Origin: Corallococcus macrosporus
Lineage (GTDB): Bacteria; Myxococcota; Myxococcia; Myxococcales; Myxococcaceae
Assembly (NCBI RefSeq): GCF_017302985.1
Contig: NZ_JAFIMU010000004.1
Location: 558,001 to 622,000, forward strand
Direction: 5' to 3'
DNA: 64,000 bases
Part shown: positions 1 to 64,000 of the stretch, in pieces
Layout: every line of letters starts with the position of its first letter
How positions within the stretch are numbered: position 1 is the stretch's first letter
Program-made: the position numbers and the translations under genes
Notes under the pieces: model-generated
What the model saw: only the letters and a program-made list of their open reading frames with translations
What the model was told of the DNA's origin: nothing
The model's database searches: none

Positions 1-529
1 ACAGCCGGGCCCGCGCGCCCAGCGCCATGTCCCGGACGGTGGCGTCCACCTCGACGCGCTCGCCCGGCGCCGGGTCCGGGATGGGGTCCACCTGCAGGGT
101 GACGGGGTGGACGCGGCGGTGGCGCAGGTCCTCCTTCAGCTTCGCGAAGAGGTCGCGGACCTTCGGCGGCGCGGAGCGGGGCAGCTCGAAGTCCGGCCGG
201 GCCTGGAGCAGCTTCTCGTACGCGCCGCGCGCCAGGGCCTCGTCCCCCAGGTAGAGCGCGGTGAGCCCCTGGAGGCGGTAGAGCTCCACCAGCTCGTCGT
301 CCGTGACGTCGGGCGCGTCCAGCCCGCCCCGCACCACGTCCAGGGCCTCCTGGAAGCGGCCGGCCTCCAGCAGCGCCTTCGCCGAGTCGATGGCGGGGCT
401 CGTCGGGCCGAGCTGGAAGAGGAGGGCGGACGGGGGAAGGGGCGCACGGGCCTGCGCCGGCAGGGCGAGCATCAGCCCGAGCCCCCAGACCCAGAGTGCG
501 CCCCGCGAACGTCGAGCGGGGGAGCGCAT
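1..529 (-). CDS. Exported hypothetical protein with TPR-like helices (3' end outside window)
   Basis: Open from the ATG at 529 (minus strand) to the window edge, about 176 codons, so the C-terminus is missing. The N-terminus is a typical signal peptide: several arginines, then a hydrophobic run (WVWGLGLMLALP) and an AQA-R cleavage-like site near residue 28. The mature part starts with amphipathic helices resembling a tetratricopeptide pair (AKALLEAGRFQEALDVV, then LYLGDEALARGAYEKLL), then a region rich in D, P and V that could begin a beta domain. No enzyme motif is visible. It is divergent from yceD across a 130-bp gap. There is no good Shine-Dalgarno; an ATG 19 codons downstream is possible but would truncate the signal. 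A periplasmic or envelope role is inference. Confidence 0.7.
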   Translation of the reverse strand, partial: MRSPARRSRGALWVWGLGLMLALPAQARAPLPPSALLFQLGPTSPAIDSAKALLEAGRFQEALDVVRGGLDAPDVTDDELVELYRLQGLTALYLGDEALARGAYEKLLQARPDFELPRSAPPKVRDLFAKLKEDLRHRRVHPVTLQVDPIPDPAPGERVEVDATVRDMALGARARL

Positions 530-601
530 CAGATGGAAAGCTACCAGAGCGATGTTACGAGTGGATCCTCGTGGCGCGGCTCGGTAGTCCAACCCGGCGT
601 G

Positions 602-630
602 TTGACTGACGGGGGGAGTCCCTCTATGTT
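602..630 (+). promoter_or_regulatory. Near-consensus sigma-70 promoter for the yceD-rpmF-fab operon
   Basis: TTGACT at 602-607 and TATGTT at 625-630 are separated by exactly 17 bp. This is one of the closest matches to the TTGACA-N17-TATAAT consensus that I found in the window. The predicted transcript start near 637 gives a leader of about 23 nt to the yceD ATG at 660. No other operon-wide promoter is obvious upstream of the fatty-acid genes. Confidence 0.65.
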
Positions 631-659
631 GCGCGCCCTTTTGCCGGGAAGCCTTGTAG

Positions 660-1259
660 ATGGTCGTAAAGATTGAACAAATCAAAGACGCGGGGCTGAA
701 GCTCGACGAGCCCATCGCTCCCGGGGTCCTCAAGGAGGCCCTGGAAGGTCAGGAGTCCGGCGAGGGCACTGGCTTCCAGGCGACCGCTCCGTCGACGCTC
801 CAGGCCACCCTGCGCAAGGTCAGTGGCGGCGTGCTGCTGACCGGCGGCTTCACGGTCCATGTGGGCGCGCCCTGCAAGCGCTGCCTCACGGACGTGAAGC
901 TGGACCTTCCCGTGTCCTTCACCATCAACCTGGTGCCGGAGTCCCTGGCCCGGGGCGATGACTTCAAGGACGACGACGAGAAGGCCATGGAGAAGAAGGA
1001 ACGCACCCAGGGTGAATCCGGGGGCACCTTCGACCTGGGCGAGGCGGACGAGCAGGTTTTCGATGGGAAGACGATCGATCTGGATCCGATCATCCGGGAA
1101 CAGGTATTGCTCGCCCTCCCGATGAGCGCGGTCTGTCGGGAAGACTGCCAGGGGCTCTGCTCGCAGTGCGGCCAGAACCTCAATGAGAAGAAGTGCGGTT
1201 GCGAGACGAAGGTCGTGGACCCTCGCCTGTCGCCGCTGAAGAACATCAAGTTGAACTGA
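660..1259 (+). CDS. yceD: YceD family (DUF177) zinc-cysteine protein upstream of L32
   Basis: A 199-residue protein of the DUF177/YceD family. Family members sit directly upstream of rpmF in many bacteria and are linked to large-subunit rRNA metabolism. Visible features are CKRC at 72-75, an acidic middle (about 105-135), and a C-terminal cysteine cluster (CREDC, CSQC, CGC, about 157-181) that could bind a metal. The length is close to the E. coli homologue but with more cysteines. The ATG at 660 follows the promoter at 602-630; the ribosome site is weak. rpmF begins 58 bp downstream, past a perfect hairpin. The family call rests on sequence and order; the precise biochemical role is not shown. 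Confidence 0.9.
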   Translation: MVVKIEQIKDAGLKLDEPIAPGVLKEALEGQESGEGTGFQATAPSTLQATLRKVSGGVLLTGGFTVHVGAPCKRCLTDVKLDLPVSFTINLVPESLARGDDFKDDDEKAMEKKERTQGESGGTFDLGEADEQVFDGKTIDLDPIIREQVLLALPMSAVCREDCQGLCSQCGQNLNEKKCGCETKVVDPRLSPLKNIKLN

Positions 1260-1270
1260 CGGTCCCTATG

Positions 1271-1291
1271 CCCCTCGCAGGTCGCGAGGGG
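1271..1291 (+). promoter_or_regulatory. Hairpin in the yceD-rpmF spacer
   Basis: CCCCTCGC (1271-1278) pairs perfectly with GCGAGGGG (1284-1291) around a 5-nt loop. It lies between yceD and rpmF in one operon and has no T-tract, so a processing or attenuation element is more likely than a terminator. This is inference from the structure alone. Confidence 0.45.
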
Positions 1292-1317
1292 GGACGGGTC
1301 CGATGCCGAGGTGAGCC

Positions 1318-1506
1318 GTGGGAGTTCCCAAGAAGCGGACGTCGAAGATGCGCCGGGACCGTCGTCGGGCCGGCAACAACAACCTGCGGACCCCCGTGCA
1401 GGTCATCAAGTGCTCCAAGTGCAAGGAGCCCGTGATGCCGCACCGCGCCTGCGCGGCCTGTGGCAACTACGGTGGCCGTGAGGTCATCGCGACCGCCGCG
1501 GAGTAG
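1318..1506 (+). CDS. rpmF: 50S ribosomal protein L32
   Basis: A 62-residue basic protein beginning MGVPKKRTSKMRRDRRRA, the standard L32 start. It has two CxxC pairs (C32/C35 and C45/C48), so this is the zinc-binding form of L32. The start is GTG at 1318, preceded by a GAGGTGAG ribosome site; an upstream start would run into the intergenic hairpin. It sits between yceD and plsX in the order that is widespread in bacteria. The protein acts on the large ribosomal subunit. A zinc-free paralog elsewhere in the genome cannot be excluded. Confidence 0.97.
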   Translation: MGVPKKRTSKMRRDRRRAGNNNLRTPVQVIKCSKCKEPVMPHRACAACGNYGGREVIATAAE

Positions 1507-1526
1507 TTGAAAGCGGAAGGCTGCCG

Positions 1527-2588
1527 GTGCGGCTCGTCCTCGACGCGATGGGTGGCGACCACGCCCCCGACGCCGTCGTGGACGGGGGCGTGCTGTTCGC
1601 GCGAGCGTATCCCGGGCACGAACTCGTGCTGGTCGGGGACGCCACGCGTGTGCGCCCAGTCCTGGAGCGCGCCGGTGCGCCCGCCAACGTGCATCTCCAC
1701 CACGCGTCCGAAGTGGTGGAGATGGACGACCCCGCCACCGCTGCGTTCCGGCGCAAGCGGGACTCCTCCATCCGGGTGGGCTTCGAGCTCGTCCGGCAAG
1801 GGGAGGCGTCCGCCCTGGTGTCGGCTGGCAACTCCGGCGCGGTGATGGCCGGTGGCATGTGGACGCTCGGCCGGATTCCCGGCGTGGAGCGACCCGCCAT
1901 CGCGGCCCTGTTCCCGGCCCTCAAGGGCGAAGGCCGCTGCCTGCTGCTGGACGCGGGCGCCAACGTGGACTGCCGTCCCTCGCACCTGGCCCAGTTCGCC
2001 GTGCTCGGCGAGGCGTACTCGCGCACGCGCCTGGGCGTGAAGCGCCCCCGGGTGGCGGTGCTCTCCAACGGCGAAGAGGAGTCCAAGGGCACGCAGCTCA
2101 CGCGTGAGGCGAGCGCCCTCCTGCGCCGCTCGGACCTGGAGTTCGTGGGCTACGTGGAGGGCAAGGACCTGTTCTCCGGCGACGTGGAGGTCGTCGTGAC
2201 GGACGGCTTCACCGGCAACATCGTCCTCAAGACTTCCGAAGGCGTGGGCATGGGCATCACCGGCCTGCTGCGCTCCGCCATCGAGAAGCGCGGCGGCCTG
2301 CCGGAGAAGCTGGGCGCGCTGCTGCTCAAGCCCACCCTGGCGGGGCTGCGCCGCGTCATGGACTACGCCGAGTATGGCGGCGCGCCGCTCCTGGGCCTCC
2401 AGGGAGTGGGCATCGTCGCGCACGGCCGCTCCTCCCCCCGCGCCATCCACAACGCGCTCGTCACCGCGCTGCAGCACGTGCGCGCGGGCGTCCAGGAAGA
2501 GCTGACGCGCTGCATTGCCAACGCCGCCGCCTGGCTTCCTCCCCACCAGCGGGGAAGGAAGGCGGACGGAGACGACGGGAACGATTAG
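1527..2588 (+). CDS. plsX: Phosphate acyltransferase PlsX
   Basis: A 353-residue PlsX, which converts acyl-ACP and phosphate to acyl-phosphate for the PlsY step of phospholipid synthesis. The N-terminus MRLVLDAMGGDHAPDAVV is the family signature, and SAGNSGAVMAGG (about 92-103), LDAGAN and the TDGFTGNIVLKT segment match conserved active-site blocks. The GTG start at 1527 has GGAAGG six bases upstream. It lies 20 bp after rpmF and 45 bp before fabH, so it belongs to the fatty-acid operon. The length is normal. The enzyme works at the inner face of the cytoplasmic membrane. Confidence 0.97.
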   Translation: MRLVLDAMGGDHAPDAVVDGGVLFARAYPGHELVLVGDATRVRPVLERAGAPANVHLHHASEVVEMDDPATAAFRRKRDSSIRVGFELVRQGEASALVSAGNSGAVMAGGMWTLGRIPGVERPAIAALFPALKGEGRCLLLDAGANVDCRPSHLAQFAVLGEAYSRTRLGVKRPRVAVLSNGEEESKGTQLTREASALLRRSDLEFVGYVEGKDLFSGDVEVVVTDGFTGNIVLKTSEGVGMGITGLLRSAIEKRGGLPEKLGALLLKPTLAGLRRVMDYAEYGGAPLLGLQGVGIVAHGRSSPRAIHNALVTALQHVRAGVQEELTRCIANAAAWLPPHQRGRKADGDDGND

Positions 2589-2633
2589 GACGCGCGTGCC
2601 GGGCGTTGGACTCCGACGACTTCCGGAGGCCTC

Positions 2634-3635
2634 TTGGCACGCACGCACATCATCGGAACCGGCTCCTATGCCCCCGCGCAGGTCCTGACCAACCACGACC
2701 TGGAGCGCCTGGTTGACACGAGCGACGCGTGGATCCGCGAGCGCACGGGCATCCAGGAGCGCAGGCAGGCCGCCCCCGACGAGGCGACGAGCGACCTGGC
2801 GGTGCAGGCCTCCCGCAACGCGCTGGAGATGGCGGGCGTGGCCCCCGGCGACCTGGACCTCATCGTCGTGGGCACCGTCACCCCGGACATGCCCATGCCG
2901 TCGTGCGCCGCGCTGGTGCAGGCGAAGCTGGGCGCGAAGCGCGCCTTCGCCTTCGACGTGTCCGCCGCGTGCGCCGGCGGGCTCTACGCGCTGACCGTGG
3001 CGGATCAGTTCATGCGCTCGGGGCAGGTGAAGCACGCGCTCGTCGTGGGCGCGGACCTGCTCACCCGCGCGGTGGACTGGACGGACCGCAACACCTGCGT
3101 CCTCTTCGGGGACGGCGCGGGCGCCCTGGTGCTGGGGACGGACCCGGACGCGGAGGACGACGCCATGGCGCCGCGCGGCATCCTCTCCACCCACCTGCGC
3201 ACCGACGGCGAGCTCGCGAACCTGCTCTGCATCCCCGCCGGCGGCTCCCGCACCCCCGTCACCGCGGACAACGTGGATGCAAATCTTCACAAGCTCAAGA
3301 TGAACGGGAAGGAAGTGTTCCGCTTCGCGGTGCGGGCGCTGGTGGAGTCCACGCAGGCGTCGTTGGGGGCCCACGGGCTGGCCACGACGCAGGTGGACCA
3401 CGTCATCGCCCATCAGGCGAACCTGCGAATCCTGGAAGCCGTGATGGAGCGGCTGGAGATTCCCAAGGAAAAATGCTGGCTCAACCTGCACAAGTACGGC
3501 AACACGTCGTCCGCCTCGCTGCCCATGTCGCTGGATGAGGCGCAGCGCGCCGGCCGCCTCAAGCGCGGAGACGTCATCGCGATGATGGCCATTGGCGCGG
3601 GGATGGCGTGGGGCAGCGCGGTGGTGCGCTGGTAG
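2634..3635 (+). CDS. fabH: 3-oxoacyl-ACP synthase III (FabH)
   Basis: A 333-residue ketoacyl-ACP synthase III, the initiating condensing enzyme joining an acyl-CoA with malonyl-ACP. The catalytic triad is visible: C113 in SAACAGG, H260 in AHQANLRI and N290 in YGNTSSAS. The start is TTG at 2634 with a GGAGG site just upstream; the next ATG would remove the core N-terminal strand. Myxobacteria make iso-branched fatty acids, so branched starter acyl-CoA use is possible, but the sequence does not show it. It is followed 28 bp later by fabD. Confidence 0.97.
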   Translation: MARTHIIGTGSYAPAQVLTNHDLERLVDTSDAWIRERTGIQERRQAAPDEATSDLAVQASRNALEMAGVAPGDLDLIVVGTVTPDMPMPSCAALVQAKLGAKRAFAFDVSAACAGGLYALTVADQFMRSGQVKHALVVGADLLTRAVDWTDRNTCVLFGDGAGALVLGTDPDAEDDAMAPRGILSTHLRTDGELANLLCIPAGGSRTPVTADNVDANLHKLKMNGKEVFRFAVRALVESTQASLGAHGLATTQVDHVIAHQANLRILEAVMERLEIPKEKCWLNLHKYGNTSSASLPMSLDEAQRAGRLKRGDVIAMMAIGAGMAWGSAVVRW

Positions 3636-3663
3636 GCAGGACGACACAAGGAAGGACCGCAAC

Positions 3664-4602
3664 ATGGCGAAGGTCGCGTTCGTGTTTCCCGGGCAGGGCA
3701 GTCAGGCCGTGGGGATGGGCAAGGACCTCTACGAGCAGTTCCCCGAAGCGCGCGCCGTCTTCGACGCCGCGGACGACGCGCTGCAGGAGAAGCTCTCCAC
3801 CACCTGCTTCGAGGGCCCCGAGGAGGCGCTGAAGCTCACCGCCACCACCCAGCCGGCCATCCTCACGGTGTCGGCCGCGGTGCACGCGGTGTTCCAGAAG
3901 CGCGGTCCCGCCCCGGCGTTCGTCGCGGGTCACTCGCTGGGCGAGTACTCCGCGCTGGTGGCCGCCGGCGCGATGGACCTCCGGGACGCGGTGCGGGCGG
4001 TGCGTGCGCGCGGCACCTTCATGCAGGAGGCGGTGCCCGTGGGCACGGGCGGCATGGCGGTGGTGCTGGGCCTCACTCCGGACGCGGTGAAGGCCGCCTG
4101 CGACGCCGCGGCGGAAGGCCAGGTCGTCGCCCCCGCGAACTACAACTCGCCTGAACAGACGGTCATCGCGGGCCACGCGGCCGCGGTGGAGCGCGCGGGC
4201 GCGAAGTGCAAGGAGGCCGGGGCCAAGCGCGTGATGCCGCTGCCCGTCTCCGCGCCCTTCCACTGCGCGCTGATGGACCCCGTGAAGCCCCGGCTGGCGG
4301 AGGTGCTGGCGGGCATGCGCATCCAGGCGCCGGGTGTTCCGGTGGTGAGCAATGTGGAGGCGAAGCCCAACGCGGACGCGTCCCGCGTGGTGCCGCTCCT
4401 CCTGGAGCAGGTGAGCGCGCCGGTGCGCTGGATCGAGTGCGTGGAGTCGCTGAAGGCCCACGGCGTCACGCACGTGGTGGAGCTGGGGCCGGGCAAGGTG
4501 TTGGGCGGCCTCATCAAGCGCATCACGAAGGACATCGAGTCGTTCAACGTCGAGAACGCCGCGACCCTGGAGAAGGTGCTCGCCGCGCTGGGGGCAGCAT
4601 GA
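3664..4602 (+). CDS. fabD: Malonyl-CoA:ACP transacylase (FabD)
   Basis: A 312-residue malonyl transferase that loads malonyl groups onto ACP. It has the GQGSQ oxyanion motif (10-14), the nucleophile S91 in GHSLGEYS, R116 for malonate carboxylate binding, and H200 in APFHCA. The ATG at 3664 follows AAGGA and gives the usual MAKVAFVFPGQG start. A longer in-frame reading from 3592 overlaps fabH and is not needed. The stop overlaps the fabG start as ATGA, implying translational coupling. Confidence 0.97.
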   Translation: MAKVAFVFPGQGSQAVGMGKDLYEQFPEARAVFDAADDALQEKLSTTCFEGPEEALKLTATTQPAILTVSAAVHAVFQKRGPAPAFVAGHSLGEYSALVAAGAMDLRDAVRAVRARGTFMQEAVPVGTGGMAVVLGLTPDAVKAACDAAAEGQVVAPANYNSPEQTVIAGHAAAVERAGAKCKEAGAKRVMPLPVSAPFHCALMDPVKPRLAEVLAGMRIQAPGVPVVSNVEAKPNADASRVVPLLLEQVSAPVRWIECVESLKAHGVTHVVELGPGKVLGGLIKRITKDIESFNVENAATLEKVLAALGAA

Positions 4603-5351
4603 GCGAGGGCTTCAAGGACAAGGTGGTGCTGGTGACGGGCGGTTCGCGCGGCATCGGCCGGGCGTGCGCGCTGGCCTTCGCGAAGGCGGGCGCGGCCACC
4701 GTGGTCATCAGCTACGTGGGCAACGAGGCCGCCGCGATGGAGACGGTCGGCCTGCTCCAGCAGGCCGGCGCCAAGGCGGAGGCCGTCCGCTTCGACCTGG
4801 CGGACACCGCCGCGTGCGCCTCCGCCATCGACGGCGTCGTCAAGACGCACGGGCGGCTGGACGTGCTCGTGAACAACGCGGGCATGGCCATTGACGGCCT
4901 GGTCATGCGCGTCAAGGACGACGACTGGGACCGGCAGCTGGACACCAACCTCCGGGGCGCCTTCGCGCTCATCCGCGCCGCCAGCCGGCCCATGATGAAG
5001 CAGCGCTCCGGCGCCATCATCAACATCACCTCGGTGGTGGGGGAGATGGGCAACCCGGGGCAGGCCGCCTACTCGGCCGCCAAGGCGGGGCTCATCGGCC
5101 TGACCAAGTCCGTGGCCCGGGAGCTGGCCAGCCGGAGCATCCGCGTCAACGCTGTATCCCCCGGGTTCATCGGGACGGACATGACGTCCCACCTGGACGA
5201 CGAGCTGCGCCAGAAGATGGTGGGCGGCATCGCGCTGGGCCGCCTGGGCAACCCGGAGGAGGTCGCCGGGGCCGTGGTGTTCCTCGCGAGTGATGCGGCG
5301 TCCTACATCACCGGCGAGGTCCTGAAGGTCAACGGCGGCATGTACATGTAA
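4599..5351 (+). CDS. fabG: 3-oxoacyl-ACP reductase (FabG)
   Basis: A 250-residue short-chain dehydrogenase, the NADPH-dependent beta-ketoacyl-ACP reductase of the elongation cycle. It has TGGSRGIG at 13-20, NNAG at 92-95, the catalytic S145, Y158 and K162, and the typical C-terminal ITGEVLKVNGG block. The start codon overlaps the fabD stop (ATGA at 4599). Position in a complete fab cluster supports FabG over other short-chain dehydrogenases. Confidence 0.96.
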   Translation: MSEGFKDKVVLVTGGSRGIGRACALAFAKAGAATVVISYVGNEAAAMETVGLLQQAGAKAEAVRFDLADTAACASAIDGVVKTHGRLDVLVNNAGMAIDGLVMRVKDDDWDRQLDTNLRGAFALIRAASRPMMKQRSGAIINITSVVGEMGNPGQAAYSAAKAGLIGLTKSVARELASRSIRVNAVSPGFIGTDMTSHLDDELRQKMVGGIALGRLGNPEEVAGAVVFLASDAASYITGEVLKVNGGMYM

Positions 5352-5358
5352 GCCAAGG

Positions 5359-5387
5359 TTGGATTGCCGCCGGGCGTGGGATATACC
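5359..5387 (+). promoter_or_regulatory. Possible internal promoter before acpP
   Basis: TTGGAT (5359-5364) and TATACC (5382-5387) are 17 bp apart in the 106-bp fabG-acpP gap, the largest gap in the fab operon. The matches to consensus are moderate (3 of 6 and 4 of 6). A separate promoter would fit the high demand for ACP, but this is inference. Confidence 0.3.
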
Positions 5388-5457
5388 GCGCCCGCCTTGA
5401 AGACGGCCCGCGACTCAAAAGGGCGGGCCCCATCTGGAGCTGGAGGGTTCTGCACGT

Positions 5458-5703
5458 ATGTCCAACGCAACCGACGTGGAAGCCAAGATCAAGTCCATCA
5501 TCGCCGACCAGCTCGGTGTGGGTGAGGATGAGATCAAGCCCGAGTCGTCCTTCATCGAGGACCTGGGCGCGGACAGCCTCGACATCGTCGAGCTGGTCAT
5601 GGCGATGGAAGAGGAGTTCGAGGTCGAGATTCCCGACGACGAGGCGGAGAACATCAAGACCGTCGGCGACGCCGTGAACTACGTGAAGACCCACAAGAAG
5701 TAG
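5458..5703 (+). CDS. acpP: Acyl carrier protein
   Basis: An 81-residue acidic protein with the phosphopantetheine attachment serine S40 in the GADSLD motif and the usual four-helix pattern. It carries the growing acyl chain for FabH, FabD, FabG, FabF and FabZ and donates acyl groups to LpxA and LpxD, whose genes lie later in this window. The ATG at 5458 has GGAGG upstream. It is followed after 85 bp by fabF, the classical order. Confidence 0.98.
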
Positions 5704-5788
5704 GCAGTCGCGACACCCGGAAGTCCGGGGCCTGGGGAGCGTCCTCACCGGCGCTTCCGCGCCCCATCGCGGTCAGCGGAGAAGACCA

Positions 5789-7045
5789 GTGTCAAACCGT
5801 CGAGTCGTCATCACCGGCACCGGCATCATTTCAGCGCTGGGCACCGGCACCGAGAAGAACTGGCAGGCGATGCTGGCCGGGCAGTCCGGCATCAGCACGA
5901 TCACCCGTTTCGATCTGGGGAAGCTCGACGCGCGCATCGCGGGCGAGGTGAAGGACTTCCAGCCCGAGCAGTTCATCGACAGGCGTGAAGTGCGCCGGAT
6001 GGACCTGTTCGCCCAGTACGCGATGGCCGCGGCCGACATGGCGGTGAAGGAGTCGGGCCTGCCCATCGGCCCGGACGCGCCCCATGGCTACCGGCCGGAG
6101 CGCGTGGGCGTCATCGTGGGCTCCGGCATCGGCGGCATCTCCTCCCTGGAGGAGCAGCACCGCAAGGGGCTGGAGAAGGGGTTCGACCGGCTGTCGCCCT
6201 TCTTCATCATCCAGATGATCGTCAACATGGCGCCTGGGCTCATCTCCATGCGCTACAACTGCAAGGGCCCCAACTGGGCCCCGGTGTCCGCGTGCGCCAC
6301 CAGCGCGCACGCCATCGGCGAGGCCTGGAAGTCCATCCGCCTGGGTGAGACGGACGCGGCCATCGCGGGCGGCGCGGAGGCGGCCATCACGCCCCTGGGC
6401 ATGGGCGGCTTCTCCGTGATGAAGGCCCTGTCCACGCGCAACGACGACCCGGCGCGCGCCAGCCGTCCCTTCGACAAGGAGCGCGACGGCTTCGTGATGG
6501 GCGAGGGCGCGGGCATCGTCGTCCTGGAGGAGCTGGAGGCCGCGAAGAAGCGCGGCGCCAACATCCTGGCGGAGGTGGTGGGGTACGGCGCCAACTCGGA
6601 CGCGTACCACGTCACCCAGCCGGCCCCGGAGGGCGAGGGCGCGGCGCGCTGCATGCGCCTGGCCCTGGAGTCCGCCGGCATGCGGCCGGAGCAGGTGGGC
6701 TACGTCAACGCCCACGGCACGTCCACGCCGTTCAACGACGCCAACGAGACCAAGGCCCTGAAGGCCGTGTTCGGCGACCACGCGCGCAAGCTGGCGGTGT
6801 CGTCCACCAAGTCCATGACGGGCCACATGCTCGGCGCGGCGGGTGGCGCGGAGGCGGTGGTGAGCGTGCAGGTGCTCACGAAGAACGTGCTGCCGCCGAC
6901 CATCAACATGACGTCGCCGGACCCCGACTGCGACCTGGACTACGTGCCCAACACGGCGCGCGAGGCCCGCGTCGACGCGGTGATGAGCAACTCGTTCGGC
7001 TTTGGCGGCACCAACGCGGTGCTGGTGTTCAAGCGCTTCAGCTGA
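5789..7045 (+). CDS. fabF: 3-oxoacyl-ACP synthase II (FabF)
   Basis: A 418-residue elongating condensing enzyme. The catalytic residues are C169 (SACATS), H309 (NAHGTST) and H346 (MTGHMLGA), the Cys-His-His pattern of FabB/FabF; length and N-terminus match FabF. The start is GTG at 5789 behind GGAGAAGA. It closes the fab operon; a strong GC hairpin follows the stop within 10 bp. FabF often controls membrane fluidity, but no regulatory site is visible here. Confidence 0.97.
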
Positions 7046-7053
7046 TTGCCCTT

Positions 7054-7081
7054 GGGGCCCCGCCCCAGGGGCGCGGGCCCC
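7054..7081 (+). terminator. GC-rich hairpin after fabF
   Basis: GGGGCCC (7054-7060) pairs with GGGCCCC (7075-7081), and inside it CGCCCC (7061-7066) faces GGGGCG (7068-7073), giving a near-continuous stem of about 13 bp with one bulge and a tight loop. There is no T-tract, so termination would be partial or rho-assisted. It sits 8 bp after the fabF stop. Confidence 0.5.
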
Positions 7082-7100
7082 GCATCTACGGAGTCCGGCC

Positions 7101-7547
7101 GTGAAAGTCATCCTCGCCTCCGACCACGCGGGCATCGAGCTGCGCCAGGAGCTGGTGGCGCTCCTGAAGGAGCGCGGCACCGCGTTCCAGGACCTGGGCC
7201 CCCAGACGCGCGAGTCCGTGGACTACCCGGACTTCGCCTCGCAGGTGGCCCGCGCGGTGGTGGCGGAGGAGGGCACGCTCGGCGTGCTGGTGTGTGGCAC
7301 CGGCATCGGCATGAGCATCGTGGCCAACAAGCACCGGGGCATCCGCGCGGCGCTGTGCACCACGGAGTTCGAGGCGCGGATGACCCGCGCGCACAACGAC
7401 GCCAACGTGCTGTGCCTGGGCCAGCGCGTGGTGGGCGCGGGCGTGGCGCGCGGCATCCTGGAGGCCTTCCTCTCCACCGCCTTCGAGGGCGGCCGCCACG
7501 AGAAGCGCGTCCAGAAGATTCGCGACGTCGAGGCCCAGCAGCGCTGA
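7101..7547 (+). CDS. rpiB: Ribose-5-phosphate isomerase B
   Basis: A 148-residue RpiB/LacAB family isomerase converting ribose 5-phosphate and ribulose 5-phosphate. The SDHAG phosphate-binding start (7-11) and CGTGIGMSIVANK with the active-site cysteine are clear. The GTG at 7101 is chosen because it gives the MKVILASDHAG start; the longer frame from 7002 lies inside fabF. Ribulose 5-phosphate is also a riboflavin precursor, which fits the nearby rib genes, though that link is inference. Confidence 0.95.
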   Translation: MKVILASDHAGIELRQELVALLKERGTAFQDLGPQTRESVDYPDFASQVARAVVAEEGTLGVLVCGTGIGMSIVANKHRGIRAALCTTEFEARMTRAHNDANVLCLGQRVVGAGVARGILEAFLSTAFEGGRHEKRVQKIRDVEAQQR

Positions 7548-7607
7548 CGGGCTTGGCAGGCGTCCCTTGAGCAGTCCCCTTCGTTCGTACGCCAGGAGGC
7601 AACCCCC

Positions 7608-8864
7608 ATGGAGAACACCCGCACGCTGTCCCAGGTGGATCCTGAAATCGCCCAGGTGCTCCGGCATGAGACGGAGCGCCAGGAGGAGGGGCTGGAGCTC
7701 ATCGCCTCGGAGAACTTCGTCAGCCCCGCGGTGCTGGAGGCGGTGGGCTCCGTGCTCACCAACAAGTACGCGGAAGGCTACCCCGGCAAGCGCTACTACG
7801 GCGGCTGCGAGGTGGTGGACGTGGCGGAGAACCTGGCCATCGCGCGCGCGAAGGAGCTGTTCGGCGCGGACGCGGTGAACGTGCAGGCGCACTCCGGCAG
7901 CCAGGCCAACATGGGCGCCTTCATGGCGCTGATGAAGCCGGGCGACACCATGCTGTCGCTGGACCTGAACTCCGGCGGCCACCTCACCCACGGCGCGTCG
8001 TTCAACTTCTCCGGCAAGCTCTACAAGGTCGTCCACTACGGCCTGTCGCGCGACACGGAGACCATCGACTTCGCGCAGGTGGAGTCGCTGGCCCTGGAGC
8101 ACAAGCCCAAGGTGCTGGTGGTGGGCGCGAGCGCGTACCCGCGCACGCTCGACTTCGCGAAGTTCCGCGAGATCGCCGACAAGGTGGGCGCCGCCATGCT
8201 GGTGGACATGGCCCACATCGCGGGCCTGGTGGCCGCGGGCGTGCACCCCTCGCCGGTGCCCTTCGCGGAAATCGTCACCACCACCACGCACAAGACGCTG
8301 CGTGGCCCCCGTGGCGGCATGGTGCTGAGCCGTGAGGCCTTCGCGAAGACCATCAACAGCCAGATCTTCCCCGGCATCCAGGGCGGCCCGCTGATGCACG
8401 CCATCGCGGGCAAGGCGGTGGCCTTCAAGGAGGCGCTGTCGCCGGAGTTCAAGGCCTACCAGAAGCAGATCGTCGCCAACGCGCAGGCGCTGGCGGAGGC
8501 GCTGAAGAGCGCGGGCCTGCGGCTGTGCTCGGGCGGCACGGACAACCACCTGATGCTGGTGGACCTGCGCGCCAAGAAGCTCACCGGCAAGGTGGCCGAG
8601 GACGTGCTGGGCAAGGCGGGCATCACGGTCAACAAGAACATGATCCCCTTCGACCCGGAGAAGCCCACGACGACCTCCGGCGTGCGCGTGGGCACCCCGG
8701 CCATCACCACGCGCGGCATGCGCGAGGCGGAGATGGCGGTGGTGGGCCGGCTCATCGGGCAGGCGCTGGACGCCGCGCAGGACGACGCGGCGCTCGCGCG
8801 GGTCAAGGGGCAGGTCAAGGAGCTGGCGCAGGGCTTCCCGCTGTACGCCTCGCGGCTGAAGTAA
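7608..8864 (+). CDS. glyA: Serine hydroxymethyltransferase
   Basis: A 418-residue PLP enzyme interconverting serine and glycine with tetrahydrofolate. The PLP lysine is K229 in [14 protein letters not shown], and the N-terminal LIASENF motif (31-37) and YYGGCE are intact. The ATG at 7608 follows a CAGGAGG ribosome site. It lies 60 bp after rpiB and 9 bp before nrdR, an order common in many bacteria. No glycine riboswitch is visible in the short leader. Confidence 0.98.
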
Positions 8865-8873
8865 CCCAGGCCC

Positions 8874-9377
8874 GTGCGCTGCCCCTTCTGCCAGGACCCG
8901 GAGAACAAGGTCATCGACTCGCGCGAGTCGCACGAGGGGTCCGTCATCCGGCGGCGCCGCGAGTGCCTGGCCTGCAAACGCCGCTTCACCACGTACGAGC
9001 GGGTGGAGGAGCTCTACCCGCTCATCGTGAAGAAGGACGGGCGGCGCGAGGCCTTCGACCGCGAGAAGATGCTCAACGGCCTGAAGAAGGCGTGTGAGAA
9101 GCGCCCGGTGTCCGCCGCGCAGCTGGAGGCGACGGTGGAGGACATCGAGCGGATGCTCCAGGGGATGGGGGAGAAGGAAGTCCCCTCCTCATCCATTGGC
9201 GAGCACGTGATGCGGCGGTTACAGCAGCTGGACGAGGTGGCCTACGTGCGCTTCGCGTCCGTGTACCGCAGCTTCCGGGACATCTCCGAGTTCATGCACG
9301 AGCTGAAGGACCTGCTCGAGGACCAGGAGCGTGAGCGCAAGGCGAAGCCGCCTGTGACTCCGCCCAAGGACGGTTAG
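8874..9377 (+). CDS. nrdR: Transcriptional repressor NrdR
   Basis: A 167-residue repressor of ribonucleotide reductase genes. The N-terminal zinc ribbon has C3/C6 and C31/C34, followed by KRRFTTYER, and an ATP-cone domain follows (about 46-140). The GTG start at 8874 places the first cysteine at residue 3, as in the family. It lies in the usual glyA-nrdR-ribD order. The C-terminus carries about 15 extra charged residues. NrdR boxes are not obvious in this window; its targets should be elsewhere. Confidence 0.97.
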
Positions 9378-9387
9378 GAAGGGCGGT

Positions 9388-10551
9388 ATGCGCTTGCTCA
9401 CGCGGTCACGGTTGCAGGCGGTGAAGACGCCCCGCTCCAAGCGCGCGGCGGACTTCGACCACGCGGTGGCCGAGTTCTTCATGCGCATCGCGCTGGAAGA
9501 AGCCGCCAAGGGGCTGGGCCGCACCAGCCCCAACCCCGTCGTGGGGGCGGTGCTGGTGAAGGGCGGGCGCATCATCGCGCGCGGCCACCACAAGAAGGCC
9601 GGCACGGCGCACGCGGAAGTCGTCGCGCTGGAGGCCGCGGGCTCCAAGGCTCGCGGCGCGGACCTCTACACGACGCTGGAGCCGTGCGACCACTACGGGC
9701 GCACCCCGCCGTGCAGCCTGGCGGTGCTGGAGGCCGGCGTGCGGCGCGTGTTCAGCGCGTCGTCGGACCCCAACCCGCTCGTCTCCGGCAAGGGCCTCAA
9801 CCGGCTCAAGCGCGGCGGCGTGGCGGTGGTGACGCACGTCCTCAAGGACGAGGCGGACGCGCTCAACCGGCCCTTCTTCAAGATGATGCGCACGGGCCTG
9901 CCGTGGGTGACGCTCAAGGCCGCGGTGACGCTGGACGGAAAGCTCGCCGCGCCGTCCGGGGACTCGAAGTGGGTGACGGGCGAGGCGTCGCGCGCGTGGG
10001 TGCACCGGCTGCGCAACCAGGTGGACGCCATCCTCGTGGGCGCCAACACCGTGCGCATGGACGACCCGCAACTCACGACGCGGCTGCCGGGTGGCGGGGG
10101 CAAGGATCCCGTGCGCGTGGTGGTGGACTCGCACCTCAAGCTGTCCCCGGGCCACACCGTCTTCACCCAGCGCAGCCCCGCGCGCACCGTCATCGCCACG
10201 CTGGAGGACCCGGAGGGCCGGCGCGCCCGGCGCTTCCTGGCCCAGGGCGTGGAGGTGTGGAACGTGCGCGCGAAGCAGGACCGCGTGGACCTGAAGGCCG
10301 TCCTCAAGCGCGTGGCGAAGGAGGGGCTCAACCACGTGCTCGTGGAGGGGGGCGCGGGCCTGTACGGCACGCTGCTGCGCGAGCACCTGGCGGATGCGCT
10401 CGCCCTGTTCCTCGCTCCCAAGCTGGTGGGGGCCGGAGGGCTGTCCTGGGCGGGCGAGCTGGGCGTGAAGGACATGGCCCAGGCCCTGGCCGTGAAGGAC
10501 CTGACGATGGAGAAGGTGGGGGACGACGTCCTCCTGCGCGCCCTGCTCTGA
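9388..10551 (+). CDS. ribD: Bifunctional riboflavin deaminase/reductase RibD
   Basis: A 387-residue enzyme for two early steps of riboflavin synthesis. The deaminase half has the zinc ligands H75 (HAEV), C100 (PCDHYGRTPPC) and C109; the NADPH reductase half (about 175-380) has the KAAVTLDGK and VEGG blocks. There is a basic N-terminal extension of about 30 residues compared with typical RibD. The ATG at 9388 is preferred because of the GGAAGGG site; a start at the FMRIALEEA methionine is the alternative. It begins 10 bp after nrdR. Confidence 0.96.
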   Translation: MRLLTRSRLQAVKTPRSKRAADFDHAVAEFFMRIALEEAAKGLGRTSPNPVVGAVLVKGGRIIARGHHKKAGTAHAEVVALEAAGSKARGADLYTTLEPCDHYGRTPPCSLAVLEAGVRRVFSASSDPNPLVSGKGLNRLKRGGVAVVTHVLKDEADALNRPFFKMMRTGLPWVTLKAAVTLDGKLAAPSGDSKWVTGEASRAWVHRLRNQVDAILVGANTVRMDDPQLTTRLPGGGGKDPVRVVVDSHLKLSPGHTVFTQRSPARTVIATLEDPEGRRARRFLAQGVEVWNVRAKQDRVDLKAVLKRVAKEGLNHVLVEGGAGLYGTLLREHLADALALFLAPKLVGAGGLSWAGELGVKDMAQALAVKDLTMEKVGDDVLLRALL

Positions 10552-10579
10552 GAGGCCAGCGTGCCGCCGGGGCTTTCGT

Positions 10580-10585
10580 TATAAG
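10580..10585 (+). promoter_or_regulatory. Possible -10 element directly upstream of ribE
   Basis: TATAAG lies 8 bp before the ribE ATG, in the 42-bp ribD-ribE spacer. No -35 box is convincing. If used, it would yield a leaderless mRNA; ribE has no clear ribosome site, which is consistent with that. Confidence 0.3.
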
Positions 10586-10593
10586 TCCCGGTC

Positions 10594-11259
10594 ATGTTCA
10601 CCGGCCTCATCCAGGACACTGGCACCGTCACCCGCGTCACCTCTGGCGCGATGACCGATTTCTGGATTCGCACCTCGCTGGGCGCGGAAGCCTTCGCCCT
10701 GGGGGAATCCATCGCCGTGGACGGCGCGTGCCTCACGGTGGTGGAGAAGGGCGGGGACACCTTCCGAGTGCAGGCGGCCCCGGAGACGCTGCGGCGCACC
10801 ACCCTGGGGGCCCGGAAGGTGGGCGACCGGGTGAACCTGGAGCGGGCGCTGGCGCTGGGAGACCGGCTGGGCGGGCACCTGGTGTCGGGCCACGTGGACG
10901 CCGTCAGTGAAGTGCTGGAGACGTTCGCCGAGGGCGGCTCGTGGGTGATGGTGTTCCGGCTGCCCCCGGAGCTGGCGCCCTGCTTCATCGAGAAGGGCTC
11001 CGTCACCATCGACGGCATCAGCCTCACGGTGAACGCGGTGGACGCCAGCACCTTCCGGGTGCAGCTGATTCCGGAAACCCAACAGCGCACCACCCTTCAC
11101 GGCAAGGGCCCCGGGGCCCAGGTGAACCTGGAGGGCGACCTGATTGGGAAGTACGTGGCCCGGCTGTATGCCCTCCGGGGCGCCCCGGAGGCGGCCGCCC
11201 AGGGGACGGGCCTGACGGAGGCGGTGGTGCGGGCGGCGGGTTTCAGCCCTCGCGGGTAG
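10594..11259 (+). CDS. ribE: Riboflavin synthase alpha chain
   Basis: A 221-residue riboflavin synthase, dismutating two molecules of dimethylribityllumazine. It shows the MFTGLIQ start and two tandem lumazine-binding domains (about 1-97 and 98-200), each with the GxHxVSGHVD or IDGISLTVN type blocks. The start is ATG at 10594. Directly downstream, after 27 bp, is ribH. The usual ribBA gene is missing between ribE and ribH. Confidence 0.96.
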   Translation: MFTGLIQDTGTVTRVTSGAMTDFWIRTSLGAEAFALGESIAVDGACLTVVEKGGDTFRVQAAPETLRRTTLGARKVGDRVNLERALALGDRLGGHLVSGHVDAVSEVLETFAEGGSWVMVFRLPPELAPCFIEKGSVTIDGISLTVNAVDASTFRVQLIPETQQRTTLHGKGPGAQVNLEGDLIGKYVARLYALRGAPEAAAQGTGLTEAVVRAAGFSPRG

Positions 11260-11286
11260 GGGCTCGGGTGGTGTAAGGAGCGCGCC

Positions 11287-11787
11287 ATGCCTCGCTATTT
11301 CGAAGGGGATTTCCTCCCCCCCCAGGGCCGGTTCGCCATCTGCGTGTCCCGGTTCAACAGCTTCATCACGGAGGCGCTGCTGTCGGGCGCCGTGGACACG
11401 CTGGTGCGCCATGGCGTGAAGGACGACGCCATTGACGTGTACCGCTGCCCCGGCACCTATGAGCTGCCCGGCGTCACCCGCCGCGTGTCGGAGAGCGGCC
11501 AGTACGCGGGCATCATCGTCCTGGGCGCGGTCATTCGCGGCGGCACCCCCCACTTCGACTACGTGGCGGGCGAGTGCGCCAAGGGCATTGGTTCGGTGGC
11601 GTTCAGCGCGGCCGCCGGTCCGAAGCCGGCCTCGGTGACGTTCGGCGTCCTGACGTGCGATACCGTGGAGCAGGCCATCGACCGGGCGGGCGTGAAGGCG
11701 GGCAACAAGGGCGCGGAGGCCGCGATGGCCTGCATCGAGATGGTCAACCTCTTCGCTCGCATGCCGGGCGCTGAGCGGAAGGGATAA
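11287..11787 (+). CDS. ribH: 6,7-dimethyl-8-ribityllumazine synthase
   Basis: A 166-residue lumazine synthase that supplies the substrate for Rib[10 protein letters not shown] near the N-terminus, PGTYELPG (about 55-62) and [14 protein letters not shown] with catalytic H89 are the family blocks. The ATG at 11287 follows AAGGAGCG. nusB begins 5 bp after its stop, the common ribH-nusB order. The dihydroxybutanone phosphate synthase function must be encoded elsewhere. Confidence 0.97.
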
Positions 11788-11792
11788 CCGCG

Positions 11793-12218
11793 ATGGGCGC
11801 GCGCAGAACGGCACGGGAGCGGGCGCTGCAGGCGCTCTACCAGCTGGAGATGACCCAGGGCGCCACCACGCGGGAGGCCCTGGACTCCGCCTGGGCCGCC
11901 TCCGCGGAGGACGGCAAGCCGGAGCCGGACGCGGTGAAGTTCGCGAAGGAGCTGGTGGAGGGCGTGGAGGCGAACCGCGGCGAAATCGACGCGCTCATCG
12001 AACGCCACAGCCACAACTGGCGCCTGGACCGCATGTCCCGCATCGACCGGAACGTGCTGCGGCTGGGCATCTTCGAGCTGAAGTACCGCCCGGACATCCC
12101 CCGCAAGGTGACCATCAACGAGGCCGTGGAGCTGGGGAAGAACTTCGGCACCGAGGAGTCGAGCGCCTTCGTCAACGGCCTGCTGGACCGGGTCGCCGTG
12201 GCGCTCGGGAAGCCGTGA
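11793..12218 (+). CDS. nusB: Transcription antitermination factor NusB
   Basis: A 141-residue NusB, an RNA-binding antitermination factor for rRNA operons. It starts GARRTARERALQALYQLEM, and has the FVNGLLDRVA C-terminal block. It lies 5 bp after ribH, with GGAAGGG serving as ribosome site. Its stop overlaps the next gene's GTG start (GTGA at 12215). Confidence 0.96.
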   Translation: MGARRTARERALQALYQLEMTQGATTREALDSAWAASAEDGKPEPDAVKFAKELVEGVEANRGEIDALIERHSHNWRLDRMSRIDRNVLRLGIFELKYRPDIPRKVTINEAVELGKNFGTEESSAFVNGLLDRVAVALGKP

Positions 12219-12706
12219 GCCAGACGCAGACCCTGGACGTGGGCCTGGAGGGCCTGGACGCGCTCAACGGGGTGGACGCCCTCTGCCTCTTCGTGGCCGA
12301 GGACGACCGCCCCCTGCCGTCCTCCGCCGGCTACGTGGACTGGCGGCTGTGCGGCGCCCTGTCCCGCGTGCTCCAGGGCGGGTTCTTCACCGGCGTGAAG
12401 GACGACTGGCTCCTCTTGCCCTCGGACGGGAAGCTGAGCGTGCCGCGCATCTTCGTGGTGGGGCTGGGCTCCCGGAAGCGCCTGGACGCGGCCTCGCTGG
12501 GAGAGGCCCTGGCCGGCGCCGCGAAGGTGCTGAGCCGCGCGAAGGTGGAGGCCGTGGCCCTGGAGGTTCCCCAGGGGGCGTCCCTGAGCGACGCGGCCCG
12601 CGCGGAGGCGTATCAGCGGCAGTTCGTGCCCGCATTCAAGGGGGCACGGGTGTCCCTCCTCGCGGACAAGGGGCTTGTCGGGTCGCTGTCATCCCGGAAG
12701 GGCTGA
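12215..12706 (+). CDS. Orphan M17 aminopeptidase N-domain-like protein
   Basis: A 163-residue protein starting at a GTG that overlaps the nusB stop. The pattern GVDALCLFVAEDDRPLP..., a GFFTGVKDDWLLLP strand, then FVVGLGSRKRLDAASLGEALAGAAKVL resembles the N-terminal macrodomain-like domain of leucyl aminopeptidases (family M17). The zinc-binding catalytic C-domain, with its NTDAEGR motif, is absent and no remnant follows, because a cheY gene starts 55 bp downstream. It may be a stand-alone regulatory domain or a truncated relic; codon use looks normal, which favours a real gene. Function unknown. Confidence 0.75.
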   Translation: MSQTQTLDVGLEGLDALNGVDALCLFVAEDDRPLPSSAGYVDWRLCGALSRVLQGGFFTGVKDDWLLLPSDGKLSVPRIFVVGLGSRKRLDAASLGEALAGAAKVLSRAKVEAVALEVPQGASLSDAARAEAYQRQFVPAFKGARVSLLADKGLVGSLSSRKG

Positions 12707-12730
12707 CGCGCAGCGGCTGGGCGGGGGTTC

Positions 12731-12739
12731 TGCTAGCAT
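12731..12739 (+). promoter_or_regulatory. Extended -10 element before the first cheY
   Basis: TGC followed by TAGCAT forms an extended -10 (TGnTAnnnT) 22 bp before the cheY ATG at 12762. No -35 box is evident. The same TGCTAnnnT form recurs upstream of the first cheW (15368) and the last cheY (21077) in this cluster. Confidence 0.45.
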
Positions 12740-12761
12740 CCCGGGCCCTGAGGCGCGCGCG

Positions 12762-13136
12762 ATGAAGTTCAAGGTGTTGATCGTCGAGGACTCCAAGGTG
12801 TCGCGCGAGCACATCGCCGCGACCGTGGAGGCCGTTGAGGGCGTGGAGGCCATCGCCACCGCGAGCGGCTTCGAGGCGCTGAAGCTGCTGCCCCGCCAGC
12901 GCTTCGACCTCATCATCACCGACATCAACATGCCCGACATCAACGGGCTGGAGCTCATCAACTTCGTCAAGAAGAACCCCAACTACCGGGACGTGCCGCT
13001 CATCATCATCACCACCGAGGGGCGTGAGCAGGACCGCTCGCGGGGCATGGCGCTGGGCGCGGCCGGCTACCTGGTGAAGCCGTTCCAGCCGGAGGACCTG
13101 GAGGCGCTCCTGCGGCGCTTCCTGAAGCCGCTGTGA
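12762..13136 (+). CDS. CheY-like response regulator (cluster start)
   Basis: A 124-residue stand-alone receiver domain. The acidic pair E9/D10, phospho-acceptor D54 in TDINMP, T84/T85 and K106 in YLVKPF are all present, so it should be phosphorylatable. No output domain is attached. The start is ATG at 12762, not the longer frame from 12675 that overlaps the previous gene. Its stop overlaps the cheA start (GTGA at 13133), so the two are probably coupled. It is the likely phosphate target of the adjacent CheA. Confidence 0.93.
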   Translation: MKFKVLIVEDSKVSREHIAATVEAVEGVEAIATASGFEALKLLPRQRFDLIITDINMPDINGLELINFVKKNPNYRDVPLIIITTEGREQDRSRGMALGAAGYLVKPFQPEDLEALLRRFLKPL

Positions 13137-15349
13137 CGCCCGGGGGCAAGGCGCTGGCGGAGTTCGTCGCCGAGGCCACGGAAATCCTCGATGCGCTGGG
13201 CCGCGACCTGCTGGCGCTGGACGAGGCGCGCGGCCAGGAGGCGGACCCCGAGCACATCAACGGCATCTTCCGCGCGGCGCACTCGCTCAAGGGGCTGTCG
13301 GGCCTCTTCGGCCAGGAGCGCATCAGCCAGTTGGCGCACGCGGCGGAGGACCTGCTGGACCGCCTGCGGCTGGGCCGGCTGACGCTGGACGACGGCGTCC
13401 TGGACACGCTGGTGGACGCGCTGGACACCTTCCAGGCGCTGCTCGGGGAGGCGTCCCGCAGCGAGGAGGGCCCGGAGCTCACCCAGCGCACCCGCGCCAT
13501 GGAGGACCGGATGGCGCGGCTGGGCTCGCCTCCGCCCGCCGTGGAAGAGGATCCGCTGGAGCGGCTGGAGCTGGACGCGACGGTGCGCGCCGTCTTCACC
13601 GAGTACGAGGAGCACCGGCTGCGCGAGAACGTGCGGCGCGGCGTGGCCCTGTGGCGGGTGCGCGCGGCGTTCGACCTGACGGACTTCGACCAGGGCCTGG
13701 CGGACCTGAACGCGCGCCTCAAGCCGCTGGGCGAGGTCATCAGTACGCTGCCCTCGTCGCGGCCGGGCGGCGTCAACGGCATCGCGTTCGACCTCATCTT
13801 CGGCGCGAAGGTCGGCGCCGAGGCGCTGGAGGCGGGGCTTTCGGGCACGCCCGCGGAGCTGGCGCCGCTGTCCGTGCGTCAGCCGGGAGAGGCTTCGGCG
13901 AACGCCGCGTTCGTGGACGACGCGGAGGTGCTGCTCGGGGACACGGACGACGAGGAGCCCGACGAGGACTCCGAGCCACCGGTGGCGTCCACCAGCCTCG
14001 CGACCGTGCCGGCGGTCCCGCTGGGAAGTCCTCCGCGCATGCGGGCGGTGGCGCAGCCGCCCACGGTGGTGGGGCTCCAGGCCGCCGCGTCCGCGCCCAT
14101 CCCCGCGGGACGTCCGAAGGCGGAAGAGACGTCCCTGCGCTCGCTCACGCAGACGGTGCGCGTGGACATCGGCAGGCTGGACGGGCTCATCAACATGGTG
14201 GGCGAGCTCCTGCTCATCAAGGCCAACCTCCAGCGGCTCGCGGAGACGTCCCGCCAGGACGGCACCGTCGCGCTGTCCAAGCTCTTCGGCCAGGAGCTGT
14301 CGCGGGAGACGCGGCAGCTGGAGCGCAAGCTGGAGGCGCTCCAGGAGGGCCTGCTCGAAGCGCGCATGGTCCCGGTGGGCCAGGTCTTCGACAAGCTGGC
14401 GCGGCTGGTGCGCAAGATTGCCCGCGAGGCCGGCAAGGAGATCGACTTCGTCAGCTCCGGCGGCGAGGTGGAGCTGGACAAGCTCATCGTCGAGGAGCTC
14501 AGCGATCCGCTGATGCACCTCATCCGCAACGCCATCGACCATGGCGCGGAAGGCCCCGAGGCGCGGCTCTCCTCGGGCAAGCCCCGGCGCGCGGTGGTGC
14601 GGCTGCGCGCGGAGCAGAAGGGCAACCACGTCGTCATCAGCGTGTCCGACGACGGCTCCGGCATCGACGAGGTGCGCGTGCGCGAGGTGGCGCTCGCGCG
14701 CGGGCTCGTCACCCCGTCGCAGGTGAGCGAGATGACGCGGCGCGAGCTGCTCAACCTCATCTTCCTGCCGGGCTTCTCCACGCGCTCCAGCGTCAGCTCG
14801 CTCTCCGGACGGGGCGTGGGCCTGGACGTGGTGAAGAACAACCTGGGCAACCTCTCCGGCATCATCGACGTGTGGAGCGAGCGCGGGAAGGGCACCGCCT
14901 TCCACCTGACGCTCCCGGTGACGCTGGCCATCGTGCGCGCGCTGGTGGTGGGCGTCAGCGGCCGCACGTACGCGGTCCCGCTCAACAGCGTGCTGGAAAT
15001 CCTCTCCGTGCAGCCGCGCGACATCCGCACCGTGGAGCGCCGCGAGGTGCTGGACCTGCGCGGCCAGACGCTGCCCTTCCTCCGGCTGGGACGCCTGTTC
15101 CACCTGCCGGAGCGCGAGGTGAACCGCCACTTCGTCGTCGTGGTGGGCCTGGCGCAGCAGCGGCTGGGCATCGCGGTGGACGAACTGTTCGGCCAGCAGG
15201 ACATCGTCACCAAGCCCCTGGGCGGCCGCCTGAGCCGCGTGAAGGGCATCTCCGGCGCCACCGACCTGGGCAACCGGCGCACCGTCCTGGTGCTGGATGT
15301 CGCGGAACTCCTGGAAGAGGGCATCGCGCAGGAGCGGCGCCGCGCTTGA
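13133..15349 (+). CDS. cheA: Chemotaxis histidine kinase CheA
   Basis: A 738-residue CheA. Order of domains: HPt with phospho-histidine H50 in AAHSLKG; a second, uncertain helical region (about 145-260) where the P2 domain usually lies; an acidic/proline linker (265-330); P3 dimerisation (about 335-410, DGLINMVGELLLIK); HATPase with LIRNAIDHG, DDGSGI and SGRGVGLDVV; and a C-terminal CheW-like P5 (about 590-735). No fused receiver is present, unlike M. xanthus FrzE. The GTG start overlaps the upstream cheY. It should form signalling arrays with the two CheW proteins. Confidence 0.96.
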   Translation: MTPGGKALAEFVAEATEILDALGRDLLALDEARGQEADPEHINGIFRAAHSLKGLSGLFGQERISQLAHAAEDLLDRLRLGRLTLDDGVLDTLVDALDTFQALLGEASRSEEGPELTQRTRAMEDRMARLGSPPPAVEEDPLERLELDATVRAVFTEYEEHRLRENVRRGVALWRVRAAFDLTDFDQGLADLNARLKPLGEVISTLPSSRPGGVNGIAFDLIFGAKVGAEALEAGLSGTPAELAPLSVRQPGEASANAAFVDDAEVLLGDTDDEEPDEDSEPPVASTSLATVPAVPLGSPPRMRAVAQPPTVVGLQAAASAPIPAGRPKAEETSLRSLTQTVRVDIGRLDGLINMVGELLLIKANLQRLAETSRQDGTVALSKLFGQELSRETRQLERKLEALQEGLLEARMVPVGQVFDKLARLVRKIAREAGKEIDFVSSGGEVELDKLIVEELSDPLMHLIRNAIDHGAEGPEARLSSGKPRRAVVRLRAEQKGNHVVISVSDDGSGIDEVRVREVALARGLVTPSQVSEMTRRELLNLIFLPGFSTRSSVSSLSGRGVGLDVVKNNLGNLSGIIDVWSERGKGTAFHLTLPVTLAIVRALVVGVSGRTYAVPLNSVLEILSVQPRDIRTVERREVLDLRGQTLPFLRLGRLFHLPEREVNRHFVVVVGLAQQRLGIAVDELFGQQDIVTKPLGGRLSRVKGISGATDLGNRRTVLVLDVAELLEEGIAQERRRA

Positions 15350-15367
15350 GGCGCCCGCGCCGGGGGC

Positions 15368-15376
15368 TGCTATCCT
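15368..15376 (+). promoter_or_regulatory. Extended -10 element before the first cheW
   Basis: TGC plus TATCCT lies only 7 bp upstream of the cheW GTG at 15384, in the 34-bp gap after cheA. The spacing would make the start codon the first base of the transcript. The bases before the GTG are pyrimidine-rich and hold no Shine-Dalgarno. Confidence 0.4.
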
Positions 15377-15383
15377 CCTGGCC

Positions 15384-15947
15384 GTGTCCCGTTTCGAAGC
15401 CCTGCTCGACGCGTTCTTCTACCGCCCGGACGAGGACGTCGGCGGCCTGCTGGACTTCGCCGCGGGCAGTGACGACCTGTCGCCGCCGCTCCTGGAAGAG
15501 GAGCCCGTCGAGTACCTCGCGTTCCGCCTGGAGACCGAGTGCTACGCGGTGCCCATCCTCGCGGTGAGGGAGATCTGCAAGGTGCCGCTGCTCACGGAGA
15601 TTCCGCGCGCGGAGCCGCACCTCTTGGGCGTGATGAACCTGCGCGGGGAGCTCTTGCCCGTCTACGACGTGAAGCTGCGGCTGCGGCTGGCGGAAGCGCC
15701 GCCGGTGGTGGCGGGGCCGGACGCGGGCCTGCCGCCCCGGGCCGCGCGCATCCTGGTGCTCAAGACGGATGACGGGCCCGCGGGCGTGTGGGTGGACTCG
15801 GTGGCGGGCGTGGTGCGGCTCAAGCCGTCCATGGTGGAGCTGTCGCCCGCGGGGCTGCGCGGGGACCGCGACTGCGTGGCGGGGTTGGGGCGCAAGGGCT
15901 CGCAGCTCTACATCCTGTTGGATCCGGAGCAGGCGCTCGCCCCATGA
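15384..15947 (+). CDS. cheW: CheW-like adaptor protein, first copy
   Basis: A 187-residue CheW. After a 45-residue N-terminal acidic segment, the CheW domain runs from EYLAFRLETECYAVPI to LYILLDPEQAL, including LLGVMNLRGELLPVYD, the core interface with CheA and receptors. The GTG at 15384 is the best start; there is no ribosome site (see the extended -10 at 15368). Its stop overlaps the next cheW start (ATGA at 15944). It would link CheA to chemoreceptors, which are not encoded here. Confidence 0.93.
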   Translation: MSRFEALLDAFFYRPDEDVGGLLDFAAGSDDLSPPLLEEEPVEYLAFRLETECYAVPILAVREICKVPLLTEIPRAEPHLLGVMNLRGELLPVYDVKLRLRLAEAPPVVAGPDAGLPPRAARILVLKTDDGPAGVWVDSVAGVVRLKPSMVELSPAGLRGDRDCVAGLGRKGSQLYILLDPEQALAP

Positions 15948-16471
15948 CGGACCCTGTGAATCTGCTGACCCGCCGCCCGCGCGGCGAGCTGACCCGCGAC
16001 GCGCCGGTGGCCGAGGCGGAGGTGCAGCTGTGCGCCTTCTTCGTGGGCAATGAGGAGTACGTGCTCGACATCATGCGCGTGGAGGAGATCCTCCCGCCCC
16101 AGCGCGTGATTCCCATTCCGCACGCGCCCTCCTTCGTGGAGGGCGTGCTGCACCTGCGCGGCGCGATGCTCCCGGTGGTGGACCTGCGCCGGCGCCTGCT
16201 GGGACAGCCCGCGCAGGAGACTCGCCGGACGCGCATGCTCGTGTGCCGGCTGGGCGCGCGCCGCGTGGTGGCGCGGGTGGACCGCGTGGCGGAGGTGCTG
16301 CGCGTGCGCCGCAGCGACATCAAGCCCGCGCCAGCGCTCATGTCCGGAGGCCGCACGCCGTTCGTGGTGGGCGTGTGCGGACCGCCAGAGCGGCTGCGGC
16401 TGCTGCTGGACCTGAAGGCGCTGCTGCGCGCGGAGCTGGAGCGCGACTCGCGCCCGCCGTCCGGCGGCTGA
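15944..16471 (+). CDS. cheW: CheW-like adaptor protein, second copy
   Basis: A 175-residue CheW-domain protein, coupled to the first copy by an ATGA overlap. The domain runs from VQLCAFFVGNEEYVLDI to LRLLLDLKALL and includes GVLHLRGAMLPVVDL. It has no long acidic N-terminus and a more basic body than the first CheW, so the two copies are diverged rather than a recent duplication. Two CheWs per CheA is common in myxobacterial chemosensory systems. Confidence 0.93.
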   Translation: MTDPVNLLTRRPRGELTRDAPVAEAEVQLCAFFVGNEEYVLDIMRVEEILPPQRVIPIPHAPSFVEGVLHLRGAMLPVVDLRRRLLGQPAQETRRTRMLVCRLGARRVVARVDRVAEVLRVRRSDIKPAPALMSGGRTPFVVGVCGPPERLRLLLDLKALLRAELERDSRPPSGG

Positions 16472-16517
16472 GCGCGTCATTTTCGCCGGACGCACCGCGG
16501 GTTTAGGGAAGGGCGTC

Positions 16518-16907
16518 ATGCGAGACCTGAGTGGGCACCGGAAGTCCCTGGGGTTCCTCTACCTGTTCGTGCACACGCTGACGCTGCTGGGCACGGGCGT
16601 GCTGGCGTACGTCACCTTCAGGCTGCTCGTCGTCGTCGCCGCCGGGAACTCCGCGCCCAGGGTGCCGGTGTGGGAGACCCCGGCCGTCCTCGCGATCGGG
16701 GTCATCCTCGTGCTGCTCGTGGTGGTGGCCATCGCGGGGCTCTCGCTGGGCCTGGGGCTGGTGCGCGGCCGTCCCGTCTTCAAGGGCCTGGCGACGCTGC
16801 TCGCCATCCTGGCGCTGCCCACCTTTCCGCTGGGCACGGTGCTGGGCGTCTACTCGCTCTGGTTCTTCGCGCAGGAGGGCTGGGACGCGGAGCCCTGGCC
16901 CGCCTGA
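16518..16907 (+). CDS. Small membrane protein in the chemosensory operon
   Basis: A 129-residue protein with three to four hydrophobic segments: about 12-36, 50-75, 85-105, and a shorter one near 108-118. Charged loops are short. There is no motif I recognise. The ATG at 16518 has a GGGAAGGG ribosome site. Its place between cheW and the HEAT-repeat gene suggests either a membrane anchor for the system or an unrelated insertion; the 192-bp gap that follows is large for this operon. Confidence 0.8.
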   Translation: MRDLSGHRKSLGFLYLFVHTLTLLGTGVLAYVTFRLLVVVAAGNSAPRVPVWETPAVLAIGVILVLLVVVAIAGLSLGLGLVRGRPVFKGLATLLAILALPTFPLGTVLGVYSLWFFAQEGWDAEPWPA

Positions 16908-17099
16908 GTGCAGGCTCGCGACGCGGACGGTACGAAGGTGAACTTTCCAGCCCGGCGCCAGGTTGCTTCTTGGCGCGGGGAGCATCCTGGGAATGGGCCT
17001 GCCGACCCTTCGTTCCGGTTTCGTGGGGCGCGACTCCCTCCGCCGCTTCAAGCAGGATGCGGGCACCCGAGGAACGGAAGCCCCGAAGGAGGACGGCGG

Positions 17100-19094
17100 A
17101 TGAGCGACACGGTGCGGTCCCCCGCGGGGCAGGAAGAGGCGCGGTACCGGGCGTTGCAGGCGGTGGATCCGCGCGCGCCCGGGGCCCTGGAGACCTTCAC
17201 CACCGGCCTGCACGACGAGAGCTGGCGCGTGCGCCATGCGGCGGCGGAGGGCCTGCGCCGCGTGCCGGACGCGAAGGGCGTCACCTCGCGGCTCATCTCC
17301 GTCCTGGGCGAGCGCGGCGAGACGGGCGCGCGCAACGCGGCGGCCGAGGCGCTGGCGGGCATGGGGCCCGTGGCGATGCCGCCGCTGGTGCAGCTGCTGG
17401 GGGGGCACGAGGATCCGGATCAGCGCAAGCTGGCGGCGGACATCCTGGGACAGCTGGGGCACCCGGAAGCCGAGGACGTGCTCCTGCGCGCGCTCTCCGA
17501 CGACGACCTCAACGTGCGCGTGGCCGCCGCGGAGGCGCTGGGCCGGATGGGCGGAGACGCCGCGGCGCGGGCGCTGGAGGGACTGCTGGACACGCCCACG
17601 CCCCTGCTGCGGCTGGCCGCACTGGAGGGCCTCGCGTCGCTCAAGCGCGCGCCTCCGCTGGAGCGGGTGATGGCGCTGGTGGAGGACGCGGGGTTGCAGC
17701 GCAGCGCCCTGCGGCTCCTGGGCCTGTACGCCCCGGGCGTGTCCACGGAGCGCATCTGCCGGGCACTGGCCTCGCCGGTGCGCTCGGTGCGCGAGGCGGC
17801 CCTCGTCGCGCTGGGGACGCAGGCCAGCGGGCTGGGCCCCTATGAGCGCGAGGAGCTGGACACGGTGGCGCGCTCGGTGCTGGGCGGCATCCCGGGCGTG
17901 ACGGAGCGCGTGGCGCAGGCGCTGGACGGCGAGGACGTCCAGGTGCGGGCCGGCGCGCTGGTGGCTGCCGGGGCGCTGGGCGAGGCGTCGCTCGCGGTGC
18001 CGGTGGCGGAGGTGGCGCGCGAGGACCGGCTCCTGCGCGAGGTGCTCTTCACGCTGGGCCAGCTGGGGCCGGAGGGACGGCGCCGGCTGCTCGGGAGCAT
18101 GGGCACGCTGTCGCTGCCCGCGCGCACGGTGGCGGCGGAGGCGCTGGTGCTGCTGGTGGACGCGACGTCGGTGCCGGAGCTGTGCGCGCTGCTGGAGTGG
18201 GCGGAGGACGACCTGCGCGCGGTGGTGGTGCGGGCGCTGGGGCGCACGCGCTCGGTGGAGGCCCTGGCGCCGCTGGTGGAACTGCTCGCGGACCCTTCGC
18301 TGTCGGGCATCGCGGCGCGGGCGCTGGAGCAGCTGACCGTGGCCCATCCGCTGGCGGCGCTGACCGCGCTGGAGGCGGCGGTGGAGCAGCGCACGACGCC
18401 CGCGGCGGTGGCGGTGCTGGGCCGGCTGGGCGGTGCGCGCGTGCTGCCCGTGCTGCGTCGGCTGGCGCGCGATGAAGAGGCCCTCTGGCGCGCGGCGGCG
18501 GTGGAGGCGGCGGGCCGTGTGGATGGCGAAGCGGGCCTGGAGCTGGCGCGCGGCGCGCTGGCGGACGAGTCCCCCAAGGTGCGCATCGCCGCGGTGCGCT
18601 CCCTGGGGCAGCAGGGCGGCAGGGAGGCCGCGACGTTCCTGGGGCTCGCGCTGAAGGACGAGGACCGCGGCGTGCGCGTGGCCGCGGTGGAGGCGGTGGG
18701 CGCGGCGGGCGCGAAGGAGCGCTCGGCGGACCTGGAGGCGCTGATCCGCCATGGCGACGGCGCACTCGCGATGCTGGCGGTGCGGGCCCTGACGAAGCTG
18801 GGGACGGTGGGCGCGGGCGTGCTGTGGGACGCGCTCAGCCACCCGGACGCGGAGGTGGTGAAGGCGGCGCTGGCGGCGCTCTCGTCGGCGGAGGCCTCGG
18901 CGGATGGGGCGGCGCTGGCGGTGTCGCTGCTGGGCCATCCGCGCTGGGACGTGCGCGTGGCGGCGGCGCGCGTGCTGGGCGGCCTGGGGCGGCCGGAGTG
19001 CCTTCCCGCGCTCGAGCAGGCTCTGGCGGCGGAGCAGGACCCGCTGGCCCGCCTGGCGCTGATGGACGCGGTGGCCCGGCTGTCGGGGCGGTGA
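17100..19094 (+). CDS. HEAT-repeat protein of the chemosensory cluster
   Basis: A 664-residue protein made nearly entirely of HEAT (E-Z type) repeats of about 31 residues; typical units read LSDDDLNVRVAAAEALGRMGG and ALKDEDRGVRVAAVEAVG. Around 18-20 units are apparent. No catalytic motif, signal or membrane segment is visible. The ATG at 17100 follows a strong AAGGAGG site; the longer frame starting at 16908 has none. HEAT-repeat proteins near cheR and cheB in myxobacteria are thought to be scaffolds; that role here is inference. Confidence 0.9.
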   Translation: MSDTVRSPAGQEEARYRALQAVDPRAPGALETFTTGLHDESWRVRHAAAEGLRRVPDAKGVTSRLISVLGERGETGARNAAAEALAGMGPVAMPPLVQLLGGHEDPDQRKLAADILGQLGHPEAEDVLLRALSDDDLNVRVAAAEALGRMGGDAAARALEGLLDTPTPLLRLAALEGLASLKRAPPLERVMALVEDAGLQRSALRLLGLYAPGVSTERICRALASPVRSVREAALVALGTQASGLGPYEREELDTVARSVLGGIPGVTERVAQALDGEDVQVRAGALVAAGALGEASLAVPVAEVAREDRLLREVLFTLGQLGPEGRRRLLGSMGTLSLPARTVAAEALVLLVDATSVPELCALLEWAEDDLRAVVVRALGRTRSVEALAPLVELLADPSLSGIAARALEQLTVAHPLAALTALEAAVEQRTTPAAVAVLGRLGGARVLPVLRRLARDEEALWRAAAVEAAGRVDGEAGLELARGALADESPKVRIAAVRSLGQQGGREAATFLGLALKDEDRGVRVAAVEAVGAAGAKERSADLEALIRHGDGALAMLAVRALTKLGTVGAGVLWDALSHPDAEVVKAALAALSSAEASADGAALAVSLLGHPRWDVRVAAARVLGGLGRPECLPALEQALAAEQDPLARLALMDAVARLSGR

Positions 19095-19107
19095 GGGGAG
19101 GACTCGG

Positions 19108-19980
19108 ATGCCACGCTTCGACGAGGGCCGCCCGGAGATGACGCTGGAGGAGTTCCGGCTGCTGCGCGACCACGTCTACGCGCACTGCGGAATCCTCATC
19201 CAGGAGAACATGAAGTTCGTGATGGAGCGCCGGCTGTGGCCCCGGCTGGAGGCGCTGGGCATCCAGGACTTCGGCTCCTACCACCGCTACCTGCGCTACG
19301 ACGCCCAGCGCAACGTGGAGCTGGAAGCGGCGGTGGAGTCACTCACCACGCACGAGACGTACTTCTTCCGCGAACCCGCGCAGCTCAAGGCCTTCTGCGA
19401 GGAGCTGCTGCCCATCCTGGAGAAGCGCAACGCGCACACGCGGCGGCTGCGGCTGTGGTCCGCGGGGTGTTCCTCCGGCGAGGAGGCGTACACGCTGGCC
19501 ATGCTGCTGAAGGACAGCGGCCGCTTCAACGACTGGGACGTGGAGGTGATTGGCACGGACCTGTCGCGCCGCGTGCTGGCCGTGGCCCGCCGCGCGGAGT
19601 ACGGCCCCAGCGCGCTGCGCGCGACGCCGCCGGACCTGCTGGAGCGCCACTTCATCCCCGTGGGAAACAACCGCGTCCGCGTGCGCGACGACGTGAAGGC
19701 GTGGGTGAGCTTCGGCCACCACAACCTGGCGGACGTGGCGGGCAGCCAACTGGTGCCGCGCACCGACGTCGTCTTCTGCCGCAACGTGATGATCTACTTC
19801 GACCAGGCCGCGCGCCGCCGCGTGCTGGGCGTCATCCGCGACCGGCTCTGTCCCGGCGGCTACCTGCTGCTGGGCCACGCGGAGAACCTGCTCAGCCTGG
19901 GCGCGGACTTCGAGCTGGTGCACCTGAAGGGCGACCTCGTGTACCGCCGGCCCGACCTGCCGGGTGGGGAGGGCCGCTGA
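19108..19980 (+). CDS. cheR: Chemoreceptor methyltransferase CheR
   Basis: A 290-residue SAM-dependent methyltransferase that methylates receptor glutamates. The N-terminal helical domain (1-75), the ESLTTHETYFFRE block (about 73-85), SAGCSSGEEAYTLAM (SAM site, about 115-129) and RNVMIYFD (about 226-233) are intact. No TPR tail is present. The ATG at 19108 has a GGGGAGGA site. It overlaps cheB by one base. A receptor elsewhere must be the substrate. Confidence 0.95.
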   Translation: MPRFDEGRPEMTLEEFRLLRDHVYAHCGILIQENMKFVMERRLWPRLEALGIQDFGSYHRYLRYDAQRNVELEAAVESLTTHETYFFREPAQLKAFCEELLPILEKRNAHTRRLRLWSAGCSSGEEAYTLAMLLKDSGRFNDWDVEVIGTDLSRRVLAVARRAEYGPSALRATPPDLLERHFIPVGNNRVRVRDDVKAWVSFGHHNLADVAGSQLVPRTDVVFCRNVMIYFDQAARRRVLGVIRDRLCPGGYLLLGHAENLLSLGADFELVHLKGDLVYRRPDLPGGEGR

Positions 19981-21023
19981 TGGCACGTCCGCTCACGGTG
20001 CTCGTCATCGACGACTCGGCCACCAACCGCCGCACGCTCACCACGCTCCTGGAGTCCTCCGGCGAGGTGATGGTGCTGGACTGGGCGCAGGACGGCGACG
20101 AGGGGCTCAAGAAGGTCCTGGACCTGAAGCCGGACGTGGTGACGCTGGACCTGGAGATGCCCCGGCTGGGCGGCCACACGTTCCTGCGCCTGCTCATGCG
20201 CGCGGCGCCCACGCCCGTCATCGTCATCTCCAGCTACGCGCACAAGTCGGACGTCTTCAAGGCGCTGGAGCTGGGCGCGTTCGACTTCATCGCCAAGCCG
20301 CCGCAGGGCACGCCGGCGGCGCTGGAGAACCTGCGGCGCGAGCTGCTCGACAAGGTGCTCGCGGCCCGCCACGTGAAGTCCGGCGGACGCCAGGCGCCCA
20401 CTCCGCGCGGCTTCGTGCTGTCCGGGGAGGTGCCGCACGTCATCGCCGTGGGCGCGTCCACGGGTGGGCCTCCCGCGGTGCAGCGGCTGTTGGAGGGGCT
20501 GGCCGCCGAGCCATCCGTCAGCGTACTGGTGGGCCAGCACATGCCCTCGCAGTTCACGCGGGCCTTCGCGGAGCGGCTGGACCGCATCGGTCCCTTCACC
20601 GTGACGGAGGCGTGCGAGGGCGACGTGGTGACGCCGGGCCACGTCTACATCGCGCCGGGCGGGCGGCACCTGCTGTTGTCGGACCGCACCGGGCGCCTGG
20701 AGCTGCGCACGCCGTCGCCGGTGCCCGCGGACAAGTACGCGCCTTCGGTGGACCGGCTCTTCGAGAGCGCCGCGGAGGTGCTGGGGCCTCGCGCGGTGGC
20801 GGTGGTGCTGACGGGCATGGGCGCGGACGGGGCCGTGGGCGTTCGCGCCGTCCAGCGCGAGGGCGGCGAGGCGTGGGCCGAGTCCGAGGACACAGCGGTG
20901 GTGTACGGCATGCCCAAGGAGGCCGTGGCCACCGGGGCGGTGACCCGCGTGCTTCCACTGGATGACATCGGCTCGGAGCTGGCCGCGCTGGTGCGCCGCC
21001 GCAGGCAGTCCGGCGGGCAGTGA
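19980..21023 (+). CDS. cheB: Chemoreceptor methylesterase CheB
   Basis: A 347-residue receiver plus methylesterase. The receiver has D11/D12, phospho-acceptor D57 in TLDLEMP, and K106; the esterase catalytic triad is S160 (GASTGGPP), H187 (GQHMP) and D283 (GMGADGA). The ATG at 19980 overlaps the cheR stop (TGATG). It demethylates or deamidates receptors and balances CheR. Confidence 0.95.
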   Translation: MARPLTVLVIDDSATNRRTLTTLLESSGEVMVLDWAQDGDEGLKKVLDLKPDVVTLDLEMPRLGGHTFLRLLMRAAPTPVIVISSYAHKSDVFKALELGAFDFIAKPPQGTPAALENLRRELLDKVLAARHVKSGGRQAPTPRGFVLSGEVPHVIAVGASTGGPPAVQRLLEGLAAEPSVSVLVGQHMPSQFTRAFAERLDRIGPFTVTEACEGDVVTPGHVYIAPGGRHLLLSDRTGRLELRTPSPVPADKYAPSVDRLFESAAEVLGPRAVAVVLTGMGADGAVGVRAVQREGGEAWAESEDTAVVYGMPKEAVATGAVTRVLPLDDIGSELAALVRRRRQSGGQ

Positions 21024-21076
21024 ATCGCCGGGTGCATGACAGCCGCCGCACAAACCCGGGACGGACAGCGCGCCGG

Positions 21077-21085
21077 TGCTAGGCT
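21077..21085 (+). promoter_or_regulatory. Extended -10 element before the last cheY
   Basis: TGC followed by TAGGCT lies 7 bp before the ATG at 21093, in the cheB-cheY gap. No -35 box is visible. GAGGGG between it and the ATG is too close to the start to be a good ribosome site, so a leaderless message is plausible. Confidence 0.4.
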
Positions 21086-21092
21086 GAGGGGC

Positions 21093-21476
21093 ATGTCGCA
21101 GCAGATCCGCGCGCTGGTGGTGGATGACTCGCAGGCCATGCGCCGCAGCATCATGTACGCGCTCCAGCGCCTGACGGATGTGGTCTGCATCGAGGCGCAG
21201 GACGGCGTGGAGGGGCTCAAGAAGCTCGCCACGCAGGGGCGCTTCGACCTGGTGATGACGGACATCAACATGCCGTTGATGGACGGGCTGAAGCTCATCC
21301 ACCACATCCGCCAGACGGAAGACCACCGGGCGGTGCCCATCGTCGTCGTGACGACGGAGGGCGCGGCCGCGGACCGCGAGCGGGCCATGGCGCTGGGGGC
21401 CACGGCGTACCTGGTGAAGCCCGTGCAGGCCCGCGTGGTGCTGGACACCGTGAAGGAACTCCTGAAGCTCGGCTGA
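21093..21476 (+). CDS. CheY-like response regulator (cluster end)
   Basis: A 127-residue receiver domain with D11/D12, acceptor D57 in TDINMP, T87 and K109 in YLVKPV. It differs substantially from the cheY at the start of the cluster, apart from the TDINMP and TTEG blocks, so the two may be separate outputs of the one CheA. The ATG at 21093 is preferred to the in-frame start at 21036 because it gives the compact receiver start. It has no output domain. Confidence 0.92.
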   Translation: MSQQIRALVVDDSQAMRRSIMYALQRLTDVVCIEAQDGVEGLKKLATQGRFDLVMTDINMPLMDGLKLIHHIRQTEDHRAVPIVVVTTEGAAADRERAMALGATAYLVKPVQARVVLDTVKELLKLG

Positions 21477-21504
21477 GCTTCGAAGAGGAGCCTCAAGGGC
21501 ACGC

Positions 21505-22278
21505 ATGGAACCGGCGCTGGACGTCGAGGGGCTGGAGAAGACGTACGGCGCGGTGCGGGCGGTGCGCGGGCTGAGCTTCCAGGTGGCGCCCGGCGAGGTG
21601 CTGGGCCTGGTGGGCCCCAACGGGGCGGGCAAGACGTCCACGCTGCGCTGCCTGGCCGGCATCCTCCCGCCGTCCGTGGGCCGCGTGCGGGTGGCGGGAC
21701 ATGACCTGTCCGCCGCGCCGGTGGAGGCGAAGCGCCAGCTGGCGTTCCTGCCGGACGAGCCGCGCTTCTTCGAGTACCTCACCGTCTGGGAGCACCTGAA
21801 CTTCACCGCGCGCCTCTACGGCGTGGAGGACTGGGAGGAGCGGGGCCGCGCGCTCCTGGAGGAGATGGAGCTCACGGGCCGGGAGAAGTCGCTGCCGGGC
21901 GAGCTGTCGCGCGGCATGAAGCAGAAGCTGTCCATCGCGTGTGGCTTCCTGCACCAGCCCCGGCTCATCCTCCTGGACGAACCGCTGACGGGGTTGGATC
22001 CGCTGGGCATCCGCCGGATGAAGGCCTCGCTGCGCCGCCGCTCGGAGGAGGGCACCGCGCTGGTGCTGTCCTCGCACCTGCTGCCACTGGTGGAGGAGCT
22101 GTGCCACCGGCTGCTCGTCATCGCCGGAGGGCGCGCGGTGGCGCTCGGGTCGCTGTCCGAGATCCGCGAGCAGATGGCGGGTGGGGCAGGGGACGGCGCG
22201 TCGCTGGAGGAGCTGTTCGTGCGCATCACCAGCGCGGCGTCGGAAGAGACACGGGCGCGAGGGAACGAACCGGCGTGA
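21505..22278 (+). CDS. ABC transporter ATP-binding protein
   Basis: A 257-residue ABC ATPase. Walker A GPNGAGKTST (about 37-46), signature LSRGMKQKLSIA, and Walker B LILLDEPLTGLDP are present; the signature is the LSxGMKQ form seen in CcmA/NodI-like exporters. The tail after residue 230 is acidic and low in complexity. It overlaps the permease gene (GTGA at 22275). Substrate is unknown. It begins 28 bp after the last cheY, but a link to the chemosensory system is not shown. Confidence 0.92.
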   Translation: MEPALDVEGLEKTYGAVRAVRGLSFQVAPGEVLGLVGPNGAGKTSTLRCLAGILPPSVGRVRVAGHDLSAAPVEAKRQLAFLPDEPRFFEYLTVWEHLNFTARLYGVEDWEERGRALLEEMELTGREKSLPGELSRGMKQKLSIACGFLHQPRLILLDEPLTGLDPLGIRRMKASLRRRSEEGTALVLSSHLLPLVEELCHRLLVIAGGRAVALGSLSEIREQMAGGAGDGASLEELFVRITSAASEETRARGNEPA

Positions 22279-23996
22279 GCTTCCCGGGCGCGGTGGCGTT
22301 CCTCTGGGTGAGGACGTGGCGCAACCGCGTGGTGCGCCAGGTGCAGCGGCTGAAGCGCCCGCGCTACCTCCTGGGCGCGGCGGTGGGGCTCGCGTACCTG
22401 TACTCGCTGGTGGGCCGCAGCGTCTTCGTCCAGGGCTCGGGCCGCGCGGTGTCCTCCAACGCCAGGCTGTTCGCGGAGTTCTCGCTGGAGGTGTCGGTGC
22501 TGGGCACGCTGGTGACGGCGTGGGTGCTGGGCGCGGACCGGCCGGCGCTGACCTTCACGCAGACGGAGGTGCAGACCTTCTTCTCCGCGCCCGTCACGCG
22601 CCAGGCCCTGCTGCACTACAAGCTCCTGCGCGGCCTCTTGAGCGCGATGTTCGCGGCGCTGGCGGCGACGGTCTTCGTGGGGCGCTTCACCAGTCCCCGG
22701 CCGGAGCTCTTCTTCCTGGGCGCGGCGCTGGCCATGGGGACGCTCTACCTGCACGGCACCGCGGCGTCCTTCGTGCGCGCGTGGCTCGTGTCGCGCGGGC
22801 GCTGGGGCAGCGTGGTGCGGTGGGCCGTGGTGGCCGTCGTCCTGGGGGCGGGCATGAGCACGCTGTTGTCCACGCTGAGCGATCATCCGCTGCCGGAGAA
22901 CCTGTCCGCGCCCTTCGCCGTGCGCGAGTGGCTGCGCGACGTGCTCAACGCCCCCGGGCCCCGCGCGGTGCTGTGGCCGGGCCGGGCGCTGGTGGCCCCG
23001 GCCATGGCGCGCAGCGGACAGGACTTCCTGCGCTACCTGCCCGCGTCGCTGGCGCTGCTCGTGGCGCACTACGCCTGGGTGCTGGCGGTGGAGGTGCCCT
23101 TCGAGGACTCGGCGGTCGCGGGGGCGGACGCGCGGACGCGGCAGCGGGCGCAGCGGGCCTCACGCACGGCCAACCTGCGGGTGGGCCGGGTGCCCTTCGT
23201 GCTCAAGGCCCGGGGGCGCCCGGAGGTGGCGCTGCTCTGGAAGAACCTCATCGCGCGCCGTCGCATGGGCAGCGGGCTGGTGATGCTGCTGGCCTTCGGC
23301 GTGCTGGGCGCGGTGTTCGCGGTGCTGATGGGGGACACGCGGCTGTTCTCCAACAGCCGTGAGTTCCTGGGCCCCATGGCCCTGATGGTCGCGGTGGCCA
23401 TGGCCGTGATTGGCCCCAGCGCGTTCCGCACCGACCTGCGCATGGACCTGCCCAAGCTGGAGATGCTGCGCGCGCTGCCCCTCACGGGCCGGCAGGTGGT
23501 GGGCGCGGAGCTGGGCGCCTCCGCGCTGACGCTGGGCGCGGCGCAGTGGGTGATGTTGCTCGTGGCGCTGGTGCTGGGCGTGGGCACGGACGACGACACG
23601 CTCGCGCCGTGGTCCGCGCCGGTGGTGCTGGGGCTCCTGTCGGTGTTGCCGGCGCTGGGGCTCGCGGGGCTGTTCGTGCAGAACGCGGCGGTGGTGCTCC
23701 TGCCCGCCTGGATTCCGGCGGACTCCGAGCGGGCGCGCGGCGTGGAGGCGCTGGGCCAGCGGCTGCTCACGCTGGTGGGCACGCTGGTGGTGACGTTCCT
23801 GGGATTGTTGCCTGCCGCGGTGGTGGCCCTCCTCGTGGGCTATCCGCTGTTCACTGTCATGGGGCCCTGGGCGGTTCCGCTCGCGGGGCTGGCGGCGGCG
23901 GGGGCACTGTTCGCGGAGGTGGCGCTGGGCGTCGCCGTCCTGGGCCGCGCCTTCGAGCGGCTGGACGTGTCGGAAGAACAGTCGAACGAAGCGTGA
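22275..23996 (+). CDS. ABC transporter permease
   Basis: A 573-residue membrane protein with about 10-12 hydrophobic segments in two blocks split by a charged middle (roughly 275-320). This layout matches two-component ABC exporters whose permease has no FtsX or MacB domain. The GTG start overlaps the ATPase stop, so the pair is translationally coupled. No substrate-binding protein is nearby, which favours export. The cargo cannot be predicted from sequence. Confidence 0.85.
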   Translation: MSFPGAVAFLWVRTWRNRVVRQVQRLKRPRYLLGAAVGLAYLYSLVGRSVFVQGSGRAVSSNARLFAEFSLEVSVLGTLVTAWVLGADRPALTFTQTEVQTFFSAPVTRQALLHYKLLRGLLSAMFAALAATVFVGRFTSPRPELFFLGAALAMGTLYLHGTAASFVRAWLVSRGRWGSVVRWAVVAVVLGAGMSTLLSTLSDHPLPENLSAPFAVREWLRDVLNAPGPRAVLWPGRALVAPAMARSGQDFLRYLPASLALLVAHYAWVLAVEVPFEDSAVAGADARTRQRAQRASRTANLRVGRVPFVLKARGRPEVALLWKNLIARRRMGSGLVMLLAFGVLGAVFAVLMGDTRLFSNSREFLGPMALMVAVAMAVIGPSAFRTDLRMDLPKLEMLRALPLTGRQVVGAELGASALTLGAAQWVMLLVALVLGVGTDDDTLAPWSAPVVLGLLSVLPALGLAGLFVQNAAVVLLPAWIPADSERARGVEALGQRLLTLVGTLVVTFLGLLPAAVVALLVGYPLFTVMGPWAVPLAGLAAAGALFAEVALGVAVLGRAFERLDVSEEQSNEA

Positions 23997-24021
23997 ACGC
24001 GAGCACGAAGGGAGCATCTCC

Positions 24022-24912
24022 ATGAAGGTCGGCTTCATCGGGTTGGGGAACATGGGCACGCCCATGGCGAAGAACCTGGCCGGCGCGGGTCATGAACTCA
24101 CCGTCTGGAACCGCACCGCGTCCAAGGCGGATCCGCTGAAGCAGCAGGGCGCGCGCGTGGCGAAGACGCCCGCCGAGGCCGCCCGCGACGCGGAGGTCGT
24201 CGTGTCCATGCTCGCGGACGACCACGCCACGGAAGAGGCCGTGCTGGGGCAGGACGGCATCGTCAGCGCGCTGCCGAAGAACGCCATCCACGTCTCCTCC
24301 AGCACCATCTCCGTCGCGCTGTCGGAGCGCCTGACGAAGGCGCACGCGGACGCGGGGCAGGGCTACGTCTCCGCCCCCGTCTTCGGCCGTCCCGAGGCCG
24401 CTGCGGGCAAGCAACTCTGGGTCGTCGCCGCCGGGCCCACGGCGCAGGTGGAACGCGTGCGTCCGCTGCTCACGGCCCTGGGGCGCGGCCTCACGGAGCT
24501 GGGAGAGCGGCCGTCCGCCGCGAACACGGTGAAGCTGTCCGGCAACTTCCTCATCGCGTCGATGATGGAGGCGCTGTCGGAGGCCTTCGCGCTCGCGGAG
24601 AAGTGCGGCGTGGAGCGCGCCGCGTTCCTGGACGTCTTCAAGTCCGTCTTCGCCAAGGCGCCCATCTTCGAGAACTACGCGGGCGCCATCGCGAAGGGGC
24701 AGTACACACCCGCGGGCTTCGCGCTGCGCCTGGGGCTCAAGGACGTGACGCTGGCGCTCGAAGCGGGGCGCATGGCGGAGGTGCCCCTGCCGCTGGCCAG
24801 CCTCCTGCGCGACCACTTCCTCACCGGCGTCGCGCAGGGGCGCGGTGACGAGGACTGGTCCGCGCTCGGCGCGCTCGCCCAGGAGCGCGCCGGCATCACG
24901 AAGAAGTCCTGA
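24022..24912 (+). CDS. NAD(P)-binding beta-hydroxyacid dehydrogenase-like protein
   Basis: A 296-residue protein of the 3-hydroxyisobutyrate dehydrogenase/GLYR1 family. It has GFIGLGNMGTPMAKNL (4-19), the substrate block APVFGRP in place of the usual APVSGG, and the catalytic lysine in NTVKLSGNFL (about K172). The C-terminal helical domain is complete. The family reduces succinic semialdehyde, glyoxylate or hydroxyisobutyrate; the real substrate is unknown. The ATG at 24022 has GAAGGGAG upstream. It converges on asnS with a 6-bp gap. Confidence 0.88.
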   Translation: MKVGFIGLGNMGTPMAKNLAGAGHELTVWNRTASKADPLKQQGARVAKTPAEAARDAEVVVSMLADDHATEEAVLGQDGIVSALPKNAIHVSSSTISVALSERLTKAHADAGQGYVSAPVFGRPEAAAGKQLWVVAAGPTAQVERVRPLLTALGRGLTELGERPSAANTVKLSGNFLIASMMEALSEAFALAEKCGVERAAFLDVFKSVFAKAPIFENYAGAIAKGQYTPAGFALRLGLKDVTLALEAGRMAEVPLPLASLLRDHFLTGVAQGRGDEDWSALGALAQERAGITKKS

Positions 24913-24918
24913 GCGGGC

Positions 24919-26319
<1,401 letters not shown>

Positions 26320-26351
26320 GGTGCTCTCCCTCTGCTCCAGACCGGGAAGGC

Positions 26352-26380
26352 GAGTTAGTCGCGCCCGGGCCCGAGGGCAA
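26352..26380 (-). promoter_or_regulatory. Candidate promoter for asnS
   Basis: On the minus strand TTGCCC (26380-26375) and TAACTC (26357-26352) are separated by 17 bp. The transcript would start near 26345, with a leader of about 26 nt. It lies in the 201-bp asnS-leuS gap, which otherwise holds a C-rich run but no clear leuS promoter. Confidence 0.42.
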
Positions 26381-26520
26381 GCGCCGAGCGAGGTCCACCC
26401 CCCACCCCCCGGGTTTCCCCGGTCAGGAGCCCCAGGGCGCCCGGCGTCCAGGCTTTCGACGCGCCAAGACTTGTTGCCCGCGTGTCCTACCTCCCGCTAA
26501 GAGTCCGAGGAGCCATGGCG

Positions 26521-29016
26521 ATGAACGAGCGTTACGAGCCGCAGTCGATTGAAGGAAAGTGGCAGACCCGCTGGGAAGAGGAGGGCCTCTTCCGGGCAGG
26601 CAGGCGTCCGGACGCACCCAAGAAGTACGTCCTGGAGATGCTGCCGTACCCCAGCGGCCAGATGCACATGGGGCACGTGCGCAACTACCTCATCGGGGAC
26701 GTCTACGCGCGCTACTACCAGATGCGCGGCTTCGACGTGCTGCACCCCATGGGCTGGGACGCCTTCGGCCTGCCGGCGGAGAACGCGGCCATCAAGGACG
26801 GCGTCCACCCGGTCATCCGCACCCGCGAGAACATCGAGTCGTTCAAGGCGGAGATCAAGACGCTCGGCTACAGCTACGACTGGACGCGCGAGGTCAACAC
26901 CAGCCAGCCGGAGTACTACCGCTGGAACCAGTGGTTCTTCCTCCAGATGCTCGAGCGCGGGCTCGTCTATCGCCGCTTCAGCAAGGTGAACTGGTGCACC
27001 GGCTGCCTCACCGTCATCGCCAATGAGCAGGTGAAGGAAGGCCGCTGCGAGCGCTGCGACTCCGAGGTGCAGGACAAGGAGATGCCCGAGTGGGCGTTCC
27101 GCATCACGAAGTACTCGCAGGACCTGCTCGACGCGCTCGACACGCTCAAGGAGTGGCCGGACCGCATCACCTCCGCCCAGCGCAACTGGATTGGCCGCTC
27201 GGACGGCGCGGAGGTGGACTTCCGCGTGCAGGGGCATGACGCCGCCCTGCGCGTCTTCACCACCCGCGTGGACACGCTCTACGGCTGCACCTACGTGGTG
27301 CTCGCGCCGGACCACAAGCTCGTGGCCCAGGTGACGACGGCGGACCGCCGCGCGGACGTGGACGCGTTCGCGAAGAAGATGGCCGCGCAGAACAAGACGG
27401 AGCGGCTGGGCGAGGACGCGGAGAAGGAGGGCGTCTTCACCGGCGGCTACGCGGTGAACCCCGCCACCGGGCAGGCCGTGCCCATCTGGATCGCCAACTT
27501 CGTGGTGAGCGACTACGGCACCGGCGCGGTGATGAGCGTGCCCGCGCACGACGCCCGCGACTTCGCCTTCGCGCGCAAGTACTCGCTGCCCGTGCGCGTC
27601 GTCATCCAGCCCGCGTCCGGCGACAAGCTCGGCGCCGGGGAGACGCTGGAGGCGGCCTACACGGAGGACGGCGTCCTCGTGGACTCAGGTGACTTCACCG
27701 GCCTGCCTTCGGCCGAGGCGCGCGTGAAGCTGGCCGCGAAGCTGGAGGGGCAGGGGCAGGGCAAGGCGACGGTGACGTACCGCCAGAAGGACTGGGGCTT
27801 CAGCCGCCAGCGCTACTGGGGCACGCCCATCCCCATCGTCTACTGCGAGAAGTGCGACCCGGAGCGCAAGGGCCTCCCCGTCCCGGAGAACCAGCTCCCG
27901 GTGCGGCTGCCGGACATCGACACGCAGGCGGTGCTCACCGGCAAGGGCGAGCCCCCGCTCGCGAAGGTGCCGTCCTTCGTCAACACCACGTGCCCGAAGT
28001 GCGGCGGTCCCGCGCGCCGGGAGACGGAGACGATGGACACGTTCGTCGACTCCTGCTGGTACTTCGCGCGCTACCTGTCGCCGAAGTACGACGCCGCGCC
28101 CTTCGACCCGAAGGAGGGCAAGCGCTGGCTGCCGGTGGACATCTACGTGGGTGGCCCCGAGCACGGCGTGATGCACCTGCTCTACTTCCGGTTCTGGACC
28201 CGCGTGATGAAGCTGCTCGGGCTCTCTCCGGTGGACGAGCCCGTCACGCGGCTGATCACCCAGGGCATCGTCAACGGCGCGGACGGCCGCAAGATGGGCA
28301 AGCGCTACGGCAACGGCGTGGCTCCCAACACCATCGTGGCGAAGTACGGCGCGGACACGGCGCGCACCTACGTGCTCTTCGCGGGCCCGCCGGAGCGTGA
28401 CTTCGACTGGTCCCACGAGCAGGTGGAGGGCGTGTTCCGCTTCCTCAAGCGCGTGTGGACGCTGGCCGCCACGCACCACGCGGTGTCGGCGGAGGCCACG
28501 TACTCGGGCCCCTACGAGGGCAAGGCGCTGGAGACGCGGCGCGCGGCGCACAAGTGCGTCAAGCGCGTGACGGAGGCCATCGAGCGGCTCTCCTTCAACA
28601 CCGCCGTCGCCGGCGTCATGGAGTGCGTGAACGCGCTCTACGCGGTGGGCACGCCGGAGACGCCCGCGGAGAAGGCGGCCATGGGCGAGGCGGTGCGGCT
28701 GCTCGCACGCATCCTCACCCCCATCGCGCCGCACATCGCGGACGAGCTGGCGGAGGCCTACGGCGCGAAGACGTCCAACGTCATGGAGGCCTGGCCGGAG
28801 TTCGACCCGGCGCTGGTGGTGGACGACGTGATTCCGTACGCCGTGCAGGTGAACGGCAAGCTGCGCGCGGAGGTGCGCGTGGCGGCGGACGCGGACGAGG
28901 CGGCGGTGCGCGCGGCGGCGGAGGCGGACGACAAGGTGAAGGCCGCCCTCGAAGGCAAGACGCTGCGCAAGTTCGTCTTCGTCCCCAAGCGGCTGGTCAA
29001 CTTCGTCGTCGGCTGA
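26521..29016 (+). CDS. leuS: Leucyl-tRNA synthetase
   Basis: An 831-residue class Ia synthetase. The HIGH-type motif is PSGQMHMGHVRNYL (about 37-50), and the CP1 editing domain runs from about 215 to 400 with TRVDTLYG. Zinc-like cysteine pairs occur (CTGC...CERC; CEKC...CPKC). The KMSKS loop reads KMGKRYGNG, unusual for this motif. ATG at 26521 is chosen because GAGGAG lies 8 bases upstream; ATG at 26515 would add two residues at poor spacing. C-terminal anticodon and terminal domains are present. Confidence 0.96.
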   Translation: MNERYEPQSIEGKWQTRWEEEGLFRAGRRPDAPKKYVLEMLPYPSGQMHMGHVRNYLIGDVYARYYQMRGFDVLHPMGWDAFGLPAENAAIKDGVHPVIRTRENIESFKAEIKTLGYSYDWTREVNTSQPEYYRWNQWFFLQMLERGLVYRRFSKVNWCTGCLTVIANEQVKEGRCERCDSEVQDKEMPEWAFRITKYSQDLLDALDTLKEWPDRITSAQRNWIGRSDGAEVDFRVQGHDAALRVFTTRVDTLYGCTYVVLAPDHKLVAQVTTADRRADVDAFAKKMAAQNKTERLGEDAEKEGVFTGGYAVNPATGQAVPIWIANFVVSDYGTGAVMSVPAHDARDFAFARKYSLPVRVVIQPASGDKLGAGETLEAAYTEDGVLVDSGDFTGLPSAEARVKLAAKLEGQGQGKATVTYRQKDWGFSRQRYWGTPIPIVYCEKCDPERKGLPVPENQLPVRLPDIDTQAVLTGKGEPPLAKVPSFVNTTCPKCGGPARRETETMDTFVDSCWYFARYLSPKYDAAPFDPKEGKRWLPVDIYVGGPEHGVMHLLYFRFWTRVMKLLGLSPVDEPVTRLITQGIVNGADGRKMGKRYGNGVAPNTIVAKYGADTARTYVLFAGPPERDFDWSHEQVEGVFRFLKRVWTLAATHHAVSAEATYSGPYEGKALETRRAAHKCVKRVTEAIERLSFNTAVAGVMECVNALYAVGTPETPAEKAAMGEAVRLLARILTPIAPHIADELAEAYGAKTSNVMEAWPEFDPALVVDDVIPYAVQVNGKLRAEVRVAADADEAAVRAAAEADDKVKAALEGKTLRKFVFVPKRLVNFVVG

Positions 29017-29039
29017 CGGAAAAGGCAGAGGGAGGGGAA

Positions 29040-29645
29040 GTGCCCGCGGAAGTGCTCGTCATGTGCTCCTCCTGCGGGCGCCCCCAGACGGCGGCCCGGC
29101 GCCGCTGTGCCTTCTGCAACGCGGAGCTGCCGGAGGCGCCCCTGCCGCCCCTGGGCCCGGCGGCCTCGGCCCCGGCGCCCCGCTCCGCCCCGCTGGCGTT
29201 GGACCTGGGCAACCGGCGCACCCTGGCGGTGAGCGACGAACAGCTGTCGTTCCAGGGGCGCCCGGGCGGGGGCCCGGCGCTGGATGTTCCGTGGACGCGG
29301 GTGCGGCGGCTGGAGTGGCACTCGCGCCCGTACCTGGAGGCCCTGGGCCTGCTCGCCTTCACCGCGCTGGGCTTCTTCTGGGCGCCGACGCAGGCCGTGC
29401 GGCTCATGGGCCTGGTGGCGGGCGTCCTCGGCGTGATGCTGACGGGGCTCTACCGTCACCACGGCCTCACCGTGGAGCTGGAGGACGGCACGCGGATGCG
29501 GTGGCCGCTGGGCATGGCGCCGAGGGGCTCCGCCCGCGAGGCACGGCTCCATGCGGCCCGAGCGACGCTGACGGACGCCGCTCGCGTGCGGGGCGTATCG
29601 CTGGCCGGCTCCGACGCGGAGGGGCGGCCCGGGCCCGGTGCTTGA
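29040..29645 (+). CDS. Zinc-ribbon membrane protein, unknown
   Basis: A 201-residue protein with an N-terminal zinc ribbon (CSSC at about 9-12 and CAFC about 23-26), a proline/alanine linker, and a conserved-looking domain with two hydrophobic segments (about 98-118 and 122-140) that resembles bacterial PH-like membrane proteins. The GTG at 29040 has GGAGGGG five bases upstream. It sits 23 bp after leuS. I do not recognise the family, and no function is offered. Confidence 0.75.
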   Translation: MPAEVLVMCSSCGRPQTAARRRCAFCNAELPEAPLPPLGPAASAPAPRSAPLALDLGNRRTLAVSDEQLSFQGRPGGGPALDVPWTRVRRLEWHSRPYLEALGLLAFTALGFFWAPTQAVRLMGLVAGVLGVMLTGLYRHHGLTVELEDGTRMRWPLGMAPRGSAREARLHAARATLTDAARVRGVSLAGSDAEGRPGPGA

Positions 29646-29669
29646 CGGAGGATCGCGGCCGGGTAGGGT
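29642..29669 (+). promoter_or_regulatory. Promoter of lptE, probably giving a leaderless mRNA
   Basis: TTGACG (29642-29647) and TAGGGT (29664-29669) are 16 bp apart, and the lptE ATG at 29678 follows the -10 by only 8 bp. The -35 overlaps the stop codon of the preceding gene. This is the best-supported case of the short-spacing promoters described in the findings, because both boxes are present. Confidence 0.5.
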
Positions 29670-29677
29670 GCGCGCCC

Positions 29678-30199
29678 ATGCGGCCCTCAAGGAACGCGGT
29701 TCAGGCGGGTGCGGTGACGGCGTTCCGGTGGGGCGTGGCGGCGGTGGCGATGCTGGGGGCCGGGTGCGGCTACCGCTTCAGCCCCTGGGGCTCCGCGCTG
29801 CCGGAAGGCACCGGGCAGGTCTGCGCGCCCATCTTCGCCAACGAGACGCCCGAGCCCACGCTGGAGAACCTCTTCACGCGTCACCTGCGGCAGCAGCTCA
29901 TCCAGGCGGGCCGGCTGGCCAGCGCTCCGGGCTGCACGTCCACGATTGAAGGGGCGGTGCTCAACGTCTGGGCATCCCCGACCATCATCCCCAACAACTA
30001 CCGCATCTCCACGACCGTGCGGCTGCGCCTCGTGAAGGAGGGACAGCTGCTGTCGGAGACGGTGGTGTCGGGAACCGAGGACTACCTCCAGGGACGCGGC
30101 AACGTCCTGGAAGCGGAGGCCAACCGACAGGCCGCGCTGGCGCGCCTGGCGGAGCAGCTCATGCACGACGGATACGATCGGCTGGCCAGCACCTGGTGA
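29678..30199 (+). CDS. lptE: LPS assembly lipoprotein LptE-like
   Basis: A 173-residue lipoprotein. A signal peptide ends in LGAGC (C30 expected to be lipidated), followed by GYRFSPWG, the hallmark GYxF start of LptE. The body matches the LptE pattern of F/VPIFxNxTxEP near the N-terminus and an amphipathic C-terminal helix. LptE plugs the LptD barrel in LPS assembly at the outer membrane. LptD is not encoded here. The leuS-lptE-rpsT order resembles that in other proteobacteria. Confidence 0.88.
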   Translation: MRPSRNAVQAGAVTAFRWGVAAVAMLGAGCGYRFSPWGSALPEGTGQVCAPIFANETPEPTLENLFTRHLRQQLIQAGRLASAPGCTSTIEGAVLNVWASPTIIPNNYRISTTVRLRLVKEGQLLSETVVSGTEDYLQGRGNVLEAEANRQAALARLAEQLMHDGYDRLASTW

Positions 30200-30221
30200 G
30201 GACCGGGGAGCCCGGTCCTCA
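30197..30221. terminator. Bidirectional hairpin between lptE and rpsT
   Basis: GAGGACCGGG (30198-30207) and CCCGGTCCTC (30211-30220) are perfectly complementary around a GAG loop, with one more outer pair. It overlaps the lptE stop codon and lies between converging genes (rpsT ends at 30249). No T-tract is present on either strand, so it may act with rho or simply as an mRNA 3'-end structure. Confidence 0.6.
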
Positions 30222-30248
30222 ACGCGCGGTGTGCAACGGAACGACTGA

Positions 30249-30515
30249 CTAGGCCTTCGCCTTCGCGGCGGCCTTGGCCAGCCGGGAGATGCGGCGCGCG
30301 GCGGTGCGCTTGTGGAGGACGCCCTTGCTGGCCGCCTTGTTGAGGGTCTTGGAAGCCGCCTTCAGCGCGTCCGTCGTCTTGGAACCGTCCTTGGAGGCAA
30401 TGGCCTCGCGGGCGGACTTGACGGCGTCCTTCACGGTGGTCCGGACGTTCACGTTCCGGGCACGGCGCTTCAGGGACTGGCGGTGACGCTTCTCTGCAGA
30501 CTTGGTGTTCGCCAA
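30249..30515 (-). CDS. rpsT: 30S ribosomal protein S20 (TTG start)
   Basis: An 88-residue, lysine- and arginine-rich S20 starting with ANTKSAEKRHRQSLKRR, the family start. The initiator is TTG at 30515, with GGAG eight bases upstream. E. coli rpsT also starts at UUG, a feature tied to autogenous control of S20; the same logic could apply here. The length is typical. The gene faces lptE, with the hairpin at 30197-30221 between them. Confidence 0.96.
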   Translation of the reverse strand: MANTKSAEKRHRQSLKRRARNVNVRTTVKDAVKSAREAIASKDGSKTTDALKAASKTLNKAASKGVLHKRTAARRISRLAKAAAKAKA

Positions 30516-30559
30516 GGCAATGCTCCAGCGGAAGGCAAGGCAAGGAAAAAGAGGGGCCG

Positions 30560-30588
30560 TCCTTACTGCGACGCCCCGGTTGCGTCAA
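30560..30588 (-). promoter_or_regulatory. Candidate rpsT promoter
   Basis: On the minus strand TTGACG (30588-30583) and TAAGGA (30565-30560) are 17 bp apart. The leader to the TTG at 30515 would be about 38 nt, pyrimidine-rich (CCTCTTTTTCCTTGCC). It lies in the 161-bp mazG-rpsT gap. Confidence 0.55.
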
Positions 30589-30638
30589 GGTACGCGTGCG
30601 ATCGCGATCAGGATTTCCTGTTCCGGAACGCCCAGGGA

Positions 30639-30659
30639 GCCTCCGGAATGCCTCCGGAA
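30639..30659. repeat. Short tandem repeat in the mazG-rpsT gap
   Basis: GCCTCCGGAA occurs twice in tandem (30639-30648 and 30650-30659), one base apart. The same gap holds the palindromes TTCCGGAA (about 30621-30628) and GATCGCGATC (30600-30609). The function is unknown. Confidence 0.35.
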
Positions 30660-30676
30660 GCCCCAGGCGGAAGGAA

Positions 30677-31861
30677 TCAGGCCGGCGGGGCGGCGTATTC
30701 CCAGCGCAGTCCGGCCGGATCCAGGAACTGGAAGCCCGCCGCGGAGCTGGAACCCGCCACCAGCCGCTCGGGATGATGGGCCCGGAACAGCTCCAGCAGC
30801 CGTCCCACGGCGGCCGGGGAGGGCGCCTCCAGGGTGAGCGCCACGGAAGCGGCCGCCGGCCCCTGGGCGCCCGGCGTGAAGACGAGCCCCAGGCCCGCGC
30901 CCGTGTAGGCCGCCGTGCCTTCCGGCGAACGCGTGGAACTCCAACCCAGCCAGGAGGCCACGGTGTCCCAGAAGGCCCGCTGGGCCGCCACGTCCGGTAC
31001 GGCCAGGCGCAGGGTGGCCACGGACGCGCGCGGCGGGTGGGCCGGCGGGGGCAGCGCCTTCTCCACGGCCTTGGCGGCCTGCCAGTGGCGCTCCATGTGC
31101 TCCAGCGTGGCGCCGCCGAAGGGGACGCCCTCCTCGTTCAGCTTCGCCTCGATGTACTGGAAGCGGCTGACGAAGCGGCGGGTGGCCATGCGCAGCGCGT
31201 CCTCCGCCGGCGTCTTCACGAAGCGGGCGAGGTTCGCGAGCGAGAACAGCACGTCCCCCAGCTCATGCTCGATGGCGTCCCGGCCGCCCGACGCGATGGC
31301 CTCGTCCAGCTCGCGCAGCTCCTCCTCCAGCTTGCCGCGCACGCCGGCCAGGTCCGGCCAGTCGAACCCGATGCGGCTGGCCTTCTCCGTGAGCCGCTCG
31401 GCGCGCAGCAGGGACGGGGCCGCGGTGGGCACGCCGTCCAGCACGGAGCCCGCGCGCCCCGTCTTCTTCTTGCGCTCCTCCGCCTTCAGCTGCGCCCAGT
31501 TGGCCAGCACCTGCTCGGCGCCCTTCACCTGCTGATCACCGAACACGTGCGGATGGCGGCTGGTGATCTTGTCGCTGATCGCCGCGCACACGTCCGCCAT
31601 CGTGAACTCGCCCAGCTCCGCCGCCAGCTGCGCGTGGAAGACGATCTGGAAGAGCAGATCGCCCAGCTCCTCACACAGGGGCCGCCAGGGGCCGCCGTCG
31701 GATACGCGGTCCATCTCGTCCAGGACCTCGAATGCCTCCTCGGTCAGGTAGGGACGCAGCGAGCGCAGGTCCTGCTCGCGGTCCCACGGGCAGCCGCCCT
31801 CGGCCCTGAGCCGCCGCATGATCTCCACCAGTCGTTCCAGCTCTGTTCCAGGCGCCGCCAT
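30677..31861 (-). CDS. mazG: MazG nucleotide pyrophosphohydrolase fused to a VOC-like domain
   Basis: A 394-residue protein. Residues 1-270 are a full two-domain MazG (RLRAEGGCPWDREQ, EEAFEVLDEMD, ELGDLLFQIVFHAQ; then EEELRELDEAI and ELGDVLFSLANLARF). This part should hydrolyse NTPs to NMP and PPi. Residues about 280-394 add a VOC/glyoxalase-like fold, with LRLAVPDVAAQRAFWDTVASWLG at the start and FQFLDPAGLRWEY at the end. Typical MazG ends near 270. The usual metal histidine in the VOC first strand is not obvious. The start at 31861 has GGGAG upstream. Confidence 0.92.
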   Translation of the reverse strand: MAAPGTELERLVEIMRRLRAEGGCPWDREQDLRSLRPYLTEEAFEVLDEMDRVSDGGPWRPLCEELGDLLFQIVFHAQLAAELGEFTMADVCAAISDKITSRHPHVFGDQQVKGAEQVLANWAQLKAEERKKKTGRAGSVLDGVPTAAPSLLRAERLTEKASRIGFDWPDLAGVRGKLEEELRELDEAIASGGRDAIEHELGDVLFSLANLARFVKTPAEDALRMATRRFVSRFQYIEAKLNEEGVPFGGATLEHMERHWQAAKAVEKALPPPAHPPRASVATLRLAVPDVAAQRAFWDTVASWLGWSSTRSPEGTAAYTGAGLGLVFTPGAQGPAAASVALTLEAPSPAAVGRLLELFRAHHPERLVAGSSSAAGFQFLDPAGLRWEYAAPPA

Positions 31862-31927
31862 TCATTCACTCCCGAGCAAATCCCCCGCCGCGCGCTCCTG
31901 TAGCACGGGCACCGGGCACCACATGAT

Positions 31928-31956
31928 TTCGGATCGTCCGCCCTGTCGCCTATCAT
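31928..31956 (+). promoter_or_regulatory. Possible promoter for the TPR/zinc protein gene
   Basis: TTCGGA (31928-31933) and TATCAT (31951-31956) are 17 bp apart; the ATG at 31968 follows the -10 by 11 bp, giving a very short leader. The -35 is weak. Confidence 0.3.
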
Positions 31957-31967
31957 CGGACGCCCGG

Positions 31968-34121
31968 ATGCTCCGCTCGTTCCTCGGCCTGTGTTGCAGC
32001 CTCGTGCTGCTTGTCCCCGCGCGTGCCCCTGCGTTGACGCAGGAGCCGCTCCTGCGCATCGAGGAGAAGGTCATCGAGCCTGAGCCGGACCCCAGCGTCT
32101 TCCGTGCCACGGAGGATGATCCGCAGGACGAGTCCACCTCCGACGAGGCCGAGGAACCGGAGCCCGAGGCCCGCCCCGACACCCGCCGGCGCGTCATCGC
32201 CCCGCCGCCCGTCAAGCCCGCGGCCCCCGCTGAAGCCGCGCCCCCGCCCGTCGTCGTCCCGGCCCGTCCCGCCGTCACCCCGGTGATGGCCCCGAAGGTG
32301 ACGGACGCGGAGCTGCTGGCGGTCTGGGAGAAGTGGAAGGCGGCCCGCTCGCGCAACGACCTCGCGGCGGCGGAGGCGGCCCAGAAGGAGCTGCTCACGC
32401 TGCGCGCGGAGGTGCTCGCCTCCGACCTGGAACCGCTGAGCATGGGCTTCGTGCGCGAGGCCGGGGTGCGCCGCCGCGCCGGGGACCTGACGGGCGCGCT
32501 CGCGCTCCTGGACGTGGCCGTGGCCCTGTCACCGGGGCTGCCCGCCGCGCGCTTCGCCCGGGCGGAGACGTACGTGGTGGAGGATCCGCTGAACGTGCCG
32601 CGCGGGCTGGGGGAGTGGAAGACCGCGCTCGTGACGCTGGCGAAGGACGCGAGATACCGCAGGCCCGCGCTCACGGACCTGGGCGCGCTGGTGCTCGCGG
32701 CGTGGGCGGCCACGGCGGTGGCGGTGGTCGCGGTGCTCTTCCTGCGGCGGATCCGCTACGCGCTGCATGACTTCCACCACCTGTTCCCCCGGGCCGTGAC
32801 GCGCTGGCAGTCGGGCCTGCTGGGCCTGCTGCTGCTGGCGCTGCCCCTGGTGCTGGGCGCGGGGCTGGTGCCGGTGCTGCTCGTGCTCTTCGCCTCGGTG
32901 GCGCTGTACGTGGGCCGCGCCGAGCGCTGGGTGGCCGCGGTGCTGCTCGTGGGCCTGGGCGTGATGCCGCTCGCCGCGGGGGCGCTGGCGCGCTTCACCG
33001 TCTTCGCCGGCACGCCCGCGGAGGACGTCTACCTGCTGGAGCGCGGAGGCCTGTCCGCGGAAGGCGCCGCCGCCCGGGTGCGCGCCCGCGCGGAGGCGCG
33101 CACCGCCCGCTTCCAGGAGCTGGGGGCGCTGGCCTGGTACGAGTCCCGCCGGGGCCTCCTGGAGGAGGCGAGGGCGGACTTCAAGGCCGCCTCCGCCCTG
33201 AGGGAAGGCGACGCGCGGATGCTCACGCGCTTCGGCAACGCGCTCATGGGCCTGGGCGACGTGGACGGCGCGGTGCTCCTCTACACGCAGGCGTCCAAGG
33301 CGGATCCGTCCATGGCGGCGCCGCACTACAACCTGGGGCAGGTGTACCGGCGCCGGGCGCGGCTCTTGCCGGATGATCAGCTGGGCAAGGAGCTGGACCG
33401 CTCCACCTCCGCCATCGCCACCGCGCAGTCGCTGGATGAAACGCTCCTGCGCCGGGAGCCGCCGCCGGAGGACCGCCCGCTGCTCAACCTCCTGCTCCTG
33501 TCCCCGACGGTGCCCGAGCGCGACTGGATGGACCTGGCGGACGGCACCCAGGAGGGCGCTCGCGTGGAGTCGCAGGTGGGCCGCTGGCTGTCGCCCGTCC
33601 TGCCGGCGGGCCCGGTGGGCTGGGGCGTGGCCGCGGGGCTCGCGGCGCTGGCCGCCGTCTTCGGCGAGGCCTCCCGGCGCATGAAGGCGTCGCGCGGCTG
33701 CGAGCGGTGCGGCCGCGCGGTGTGCCAGCGCTGCGACAAGGACCTGGGCGTGGGCAGCGCGATGTGCGGCCAGTGCGTCCACGTCTACGCGCGCAAGAGC
33801 CAGGTGCCCAAGGAGCTGCGCTCGCGCAAGCAGGGCGAGGTGGAGCGCCACCAGGCCTGGACGAAGCGGGTCACGTACGCGCTGGGCGGACTGGTGTCCG
33901 GCGCGGGCCACGTGGGCGCGGGCCTGCCGGTGCGCGGCGCCCTCTACGCCTTCGTGTTCAGCTTCGCGGTGGCCGCGCTGGTGCTGCACCGCGGCCTCGT
34001 CCGCACGCCGTACGGGGACGCGCCGCTGTACTTGAAGCTCGTGCCCGCGGGCACGGTCCTGTTCTTCGTCTACCTGCTGACCCTGCGCGGCCTGCGCCGC
34101 CTCCAGCGGGGGGAGGCCTGA
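31968..34121 (+). CDS. Membrane TPR protein with zinc finger, unknown
   Basis: A 717-residue protein. A signal or anchor (LLGLCCSLVLLV) is followed by a Pro/Glu-rich stretch (about 40-100), two TPR-like blocks (about 105-195 and 360-500), and hydrophobic segments near 240-345 and 605-705. Between them lies a cysteine finger, CERCGRAVCQRCDKD followed by CGQC, with six cysteines in CxxC pairs. No enzyme motif was found. The chosen ATG gives the signal-like N-terminus; the longer in-frame ORF from 31818 overlaps mazG on the other strand. It ends 3 bp before the DUF4388 gene, so the two are likely co-transcribed. Confidence 0.8.
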   Translation: MLRSFLGLCCSLVLLVPARAPALTQEPLLRIEEKVIEPEPDPSVFRATEDDPQDESTSDEAEEPEPEARPDTRRRVIAPPPVKPAAPAEAAPPPVVVPARPAVTPVMAPKVTDAELLAVWEKWKAARSRNDLAAAEAAQKELLTLRAEVLASDLEPLSMGFVREAGVRRRAGDLTGALALLDVAVALSPGLPAARFARAETYVVEDPLNVPRGLGEWKTALVTLAKDARYRRPALTDLGALVLAAWAATAVAVVAVLFLRRIRYALHDFHHLFPRAVTRWQSGLLGLLLLALPLVLGAGLVPVLLVLFASVALYVGRAERWVAAVLLVGLGVMPLAAGALARFTVFAGTPAEDVYLLERGGLSAEGAAARVRARAEARTARFQELGALAWYESRRGLLEEARADFKAASALREGDARMLTRFGNALMGLGDVDGAVLLYTQASKADPSMAAPHYNLGQVYRRRARLLPDDQLGKELDRSTSAIATAQSLDETLLRREPPPEDRPLLNLLLLSPTVPERDWMDLADGTQEGARVESQVGRWLSPVLPAGPVGWGVAAGLAALAAVFGEASRRMKASRGCERCGRAVCQRCDKDLGVGSAMCGQCVHVYARKSQVPKELRSRKQGEVERHQAWTKRVTYALGGLVSGAGHVGAGLPVRGALYAFVFSFAVAALVLHRGLVRTPYGDAPLYLKLVPAGTVLFFVYLLTLRGLRRLQRGEA

Positions 34122-34124
34122 GCC

Positions 34125-35240
34125 ATGTCCCTCAAGGGCACCCTCAAGGATTTCGGCATCGGCGACATCCTGCAGCTGATTGGCCAGCAGCAGAAGACGG
34201 GCACGCTCCAGCTGCGCAACAAGGACCAGGAGGTGCGCGTCGGCTTCCAGGACGGCCACATCATCAAGGCCGAAAGCCTCACCCGGAAGCGCAAGGAGCT
34301 CATCGGCGCCATGCTGGTGCGCGCCGAGATCATCACGGAGACGCAGCTGGAGGCGGCGCTGGAGGTCCAGAAGCGCACCCTCAAGCGGCTGGGCGACGTG
34401 CTGGTGCAGAGCCACGCCCTCACCGCCGAGCGCTTCCAGCACATGGCCCAGCTCCAGGTGACGGAGACGCTCTACCGCCTCTTCACCTGGAAGGCGGGCA
34501 CCTACGAGTTCATCCAGGAGCCCGTGGAGCCCGGCCCCGACGGCATCACCCCGCTGCGCGCGGAGACGGTGCTGATGGAGGGCTTCCGGATGGTGGACGA
34601 GTGGCCCGTCATCCGGAAGCGCATCCACCGCGACGACATGACCTTCGAGCGCGTCAAGGCGCTCCCGCCGCCCCGCAACGCCGAGGAGGGCGGGGAGCTG
34701 GGCGTCATCGGCCCGTCGGAGCGCCACGTCTATGAAGAGATCGCCGTGGGGCGCGACCTGCGCCGCATGGTGGACCTCTGCGGCCTGGGCGAGTTCGAGA
34801 CCTGCAAGGCGCTCTACAACCTGGTCAAGGGCGACTACGTGCGCGCCATCGACCCGGAAGGCCGCGCGCCTGTCCCGGAGGACACCCGCCTCGTCGCCCG
34901 CGTGGCCGGCCCCGTGGGCCGCGTCGCCGTGACCATGGCGGTCATCGCGGGGCTGGCCTTCATCGCGTCCCGCTGGGTCGGGGCGGGTGGACAGGAGTCC
35001 GGCGCCTCCCGGTTGGGGGATCCTGCCGCCCAGCGTCAGATTGCCCACGCGCAGCGCGTCCGCATCGAGGCCGCGCTGGAGGTGTTCCAGCTGGAAAAAG
35101 GCACCCTCCCTGAGCGGTTGGATGCATTGGTGGATGCCGGATTGTTGAGTCCGGAGGAACTGCGCTACCCGTGGCGGGAGGAGTACTATTACCGCCGCAC
35201 GGACGCCCGGCAGTTCGTCCTCCTACCGCCCGTGCGCTAG
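34125..35240 (+). CDS. DUF4388 (PATAN) protein with pseudopilin-like tail
   Basis: A 371-residue protein. DUF4388 spans about 1-150 (MSLKGTLKDFGIGDILQLIG start, GTLQLRNKDQEVRVGFQDG, then an ELIGAMLVRA helix). A transmembrane segment lies near 270-285 (VTMAVIAGLAFIASRWV). The tail (about 305-371) resembles a pseudopilin C-terminus: IEAALEVFQLEKGTLPERLDALVDAGLL followed by YPWREEYYY. PATAN domains are frequent in myxobacterial regulators. The ATG follows AGCC after GGGGAGGCCTG. Its function is unknown; the tail call is a weak resemblance. Confidence 0.82.
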   Translation: MSLKGTLKDFGIGDILQLIGQQQKTGTLQLRNKDQEVRVGFQDGHIIKAESLTRKRKELIGAMLVRAEIITETQLEAALEVQKRTLKRLGDVLVQSHALTAERFQHMAQLQVTETLYRLFTWKAGTYEFIQEPVEPGPDGITPLRAETVLMEGFRMVDEWPVIRKRIHRDDMTFERVKALPPPRNAEEGGELGVIGPSERHVYEEIAVGRDLRRMVDLCGLGEFETCKALYNLVKGDYVRAIDPEGRAPVPEDTRLVARVAGPVGRVAVTMAVIAGLAFIASRWVGAGGQESGASRLGDPAAQRQIAHAQRVRIEAALEVFQLEKGTLPERLDALVDAGLLSPEELRYPWREEYYYRRTDARQFVLLPPVR

Positions 35241-35336
35241 CCCGCGGGCAGGCTCGCCGTCGAGAGATGGCGGGCGTGGGGGGAGGGGCGGCGTTAAATT
35301 GAGGGCGAGCGATCACTGAACGAGGAACGACGCGCA

Positions 35337-36368
<1,032 letters not shown>

Positions 36369-36388
36369 AGTCGTGACGTCGTAAAAGG

Positions 36389-36426
36389 CCACCCCCGCTC
36401 CCAGGCTCATGCCGGGGCGGGGGTGG
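36389..36426 (+). terminator. Terminator-like hairpin after phoH
   Basis: CCACCCCCGCTCC (36389-36401) pairs with GGGGCGGGGGTGG (36414-36426), one mismatch, around a 12-nt loop. It starts 21 bp after the phoH stop and has no T-tract. The rest of the 216-bp gap to the next gene (36427-36584) holds a weak -10 (TAGGGA at 36545) and nothing else I can name. Confidence 0.5.
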
Positions 36427-36584
36427 AGTCGTTGAGGGACCTACACGGCTGCCTGTTGGCTTACCCGCATTTTTCGCAGAGCGAACTGGCGTCCGGGCGG
36501 CGGCTGTCCCACCCTCACGAATTTTCTGCGTCGCTGCTTCCTTCTAGGGAGCCTTGACGTCTTCGCAGGGTGAGGAGTTCCCCC

Positions 36585-39098
36585 ATGGCCGATCCTGAAT
36601 CACCAACCCCCGGGCCCAGTCCGCTGGACGCGCTCGCGGTCCGCCTGGGGCTCGGGCGCAGTGGGGATTGGGGCCGGCGCGTCGTGCAGGGCCTGCTCCT
36701 GCTCGTCGTCTCCGTGGGGGCGGGCTTCGTCATCTCCCCGGGCCTCTACAGCCAGCAGATCCCGGCGCTCACCCAGGAGAACGTGGGCAAGCCGTTCCGG
36801 GCCAACTCGCCCGCCGGGTTCAAGGCCGCGCGCGACTACGACATCGTCCACCAGGCGATGACGGAGCAGCGCCGCCGCGAGGCCCGGAGCGCCGTGCGCC
36901 CCGTGTACGACCTCAACCCGGCGGTGGTGGGCAACCTGCGCGCGTCCGTGCGCGCGGGTTTCGCCTCCGCGCGCGACCACCTGGCGGAGGAGAAGGAGGC
37001 CCGCGCCGAGGAGCCCCCCCAGGAAGAGGGCGCGTCCAAGCGCCGCAAGCCCGCGCCGCTCACGCCGGAGGCCCTGGAGCGCCAGCGCCACGACCGCGAG
37101 GAGATGCAGGCCCAGTTCCAGGAGCAGCTCTTCGGTCAGCGCGACGCGGGGCTGGAGACCGAGGACTTCCAGGCGCTCGTCGCCAACGGCTTCTCGGAAG
37201 AGGCGGAGGCCGCCACCCTGCTGCTGCTCGACCGCGCCTACCGCGCGGACGGCAGCCAGGTGTACGTGGCCGGCTCGCGCGAGGAGCTGGTGCGTGAAGC
37301 CCCCCAGGGGCTCACCGTGCGCGACGTGCAGCACAAGAACGAGGACACGCTGCCCGCGGGCGCCTCGCAGGTGGTGGACATGCGGGAGGCGCACCAGGAG
37401 CTGGACCGGTTCGCCTCCGTGCCCGGCAACGTGCTGCCGGACGCCCCGGCGGTGCAGCGCCGCGCGGTGCTGCGGATCGCCAAGCGGCTCGTGCGCCCCA
37501 GCCTGACCATCAACATCGCGGAGACGGACCTGCGCCGCCGGCTCGCGGGCGACGCGGTGAAGGACGCCGTCATCGCCATCAAGAAGGGCCAGCGCGTCAT
37601 CGGCGACGGCGAGCTCGTCAACGAGACGCACCTGGTGATGCTGCGCGGGATGCGCGCGCAGACGGACCGCCTGGACCTGCTCCAGCTCCAGGTGGGCGGC
37701 ACGGGCCTCGTCGCCCTGCTGGTGGTGGCCTTCTACGGCTTCTGCCGCGCGGCCTTCCGCCGCTTCCGCCCCACGCGCAAGGACGGCGTGCTCCTGGGCC
37801 TCCTGCTGGTGGGCCTGCTGGGCCTGCTCCAGGTCTGGGTGTCCATCGCGGACGCGGTGCAGGACCGCTACACGGCGCTGCCCATCGAGGCGTTCTATTA
37901 CGCCTTCCCGGTGGCGGCGGGCGCCATGCTGGTGCGCTTCATCCTCGCGCAGGAGCTGGCGCTGTTCTTCGCCATGGTGTTCGCTTGCCTCGCGGGCGTG
38001 ATGCTGGGCAACTCGCTGGCGTTCGGCATCTACACGCTGGTGGGCTCGCTGGTGGCGGCGGACCGCATCGTCAAGGCGAAGGACCGCGTGGGCATCTTCC
38101 GCGCGGGCCTCGTCACGGGCGTGGCCAACCTCATCGCCGTGCTGTTCCTGTTCCTCGTGGAGGGCAAGGGCCTGGCGGGGGACACCGTCGTCACGGCGCT
38201 GTGCGCGTTCTTCGGCACCACGCTCGCCGTCCCGGTGATGGTGATGGCGCTGACGCCGCTGATTGAAGCCACGTTCGGCTACGCGTCGGACATCAAGCTC
38301 CTGGAGCTGGCGAACCTGAACCACCCGGCGCTCAAGGAACTCATCGTCCAGGCGCCTGGCACGTACCACCACTCCATCATCATCGGCACGCTGGTGGAGA
38401 ACGCGGCGGAGACGATTGGCGCGAACCCGCTGCTGGCGCGCTCGTGCGCGTACTACCACGACATCGGGAAGGGCCGGAACCCGCTCTACTTCGGGGAGAA
38501 CCAGAAGGGGGAGAACCGGCACGACGGGCTCGCGCCCGCGATGAGCGCGGTCATCATCAAGCGCCACGTGACGGAAGGCCTGGAGATGGCGCGGCAGTAC
38601 CGCCTGCCCAAGCTGGTGGCGGACGCCATCCCCCAGCACCACGGCACGCGCACGGTGGGCTTCTTCTTCCACAAGGCCTTGAAGGAGCAGGAGGGCAAGG
38701 AAGGCGCGCCCCCCATCGACGAGAGCATCTACCGCTACCCGGGCCCCAAGCCGCAGTTCCGCGAGGCGGCGCTGGTGATGATCGCCGACGCGGTGGAGGC
38801 CTCCACGCGCTCCATGCCGGACCCCACCAGCGCGAAGCTCCAGGCGCAGGTGCAGAAGATCATCAACATCATCTTCTCCGAGGGCCAGCTCGACGAGTGC
38901 GACCTGACGCTCAAGGACCTGAACCTCATCGCCCAGTCCTTCCTGCATACGCTGGAGGGCATCTACCACACGCGTCCCGTCTACCCGGCGGGCGCCATGG
39001 GTGGGGGCAAGGCCGGGGGCGCGCCGCTGATGATGGCGCCCGCGCCCGCGAAGACGGAAGCGAAGGACACGAAGGTGCGAACGGCGGGCATGTCATGA
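36585..39098 (+). CDS. 7TM receptor with HD phosphodiesterase (PgpH/YqfF family)
   Basis: An 837-residue membrane protein. After one N-terminal membrane segment (about 30-50), an extracytoplasmic domain (about 60-360) is followed by seven hydrophobic segments (about 365-570), then a cytoplasmic HD domain (about 600-800) with HHSIIIGTLVENA, YYHDIGK and DAIPQHHGT. The family hydrolyses c-di-AMP in Gram-positive bacteria. Start: ATG at 36585 with GAGGAG upstream. It lies between phoH and ybeY, the conserved order. Whether this organism makes c-di-AMP cannot be judged here. Confidence 0.9.
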   Translation: MADPESPTPGPSPLDALAVRLGLGRSGDWGRRVVQGLLLLVVSVGAGFVISPGLYSQQIPALTQENVGKPFRANSPAGFKAARDYDIVHQAMTEQRRREARSAVRPVYDLNPAVVGNLRASVRAGFASARDHLAEEKEARAEEPPQEEGASKRRKPAPLTPEALERQRHDREEMQAQFQEQLFGQRDAGLETEDFQALVANGFSEEAEAATLLLLDRAYRADGSQVYVAGSREELVREAPQGLTVRDVQHKNEDTLPAGASQVVDMREAHQELDRFASVPGNVLPDAPAVQRRAVLRIAKRLVRPSLTINIAETDLRRRLAGDAVKDAVIAIKKGQRVIGDGELVNETHLVMLRGMRAQTDRLDLLQLQVGGTGLVALLVVAFYGFCRAAFRRFRPTRKDGVLLGLLLVGLLGLLQVWVSIADAVQDRYTALPIEAFYYAFPVAAGAMLVRFILAQELALFFAMVFACLAGVMLGNSLAFGIYTLVGSLVAADRIVKAKDRVGIFRAGLVTGVANLIAVLFLFLVEGKGLAGDTVVTALCAFFGTTLAVPVMVMALTPLIEATFGYASDIKLLELANLNHPALKELIVQAPGTYHHSIIIGTLVENAAETIGANPLLARSCAYYHDIGKGRNPLYFGENQKGENRHDGLAPAMSAVIIKRHVTEGLEMARQYRLPKLVADAIPQHHGTRTVGFFFHKALKEQEGKEGAPPIDESIYRYPGPKPQFREAALVMIADAVEASTRSMPDPTSAKLQAQVQKIINIIFSEGQLDECDLTLKDLNLIAQSFLHTLEGIYHTRPVYPAGAMGGGKAGGAPLMMAPAPAKTEAKDTKVRTAGMS

Positions 39099-39976
39099 GC
39101 CGCAAGGTGGAGGGCGTGAAGCTTCGCAAGGGCAAGGTGATTCCGCGCGACGACGGCAAGCGCATCGAGGAGTTCGTCGGCGTCGCGAGCACGCAGACGG
39201 AGTCCGCGTCGGTGGCGCGCATGCGGGCCCCGCCGGGCTGGAGCGAACCCGCGCAGACGCCGGAGTTCGACGAGGTGGTGCTCGTCCTCACGGGCGAGCT
39301 GACCCTCGTGGTGGACGGCAAGCGCGAGCGCATTGGCGCGGGCGAGGTGGGCCTGGTGCCGCGCGGCAAGCGCGTCGTGTACCGCAACGACAGCCAGGGC
39401 GCGTGTGACTACTGGTCCATCTGCGCGCCCGCGTTCCGCGTGGAGCTGGCCCACATCGAGAAGCCGGAGCCGAAGGTGAAGGCCTCGGACAACCAGGTGA
39501 CGGTGCAGGTGGCGCACGGGCAGGGCGAGGACTACGAGCGCCTGCTCACCACCTGGGGCCGGGACTACCTGAAGCGCCTGGGGCTCACCGGCTGCGAGCT
39601 GTCCCTGTCGCTCGTGGGGGACCGGGCCATCCGCCGGCTCAACCGCACCTGGCGCCAGAAGGACAAGGCCACGGACGTGCTGTCCTTCCCCGCGGGGGAT
39701 CAGCCCAAGGGCACCCCGGGCCCGCGCCCCCTGGGCGACGTGGTCATTTCCCTGGACACGGCGAAGCGGCAGGCGAAGGAGTACGGCCGCACGCTGGAGT
39801 CGGAGATGGGCCGCTACCTGGCGCACGGCCTCCTGCACCTGTTGGGGCACGACCATGAGAAGCCTCGCGACGCGAAGCGCATGGCCGCCCTGGAGGAGCA
39901 GCTGTTGGGCGAGCGCGGCATGGTGGCGGACTCGCTGACCATTGACTCGCGCGCCCGCCGGGCGAAGCTCATCTGA
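39095..39976 (+). CDS. ybeY: Cupin domain fused to endoribonuclease YbeY
   Basis: A 293-residue protein. Residues about 1-125 form a cupin-like beta-barrel (EFDEVVLVLTGELTLVVDG, then AGEVGLVPRGKRVVY). Residues about 140-290 are YbeY, the 16S rRNA-maturation RNase, with the zinc motif HGLLHLLGHDH, preceded by KATDVLSFP. Normal YbeY is about 150 residues. The ATG overlaps the upstream stop (ATGA). A cupin fusion to YbeY is unusual, and both parts are in one frame with no interruption. A terminator-like hairpin follows 9 bp downstream. Confidence 0.93.
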   Translation: MSRKVEGVKLRKGKVIPRDDGKRIEEFVGVASTQTESASVARMRAPPGWSEPAQTPEFDEVVLVLTGELTLVVDGKRERIGAGEVGLVPRGKRVVYRNDSQGACDYWSICAPAFRVELAHIEKPEPKVKASDNQVTVQVAHGQGEDYERLLTTWGRDYLKRLGLTGCELSLSLVGDRAIRRLNRTWRQKDKATDVLSFPAGDQPKGTPGPRPLGDVVISLDTAKRQAKEYGRTLESEMGRYLAHGLLHLLGHDHEKPRDAKRMAALEEQLLGERGMVADSLTIDSRARRAKLI

Positions 39977-39984
39977 ATCCCCGC

Positions 39985-40005
39985 CGGGGGGCTTGCGGCC
40001 CCCCG
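39985..40005 (+). terminator. Hairpin after the cupin-ybeY gene
   Basis: CGGGGGGC (39985-39992) pairs with GCCCCCCG (39998-40005) around a TTGCG loop, 9 bp after the ybeY stop. The 3' flank is TGTCTCGTGTT, not a clean T-run. Confidence 0.5.
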
Positions 40006-40026
40006 TGTCTCGTGTTGGATGGAACG

Positions 40027-41349
40027 ATGCCCCGCCTGTCGTCTCTTCTGGTCGCAAGCCTGTTGGGTCTCCTGCTGTCCGCGTCCCCCGCGCGCGCCGC
40101 GTCGGTGCCGCCGTGGGGCACGGGCGAGAGCCGGGGCGAGGACCTGTCCATCTGGCTGGTGACCTTCAGCCCCGGCGACGACGTCTTCTCGTGGTGGGGC
40201 CACGGCTCGCTGGTGGTGGAGGACCGCGCCAAGCACCTGCAGCGGCTCTACAACTACGGGATGTACTCGTTCGACGACCAGACGGTGGTGCACTTCGCCA
40301 AGGGCCGCCTGGAGTTCTGGGTCGGTGAGTCGAGCGTCAACGGCACCTTCCGCTTCTACAAGTCGCTGGACCGCGACGTGCGCGTGCAGGAGCTCAACCT
40401 CACGCCGGAACAGCGCGTGACGGTGGCGAAGAAGCTGGCGGACAACGTGCTGCCGGAGAACCGCGACTACCTCTACGAGCACTACAGCGACAACTGCGTG
40501 ACGCGGCTGCGCGACATGATCGACGTCGCCGTCGGCGGCCGGCTGTCGGAGGCGGAGAAGGCCCCGGCGCGCATGACGCTGCGCGAGCACACGCGGAGAT
40601 ACACCGCCGTGAGCCCGCCCATGAGCTTCCTGCTCGACTTCATGATGAACGACTCCATCGACAAGCCCATCACCCGCCGCGAGGAGGCCTTCCTCCCGGA
40701 CGAGCTGGAGCAGCAGGTGGCGGAGCTGAAGGTGCCGGGCCCGGGCGGCCAGCCCGTGTCGCTGGTGGAGAAGCAGTGGGACTACTACGTGTCGCCCTCG
40801 CGGGCCCGGCCGCCCGCGCAGCCGCCGGCCTTCGGCCCGTACATCCTCGCGCTGGGCGTGCTCCTGGGCGCCAGCGCGCTGGGCCTGGCCGCGTGGGAGC
40901 GCCGGGGCAGCCGCGCGGCGCGCATCCTCCTGGGCCTGGAGAACGTGGTGGTGGGGCTGGTGCTGGGCATCCCGGGGCTGGCGCTCGTCGTCATGTGGGT
41001 GGGCACGAACCACGTGGTGACGCACCACAACGAGAACCTCTTCCTCGCCAACCCGCTGACGCTGCTGGCCGTGCCGTACGGCCTGCGCCTCACCTGGAAC
41101 AGCGCGAAGGCCCGCGCGCGGCTCAAGTGGGTGTGGGGCCTGCTCGCGGTCACGGGCGCGCTGGGGCTCGTTTGCAAGGTCCTGCCCTGGTTCGACCAGG
41201 ACAACTGGCGCGCCATCGCGCTCATCCTGCCCATCTCCCTGGGCATGGCCGGTGCCTTCTGGCTGGACCGGCTGCGGGCGCTCGTGCCAGGAACGGCCCG
41301 CACGGCGCCCCGTCAGGATGCGACGGTGTCCTCGCTCAAGGCCTCCTGA
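40027..41349 (+). CDS. DUF4105 membrane protein (Lnb-like periplasmic domain)
   Basis: A 440-residue protein. A signal peptide (about 1-25, ending ARA) leads into DUF4105 with a conserved WGHGSLVVED block (H about 60), YNYGMYSFDD, and the block HYSDNCVTRLRDM containing a conserved-looking cysteine (about 157). The C-terminal third has about four membrane segments (from about 275). DUF4105 is related to the N-terminal domain of Lnb, a lipoprotein N-acyltransferase of Bacteroidota, as I recall; both His and Cys seem kept. The exact substrate is unknown. The ATG at 40027 lies within GGATGGAACG. Confidence 0.82.
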   Translation: MPRLSSLLVASLLGLLLSASPARAASVPPWGTGESRGEDLSIWLVTFSPGDDVFSWWGHGSLVVEDRAKHLQRLYNYGMYSFDDQTVVHFAKGRLEFWVGESSVNGTFRFYKSLDRDVRVQELNLTPEQRVTVAKKLADNVLPENRDYLYEHYSDNCVTRLRDMIDVAVGGRLSEAEKAPARMTLREHTRRYTAVSPPMSFLLDFMMNDSIDKPITRREEAFLPDELEQQVAELKVPGPGGQPVSLVEKQWDYYVSPSRARPPAQPPAFGPYILALGVLLGASALGLAAWERRGSRAARILLGLENVVVGLVLGIPGLALVVMWVGTNHVVTHHNENLFLANPLTLLAVPYGLRLTWNSAKARARLKWVWGLLAVTGALGLVCKVLPWFDQDNWRAIALILPISLGMAGAFWLDRLRALVPGTARTAPRQDATVSSLKAS

Positions 41350-41399
41350 AACACCCCCGCTTTCCCAACTGTTTCGAACCGAAGGAGACGACGAACACC

Positions 41400-42522
41400 A
41401 TGGCCAACACTTCGATGGAGAAGATCCAGTCCCTGAAGGAGCGCCTCAACGCGCTCCGGGGGCATCTTTGACCTCGACCGCAAGCGGTCCCGCATCGCGC
41501 TGATTGAACGTGACTCCACGCAGCCCAACTTCTGGGATGACAACACCAAGGCCCAGGGCCTGCTGAAGGAGAAGTCCTCGCTGGAGGCCAGCGTGGGCGC
41601 CTTCGACAAGACGATGCGCGGGCTGGACGACGCGCAGACGCTGCTGGAGCTGGCGGCGGAGATGAACGACGAGGCGAGCGCGCAGGAAGCCGAGGGCTCG
41701 CTCGCGTCGCTGGAGGGCGAGGTCGCCAAGCTGGAGCTGGCGCGGATGCTCTCCGGGCCGCAGGACCGCAGCAACTGCTTCATGGACATCAACGCGGGCG
41801 CGGGCGGCACGGACTCCATGGACTGGGCCGCCATGCTCCTGCGCATGTACACGCGCTACGGTGAGACCAAGGGCTGGAAGGTCGAACTCAGCGACGAGGT
41901 GCCGGGCGAAGAGGCGGGCTTCAAGAACGTCTCGCTGCGCATCGAGGGCGAGAACGCCTACGGCTACCTCAAGGCCGAAGTCGGCGTGCACCGGCTCGTG
42001 CGCATCAGCCCCTTCGACGCCAACGCGCGCCGGCAGACGGCGTTCGCGTCCGTGGACGTGTACCCGGAGGTCGACGACAGCATTCAAATCGACCTGCCGG
42101 AGAAGGACTACGAGCTGAAGTTCATCCGCGGCAGTGGCGCGGGTGGCCAGAAGGTCAACAAGACGTCGTCCACGGCGCAGCTGCGGCACCTGCCCACGGG
42201 CATCATGATCACCTGCCAGACGGAGCGCTCGCAGTCGGCCAACAAGGACATGGCCTTCAAGATTCTGCGCGGCCGCCTGTATGAGCTGGAGATGAAGAAG
42301 CGCGAGGCCGAGCGCGACGCGGCGGAGGCGGCGAAGAAGGACATCTCCTTCGGCTCGCAGATCCGCAGCTACGTGCTGGCGCCGTACCGCATGGTCAAGG
42401 ACCTGCGCACCGGCGTGGAGACGGGCAACGTGGACAAGGTGCTGGACGGGGACCTGGAGGAGTTCGTCACCGCGCAGCTCCTGGGCGTGAAGAACCCCAA
42501 CCGCAACGCCGCCGCGGAATAG
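41400..42522 (+). CDS. prfB: Peptide chain release factor 2 with programmed +1 frameshift
   Basis: Two overlapping reading parts form one 373-residue RF2: 41400-41468 then, skipping T41469, 41470-42522. The in-frame UGA at 41469 follows CUU with C after it, and CGGGGG (41457-41462) sits three bases before the CUU. That is the E. coli-type autoregulatory site, in which low RF2 lets ribosomes shift. The SPF anticodon-like motif (ISPFDANARR) and the GGQ (SGAGGQKVNK) are intact. The short first piece (22 codons) is not a separate gene. An ideal terminator follows. Confidence 0.97.
41457..41472 (+). other. Programmed frameshift site of prfB
   Basis: CGGGGG (SD-like), CAT, then CTT TGA C. The SD-to-CUU spacing of three bases matches the classical prfB signal, where the SD pairs with 16S rRNA while the P-site tRNA(Leu) slips by one base. 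Confidence 0.93.
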
Positions 42523-42549
42523 GCCCCGGCCGCCTCCGGGCACCTCCCA

Positions 42550-42583
42550 CCCCTCCCGGGCCGCACGGCCGGGAGGGGTTTTT
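42550..42583 (+). terminator. Rho-independent terminator of prfB
   Basis: CCCCTCCCGG (42550-42559) pairs with CCGGGAGGGG (42569-42578), followed at once by TTTTT (42579-42583). It is the only clear intrinsic terminator with a T-tract in the window. Confidence 0.88.
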
Positions 42584-42591
42584 CGTGCCCG

Positions 42592-42617
42592 GGAACCTTT
42601 TTCCCGGGGCCGGTGTC
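42592..42617 (+). promoter_or_regulatory. ECF-type promoter candidate upstream of the sigma factor
   Basis: GGAACC (42592-42597), then 17 bp, then GTC (42615-42617), matching the GGAAC-N16-17-GTC pattern of ECF sigma promoters. It overlaps the inverted repeat CCCGGGAA/TTCCCGGG (42588-42608). A separate TAGGAT at 42642-42647 could serve as a housekeeping -10. Autoregulation is inferred. Confidence 0.5.
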
Positions 42618-42674
42618 AGGAGGCGGGGCAGGGTGGTGCGGTAGGATGGAGCAGGCCCTACACGGGAGGCGCGG

Positions 42675-43322
42675 GTGTCACCGGGCGGAGTGCTCGACGT
42701 CGGACAGCAGGCCCTGGCCACCGAGGCCGCCGCCGACCCGCGCCGCGAGGCCGCCCGCCGGGAGGAACAGGCGCTGCTCGTCCGGCTGCGGCGCGGGGAC
42801 CCGGAGGCCTTCGAGTCGCTGGTCCACCAGCACCAGGACCGCCTCTACGACTTCTGCTTCCGCATGCTGGGTGACCGCGAGGAGGCCCACGACCTGGTGC
42901 AGGAGATCTTCGTCAGCGTGCACCAGAACGTCCGGCGCTTCCGCGAGGACGCGCGCCTGTCCACGTGGCTGTTCCGCATCTCCAAGAACCACTGCCTCAA
43001 CCGGCTGAAGTACCTCCAGCGCCGGGGCCGCGGCCGCTCGGACGTCTACGACGAGGTGAGCGCCGCCGCCATCGCGGAGGGCGGAGGCGCCCCTCCGCAG
43101 CCGGACGCCGCCCTGGACGCGGCGCGCGAGCGGGCCCGGGTGCAGCGGGCCATTTCCCAACTGGACCCGGATGCGCGCATGCTGGTGGCGCTGCGCGACA
43201 TCGAGGGCCTGAGCTACGACGAGATTGTCGACATCACCGAGCTGCCCGAGGGGACCGTGAAGAGCCGGCTCCACCGGGCACGCGAGAAGCTGGCGGACCT
43301 GCTGGGGCGCTTCGAACCATGA
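42675..43322 (+). CDS. ECF RNA polymerase sigma factor
   Basis: A 215-residue group 4 sigma factor. Region 2 (about 45-110) has DFCFRMLGDREEAHDLVQEIFV and STWLFRISKN; region 4 (about 160-210) has LVALRDIEGLSYDEIV and LPEGTVKSRLHRAREKL. The first 30 residues are an acidic N-terminal extension. The GTG at 42675 has GGGAGG at 42663-42668. It overlaps the next gene (ATGA at 43319), which encodes a zinc anti-sigma factor, so the pair is a self-contained stress or envelope response module. M. xanthus RpoE1 is a possible relative, but I cannot confirm this. Confidence 0.93.
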   Translation: MSPGGVLDVGQQALATEAAADPRREAARREEQALLVRLRRGDPEAFESLVHQHQDRLYDFCFRMLGDREEAHDLVQEIFVSVHQNVRRFREDARLSTWLFRISKNHCLNRLKYLQRRGRGRSDVYDEVSAAAIAEGGGAPPQPDAALDAARERARVQRAISQLDPDARMLVALRDIEGLSYDEIVDITELPEGTVKSRLHRAREKLADLLGRFEP

Positions 43323-43699
43323 GCGGCGGCGGGTGGAGGTCAACGGACGTGGAACCGCGTTTGGATCACCGTGAGGCGAGGGCGCTGTTTCTGGCGCTCG
43401 CCGACGAAGAGCTGCCCGCCGCCCAGGAACAGGCGGTGCGCGGTCACCTGGACGGCTGTGAGGAGTGCCGCCAGGGGTGGGACCGGTACGCCCGCACCGT
43501 GGAGCGCGTGCGTTCGGTGGAGCGGGAGAAGGCCCCGCCCGCGCTCGCCACGCTCGTGGCCGCCCGTGTGCGCCGCCAGCGCCGCTTCGGCCTGCGCGGC
43601 CTGCACCTGGCCCATGCCCAGCACCGCTTCCCGGTGGAGATCCTCATCCCGCTGCTCCTGGCCGCGGCGGTGGGCGCATTTCTTTTGATGTCTTCCTGA
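43319..43699 (+). CDS. Zinc-binding anti-sigma factor
   Basis: A 126-residue protein with the HxxxCxxC zinc anti-sigma (ZAS) motif (H42, C46, C49 in HLDGCEEC) and one C-terminal membrane segment (PVEILIPLLLAAAVGAFLLM, about 107-125). This topology, with a cytoplasmic N-terminus anchored in the inner membrane, suits sequestration of the upstream sigma factor. The periplasmic tail is only a few residues, so signal sensing would depend on other proteins. The start overlaps the sigma stop. Confidence 0.9.
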   Translation: MSGGGWRSTDVEPRLDHREARALFLALADEELPAAQEQAVRGHLDGCEECRQGWDRYARTVERVRSVEREKAPPALATLVAARVRRQRRFGLRGLHLAHAQHRFPVEILIPLLLAAAVGAFLLMSS

Positions 43700-43722
43700 A
43701 GCAGAACGGCCTCCCGGATGCG

Positions 43723-43751
43723 TTGCGTACCGGGGGCCGCTTGGCTAGCGT
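43723..43751 (+). promoter_or_regulatory. Possible lysS promoter
   Basis: TTGCGT (43723-43728) and TAGCGT (43746-43751) are separated by 17 bp, giving a leader of about 19 nt to the ATG at 43777. Moderate matches only. Confidence 0.38.
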
Positions 43752-43776
43752 GCCGCGCCTTTCACAAGAGCGCGTC

Positions 43777-45336
43777 ATGGCCGAGACCGATAACAAGAAC
43801 CCCCCAGGTGAGAAGAGCGGCGAAGCGGTGGATCTCGGCTCCAAGGAGCAGGAGATCTACCAGCAGCGGTTGGACAAGGCCGCGAAGTGGCGCGAGGCCG
43901 GCTTCAACCCCTACGGCAACGGCTACGCCCCCAAGCACCGGGCCGCGGACATCCTGGCCACCCACGCGAACCACTCCATGGAGGACCTGGAGAAGGACGC
44001 CCCCGTCTACGACGTCGCCGGCCGCATCGTGGCCATGCGCTCGTTCGGCAAGGCCGCGTTCATCAAGCTGCGCGACCGCACCGGGGAGATCCAGGCGCAC
44101 GTGAAGAAGGACGCGCTCGGGGACCTCTATGAGGTCTTCAAGCAGTGCGACCTGGGTGACTTCGTCGCCGTGGAGGGCCCCATCTTCCGCAGCAAGACGG
44201 GGGAATTGTCCCTGTCCGCCACGAAGTTCGTGCCCCTCACCAAGTCCCTGCGCCCCATGCCGGAGAAGTGGCACGGCCTCACGGACGTGGAGATCCGCTA
44301 CCGCCAGCGCTACCTGGACCTCGTCTCCAACCCGGACGTGAAGCAGGTCTTCCTGAAGCGCAGCAAGCTGGTGAGCTTCATCCGCAACTTCCTCGACGGG
44401 CGGGACTTCGTCGAGGTGGAGACGCCGATGATGCACCCGCTGGTGTCGGGCGCGGCGGCGCGGCCGTTCGTCACGCACCACAACACCTACGACATCGACC
44501 TCTTCATGCGCATCGCGCCCGAGCTCTACCTGAAGCGGCTCGTGGTGGGCGGCATGGAGCGCGTCTATGAGATCAACCGCAACTTCCGCAACGAGGGCGT
44601 GAGCACCCGGCACAACCCGGAGTTCACGATGCTGGAGTTCTATCAGGCGTACGCCACGTACGAGGACCTGATGAACCTCACGGAGGAGATGCTCTCGGAG
44701 GCCTCCCGCCACGTCACCGGCGACTCCAAGGTGAAGTACGGCGAGCACACCATCGACTTCGGCAAGGGCTGGAAGCGCATCCCCATGCCGGAGGCCATCC
44801 GGGAGGCCGTCCCCAGCCTGTCCGACAAGGACATGGTCGACGTGGACCGCCTGCGCCACGAGCTGCTCAAGACGGTGCACTCGGAGGTGGAGCGCCGCGC
44901 CGTGGACGCCATGAACCACGGTGAGCTGGTGGGCGCCCTCTTCGAGGCCCACGTCGAGCACACGCTCATCCATCCCACCTTCATCACCCAGTATCCCACC
45001 GCCGTCTCCCCGCTCGCCCGCCGCAACGACCAGAACCCGGAAATCACGGACCGGTTCGAGCTCTTCGTCGCGGGGCGCGAAATCGCCAACGCGTTCTCCG
45101 AGCTGAACGACCCCCTGGACCAGAAGGGCCGCTTCCAGGCCCAGCTGGACGCGAAGCAGCGGGGCCAGCAGGAGACGATGGACTACGACGAGGACTACAT
45201 CCGCGCCCTGGAACACGGCATGCCGCCCACGGCCGGTGAGGGCATCGGGATTGATCGCGTCGCCATGTTGTTCACGGACGCCGCCAGCATTCGTGACGTG
45301 ATTCTCTTCCCCCTCCTCAAGCCGCTGGCGAAGTAG
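43777..45336 (+). CDS. lysS: Lysyl-tRNA synthetase (class II)
   Basis: A 519-residue class II LysRS. An OB-fold anticodon domain (about 85-190, VAGRIVAMRSFGKAAF) precedes the catalytic core with motif 1 (RNFLDGRDFVEVETPMMHP), motif 2 (YEINRNFRNEGVSTRHNPEF) and motif 3 (GEGIGIDRVAMLFT). The ATG at 43777 gives an acidic, lysine-rich N-terminus of about 40 residues. The Lol genes follow 12 bp later and are probably co-transcribed with it. Confidence 0.97.
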   Translation: MAETDNKNPPGEKSGEAVDLGSKEQEIYQQRLDKAAKWREAGFNPYGNGYAPKHRAADILATHANHSMEDLEKDAPVYDVAGRIVAMRSFGKAAFIKLRDRTGEIQAHVKKDALGDLYEVFKQCDLGDFVAVEGPIFRSKTGELSLSATKFVPLTKSLRPMPEKWHGLTDVEIRYRQRYLDLVSNPDVKQVFLKRSKLVSFIRNFLDGRDFVEVETPMMHPLVSGAAARPFVTHHNTYDIDLFMRIAPELYLKRLVVGGMERVYEINRNFRNEGVSTRHNPEFTMLEFYQAYATYEDLMNLTEEMLSEASRHVTGDSKVKYGEHTIDFGKGWKRIPMPEAIREAVPSLSDKDMVDVDRLRHELLKTVHSEVERRAVDAMNHGELVGALFEAHVEHTLIHPTFITQYPTAVSPLARRNDQNPEITDRFELFVAGREIANAFSELNDPLDQKGRFQAQLDAKQRGQQETMDYDEDYIRALEHGMPPTAGEGIGIDRVAMLFTDAASIRDVILFPLLKPLAK

Positions 45337-45348
45337 CCACGAGGCCTC

Positions 45349-47718
<2,370 letters not shown>

Positions 47719-47720
47719 CC

Positions 47721-48395
47721 ATGGCGCTGTTGTCCATCCGCAACGTCTTCAAGAGCTACTTCCTGCACGGCAAGCGCATTGACGTGCTGCGCGGCGTGTC
47801 GCTGGACATCCACGCCGGCGAGCTCGTCTCCATGATTGGCGCGTCCGGCGCGGGAAAGAGCACCTTCCTGCACGTGCTCGGCACGCTGGATGCCCCGGCC
47901 GCCGGTGAAGTCCTCTTCGACGGCCGCTCCGTCTTCTCCATGAACGACGCGGAGATCGCCGAGTTCCGCAACCGCACCATCGGCTTCGTCTTCCAGAGCC
48001 ACTACCTCTTGCCGGAGTTCACCGCGCTGGAGAACGTGGCCATGCCCGCGCTCATCCAGCGCAAGGACCGCGGCCCCGCCTACACCTACGCCCGCGAGCT
48101 CCTGGAGCGCGTGGGCCTGGGCAGCCGCGTGGACCACCGGCCGGGCGAGCTGTCCGGCGGCGAGGCCCAGCGCGTGGCCCTGGCGCGCGCGCTGGTGCTC
48201 AAGCCCGCCATCCTTCTGGCGGACGAGCCCACCGGCAACCTGGACCCCACGACGGGCGAGGGCATCCACCAGCTCCTGAGGGACGTCAACCGGGACCTGG
48301 GCATCACCGCCGTCGTCGTCACGCACAACGAGACGCTTGCTCGCTCCATGCCCCGCCGCCTGAGACTGGCCGGCGGGCAGGTGTCGGAGGCCTGA
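47721..48395 (+). CDS. lolD: Lipoprotein-releasing ATP-binding protein LolD
   Basis: A 224-residue ABC ATPase with GASGAGKSTFLHVLGTLD (Walker A about 41-48), LSGGEAQRVALARAL signature and LLADEPTGNLDP Walker B. These features and the neighbouring LolC/E gene identify LolD. The ATG at 47721 begins right after the stop of the permease, close coupling. It drives lipoprotein release from the inner membrane. Confidence 0.96.
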   Translation: MALLSIRNVFKSYFLHGKRIDVLRGVSLDIHAGELVSMIGASGAGKSTFLHVLGTLDAPAAGEVLFDGRSVFSMNDAEIAEFRNRTIGFVFQSHYLLPEFTALENVAMPALIQRKDRGPAYTYARELLERVGLGSRVDHRPGELSGGEAQRVALARALVLKPAILLADEPTGNLDPTTGEGIHQLLRDVNRDLGITAVVVTHNETLARSMPRRLRLAGGQVSEA

Positions 48396-48413
48396 TGGCC
48401 GCTCGCTTTTGGA

Positions 48414-48443
48414 TTGAGGGGGCCTCCCCCCATCCCGTACATT
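48414..48443 (+). promoter_or_regulatory. Possible bamA promoter
   Basis: TTGAGG (48414-48419) and TACATT (48438-48443) are separated by 18 bp, in the gap after lolD. It would place the transcript start near 48450 and favours the TTG at 48472 as the bamA start. Confidence 0.35.
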
Positions 48444-48471
48444 GCCCCGCCTTTTCCTGGCCGGACTGCAC

Positions 48472-50943
48472 TTGAGGCTCACCGTTCTGCGCAAGTCATT
48501 GCTCCCGCTGCTGGCGGTCGCCCTGTGGGCGCTCGGGCCGCTTCCCGCCCACGCCCAGGTGGACGTGGACGCGGGCTCGCCCGCCGTCGTTCCCCCGTCC
48601 ACCCCCGCCGCCACGCCCGTGCTGCCTCCGGACGCGGGCACCCCCGCGGGCGGTGACGCGCCGCTGGCCACCTCTCCGGATGACGAGGACACCAACGTGT
48701 CCTCCGCGGACCGCGTCGTGGAGGTCCGCATCGAGGGCAACCGCCGCGTGGAGTCCGAGGCCATCCGCCGCGCCCTGCGCACGAAGGTCGGCGACCCGCT
48801 GACGCGCTCCGCGGAGGACCTGCGCGCCATCTGGGCCCTGGGCTACTTCTCCGACGTGCAGTTGCTCGCGCAGCGCATGGCCAACGGCATCGCCTACGTG
48901 GTGCGCGTGGTGGAGCGCCCCACCATCCGCTCCGTGAAGCTCCAGGGCAACGAGGAGCTCAGCGCGGACGACCTGAAGGAACAGCTGGAGCTCAAGGCCG
49001 GCACCATCCTCGACATCGAGGCCGTGCGCGCCACGCAGAAGAAGATCCAGGAGAAGTACGTCGAGAAGGGCTACTTCCTGGCGGAGGTGACGTACCGGCT
49101 GGAGCCCATTGAGAACGGCGCCGCGGTCAACGTCGTCTACGTCATCAACGAGCACTCGAAGGTGATGGTGAAGCAGATCACCCTCCAGGGCGCGGAGAAG
49201 GTGTCCCCGGAAGAGCTCAAGGCGACCATGATCACGAAGGAGGGCGGCTTCCTGTCCTTCTTCACCGGCGAGGGCACCTACCGCGAGGAGGCCTTCCAGC
49301 GCGACCTCGCCGTCATCCAGATCGCCTACTACGACCGCGGCTTCATCAACGTGCGCGTGGACAAGCCCACCGTGCAGCTGTCCGCGGACAAGCGCGACAT
49401 CTACATCACCCTGCACATCACCGAGGGTGAGTCGTACGACATCGGGAAGATCGACTTCGCGGGAGACCTGGAGCGCCCGCCGGAGGAGCTGCTGAAGCTG
49501 ATGCGCTCGCGCCCCAAGGAGCGCTTCAACCGCGGCCAGCTTTCCACGGACATCTCCGCCATCTCCGACGTGTACTTCGACAAGGGGTACGCGTACGCCA
49601 ACATCAACCCCGTCACCTCCGTCAACGCGGAAGACCGGACGGTGGACCTCACCTTCGACATCCAGAAGGGCCCGCTCGTCAACATCGAGCGCATCGACGT
49701 CGTCGGCAACACGAAGACGCGCGACAAGGTCATCCGCCGCGAGCTGCGCGTCTACGAGGGCGAGCTCTACAACGGCACCGGCGTCAAGCGCAGCCGCGAG
49801 CGCGTCACCGCGCTGGGCTTCTTCGAGACCGTCGAAATCACCCAGCACCCGGGCAGCACCGACAACGCCATCGTGTTGCAGGTGGAGGTGAAGGAGAAGG
49901 CCACGGGCACCTTCCAGGTGGGCCTCGGCTTCTCCAACGTGGAGAACTTCATCTTCACGGCCCAGGTGTCGCAGAACAACTTCCTCGGCTGGGGCCAGAG
50001 CGTGTCCGCGTCCGCGCAGATTTCGGGCCTGCGCTCACTCGTCCAGCTGTCGTTCTACGACCCGTACTTCCTGGACACGAACTACCTCTTGTCCGCGGAG
50101 TTCTTCCGCGTCCAGGCGGACTACGAGGGCTTCATCCGCAACTCCACGGGCGGCACCGTGTCCCTGGGCCGCCAGCTGGTGGACGACGTGCTGGCCACGG
50201 TCGGCTACTCGCGTGAGTACGTGGACGTGCAGGCGGGGCAGGGCATTGGCGCGGTGCTGCTGGCCAACCAGTTCCAGTCCGGCGTCACCAGCGCGCTGCG
50301 CCTGTCGGTGTCCTTCGACCGGCGCGACAACCGCCTCTTCCCGTCGCGCGGCTTCATCCACTACGGCTCGGTGGAGACGGCGCCCTCGTTCCTGGGCGGC
50401 ACGTTCCTCTTCAACCGCTACACCGCCTACTCGCGCCTGTACTTCCCCATGCCGCTGGGCTTCGTCTTCAAGACGAACGCCACGCTGGGCTACGTGCAGC
50501 AGCTGGACTCCAGCAAGCCGCTGCCCATCAGCGAGCTCTACTACGTGGGCGGCATCAACACGATCCGCGGCTACTACCTGCGCAGCATCAGCCCCACGCT
50601 GCTGGTGCCGCGCGCGGACAACCCGGACGCCAACGTCACCGAGTTCCGGGTGGGCGGCAACAAGCAGCTCATCTTCAACTTCGAACTGGAGTTCCCCATC
50701 TTCGAGAAGGCCGGCCTGCGCGGCGTGCTCTTCTACGACGCGGGCAATGCCTTCGGCTCCAACGAGAAGTTCTTCGAGGACCGGCAGGACAAGCTGCCCC
50801 TGGGCCTCTTCCACTCCGCCGGCTTCGGCTTCCGCTGGTTCTCGCCCATCGGGCCCCTGCGCTTCGAGTGGGGCATCCCGCTGACCAAGCGGCCTTCGGA
50901 CGACCCCATCCTGTTCGAGTTCACGATCGGTAACTTCTTCTGA
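48472..50943 (+). CDS. bamA: Outer-membrane assembly protein BamA
   Basis: An 823-residue Omp85 protein. A signal peptide ends near PAHA (about 28), followed by a Pro/Asp-rich linker and five POTRA domains (about 70-450), then a 16-strand barrel with the IRGYYLRS lid motif. The C-terminus ends in aromatic F (FEFTIGNFF), the insertion signal. It folds outer-membrane proteins. The start is a choice: TTG at 48472 fits the promoter position; TTG at 48442 would add 10 residues. Skp/OmpH follows, an ordinary order. Confidence 0.95.
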   Translation: MRLTVLRKSLLPLLAVALWALGPLPAHAQVDVDAGSPAVVPPSTPAATPVLPPDAGTPAGGDAPLATSPDDEDTNVSSADRVVEVRIEGNRRVESEAIRRALRTKVGDPLTRSAEDLRAIWALGYFSDVQLLAQRMANGIAYVVRVVERPTIRSVKLQGNEELSADDLKEQLELKAGTILDIEAVRATQKKIQEKYVEKGYFLAEVTYRLEPIENGAAVNVVYVINEHSKVMVKQITLQGAEKVSPEELKATMITKEGGFLSFFTGEGTYREEAFQRDLAVIQIAYYDRGFINVRVDKPTVQLSADKRDIYITLHITEGESYDIGKIDFAGDLERPPEELLKLMRSRPKERFNRGQLSTDISAISDVYFDKGYAYANINPVTSVNAEDRTVDLTFDIQKGPLVNIERIDVVGNTKTRDKVIRRELRVYEGELYNGTGVKRSRERVTALGFFETVEITQHPGSTDNAIVLQVEVKEKATGTFQVGLGFSNVENFIFTAQVSQNNFLGWGQSVSASAQISGLRSLVQLSFYDPYFLDTNYLLSAEFFRVQADYEGFIRNSTGGTVSLGRQLVDDVLATVGYSREYVDVQAGQGIGAVLLANQFQSGVTSALRLSVSFDRRDNRLFPSRGFIHYGSVETAPSFLGGTFLFNRYTAYSRLYFPMPLGFVFKTNATLGYVQQLDSSKPLPISELYYVGGINTIRGYYLRSISPTLLVPRADNPDANVTEFRVGGNKQLIFNFELEFPIFEKAGLRGVLFYDAGNAFGSNEKFFEDRQDKLPLGLFHSAGFGFRWFSPIGPLRFEWGIPLTKRPSDDPILFEFTIGNFF

Positions 50944-51062
50944 TAGGCATTGACCCCAAGGCCCTCCCGGCCCTTTCGCCTCCGCCCCTCCCGGGCGGCA
51001 GTGAACAGGCCGGGCGGGTGGACGTCGGAGCCTGCAGCACCCTTTTCGAGGAGCCGTAACCC

Positions 51063-51626
51063 ATGTCGCTTCGAAGCACCCTGGCGGCCGCCGCCGCTGT
51101 CCTGTCGCTCGCCCTCCCGGTTGCCGCTTCGGCCGCCGAACTCAAGGTGGCCTACGTCGACCTGCAGCGCGTGCTGCTGGAGGTGGACGACGGCAAGGCC
51201 GCCAAGGCCCGTCTCCAGAAGTGGCTGGAGGACCGCCAGAAGGAGATCGACAAGGAGCAGGACGCGCTGCGCAAGGAGAAGGAGACCCTGGACAAGCAGG
51301 CCAGCGCCATGAGCGAGGCCACGCGCACCCAGAAGGCCACCGAGCTCCAGAAGAAGGTGATGGAGCTCGCGCAGAAGTACGAGCGCAGCCGCGCCGAGGC
51401 CGCCAACAAGGAGCGCCAGGAGATGGAGCCCATCATCAACCGCATCGACCAGGTCATCGCGTCCATCGCGGACCGGGACGGCCTGGGCATGGTGCTGGAC
51501 AAGCGCGACTCCGGCATCGTCTTCGCGCTGTCCCAGTACGACATCTCCAACGAGGTCGTCCGCAGCTACAACAACGGCAAGAAGCCCGCCGCGCCGGTGG
51601 CCAAGGACGCCCCGGTCAAGAAGTAG
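51063..51626 (+). CDS. OmpH/Skp-family periplasmic chaperone
   Basis: A 187-residue protein with a signal peptide (AAAVLSLALPVAASAAE) and a long coiled-coil region (about 45-125, rich in E, K, A and R), the tentacle arm of Skp. Its core starts KVAYVDLQRVLLE, as in OmpH. It hands outer-membrane proteins to BamA, whose gene lies upstream. The gap of 119 bp before it has no clear promoter. The ATG at 51063 has GAGGAG upstream. Confidence 0.93.
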   Translation: MSLRSTLAAAAAVLSLALPVAASAAELKVAYVDLQRVLLEVDDGKAAKARLQKWLEDRQKEIDKEQDALRKEKETLDKQASAMSEATRTQKATELQKKVMELAQKYERSRAEAANKERQEMEPIINRIDQVIASIADRDGLGMVLDKRDSGIVFALSQYDISNEVVRSYNNGKKPAAPVAKDAPVKK

Positions 51627-51641
51627 GCGTCGGACACCCCC

Positions 51642-52706
51642 GTGCCCTCGGCATCCAACGCGCACCGGCTGGGGGACATCGCCACCCACGTCCGGGGTGA
51701 GCTCCTCGGCGACCCCGGGCTCCTCGTCCATGGCCTGAACGGCCTGGAGGAGGCGGCGCCCGGGGAGGTGTCGTTCTACGGCAACCCCCGCTACCGCAAG
51801 CAGTTCGAGGCCACCCGCGCCTCGGCGGTGCTGGTGGGGATGGATGCCCCCGCTCGCGACGGTGTGGCCCTGGTGCGTGTGCCCAACCCGCACCTGGCCT
51901 ACGCGAAGCTCCTCACCCTGTTCCACCCGGCCCGGCGGCCCCCCGCGGGCATCCACCCGGCGGCCCACGTGCACCCGGAGGCCACGGTGCACCCGGAGGC
52001 CACGGTGAAGGCCGGGGCGGTGGTGGAGAGGGGCGCCCACGTCGGCGCCCGCACGGTGCTGCACCCCGGGGCCTATGTGGGCGAGGACGCGCGCGTCGGC
52101 GACGACTGCGTGCTCTACCCGCACGCCACGGTGCGCGAGGGGTGCGTGGTCGGCTCGCGCGTCATCCTCCACGCCTCCTCGGTGGTGGGCGCGGACGGGT
52201 TCGGCTTCGCCTTCGACGCGGAGGGGGAGGACGGCCCCCGGCACTTCAAGATTCCCCAGGTGGGCATCGTCCGGATTGAAGACGACGTGGAGGTCGGCGC
52301 CTGCACCTGCATCGACCGCGCGACGGTGGGTGAAACGGTGGTGGGGCAGGGGACGAAGCTCGACAACCTCGTGCAGATCGCCCACAACGTGCGCGTGGGC
52401 CCGCTGTCGCTCATCTGCGCGCAGGCGGGCGTCTCGGGGTCGGCGGAGGTGGGCACCGGCGTGGTGCTCGCGGGGCAGGTGGGCGTGGTGGGCCACATCC
52501 GCGTGGGTGACCTGGCCAAGGTGGGCGCGCAGTCCGGCGTCGCCCACGACGTTCCGGACGGACAGGTCGTCAGTGGCAGCCCCGCCATCCCCCACAAGGA
52601 CTGGCTGCGCGCCAGCGCCGCGTCGGGGCAGCTGGCGGACCTGCTCAAGGAAGTGCGCGCCCTTCGCAAGAGGGTGGAGCTGTTGGAGAAGGAGAAGGGC
52701 GGATGA
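51642..52706 (+). CDS. lpxD: UDP-3-O-acyl-glucosamine N-acyltransferase LpxD
   Basis: A 354-residue acyltransferase that N-acylates the lipid A precursor from acyl-ACP. An N-terminal uridine-binding domain (1-100) is followed by a left-handed beta-helix of hexapeptide repeats and a C-terminal helix ([13 protein letters not shown]). The catalytic histidine is in QIAHNVRVG (about 248). Starts at GTG 51642. A perfect 18-bp tandem repeat lies inside (51969-52004). It overlaps fabZ by 4 bp. Confidence 0.95.
51969..52004 (+). repeat. Perfect 18-bp tandem repeat inside lpxD
   Basis: GTGCACCCGGAGGCCACG occurs twice in a row (51969-51986 and 51987-52004) with no mismatch. Each copy encodes one hexapeptide coil, VHPEAT. 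This could be a recent duplication of a beta-helix rung. Confidence 0.85.
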
Positions 52707-53173
52707 TGGACATTGGCGAGATCCAGGCGCTGCTGCCGCACCGCTACCCGTTCCTCCTGGTGGACCGGGTGGTGGAAATCGTGCCGGGCCAGAAGCTCAC
52801 GGCCTACAAGAGCGTCACCATCAACGAGCCCTTCTTCAACGGCCACTTCCCGGGGCACCCGGTGATGCCGGGCGTGCTCATCCTGGAGGCGCTCGCCCAG
52901 GCCACGGCCATCCTTGCGTATAAGACGGAAGCCATGGACCCGTCGCGCCTGGTGACGTACCTCATGGGCGTGGACAACGCGCGCTTCCGCAAGCCGGTGG
53001 TGCCGGGAGACCGGCTCCAGCTGGACATCGAAGTCATCCGCCACAAGGGCGCCATCTGGAAGACGAAGGGCGTGGCGTCGGTGGATGGCGCCAAGGTGGC
53101 GGAAGGGGAGTTCCTCGCCACCGTGGTGGACAAGAACAAGGCCGCCAAGGGCGACGAGAGCGCGGCGCCGTAG
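52703..53173 (+). CDS. fabZ: 3-hydroxyacyl-ACP dehydratase FabZ
   Basis: A 156-residue hot-dog fold dehydratase completing the fatty-acid cycle. The catalytic histidine lies in [11 protein letters not shown] (about 50-60) and the acidic residue in [20 protein letters not shown] is the typical start. It is interposed between lpxD and lpxA, as in many Gram-negatives, where acyl-ACP supply is balanced with lipid A synthesis. It carries a short Lys/Ala-rich tail. Confidence 0.96.
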
Positions 53174-53207
53174 GGCGCGTCACACGCGCTGCTGAGGAGA
53201 GAAGGAC

Positions 53208-53984
53208 ATGGCGCAGGTTCATCCCACCGCGGTCGTCCATCCGGGGGCCCGGCTCCACGACACCGTGGAGGTGGGGCCGTTCTCGGTCATCGGGCCCCAG
53301 GTCGTCATCGGCGCGGGCACCCGCATCGGGCCGCACGTCGTCATTGAAGGCCGCACCACGCTGGGGGAGCGCAACCACCTCTTCCAGTTCTGCTCGGTGG
53401 GCGCGGCGCCCCAGGACTTGAAGTACGCGGGCGAGGACACGGAGCTCGTCATCGGTGACGAGAACCAGATTCGCGAGTTCGTCACGGTGAACCTGGGCAC
53501 GGTGGCTGGCGGCGGCGCCACGCGCCTGGGCCACCGCAACCTGCTGCTCGCCAACAGCCACATCGCGCACGACTGCGTCGTGGGCAACGAAGTCCTCCTC
53601 GCCAACGGGGCCGCGCTCGCGGGCCACGTCACGGTGGAGGACTCGGTGAAGATCTCGGGCCTCGTCGCGGTGCACCAGTTCACCCGGCTGGGGAGATACG
53701 CGTTCATCTCCGGCGGCTCCATGGTCACCATGGACGTGCCCCCGTACTGCACCGTGCAGGGAGACCGGGCCACGCTGGTGGGCCTCAACGTCGTGGGCCT
53801 GGAGCGCGGCGGCTTCACCGAGGAGCAGATTGGCCGCGTGAAGGAGGCCTACCGCATCCTCTTCCGCTCCAAGCTGGGCCTGCAGGAGGCGCTCGCGCAG
53901 CTTCGCGGGGAGCTCTCCGGCCACCCGGAAGTGGAGCACCTGGTGCGCTTCGTGGAGACGAGCAAGCGCGGCGTCACGCGCTAG
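53208..53984 (+). CDS. lpxA: UDP-GlcNAc acyltransferase LpxA
   Basis: A 258-residue acyltransferase for the first step of lipid A synthesis, using hydroxyacyl-ACP. Hexapeptide repeats form the left-handed helix (HPTAVVHPGARL onward), with the catalytic H in ANSHIAHDC and a C-terminal helical domain (RVKEAYRILFRSKLGLQEA). The ATG at 53208 has GAGGAGAGAAGG upstream. lpxI follows 25 bp later. Confidence 0.97.
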   Translation: MAQVHPTAVVHPGARLHDTVEVGPFSVIGPQVVIGAGTRIGPHVVIEGRTTLGERNHLFQFCSVGAAPQDLKYAGEDTELVIGDENQIREFVTVNLGTVAGGGATRLGHRNLLLANSHIAHDCVVGNEVLLANGAALAGHVTVEDSVKISGLVAVHQFTRLGRYAFISGGSMVTMDVPPYCTVQGDRATLVGLNVVGLERGGFTEEQIGRVKEAYRILFRSKLGLQEALAQLRGELSGHPEVEHLVRFVETSKRGVTR

Positions 53985-54009
53985 GCCCTTTCGCGCGGAA
54001 GAAACGGAG

Positions 54010-54822
54010 TTGAAGCGCGTGGAGCGCATCGGCCTCATCGCCGGCAACGGCCAGCTTCCCTTCCTCTTCGCCCGGGCCGCCCGTGAGCGCGGCCTGGAGG
54101 TGGTGGTGGCGGCGCACCGGGGAGAGACGGACCCGGCGCTGGAGCGGGAGGTCGCCCACTTCGACTGGGTGCGCGTGGGCCAGGTGGCCCGCATCCAGAA
54201 GGTGTTCCTCCAGGCGGGCGTCACCCGGGCGGCCATGGCGGGCGGCATCGGCCGCGTGCGCGCGCTCACGGAGGCCCGGCCGGACCTGGGCGCGGTGCGC
54301 ATCATCTCGCGCCTGCGCAGCTTCCGGGACGACGCGCTCCTGCGCGCGGTGGCCGCGGACTTCGAAGAGAAGGGCATCACCATCATCGCGCCCACGGACT
54401 TCCTGGGCGAGGTGCTGTGCCCCGAAGGCCACCTGGCCGGCCCCACGCTGAAGCCCGCGCAGGAGAAGGACGTGGCCCTGGGCCGCGAGGTGGCGGTGCT
54501 CCTGGGGCAGGCGGACGTGGGCCAGACGGTGGTGGTGCGGGACGGCCACGTGCTCGCGCTGGAGGCCGTGGAGGGCACCGACGAGACCATCCGCCGGGGG
54601 GCGAAGCTGGGCGGCCCCGGCGCGGTGGTGGTGAAGCGCTGCAAGCCGGAGCAGGACCTGCGCTTCGATTTGCCCGCCGTGGGCCCGCGCACGCTGGAGG
54701 TCATGGCGGAGGTGGGGGCCCGGGTGCTGGCGCTGGAGGTAGGGCGCACGGTGCTGTTGGACGCACCTGCCCTCTTCGCGGGGGCCACCGCGCGAGGCAT
54801 CACCCTGGTGGGCGTGCGGTAG
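54010..54822 (+). CDS. lpxI: UDP-2,3-diacylglucosamine pyrophosphatase LpxI
   Basis: A 270-residue LpxI (DUF1009) enzyme. The start RIGLIAGNGQLPFLFARAA is the family signature, and IIAPTDFLGEVLCPEG and GPGAVVVKRCKPEQDLRFDLPAVG are conserved blocks. It replaces LpxH in this order, as in Caulobacter and many delta/alpha-proteobacteria. The TTG at 54010 is used, with GAAACGGAG overlapping it; alternatives lie inside the signature. It produces lipid X from UDP-diacylglucosamine. Confidence 0.94.
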   Translation: MKRVERIGLIAGNGQLPFLFARAARERGLEVVVAAHRGETDPALEREVAHFDWVRVGQVARIQKVFLQAGVTRAAMAGGIGRVRALTEARPDLGAVRIISRLRSFRDDALLRAVAADFEEKGITIIAPTDFLGEVLCPEGHLAGPTLKPAQEKDVALGREVAVLLGQADVGQTVVVRDGHVLALEAVEGTDETIRRGAKLGGPGAVVVKRCKPEQDLRFDLPAVGPRTLEVMAEVGARVLALEVGRTVLLDAPALFAGATARGITLVGVR

Positions 54823-54897
54823 GCTCGCGCGGGAATCCGTTCCCCCGGGCTGGAGTTGCTTCCCCACCTCCCCCCGCGACGCCGAGGCCGACGCCGC

Positions 54898-55923
54898 ATG
54901 TCCGTTCGACTCCTACCTCTGGTTGTGCTGTTGGGCCTGCCGCTCTCCGCGTCCGCGGAGGCCATCCGGGTGTCGCTGGAGGGCAAGGCGGCGCTGGGCG
55001 AGGGCGTGCCCGCGCTGCTCGTCCACATCGAGGAGCCCATCGCGGGCTTCGAGGTGAAGCTCAAGCGCAGCGACGGCAAGACGGTGGAGCTCAAGGGGGG
55101 CGGCAAGCCGGGCGTCACCCGCCGTGTCGCCCTGGAGCAGCCGGAAGGGAAGTTCCACTACGAGGGCGAGCTCGTCGTTCAATTCCCGGACGGCGCCGAG
55201 CCGGGCACCATGCCGTTGTCCTTCGACACGGAGGTGAACGGCCCGCTGAAGCTGATGGTGCGCCCCGAGGACGTGGACGTGCCCGGCCGCAAGCTGCGCT
55301 TCACGCTGTCCCGCCCGGCCGCGAAGACGGAAGTCACCGTGACGATGGACACCGGCAAGACGGCGTTCGCGGGCGACGTGGACTTCAAGGGCGCGCCCGC
55401 GGGCACGCCCCTGGAGGTGAAGTGGCTGCCGGCGGAGGGCAAGGTCATGCACATCCGCCTGCGCGCCTACGACACCTCGGACTTCTACACCGGCGTGGAC
55501 CTCTACCCCTGGCAGGTGGACATCCCGCATGAAGAGGTGACCTTCGCCTCCGGCCGCTCGGACGTCCCCCCGGCGGAGAAGGGCAAGCTGGACGCCAGTT
55601 ACAAGAGCATCACGGAGGCTCTGAATAAGTACGGGCGCTGGGCGTCGCTGCGCCTGTACGTGCTCGGGCACACCGACACGGTGGGCAGCACGGACGACAA
55701 CCGTGAGCTGTCGCTCAAGCGGGCGAGGAGCATTGCCTCCTACTTCCGCCAGCGCGGCCTGAAGGTACCAGTGTTCTACGAGGGCTTTGGTGAGCAGTCC
55801 CCGGCGGTGCCCACGCCGGACGAGACGGCGGAGGCGGGCAACCGCCGCGCCGAATACATCATCGCGGTGGAGGACCCGTCCCTGACGAACGCGCCCTTCG
55901 CCCCTCGCTGGCGCAAGCCTTGA
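54898..55923 (+). CDS. Exported protein with C-terminal OmpA domain
   Basis: A 341-residue protein. A signal peptide (about 1-19) precedes a beta-rich region of repeats (about 20-215) of unknown fold, and then an OmpA-like peptidoglycan-binding domain (about 225-325) with LYVLGHTDTVGSTDDNRELSLKRA and ending near NRRAEYIIA. Asp and Arg needed for diaminopimelate binding (TD... and NRRAE) are present. It may anchor the outer membrane to the cell wall. The ATG at 54898 gives the usual signal. Confidence 0.86.
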   Translation: MSVRLLPLVVLLGLPLSASAEAIRVSLEGKAALGEGVPALLVHIEEPIAGFEVKLKRSDGKTVELKGGGKPGVTRRVALEQPEGKFHYEGELVVQFPDGAEPGTMPLSFDTEVNGPLKLMVRPEDVDVPGRKLRFTLSRPAAKTEVTVTMDTGKTAFAGDVDFKGAPAGTPLEVKWLPAEGKVMHIRLRAYDTSDFYTGVDLYPWQVDIPHEEVTFASGRSDVPPAEKGKLDASYKSITEALNKYGRWASLRLYVLGHTDTVGSTDDNRELSLKRARSIASYFRQRGLKVPVFYEGFGEQSPAVPTPDETAEAGNRRAEYIIAVEDPSLTNAPFAPRWRKP

Positions 55924-55931
55924 GGTGTCAC

Positions 55932-56402
55932 ATGGTGGAACTTCCTCGCATCCGTTGGGCGCTCGCCGTGGCGGGCCTGGGCTTGCTGGGGACGGTGGGC
56001 TGCGTGCGCACCGTGCCGTATGCGCAGCGCGTGGAGGCGGAGGATGAGAAGTGCACGCTCCTCCAGGCGCTGATGCGCCAGCCCGCGCCCGCGCAGGCCA
56101 TCCAGAAGTTCGTCGCGGAGGGCAAGGAGGAGAGGGCCCCCGTGGTTGTCTACGTGCGCCGTCCGGAGGAGGCCACGCTGGAGCGCTTCTTCACCGGCGA
56201 CACGAAGTGCGCGGACGCCACGTTCAAGGTCGTGCAGGAGAACGTGGTGGACGCCGTGGTGGTGTACCTGCAGGAGGTCCAGGGCGGCTACGCGTACGAC
56301 GCGCAGCGCTCCAGCCCGGAGCACCTCACCATGGAGAGCCGTCCCCAGGGCACCGTGCGCAAGGACGGCACCGTCTGGGTGGCGGGCGCGGACACTATTT
56401 GA
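55932..56402 (+). CDS. Lipoprotein of unknown function
   Basis: A 156-residue protein with a lipobox-like signal (LGLLGTVGC, C24 lipidated). The mature part has a conserved-looking VVVYVRRPEEATLERFF block and a tail rich in short strands. No known family is evident. The ATG at 55932 has GAGGTG five bases upstream. It starts just 8 bp after the OmpA-domain gene, so they may work together at the envelope. Its last 8 bases overlap the opposite-strand marC stop. Confidence 0.7.
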   Translation: MVELPRIRWALAVAGLGLLGTVGCVRTVPYAQRVEAEDEKCTLLQALMRQPAPAQAIQKFVAEGKEERAPVVVYVRRPEEATLERFFTGDTKCADATFKVVQENVVDAVVVYLQEVQGGYAYDAQRSSPEHLTMESRPQGTVRKDGTVWVAGADTI

Positions 56403-57030
56403 GCAGGTCCTTCGCCCCGTCCGCGATGAACTGCACCGCGATGGCGGCCAGGATGAGGCCGGACACGCGCTCCAGGATGGCGACGCCGGACTGACGCAGC
56501 ACCCGCTGCACCAGGCTGGACGCGTTGAGGATGAAGTAGGTCGACGTGAAGGTGAGCACCACCGCCGCGACCACCGGCAGCGCGGAGACGAAGGACGTTC
56601 CGGAGCGCGCCATCAGCACCATGGCCGTGGCGATGGCGCCCGGCCCCGCGAGCAGCGGAATGGCCAGCGGCACGATGGCCACGTCCTCCTTCACCACGCC
56701 CTCTTCCTCTTCCGTGGGGCTGGTGCGCGTGGAGGATGGGCGGGCGCGCAGCATGTCCAGGGACGTGATGAGGAGCAGGATGCCGCCCGCCACGCGGAAG
56801 GCGCCCAGCGACACCGCGAACACCTGGAAGATGACGCGGCCGAAGACGGCGAAGAACAGCATCATCCCGCACGCCACCAGACACGCGCGCAGGGCGGTGC
56901 TTCGGATTTGCTGCTTGGTGTCCCCCGCCGTCATCGCCAGGAACAGCGGCACGACGCCAATCGGGTCCACCACGAAGAAGATGGCGGACAGCGACACGAG
57001 GAAGGTGGACACCATCGCGGACATCGTCAT
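56395..57030 (-). CDS. MarC family integral membrane protein
   Basis: A 211-residue protein with six hydrophobic segments, matching the MarC/YhgN family (SAIFFVVDPIGVVPLFLAMT; then IPLLAGPGAIATAMVL). The function of the family is unclear. It lies 6 bp downstream of the glycosyltransferase and is probably in the same operon (lpxB, transferase, marC). Its 3' end overlaps the lipoprotein gene on the opposite strand by 8 bp. Confidence 0.9.
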   Translation of the reverse strand: MTMSAMVSTFLVSLSAIFFVVDPIGVVPLFLAMTAGDTKQQIRSTALRACLVACGMMLFFAVFGRVIFQVFAVSLGAFRVAGGILLLITSLDMLRARPSSTRTSPTEEEEGVVKEDVAIVPLAIPLLAGPGAIATAMVLMARSGTSFVSALPVVAAVVLTFTSTYFILNASSLVQRVLRQSGVAILERVSGLILAAIAVQFIADGAKDLLK

Positions 57031-57036
57031 GGCGGC

Positions 57037-57741
57037 CTAGACCGTGAAGCGCAGCTTCCAGACCATGCCCAGCGCCTCGACGAAGATCTTCTTGTTCATC
57101 TTCGAGTGCCCCACGCGCCGGTCCTCGAACACGATGGGGACCTCGCGCACGGTGAAGCCCTTGCGCAGGGTGCGGTAGGTCAATTCAATCTGGAACGCGT
57201 ACCCGGTGCTGCGCACCTCATCCAGGTGGATGCTCTCCAGCACGCGGCGGTTGAAGCACTTGAAGCCGCCGGTGAGGTCGCGCACGTCCACGCCCAGGAT
57301 GCTGCGCGCGTAGAGCGAACCGCCCCGGCTGATGATCTTCCGGCCCACGCCCCAGTTCACCGTGCCGCCGCCCGCCACGTAGCGCGAGCCCAGCACCAGG
57401 TCCGCGCCGCCCTCCGCCGCGTCCAGGAACGTGGGCAGGTAGCGCGGGTCGTGGCTGAAGTCCGCGTCCATCTCCAGGATGTACGTGTAGCCCTCGGCCA
57501 GCGCCCAGCGGAAGGCGGCCAGGTACGCGCGGCCCAGGCCCTCCTTCTTCTCGCGGTGGAGCACCCGCACGCGCGGGTCCTTCGCGGCCAGCTCGTCCGC
57601 GAGCTGCCCCGTCCCGTCGGGCGAGTTGTCGTCGACGACGAGGATGTCCACACGGGGGTCCGCCGCCAGCACCGCCTGGGTGATGGGGCCGATGTTGTCC
57701 CGTTCGTTGTAGGTGGGGATGCAGACCAGCGCACGGTTCAT
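57037..57741 (-). CDS. Polyprenol-phosphate glycosyltransferase (GT2)
   Basis: A 234-residue GT2 enzyme resembling dolichol-phosphate mannose synthase catalytic domains: VCIPTYNERDNIGPI near the N-terminus, VDDNSPDGTG, DADFSHDP (metal binding DxD-like) and GGGTVNWGVGRKIIS. No membrane tail is present. It would transfer a sugar to polyprenyl phosphate. The ATG at 57741 is used; an upstream TTG adds seven residues. It sits 72 bp after lpxB; the gap contains overlapping hairpins. Confidence 0.88.
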   Translation of the reverse strand: MNRALVCIPTYNERDNIGPITQAVLAADPRVDILVVDDNSPDGTGQLADELAAKDPRVRVLHREKKEGLGRAYLAAFRWALAEGYTYILEMDADFSHDPRYLPTFLDAAEGGADLVLGSRYVAGGGTVNWGVGRKIISRGGSLYARSILGVDVRDLTGGFKCFNRRVLESIHLDEVRSTGYAFQIELTYRTLRKGFTVREVPIVFEDRRVGHSKMNKKIFVEALGMVWKLRFTV

Positions 57742-57764
57742 GACCCGGCGGACATACCCCAAAC

Positions 57765-57809
57765 CCGGCGCCGGAACAGCAGAACCGGCGCCAACCCGGT
57801 CGGTTCTGC
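57765..57809 (-). promoter_or_regulatory. Two mutually exclusive hairpins between lpxB and the glycosyltransferase
   Basis: GGCGCCGG (57767-57774) pairs with CCGGCGCC (57785-57792) around a 10-nt loop. GCAGAACCG (57779-57787) pairs with CGGTTCTGC (57801-57809). The right arm of one overlaps the left arm of the other, so both cannot form at once. CCGGCGCCGG (57765-57774) is also a perfect palindrome. Confidence 0.55.
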
Positions 57810-57813
57810 CCTC

Positions 57814-58968
57814 TCAGGTGACAGCGCGCGGGGGCAGCAGCTCCAGCACCGTCTCGGCCGCGCGGTGGGCGGCCCCCACCTCGCCCAGGCGGCCGCGCAC
57901 CTCGGCCAGCCCCTGCACCATGGCGTCGCGCGGCTCGCCCGGCAGCCACACGCGCCGCACCTCGGTCGCGATGTTCTCCGGCGTCATGTCCCCCTGGAGC
58001 AGCTCCGGCACCACGCGCCGGCCGGCCAGCAGGTTGATGAGCGACACGAAGGCCACCTTCAACATCAGCCGCCCCACCAGGTACGTCACCAGCGACACGC
58101 GGTAGACGACGACCAGCGGCCGCTCCATCAGCCCCGCCTCCAGCACCGCCGTGCCGGAGGCCACCACCGCGGCGTCGCTCGCGCCCACGACCTCCGGCGC
58201 GCGTCCGTCCACCAGCACCGGCGTCACGCCGCTGCCCTCGAAGCGGGAGGTGATCTCCTCCTTCGCGATGGTGGGCGCCACCGGCACCACCACCTGGAGT
58301 CCCGGCCGCTCGGAGGAGAGCTGCTTCGCGGCCCCCACGAGCGTGGGCAGGATGCGGCGGATCTCACTCATCCGGCTGCCGGGCAGCAGCGCGAGCGTGG
58401 GAGCGTCCTGCGCCAGGCCCAGGCGCTGGCGGAACTCGCGGGCGCTCGCGGACTTGGGCATCTGCTCCAGCACGGGGCTGCCCACGTAGCGTGCGGGCAC
58501 CCCGGCCTCGCGGTAGAAGTCCTCCTCGAAGGGCAGGATGCAGAGCATGCGGTCCACCAGCCGCTGGATGGTGCGCACGCGGCCCCGGCGCCAGGCCCAG
58601 ATCATCGGGGACACGTAGTAGGCCACCGGGATGCCCAGGGCCTTGAGCTTCTTGGCCAGCCGCAGGTTGAAGTCCGGGATGTCCACCAGGATGGCGCAGT
58701 CGGGGCGGCGCTCCTCGGCGGCCTGGGCCAGGTCCTTCATGATCCGCAGGATGCGGGGGATGCGGGGCAGCACCTCCGTGATGCCCATGACGGACACCTC
58801 GCGGGCGTCGTGGATGAGCTCCACCCCCCGGGCGGCCAGCCGGGCGCCTCCCATGCCGAAGAAGGTGAGGTCGGGCCGGAGGGCCTGGAGGGCGGCGACG
58901 AGCTCCGCGGCGTGGGTGTCACCGGAGGCCTCGCCGGCCACGACGAGGATGCGGGGAGAAGGTGTCAT
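57814..58968 (-). CDS. lpxB: Lipid-A-disaccharide synthase LpxB
   Basis: A 384-residue GT-B enzyme joining lipid X and UDP-diacylglucosamine. The start is ILVVAGEASGDTHAAELV; IPDFNLRLAKK, PMIWAWRRGR and LPGSRMSEIRR are typical blocks, and the NIA...E motif near residue 350 matches the family. The ATG at 58968 corresponds to the E. coli N-terminus; the upstream ATG at 58986 would overlap a possible -10. Although lpxA and lpxI lie upstream, lpxB is on the opposite strand beyond three other genes. Confidence 0.95.
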   Translation of the reverse strand: MTPSPRILVVAGEASGDTHAAELVAALQALRPDLTFFGMGGARLAARGVELIHDAREVSVMGITEVLPRIPRILRIMKDLAQAAEERRPDCAILVDIPDFNLRLAKKLKALGIPVAYYVSPMIWAWRRGRVRTIQRLVDRMLCILPFEEDFYREAGVPARYVGSPVLEQMPKSASAREFRQRLGLAQDAPTLALLPGSRMSEIRRILPTLVGAAKQLSSERPGLQVVVPVAPTIAKEEITSRFEGSGVTPVLVDGRAPEVVGASDAAVVASGTAVLEAGLMERPLVVVYRVSLVTYLVGRLMLKVAFVSLINLLAGRRVVPELLQGDMTPENIATEVRRVWLPGEPRDAMVQGLAEVRGRLGEVGAAHRAAETVLELLPPRAVT

Positions 58969-59018
58969 GAGGGGCAGGACCCGCATCGTATAGCTGATGC
59001 GCGGGGGGAGGGAGGCTG

Positions 59019-59024
59019 TAGACT
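59019..59024 (+). promoter_or_regulatory. Possible -10 element before the J-domain gene
   Basis: TAGACT lies 9 bp before the TTG at 59034, in the 65-bp gap divergent from lpxB. No -35 box is clear. This is again consistent with a near-leaderless transcript. Confidence 0.3.
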
Positions 59025-59033
59025 GCGGCCCCC

Positions 59034-60920
59034 TTGAAGACGCTTCTGCTCGCCGAGAGCCACCCCCCGACCCTCGAGCACCTGACGGGCCTGCTCTCGC
59101 AGGCCGGGTACACCGTTCGGGCGGTGAATGACGCCGTGATGGCGTTGGAGCACTTCTCGGCGGACAACCCGGACGTGGTGGTGCTGGGCGTGGACCTGCC
59201 GCGCGTGGAGGGGCAGCACGTCGTGCACCTCATCCGGGGGCACAGCCAGGGCGGGCGCGTGCCCATCGTGGCCATCGACAAGGGGCACCTGGGCCGCGCG
59301 AAGGGCGTGGGCTCGGTGCTGGACCTGAAGGTCAACGCGTACATCCCGGATCCGCTCAAGCCCGGGGAGCTGGTGCCCCGCCTGGAGGCGCTGGTGAAGG
59401 CCGCGCAGGCCGTCACGCCCACGGGCCTGGCCGCCACGCTGTCGCGGCCCGCGGTGGCGGCGGGGGAGCTGAAGGCCTTCCCGCTGCCGGCGCTCTTGCA
59501 CTCGCTCTACCGGCTGCGCCGCGACGGCGTGCTGGTGGTGGCCCTCAAGGGCCTGTCGCGCCGCGTGTACTTCCTGCGCGGCGGGCCGGTGAACTTCGAC
59601 TCCTCCGCGAAGGAGGACGCGCTGCCGCGCTTCCTGCGCGAGCGGAAGGTCCTTACGGAGGCGCAGGAGCAGCCGGTGGTGGAGGCGCTCGCCTCCGGGC
59701 TGCGCATAGGCGCGGCGCTGGCGGACGTGGGCGTGGAGGCGGTGGGTGAGGACCTCCTGTCGCTCCTGCGCGACTTCACGAGGGACCGGCTCGGGCGCGT
59801 GCTGGCCATGCGCGAGGGCCGCTACGCGTTCTACGCGGGCGACGAGTTCTCCTCCGAAGTGGCCTCCGTGGAGCAGCCCGCCCTGGCGCCGCTGCTGGAG
59901 GCCGCGCGCAAGCGCATGCCCCTGCGGGTGGTGGCTGCGGGACTCAAGGCGCACCTGAACGAGTACCCGGTGCGCTCGGCGGACTTCGGGCGCGACCTCC
60001 AGGCGATGGCGCTGGACACGGAGGACATCAAGCTGGCCATGCAGGTGAATGGCCGCATCGTGCTCAAGGACCTGCTGGCGCACGGGCGCGCGGAGCTGCG
60101 CGCGGCGTACACGCTGCTGTGGTTCCTCAAGCTGACGGGCGGGGTGACGTTCTCCGCGACGCCGGTGGCCACGGGGACGGACGTGCTGAGCGCGGCGGCG
60201 GCGCCGGACGTCATCGCGCCGCGCAAGCGCAAGAGCCTGCCTCCGGAGACGGCGGCGTCAGTGCGTGAGGAGGCGGTGCGCATCATCACGCGCAGCTACT
60301 TCGGCGGGCTGGGGCTGGACCTCGCGGCGGATAAAGAAGCGGTGGAGCGCGCGTACCACGAGACGGCGATGCGCTTTCACCCGGACACCTACGCGGAGTT
60401 CGACATCTCCGACCTGCGCGACCTCTTGGAGCAGGTGCAGGAGAAGCTGTCCGCGGCGTACCGCGTGCTGAGCGTGGACGAGAAGCGCCGCGCCTACCTC
60501 CAGTACTTCTTCAGCCGGCAGGAGGTCGTGGGCCGGGCGACCGCCATCAACGTGGACGCGGAGCTCGCGCTGCGCCGGGGCGAGTCCGCGATGAAGCGGG
60601 GCGACTACAAGGCGGCCATCCAGGGCTTCGAGGAAGCGGTGGCCCTCAACGGCAGCGAGCCCGAGTACTACTCGTACCTCGCCTGGGCGAAGTACCGGGG
60701 CTCGCCCGGGCCGCTGATGCAGCGGGCGCTCGCGGCGCGCAAGGTGCTCAAGCAGGCGCTGACGTTGGATCCGTACCTGGAGCGGGCGCAGATCATCGCG
60801 GCCATCATCGAGATCGACCTGGACGACGCGCCGCTCGCGCGAAAGAAGCTGATGAAGGTGCTGGAGCTGAACCCGTATTCGGTGCTCGCGAGGGCGGCGT
60901 TGCAGAAGGTGGTGAAGTAG
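59034..60920 (+). CDS. Degenerate receiver - PATAN (DUF4388) - J-domain - TPR protein
   Basis: A 628-residue protein. The N-terminal receiver fold (about 1-125) has lost the phosphorylation site: the acidic pair reads AES, the acceptor position aligned with D is G (VVVLGVDLP), and the lysine is replaced by D. Then a PATAN-like domain (about 145-300), a J-domain (about 425-500) with intact HPD (FHPDT), and TPR-like helices (about 505-628). The start is TTG. It may be a chaperone-linked adaptor. It ends 2 bp before the ABC exporter gene. Confidence 0.82.
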   Translation: MKTLLLAESHPPTLEHLTGLLSQAGYTVRAVNDAVMALEHFSADNPDVVVLGVDLPRVEGQHVVHLIRGHSQGGRVPIVAIDKGHLGRAKGVGSVLDLKVNAYIPDPLKPGELVPRLEALVKAAQAVTPTGLAATLSRPAVAAGELKAFPLPALLHSLYRLRRDGVLVVALKGLSRRVYFLRGGPVNFDSSAKEDALPRFLRERKVLTEAQEQPVVEALASGLRIGAALADVGVEAVGEDLLSLLRDFTRDRLGRVLAMREGRYAFYAGDEFSSEVASVEQPALAPLLEAARKRMPLRVVAAGLKAHLNEYPVRSADFGRDLQAMALDTEDIKLAMQVNGRIVLKDLLAHGRAELRAAYTLLWFLKLTGGVTFSATPVATGTDVLSAAAAPDVIAPRKRKSLPPETAASVREEAVRIITRSYFGGLGLDLAADKEAVERAYHETAMRFHPDTYAEFDISDLRDLLEQVQEKLSAAYRVLSVDEKRRAYLQYFFSRQEVVGRATAINVDAELALRRGESAMKRGDYKAAIQGFEEAVALNGSEPEYYSYLAWAKYRGSPGPLMQRALAARKVLKQALTLDPYLERAQIIAAIIEIDLDDAPLARKKLMKVLELNPYSVLARAALQKVVK

Positions 60921-60922
60921 TC

Positions 60923-62707
60923 ATGCATCACGCGCTCTGGAGGCTCTTGCGCTACGCGAAGCCGCACGCGGGAATCCTCGTCCTGGCCTTCGTGTGCATG
61001 GCGGTGCTGGGACTCGCCACGGGTGCGTACGCGTACCTCCTGGGCCCGGCGCTGCGCTTCCTGTTGTCGGGAGGCGAAGAGGGCTTCGCGAGCGCGCACC
61101 GGGTGCCGTGGCTGGCGGACCTGCCGCGCGAGGCGGCGCTCTGGGGCTTCCCGGTGCTGGTGCTGGGCGTGGGCGCGGTGAAGGGCGTGGGCTACCTGGG
61201 CCAGTTCTACTTCATAGGCCTGTTCGCGCAGCGCGTGGTGAAGGACCTGCGGCGCGACCTGTTCCTGCGGCTCACCGCGCTGTCACCGTCGCAGCTGTCG
61301 AAGGAGCGGACAGGAGACCTGCTCAGCCGCTTCTCCTCGGACGTGATGGCGGTGGAGATGGCCGCCATGTACACGGTGGGCTCGTACCTGAGAGACACCA
61401 TTCAAGTCCTGGTGCTCGCGGGCGTGGCGCTGGCGATGAGCCCGATGCTGGGCGGCTTGATGCTCGCCGTGATTCCGCTGGCGGCGCTGCCCGCGTCGAG
61501 GCTCACGCGCAAGGTGCTGAAGGGAACGCGCGAAGGGCAGGCCCACCTGGGGCAGCTCGCGGGCCAGCTGCACGAAGGGCTGGGAGGGCTGCGCACCATC
61601 CAGGCCTTCAACGGTCAGCAGGCGGAGCTGGCGCGCTTCGAGTCCTACGCGAAGGCGCACGAGGAAGCAGTGGTGGGCGCGGCCTGGGCGCGCGGAGGCG
61701 TGCCGGGGTTGATGGAGGTGCTCGCGGCGGCGGCGCTCGCGGGAGCGCTGGGATACGCGGCGGCGACGCGGGCGATGGAGCCGGAGGCACTCCTGTCGCT
61801 GCTCACGGCGGTCATCCTCGTGTATCAGCCGGTGAAGGACCTGGGTCGCGTGACGCAGTTCGCGGTGCAGGCGGGGGCCGCGGGAGAGCGCCTCTTCGCG
61901 CTGCTCGACCTCAAGCACCCGGTGGAGGACGCCGCCAGCGCGGTGCCTGCACCCGCGCTGCGTGACTCGCTGCGCATGGAAGACGTGCGCTTCTTCTACG
62001 GAGAGCGCCGAGCGCTGGACGGGCTGACCCTGGACCTGAAGGTGGGGCAGGTGGCGGCGCTGGTGGGCGGCAGTGGCGGAGGCAAGAGCACGGTGACGTC
62101 GCTGCTGCTGCGCTTCGAGCGGCCGCAGCAGGGGCGCATCCTCCTGGACGGAGTGGACGCGGACACGTACACGGCGGCGAGCGTCCGCAGCCAGTTCGCG
62201 CTGGTGACGCAGGAGCCGCTGCTCTTCCACGGCACGGTGCTGCAGAACCTGCGGCACGCCAGACCGGAAGCGACGCGCGAGGAAGTGGAGGCCGCGGCGA
62301 AGGTGGCGAACGCGGACGCCTTCATCCAGGGGCTACCACAGGGCTACGACACGCGCATCGGCGAGCGAGGCGTCATCCTGAGCGGAGGCCAGCGTCAGCG
62401 TCTGTGCATCGCGAGGGCCGTCCTGTCGAAGGCCCCCGTGCTGGTGCTGGACGAAGCCACGAGCAGCCTGGATCCGGAGAACGAGCGTGAAGTGCAGGCC
62501 GCGCTGGCGAAGGTGCTCCCCGGCCGGACGGCGCTGGTCATCGCGCACCGGCTGTCGACGGTGACGAGCGCGGACGTCATCCACGTGGTGGAGGCAGGCC
62601 GCATCGTGGAGAGCGGAAGCCACGCGGACCTGCTCCAGAAGGACGGCCGCTACGCCGCCATGTGGCGCCTGCAGACGTCAGGCCCCATCGAGCGGGGCGC
62701 GGCATGA
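60923..62707 (+). CDS. msbA: MsbA-type ABC exporter
   Basis: A 594-residue half transporter. Six hydrophobic helices occupy about 18-320, then the ATPase: Walker A GGSGGGKSTV (about 382-391), signature LSGGQRQRLC and Walker B LVLDEATSS. This matches MsbA, which flips lipid A-core. The nearby lpxB and probable kdtA support that role, though other lipid exporters have the same form. It starts 2 bp after the J-domain gene stop and overlaps the PHP gene (ATGA). Confidence 0.85.
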   Translation: MHHALWRLLRYAKPHAGILVLAFVCMAVLGLATGAYAYLLGPALRFLLSGGEEGFASAHRVPWLADLPREAALWGFPVLVLGVGAVKGVGYLGQFYFIGLFAQRVVKDLRRDLFLRLTALSPSQLSKERTGDLLSRFSSDVMAVEMAAMYTVGSYLRDTIQVLVLAGVALAMSPMLGGLMLAVIPLAALPASRLTRKVLKGTREGQAHLGQLAGQLHEGLGGLRTIQAFNGQQAELARFESYAKAHEEAVVGAAWARGGVPGLMEVLAAAALAGALGYAAATRAMEPEALLSLLTAVILVYQPVKDLGRVTQFAVQAGAAGERLFALLDLKHPVEDAASAVPAPALRDSLRMEDVRFFYGERRALDGLTLDLKVGQVAALVGGSGGGKSTVTSLLLRFERPQQGRILLDGVDADTYTAASVRSQFALVTQEPLLFHGTVLQNLRHARPEATREEVEAAAKVANADAFIQGLPQGYDTRIGERGVILSGGQRQRLCIARAVLSKAPVLVLDEATSSLDPENEREVQAALAKVLPGRTALVIAHRLSTVTSADVIHVVEAGRIVESGSHADLLQKDGRYAAMWRLQTSGPIERGAA

Positions 62708-63879
62708 GCAAGGCCGCCAAGACCCGGCGGCCCCTCTCCCTGGCGATCCGCGCCGTGTTCGGCGTGTTGTTCCTGATCATGGGCGTCGCGGGCTTCTTCG
62801 CCTTCGCGGCCGGCTTCGCGGACTACCCCGTCATTGAGCCCGCGCCGAACGCGAAGCCATGGATCCGCGGCGCGTACCACGTGCACACCACGCGCTCGGA
62901 CGGGAACGGGACGCCCGCGAAGGTCGCCCAGGCGGCGAAGGCAGCCGGCCTGGACTTCGTGGTGCTCACCGACCACAACGACTTCAAGCCGCCCGCGCCG
63001 ACCTGGGCGGACGGTGTGTTGCTCATCCCCGGAGTGGAGATCTCCACCAGCGCGGGCCATCTGGCCGCGTTCGGGATGCAGCGCCCCATCGAAGGCGTGA
63101 AGCCCTGGGGTCCCCCGGATCAGGCCATGGCCGCGGTCGAAGTCGCAGGAGGCACGGCGATCCTCGCGCATCCGGTCCAGACGAAGAACCCCTGGAAGGA
63201 CGAAGCAACGGCGCATCAGGTCCCGGGCTTCGAGCTGTACTCGGCGGACACCTTCTTCCGGCAGGCGCTGCGAAGCCCGGTGAGCCGTCTCCTGCCCGCG
63301 CTGGGGGCCTCGATGGTGAATCCGGTGCACGGCGTGATGCTGCTCGCGGTCCCGGAGCCGCCCCCCACCGAGCGCTTCCTGAAACTGGCGCGAGAGCGCA
63401 AGCGCATCGCCCTGTGCGGAAGCGACGCGCACGGCCTGCCCGAATACGAGGACATCTTCGCCGCGCTCGACATGGAGCTTCCGCCGGACGTGCTGCCGGG
63501 GCCCCTGTCCCAGGATGCGCGCGAAGCCGCGACCCAGGTCACGCAGGCCCTGTCGAGCGGCCAGGCCCTCTGCGTCTTCCGTGCACTGGGAGCCCCCGAT
63601 GGCTTCGCCCTGGAAGGCTTCGACGCGAACACGAGGGAGGCCCCCATGGGCACGGTGCTGACGGTCCGCCTCCCGGAACACACCCCGGGGACGCTGGAGG
63701 TGCGGGTGTGGGGCGACGGCCGCCTGCAACCCGACGGACAGCACATCGAGCTGACCGGTCCCGGAGTGGTCCAGGTAGAGGTCTGGGCCCACGCGCCCGG
63801 ACGTTTCTTCGGCCACGAGTGGCGGCCCTGGATGGTCCCCAGTCCGGTGCGAGTGGTGCCGCGACCGCCGGGCATCTGA
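62704..63879 (+). CDS. Membrane-anchored PHP-domain phosphoesterase
   Basis: A 391-residue protein with one N-terminal anchor (about 17-42) and a PHP domain with the metal-binding motifs HVHTTRSDG (about 59-67), LTDHND (about 90-95), a lone H in AHPVQ and SDAH (about 240-243). All four blocks needed for a trinuclear site are present. The C-terminal 110 residues look like a beta domain. Its substrate is unknown. It is coupled to the msbA-like gene by an ATGA overlap and lies just ahead of the probable kdtA. Confidence 0.86.
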   Translation: MSKAAKTRRPLSLAIRAVFGVLFLIMGVAGFFAFAAGFADYPVIEPAPNAKPWIRGAYHVHTTRSDGNGTPAKVAQAAKAAGLDFVVLTDHNDFKPPAPTWADGVLLIPGVEISTSAGHLAAFGMQRPIEGVKPWGPPDQAMAAVEVAGGTAILAHPVQTKNPWKDEATAHQVPGFELYSADTFFRQALRSPVSRLLPALGASMVNPVHGVMLLAVPEPPPTERFLKLARERKRIALCGSDAHGLPEYEDIFAALDMELPPDVLPGPLSQDAREAATQVTQALSSGQALCVFRALGAPDGFALEGFDANTREAPMGTVLTVRLPEHTPGTLEVRVWGDGRLQPDGQHIELTGPGVVQVEVWAHAPGRFFGHEWRPWMVPSPVRVVPRPPGI

Positions 63880-63899
63880 TAGAGCGCGGGACGTCGCCC

Positions 63900-64000
63900 A
63901 TGCGCCTGCTCTACGTCGTCGCCACCTACGTCCTCTTCGCGCTGCTGTTCCCGGTGCTCTGCGTGCACCGGAAGACGCGCCACGGGCTGAAGCAGCGGCT
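63900..64000 (+). CDS. Probable Kdo transferase WaaA/KdtA (5' end only)
   Basis: An open frame runs from ATG at 63900 to the window edge (33 codons). It encodes LLYVVATYVLFALLFPVLC, an N-terminal membrane anchor, followed by HRKTRHGLKQRL; this is like the start of 3-deoxy-manno-octulosonate transferases. The lpxB-msbA neighbourhood supports this, but a fragment this short allows only a tentative call. Confidence 0.5.
   Translation, partial: MRLLYVVATYVLFALLFPVLCVHRKTRHGLKQR

Follow-up and report, generated by a model that had tools for sequence, protein, structure and literature searches.

The gene analysed here, from the predatory soil bacterium Corallococcus macrosporus, encodes a protein in which a receiver domain with a dead active site is followed by a DUF4388 domain, a J-domain whose DnaK-facing surface is altered and a TPR region, and it stands beside lipid A genes in an order that is conserved among many of its orthologs. 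Residue counts over these orthologs indicate that the receiver is genuinely inactive as a phospho-switch and has long been so. Because this switch has been dismantled and is nevertheless strictly conserved in that state, the protein probably scaffolds or controls envelope building through protein contacts and not through phosphorylation. Judging from the sequence, the protein would most likely be a phosphorylation-independent scaffold or co-chaperone for lipopolysaccharide (LPS) assembly, working with a non-standard Hsp70 or with none.

Gene and domain architecture

The open reading frame, Pfam matches, orthologs and an AlphaFold2 model together identified a genuine Corallococcus gene with a TTG start and 628 codons for amino acids (Table 1; "the window" is the whole 64,000-nucleotide stretch analysed). 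Three Pfam-A families matched the protein above their curated cut-offs, namely Response_reg (E = 4.3e-11), DUF4388 (1.1e-12; 48.5 bits against a cut-off of 25) and DnaJ (5.5e-8; 33.2 bits against 27.8). Single TPR models of Pfam matched from residue 509, each below its own cut-off, and VIA-align matched residues ~504-628 of the AlphaFold2 model to TPR structures (Z up to 19.1 over 119 residues, rmsd 2.2) and residues 1-126 to receivers (Z up to 18.6 over 121 residues, rmsd 2.3). The model, built with 29 homologs, had a mean pLDDT of 87.4 and a pTM of 0.47, and its linker at 381-397 is loose, indicating that the domains are trustworthy whereas their relative placement is unsure. The order receiver, PATAN, J-domain and TPR, which the first-pass annotation had proposed, was thus borne out by three Pfam domains and by the modelled TPR region; we take DUF4388 to be the PATAN domain.

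At E <= 1e-30 the gene was matched in 32 of the 59 genomes of the family, its own 9.8-Mb genome counted, and was without a match in the other 27; the closest named protein matches were from Corallococcus species (92-98% identity). Conservation was counted over 68 distinct proteins out of 89 loci, two of which lack the N-terminus and one of these also the acceptor column. Across the phylum, a search with the protein (E <= 1e-25) matched 85 of 179 genomes, some of them through partial matches or members of the clade B described below, and a search with an alignment (E <= 1e-40) matched 165 of 179, largely through members of the wider family among the best matches listed. A second DUF4388 protein is encoded in the window (34125-35240, forward strand, 371 residues, E = 1.6e-32), and the whole genome has 17 DUF4388 match places.

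Table 1. Features of the gene and its surroundings, in window coordinates
Feature	Position	Strand	Evidence
Pseudo-receiver/DUF4388 (PATAN)/J-domain/TPR protein	59034..60920	+	ORF, Pfam, orthologs, AlphaFold2
Pseudo-receiver domain, aa 5-117	59046..59384	+	Pfam PF00072 (4.3e-11), residue counts
DUF4388/PATAN domain, aa 143-293	59460..59912	+	Pfam PF14332
C-terminal part of PATAN region, aa 294-380, putatively winged-helix-like	59913..60173	+	AlphaFold2 model of aa 131-380, weak VIA-align matches
J-domain, aa 422-488	60297..60497	+	Pfam PF00226, residue counts
TPR region, aa 506-628	60549..60917	+	AlphaFold2 and VIA-align; Pfam TPR models below cut-off
lpxB, divergent neighbour	57814..58986	-	TIGR00215, 337.8 bits against a cut-off of 190
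msbA-like exporter, starting 2 bp past the stop codon	60923..62707	+	TIGR02203, 1e-134, 450 bits, below the 602-bit cut-off
PHP-domain protein, true start maybe later	62662..63879	+	Pfam PF02811, 27.5 bits against a cut-off of 26.4
Upstream cluster of lpxD, fabZ, lpxA and lpxI	51642..54822	+	LpxA by NCBIfam
-10-like element TGTAGACT, its end 9 nt from the TTG start	59017..59024	+	Sequence, kept in orthologs

The receiver is inactive yet conserved

The acceptor column (residue 52, Gly in this protein) holds Ser in 32, Gly in 18 and Ala in 17 of the 68 orthologs, with one gap, and an acceptor Asp was found in none of the 67 distinct proteins having the column. The claim of the first-pass annotation that the receiver lacks its phosphorylation aspartate therefore holds well beyond this one protein. 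The column of the switch Thr is occupied by Asp in 68 of 68 orthologs (D82) and that of the Lys by Asp in 66 of 68 (D106). The second acidic residue of receivers is present in 2 of 66 orthologs and is S9 here; an acidic residue at position 8 (E8) is found in 66 of 66, H10 in 65 of 66 and H85 in 68 of 68. One ortholog, L100, is without H10 and D106, and another, L098, is without D106. A shifted alignment with D54 as the acceptor was rejected: this residue stands at D+2, since pairwise comparisons with 12 canonical-receiver relatives set residue 52 against Asp and residue 54 against Leu in all 12.

The domain has the receiver fold by Pfam and VIA-align and does not have a phosphorylatable set of catalytic residues. 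It is thus recognised as a receiver and lacks the key catalytic residues, which is the definition of a pseudo-receiver given in the accessible part of a recent review (PMC12632262). In one ortholog (L096), no Response_reg match passed an E-value of 0.001. Nei-Gojobori dN/dS ratios for the receiver in four species pairs were 0.10, 0.16, 0.18 and 0.28. The other domains ranged higher (DUF4388 region 0.27-0.42, J-domain 0.22-0.36, TPR region 0.42-0.55), and the receiver had the lowest ratio of the four folded domains in every pair. This slowest evolution indicates that the domain is in use and not decaying.

A sister group of paralogs keeps the phosphorylation site

The first-pass annotation had suggested a search for the same architecture, and proteins of this kind were found. 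We use the label clade B for these REC-DUF4388-DnaJ-TPR proteins of Myxococcota and clade A for the orthologs; the identical four-domain order was present in all four clade B members scanned by Pfam (L102, L105, L147 and L151). In an alignment of hand-picked representatives (22 of clade A and 23 of clade B, so that the clade B proportions are not those of a census), the Lys column of clade B held Lys in 23 of 23, the switch column Ser in 20 and Thr in one, and the acceptor column Asp in 22, with all three features kept in 21. Two relatives from the C. macrosporus genome, L142 and L143, were excluded from the clade B counts, and L143 also from the tree.

Clade A formed one side of a branch in a tree of 46 rows (SH-aLRT 100, stem length 1.6), which was made by a quick method with a midpoint root and composition warnings, and in which four long rows (L109, L106, L142 and L093) are of uncertain placement. 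The tree ruled out clade B proteins as direct orthologs. Members of both clades coexist in four genomes (G147, G010, G024 and G153; same-genome pairs L090/L149, L101/L147, L041/L148 and L092/L104), indicating that they are old paralogs, and, given the intact catalytic set in the relatives, the pseudo-receiver is the mark of one ancient clade. The first-pass annotation had held that close relatives retaining the acceptor aspartate would speak against it: the orthologs, which all lack this residue, are on its side, whereas the sister-group paralogs, which keep it, are not.

Separate pseudo-receivers were seen within clade B, where L156 has Gly at the acceptor and switch columns and L103, whose acceptor alignment is uncertain, has no switch Ser. 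The reverse case, an acceptor Asp kept with a changed HPD, was seen in L106, L109, L158 and L159 (HSD, NPQ, HPH and RVD, respectively). As to the two relatives from the own genome, L142 (1102-3639 of its locus, forward strand) is a DUF4388-J-TPR paralog with no receiver match and with long Pro/Gly/Ala-rich stretches, and L143 (reverse strand) matches the protein to its end and has SPL in place of HPD in a J-like region.

The J-domain has an altered DnaK-facing surface

The HPD motif is formed by H449, P450 and D451 (60378-60386). H449 and P450 are found in 68 of 68 orthologs and the third position is Asp in 65 and Glu in three (L090, L092 and L095), which are not grouped together in the tree. 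The intact HPD noted in the first-pass annotation was therefore confirmed for this protein and for most orthologs; the HPE variants suggest that J activity may perhaps be dispensable.

DnaJ contacts DnaK through helix II residues R22, K26 and R27, as stated in a review (PMC10349383). The J-domain does not have this basic helix II, with E438 and E443 at DnaJ positions 22 and 27, and Q469 stands at position 47. Throughout clade A, R22 is replaced by Glu (68/68), K26 by His (55/68), R27 by Glu (62/68) and F47 by Gln (66/68). Position 22 in clade B (n = 23) is Lys in 10, Arg in eight, Thr in two, Glu in one and other residues in two, and position 47 is Phe in 15 and Tyr in four. Two DnaJ-like proteins of the own genome (L110 and L111), read by eye, have K22, R26, K27 and F47, and an HscB-like protein (L122; names and positions likewise read by eye) has E22, R26 and E27 and no F47. 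The HscB C-terminal domain gave no Pfam match in the protein up to E 10, a level at which filters drop most weak matches. The routing of targets to DnaK, as proposed in the first-pass annotation, is thus weakened by the loss of the basic helix II residues and F47 and by HPE in three lineages, and this part is the weakest link of that reading.

The own genome has 19 Hsp70-family and 15 J-domain match places, and several J genes lie ~2 kb or less from an Hsp70 gene. For the Hsp70 proteins, the columns are safe for position 206 only, because the following loop differs in length from that of E. coli DnaK. In the 13 of 19 own-genome matches covered by this reading, position 206 is Lys in L166, the Hsp70 beside the HscB-like gene, Arg in L169 and Glu in two DnaK-like proteins. 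Among the 30 of 35 matches read in four further clade A genomes, a basic residue at 206 was found in three genomes (Arg in two, Lys in one) and not in G107. Since Hsp70 proteins with a basic 206 may simply be HscA, their occurrence does not discriminate, and a complementary-charge Hsp70 was dropped as evidence for a partner. An HscA-like or other Hsp70 is predicted only as a possible partner.

The PATAN region has largely lost a c-di-GMP-type motif

DUF4388 matched all 29 aligned members at E up to 1. Modelled alone by AlphaFold2, residues 131-380 reached a pLDDT of 93. With this model, Foldseek returned no PDB match with E < 0.001 and the best VIA-align Z was 6.3, the C-terminal part (aa 294-380) being weak (Z ~6); on these values we make no claim of a known or new fold. 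A helical insert at residues ~192-256 (59607-59801) matched MshE (5htl) by profile (1.6e-6), and also the N-domains of PilF and PilB, so that its profile relates it to one half of an MshEN domain. Its structural match to MshE with c-di-GMP (5htl) was weak (Z 4.2, rmsd 3.1, 58 residues), and in the 29 members Pfam matched no MshEN-type family.

The c-di-GMP receptor motif of MshEN consists of two RLGxx..LxxxLxxQ copies, according to the accessible part of its description (PMC5013675). Clade B has retained LG in motif I and R, G and the final Gln in motif II. Of the 22 clade A rows, 3 have the motif-I Gly and 21 have Tyr, His or Phe in place of the final Gln, and the first motif of the protein studied here reads ALP. 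We therefore rejected c-di-GMP binding through the MshEN-like insert, the motif being largely lost in clade A. With these losses, the phospho-acceptor, the c-di-GMP-type motif and the DnaK face are all altered in one lineage.

Lipid A genes surround the gene and a -10-like element precedes it

Downstream of the gene, the order is msbA-like, PHP, waaA, two glycosyltransferase genes, lpxK and a PfkB-family kinase gene, and in the upstream cluster the products that we take to be LpxD, FabZ and LpxI were assigned by eye from ORF sequences. Among the loci L042-L066, which contain close relatives and are not independent, the msbA-like gene is directly next in all 25. Each of the 22 loci with an upstream flank has lpxB at a distance within 6 kb, and in 20 it adjoins the gene; in two Archangium loci the gaps to lpxB are 2.3 and 4.5 kb. 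One of these loci, L058, is filed as Comamonas sp. KCTC 72670, a title that looks wrong in view of its myxobacterial gene order.

Elsewhere, L093 and L101 have both lpxB and an msbA-like gene near the gene. In L092 (family f10, another order) lpxB is again divergent and adjoining, with the MsbA match further off. L091, L096, L097 and L100 have lpxI and lpxA within ~3-6 kb, and in the three family f3 loci read (L091, L096 and L100) heme-like ORFs stand between these genes and the gene of interest. No clear lipid A gene was found in the fetched flanks of L090, L094, L095, L098 and L099 (that of L098 being short and that of L095 holding a weak ABC match), nor was any lipid A match found near the eight clade B loci checked (L102-L109, two under 8 kb). 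The lipid A neighbours thus recur, though not in every lineage, across those Myxococcaceae that have the gene and in part outside them, which substantiates the adjacency to lipid A genes noted in the first-pass annotation, with LpxB, MsbA-like, WaaA and LpxK products encoded beside the gene.

In most Myxococcaceae orthologs, TGTAGACT, TGTACACT or TGTAGAGT ends 9-11 nt upstream of a TTG or GTG start; in several members of family f3, TAGAAT or TACAAT stands 6-7 nt upstream of GTG. Of 20 distinct upstream regions (one of them a wrong match), 16 had TAnnnT at 4-12 nt from the start, whereas among 4857 start-like codons taken from the window as a control only 11 had it in that place. A conserved -10-like element so near the start suggests that the message is probably leaderless, with TGTAGACT probably as its promoter.

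Possible functions

We tentatively favour, at somewhat less than even confidence, a predicted role in LPS assembly, as a J-domain scaffold that works independently of phosphorylation. The receiver, its old active site rebuilt with Asp and His, would act as a constitutive protein-binding module joined to the PATAN, J-domain and TPR arm. Because the gene heads a putative msbA-PHP-waaA-GT-GT-lpxK operon beside lpxB, we infer that the protein would be made with the last lipid A and the core enzymes. The TPR and PATAN arms might then hold their client, an LPS enzyme or a regulator of such enzymes, and the HPD loop might call an Hsp70 whose lobe II surface is atypical, either HscA-like or basic at DnaK position 206. 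The dose of the protein, and not phosphorylation, would thereby tune how much LPS machinery there is or how it is assembled. This reading draws on the dead but slowly evolving receiver, the well-supported long branch of clade A, the recurrent lipid A neighbours, the HPD kept together with E22 and Q47, and the E22 and E27 of the HscB-like L122 next to an Hsp70 with K206; against it stand the 27 family genomes with no match, the loci with no clear lipid A gene or with heme-like genes in between, the HPE variants and the unsure domain placement.

It is rather unlikely, although a reading to be taken seriously, that the protein is a scaffold or localisation factor pure and simple, with the J-domain kept as a fold only and a partner recruited in the manner of FrzS. 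The interaction of a cyanobacterial PATAN protein with the pilus motor PilB suggests that such a partner may be a motility or polarity factor. The loss of R22, R27 and F47 and the three HPE lineages are consistent with this, as are the interaction of the FrzS pseudo-receiver with SgmX (accessible part of PMC11580455), that of PixE with PilB1, known from a title, and the profile relation of the PATAN insert to the N-domains of MshE and PilB. However, H449 and P450 are invariant in all 68 orthologs, the TPR region is less conserved than the J-domain in four of four pairs, and the genes around are for LPS and not for motility. The model of the first-pass annotation, an adaptor bringing targets to canonical DnaK on a non-phospho signal, agrees with the HPD intact in 65 of 68 orthologs and with a J-domain above the Pfam cut-off, but we consider it unlikely, as helix II is acidic where that of DnaJ is basic and as L110 and L111 keep K22, R26, K27 and F47 and 18 of 23 clade B proteins have Lys or Arg at position 22.

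To the same low degree we would credit the gene with being a passenger that inherited its place among the lipid A genes and acts elsewhere: the absence of a clear lipid A gene near L090, L094, L095 and L099 points this way, whereas the 2-bp spacing to the msbA-like gene, the recurrence of lpxB/msbA flanks across genera and the adjoining lpxB in another order (L092) point the other way. That the rebuilt pocket is a sensor, in which E8, H10, D82, H85 and D106 would bind a divalent metal or small ligand as a switch in place of the phosphoryl group, seems quite improbable. These residues form a near-invariant set in clade A at or beside the old active site, and H10, D82, H85 and D106 each occur in at most one-tenth of clade B paralogs at these columns, E8 being common to both clades; against the idea, position 85 is conserved in clade B too, as Tyr in 20 of 23 proteins, and so may be a structural contact, and L100 (H10, D106) and L098 (D106) have lost parts of the set. 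Least probable, indeed very improbable, is a predicted extension in which a metal- or ligand-gated receiver, through the same five residues, drives the charge-reversed J-domain towards a dedicated non-DnaK Hsp70 and so controls LPS assembly, in a lineage whose one searched genome showed no LapB.

Comparison with known systems

The J-domain scaffold that we favour shares parts with several systems. FrzS of Myxococcus xanthus, from the same bacterial group, likewise has a receiver fold without the acceptor Asp and acts by protein contacts; as described in the accessible part of PMC11580455, it carries a coiled coil, whereas the present protein has PATAN, J-domain and TPR regions and its own conserved His/Asp set. 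Clade B proteins share the four-domain order (four scanned) and differ in a live receiver (21/23), a basic residue at position 22 (18/23) and Phe or Tyr at 47 (19/23). HscB, as seen in L122, has the acidic residues 22 and 27 and the lack of F47 in common with the protein, which differs in being without the HscB C-terminal domain and in having receiver, PATAN and TPR regions added. PixE has the domain order PATAN-receiver. Regulators of this PATAN-CheY type, so far as their accessible descriptions go, share the PATAN and receiver domains, to which the present protein adds a J-domain and a TPR region, its receiver being dead. PixE is reported to interact with PilB1 in a title cited in PMC9239167, a paper on cyanobacteria that connects a DnaK system with pili and with the secretion of polysaccharide, and that has PATAN in the reference list only.

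LapB (YciM), a TPR adaptor of LpxC proteolysis in the accessible literature, is alike in concept only, as a TPR protein tied to the amount of LPS. It has a C-terminal Zn ribbon besides its TPR region, whereas the present protein has a J-domain and a receiver and no Zn ribbon: PF18073 did not match it, and the sole match of this family in the genome reads as RadA. LapB itself was not detected in the own genome (best match 36.8 bits against a cut-off of 474); one of 14 control genomes passed this cut-off, which can only have been E. coli, so the model may be too narrow. Titles and abstract beginnings of the open-licence literature yielded no description of a receiver-PATAN-DnaJ architecture and nothing on DUF4388 in Myxococcus or on lpxB together with msbA in M. 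xanthus; the only match for DUF4388 was a nitrite reductase paper.

How bacterial pseudo-receivers switch is called a mystery in the accessible part of a 2025 review (PMC12632262). The proteins described here provide matched paralogs of one four-domain kind, one clade phosphorylatable and the other not, sometimes in the same genome, and clade A offers defined replacement residues together with gene neighbours that name a pathway. The two clades also constitute a natural test of J-domain/Hsp70 specificity, and the clade A protein is a candidate LPS controller in a genome, the one searched, in which LapB was not detected.
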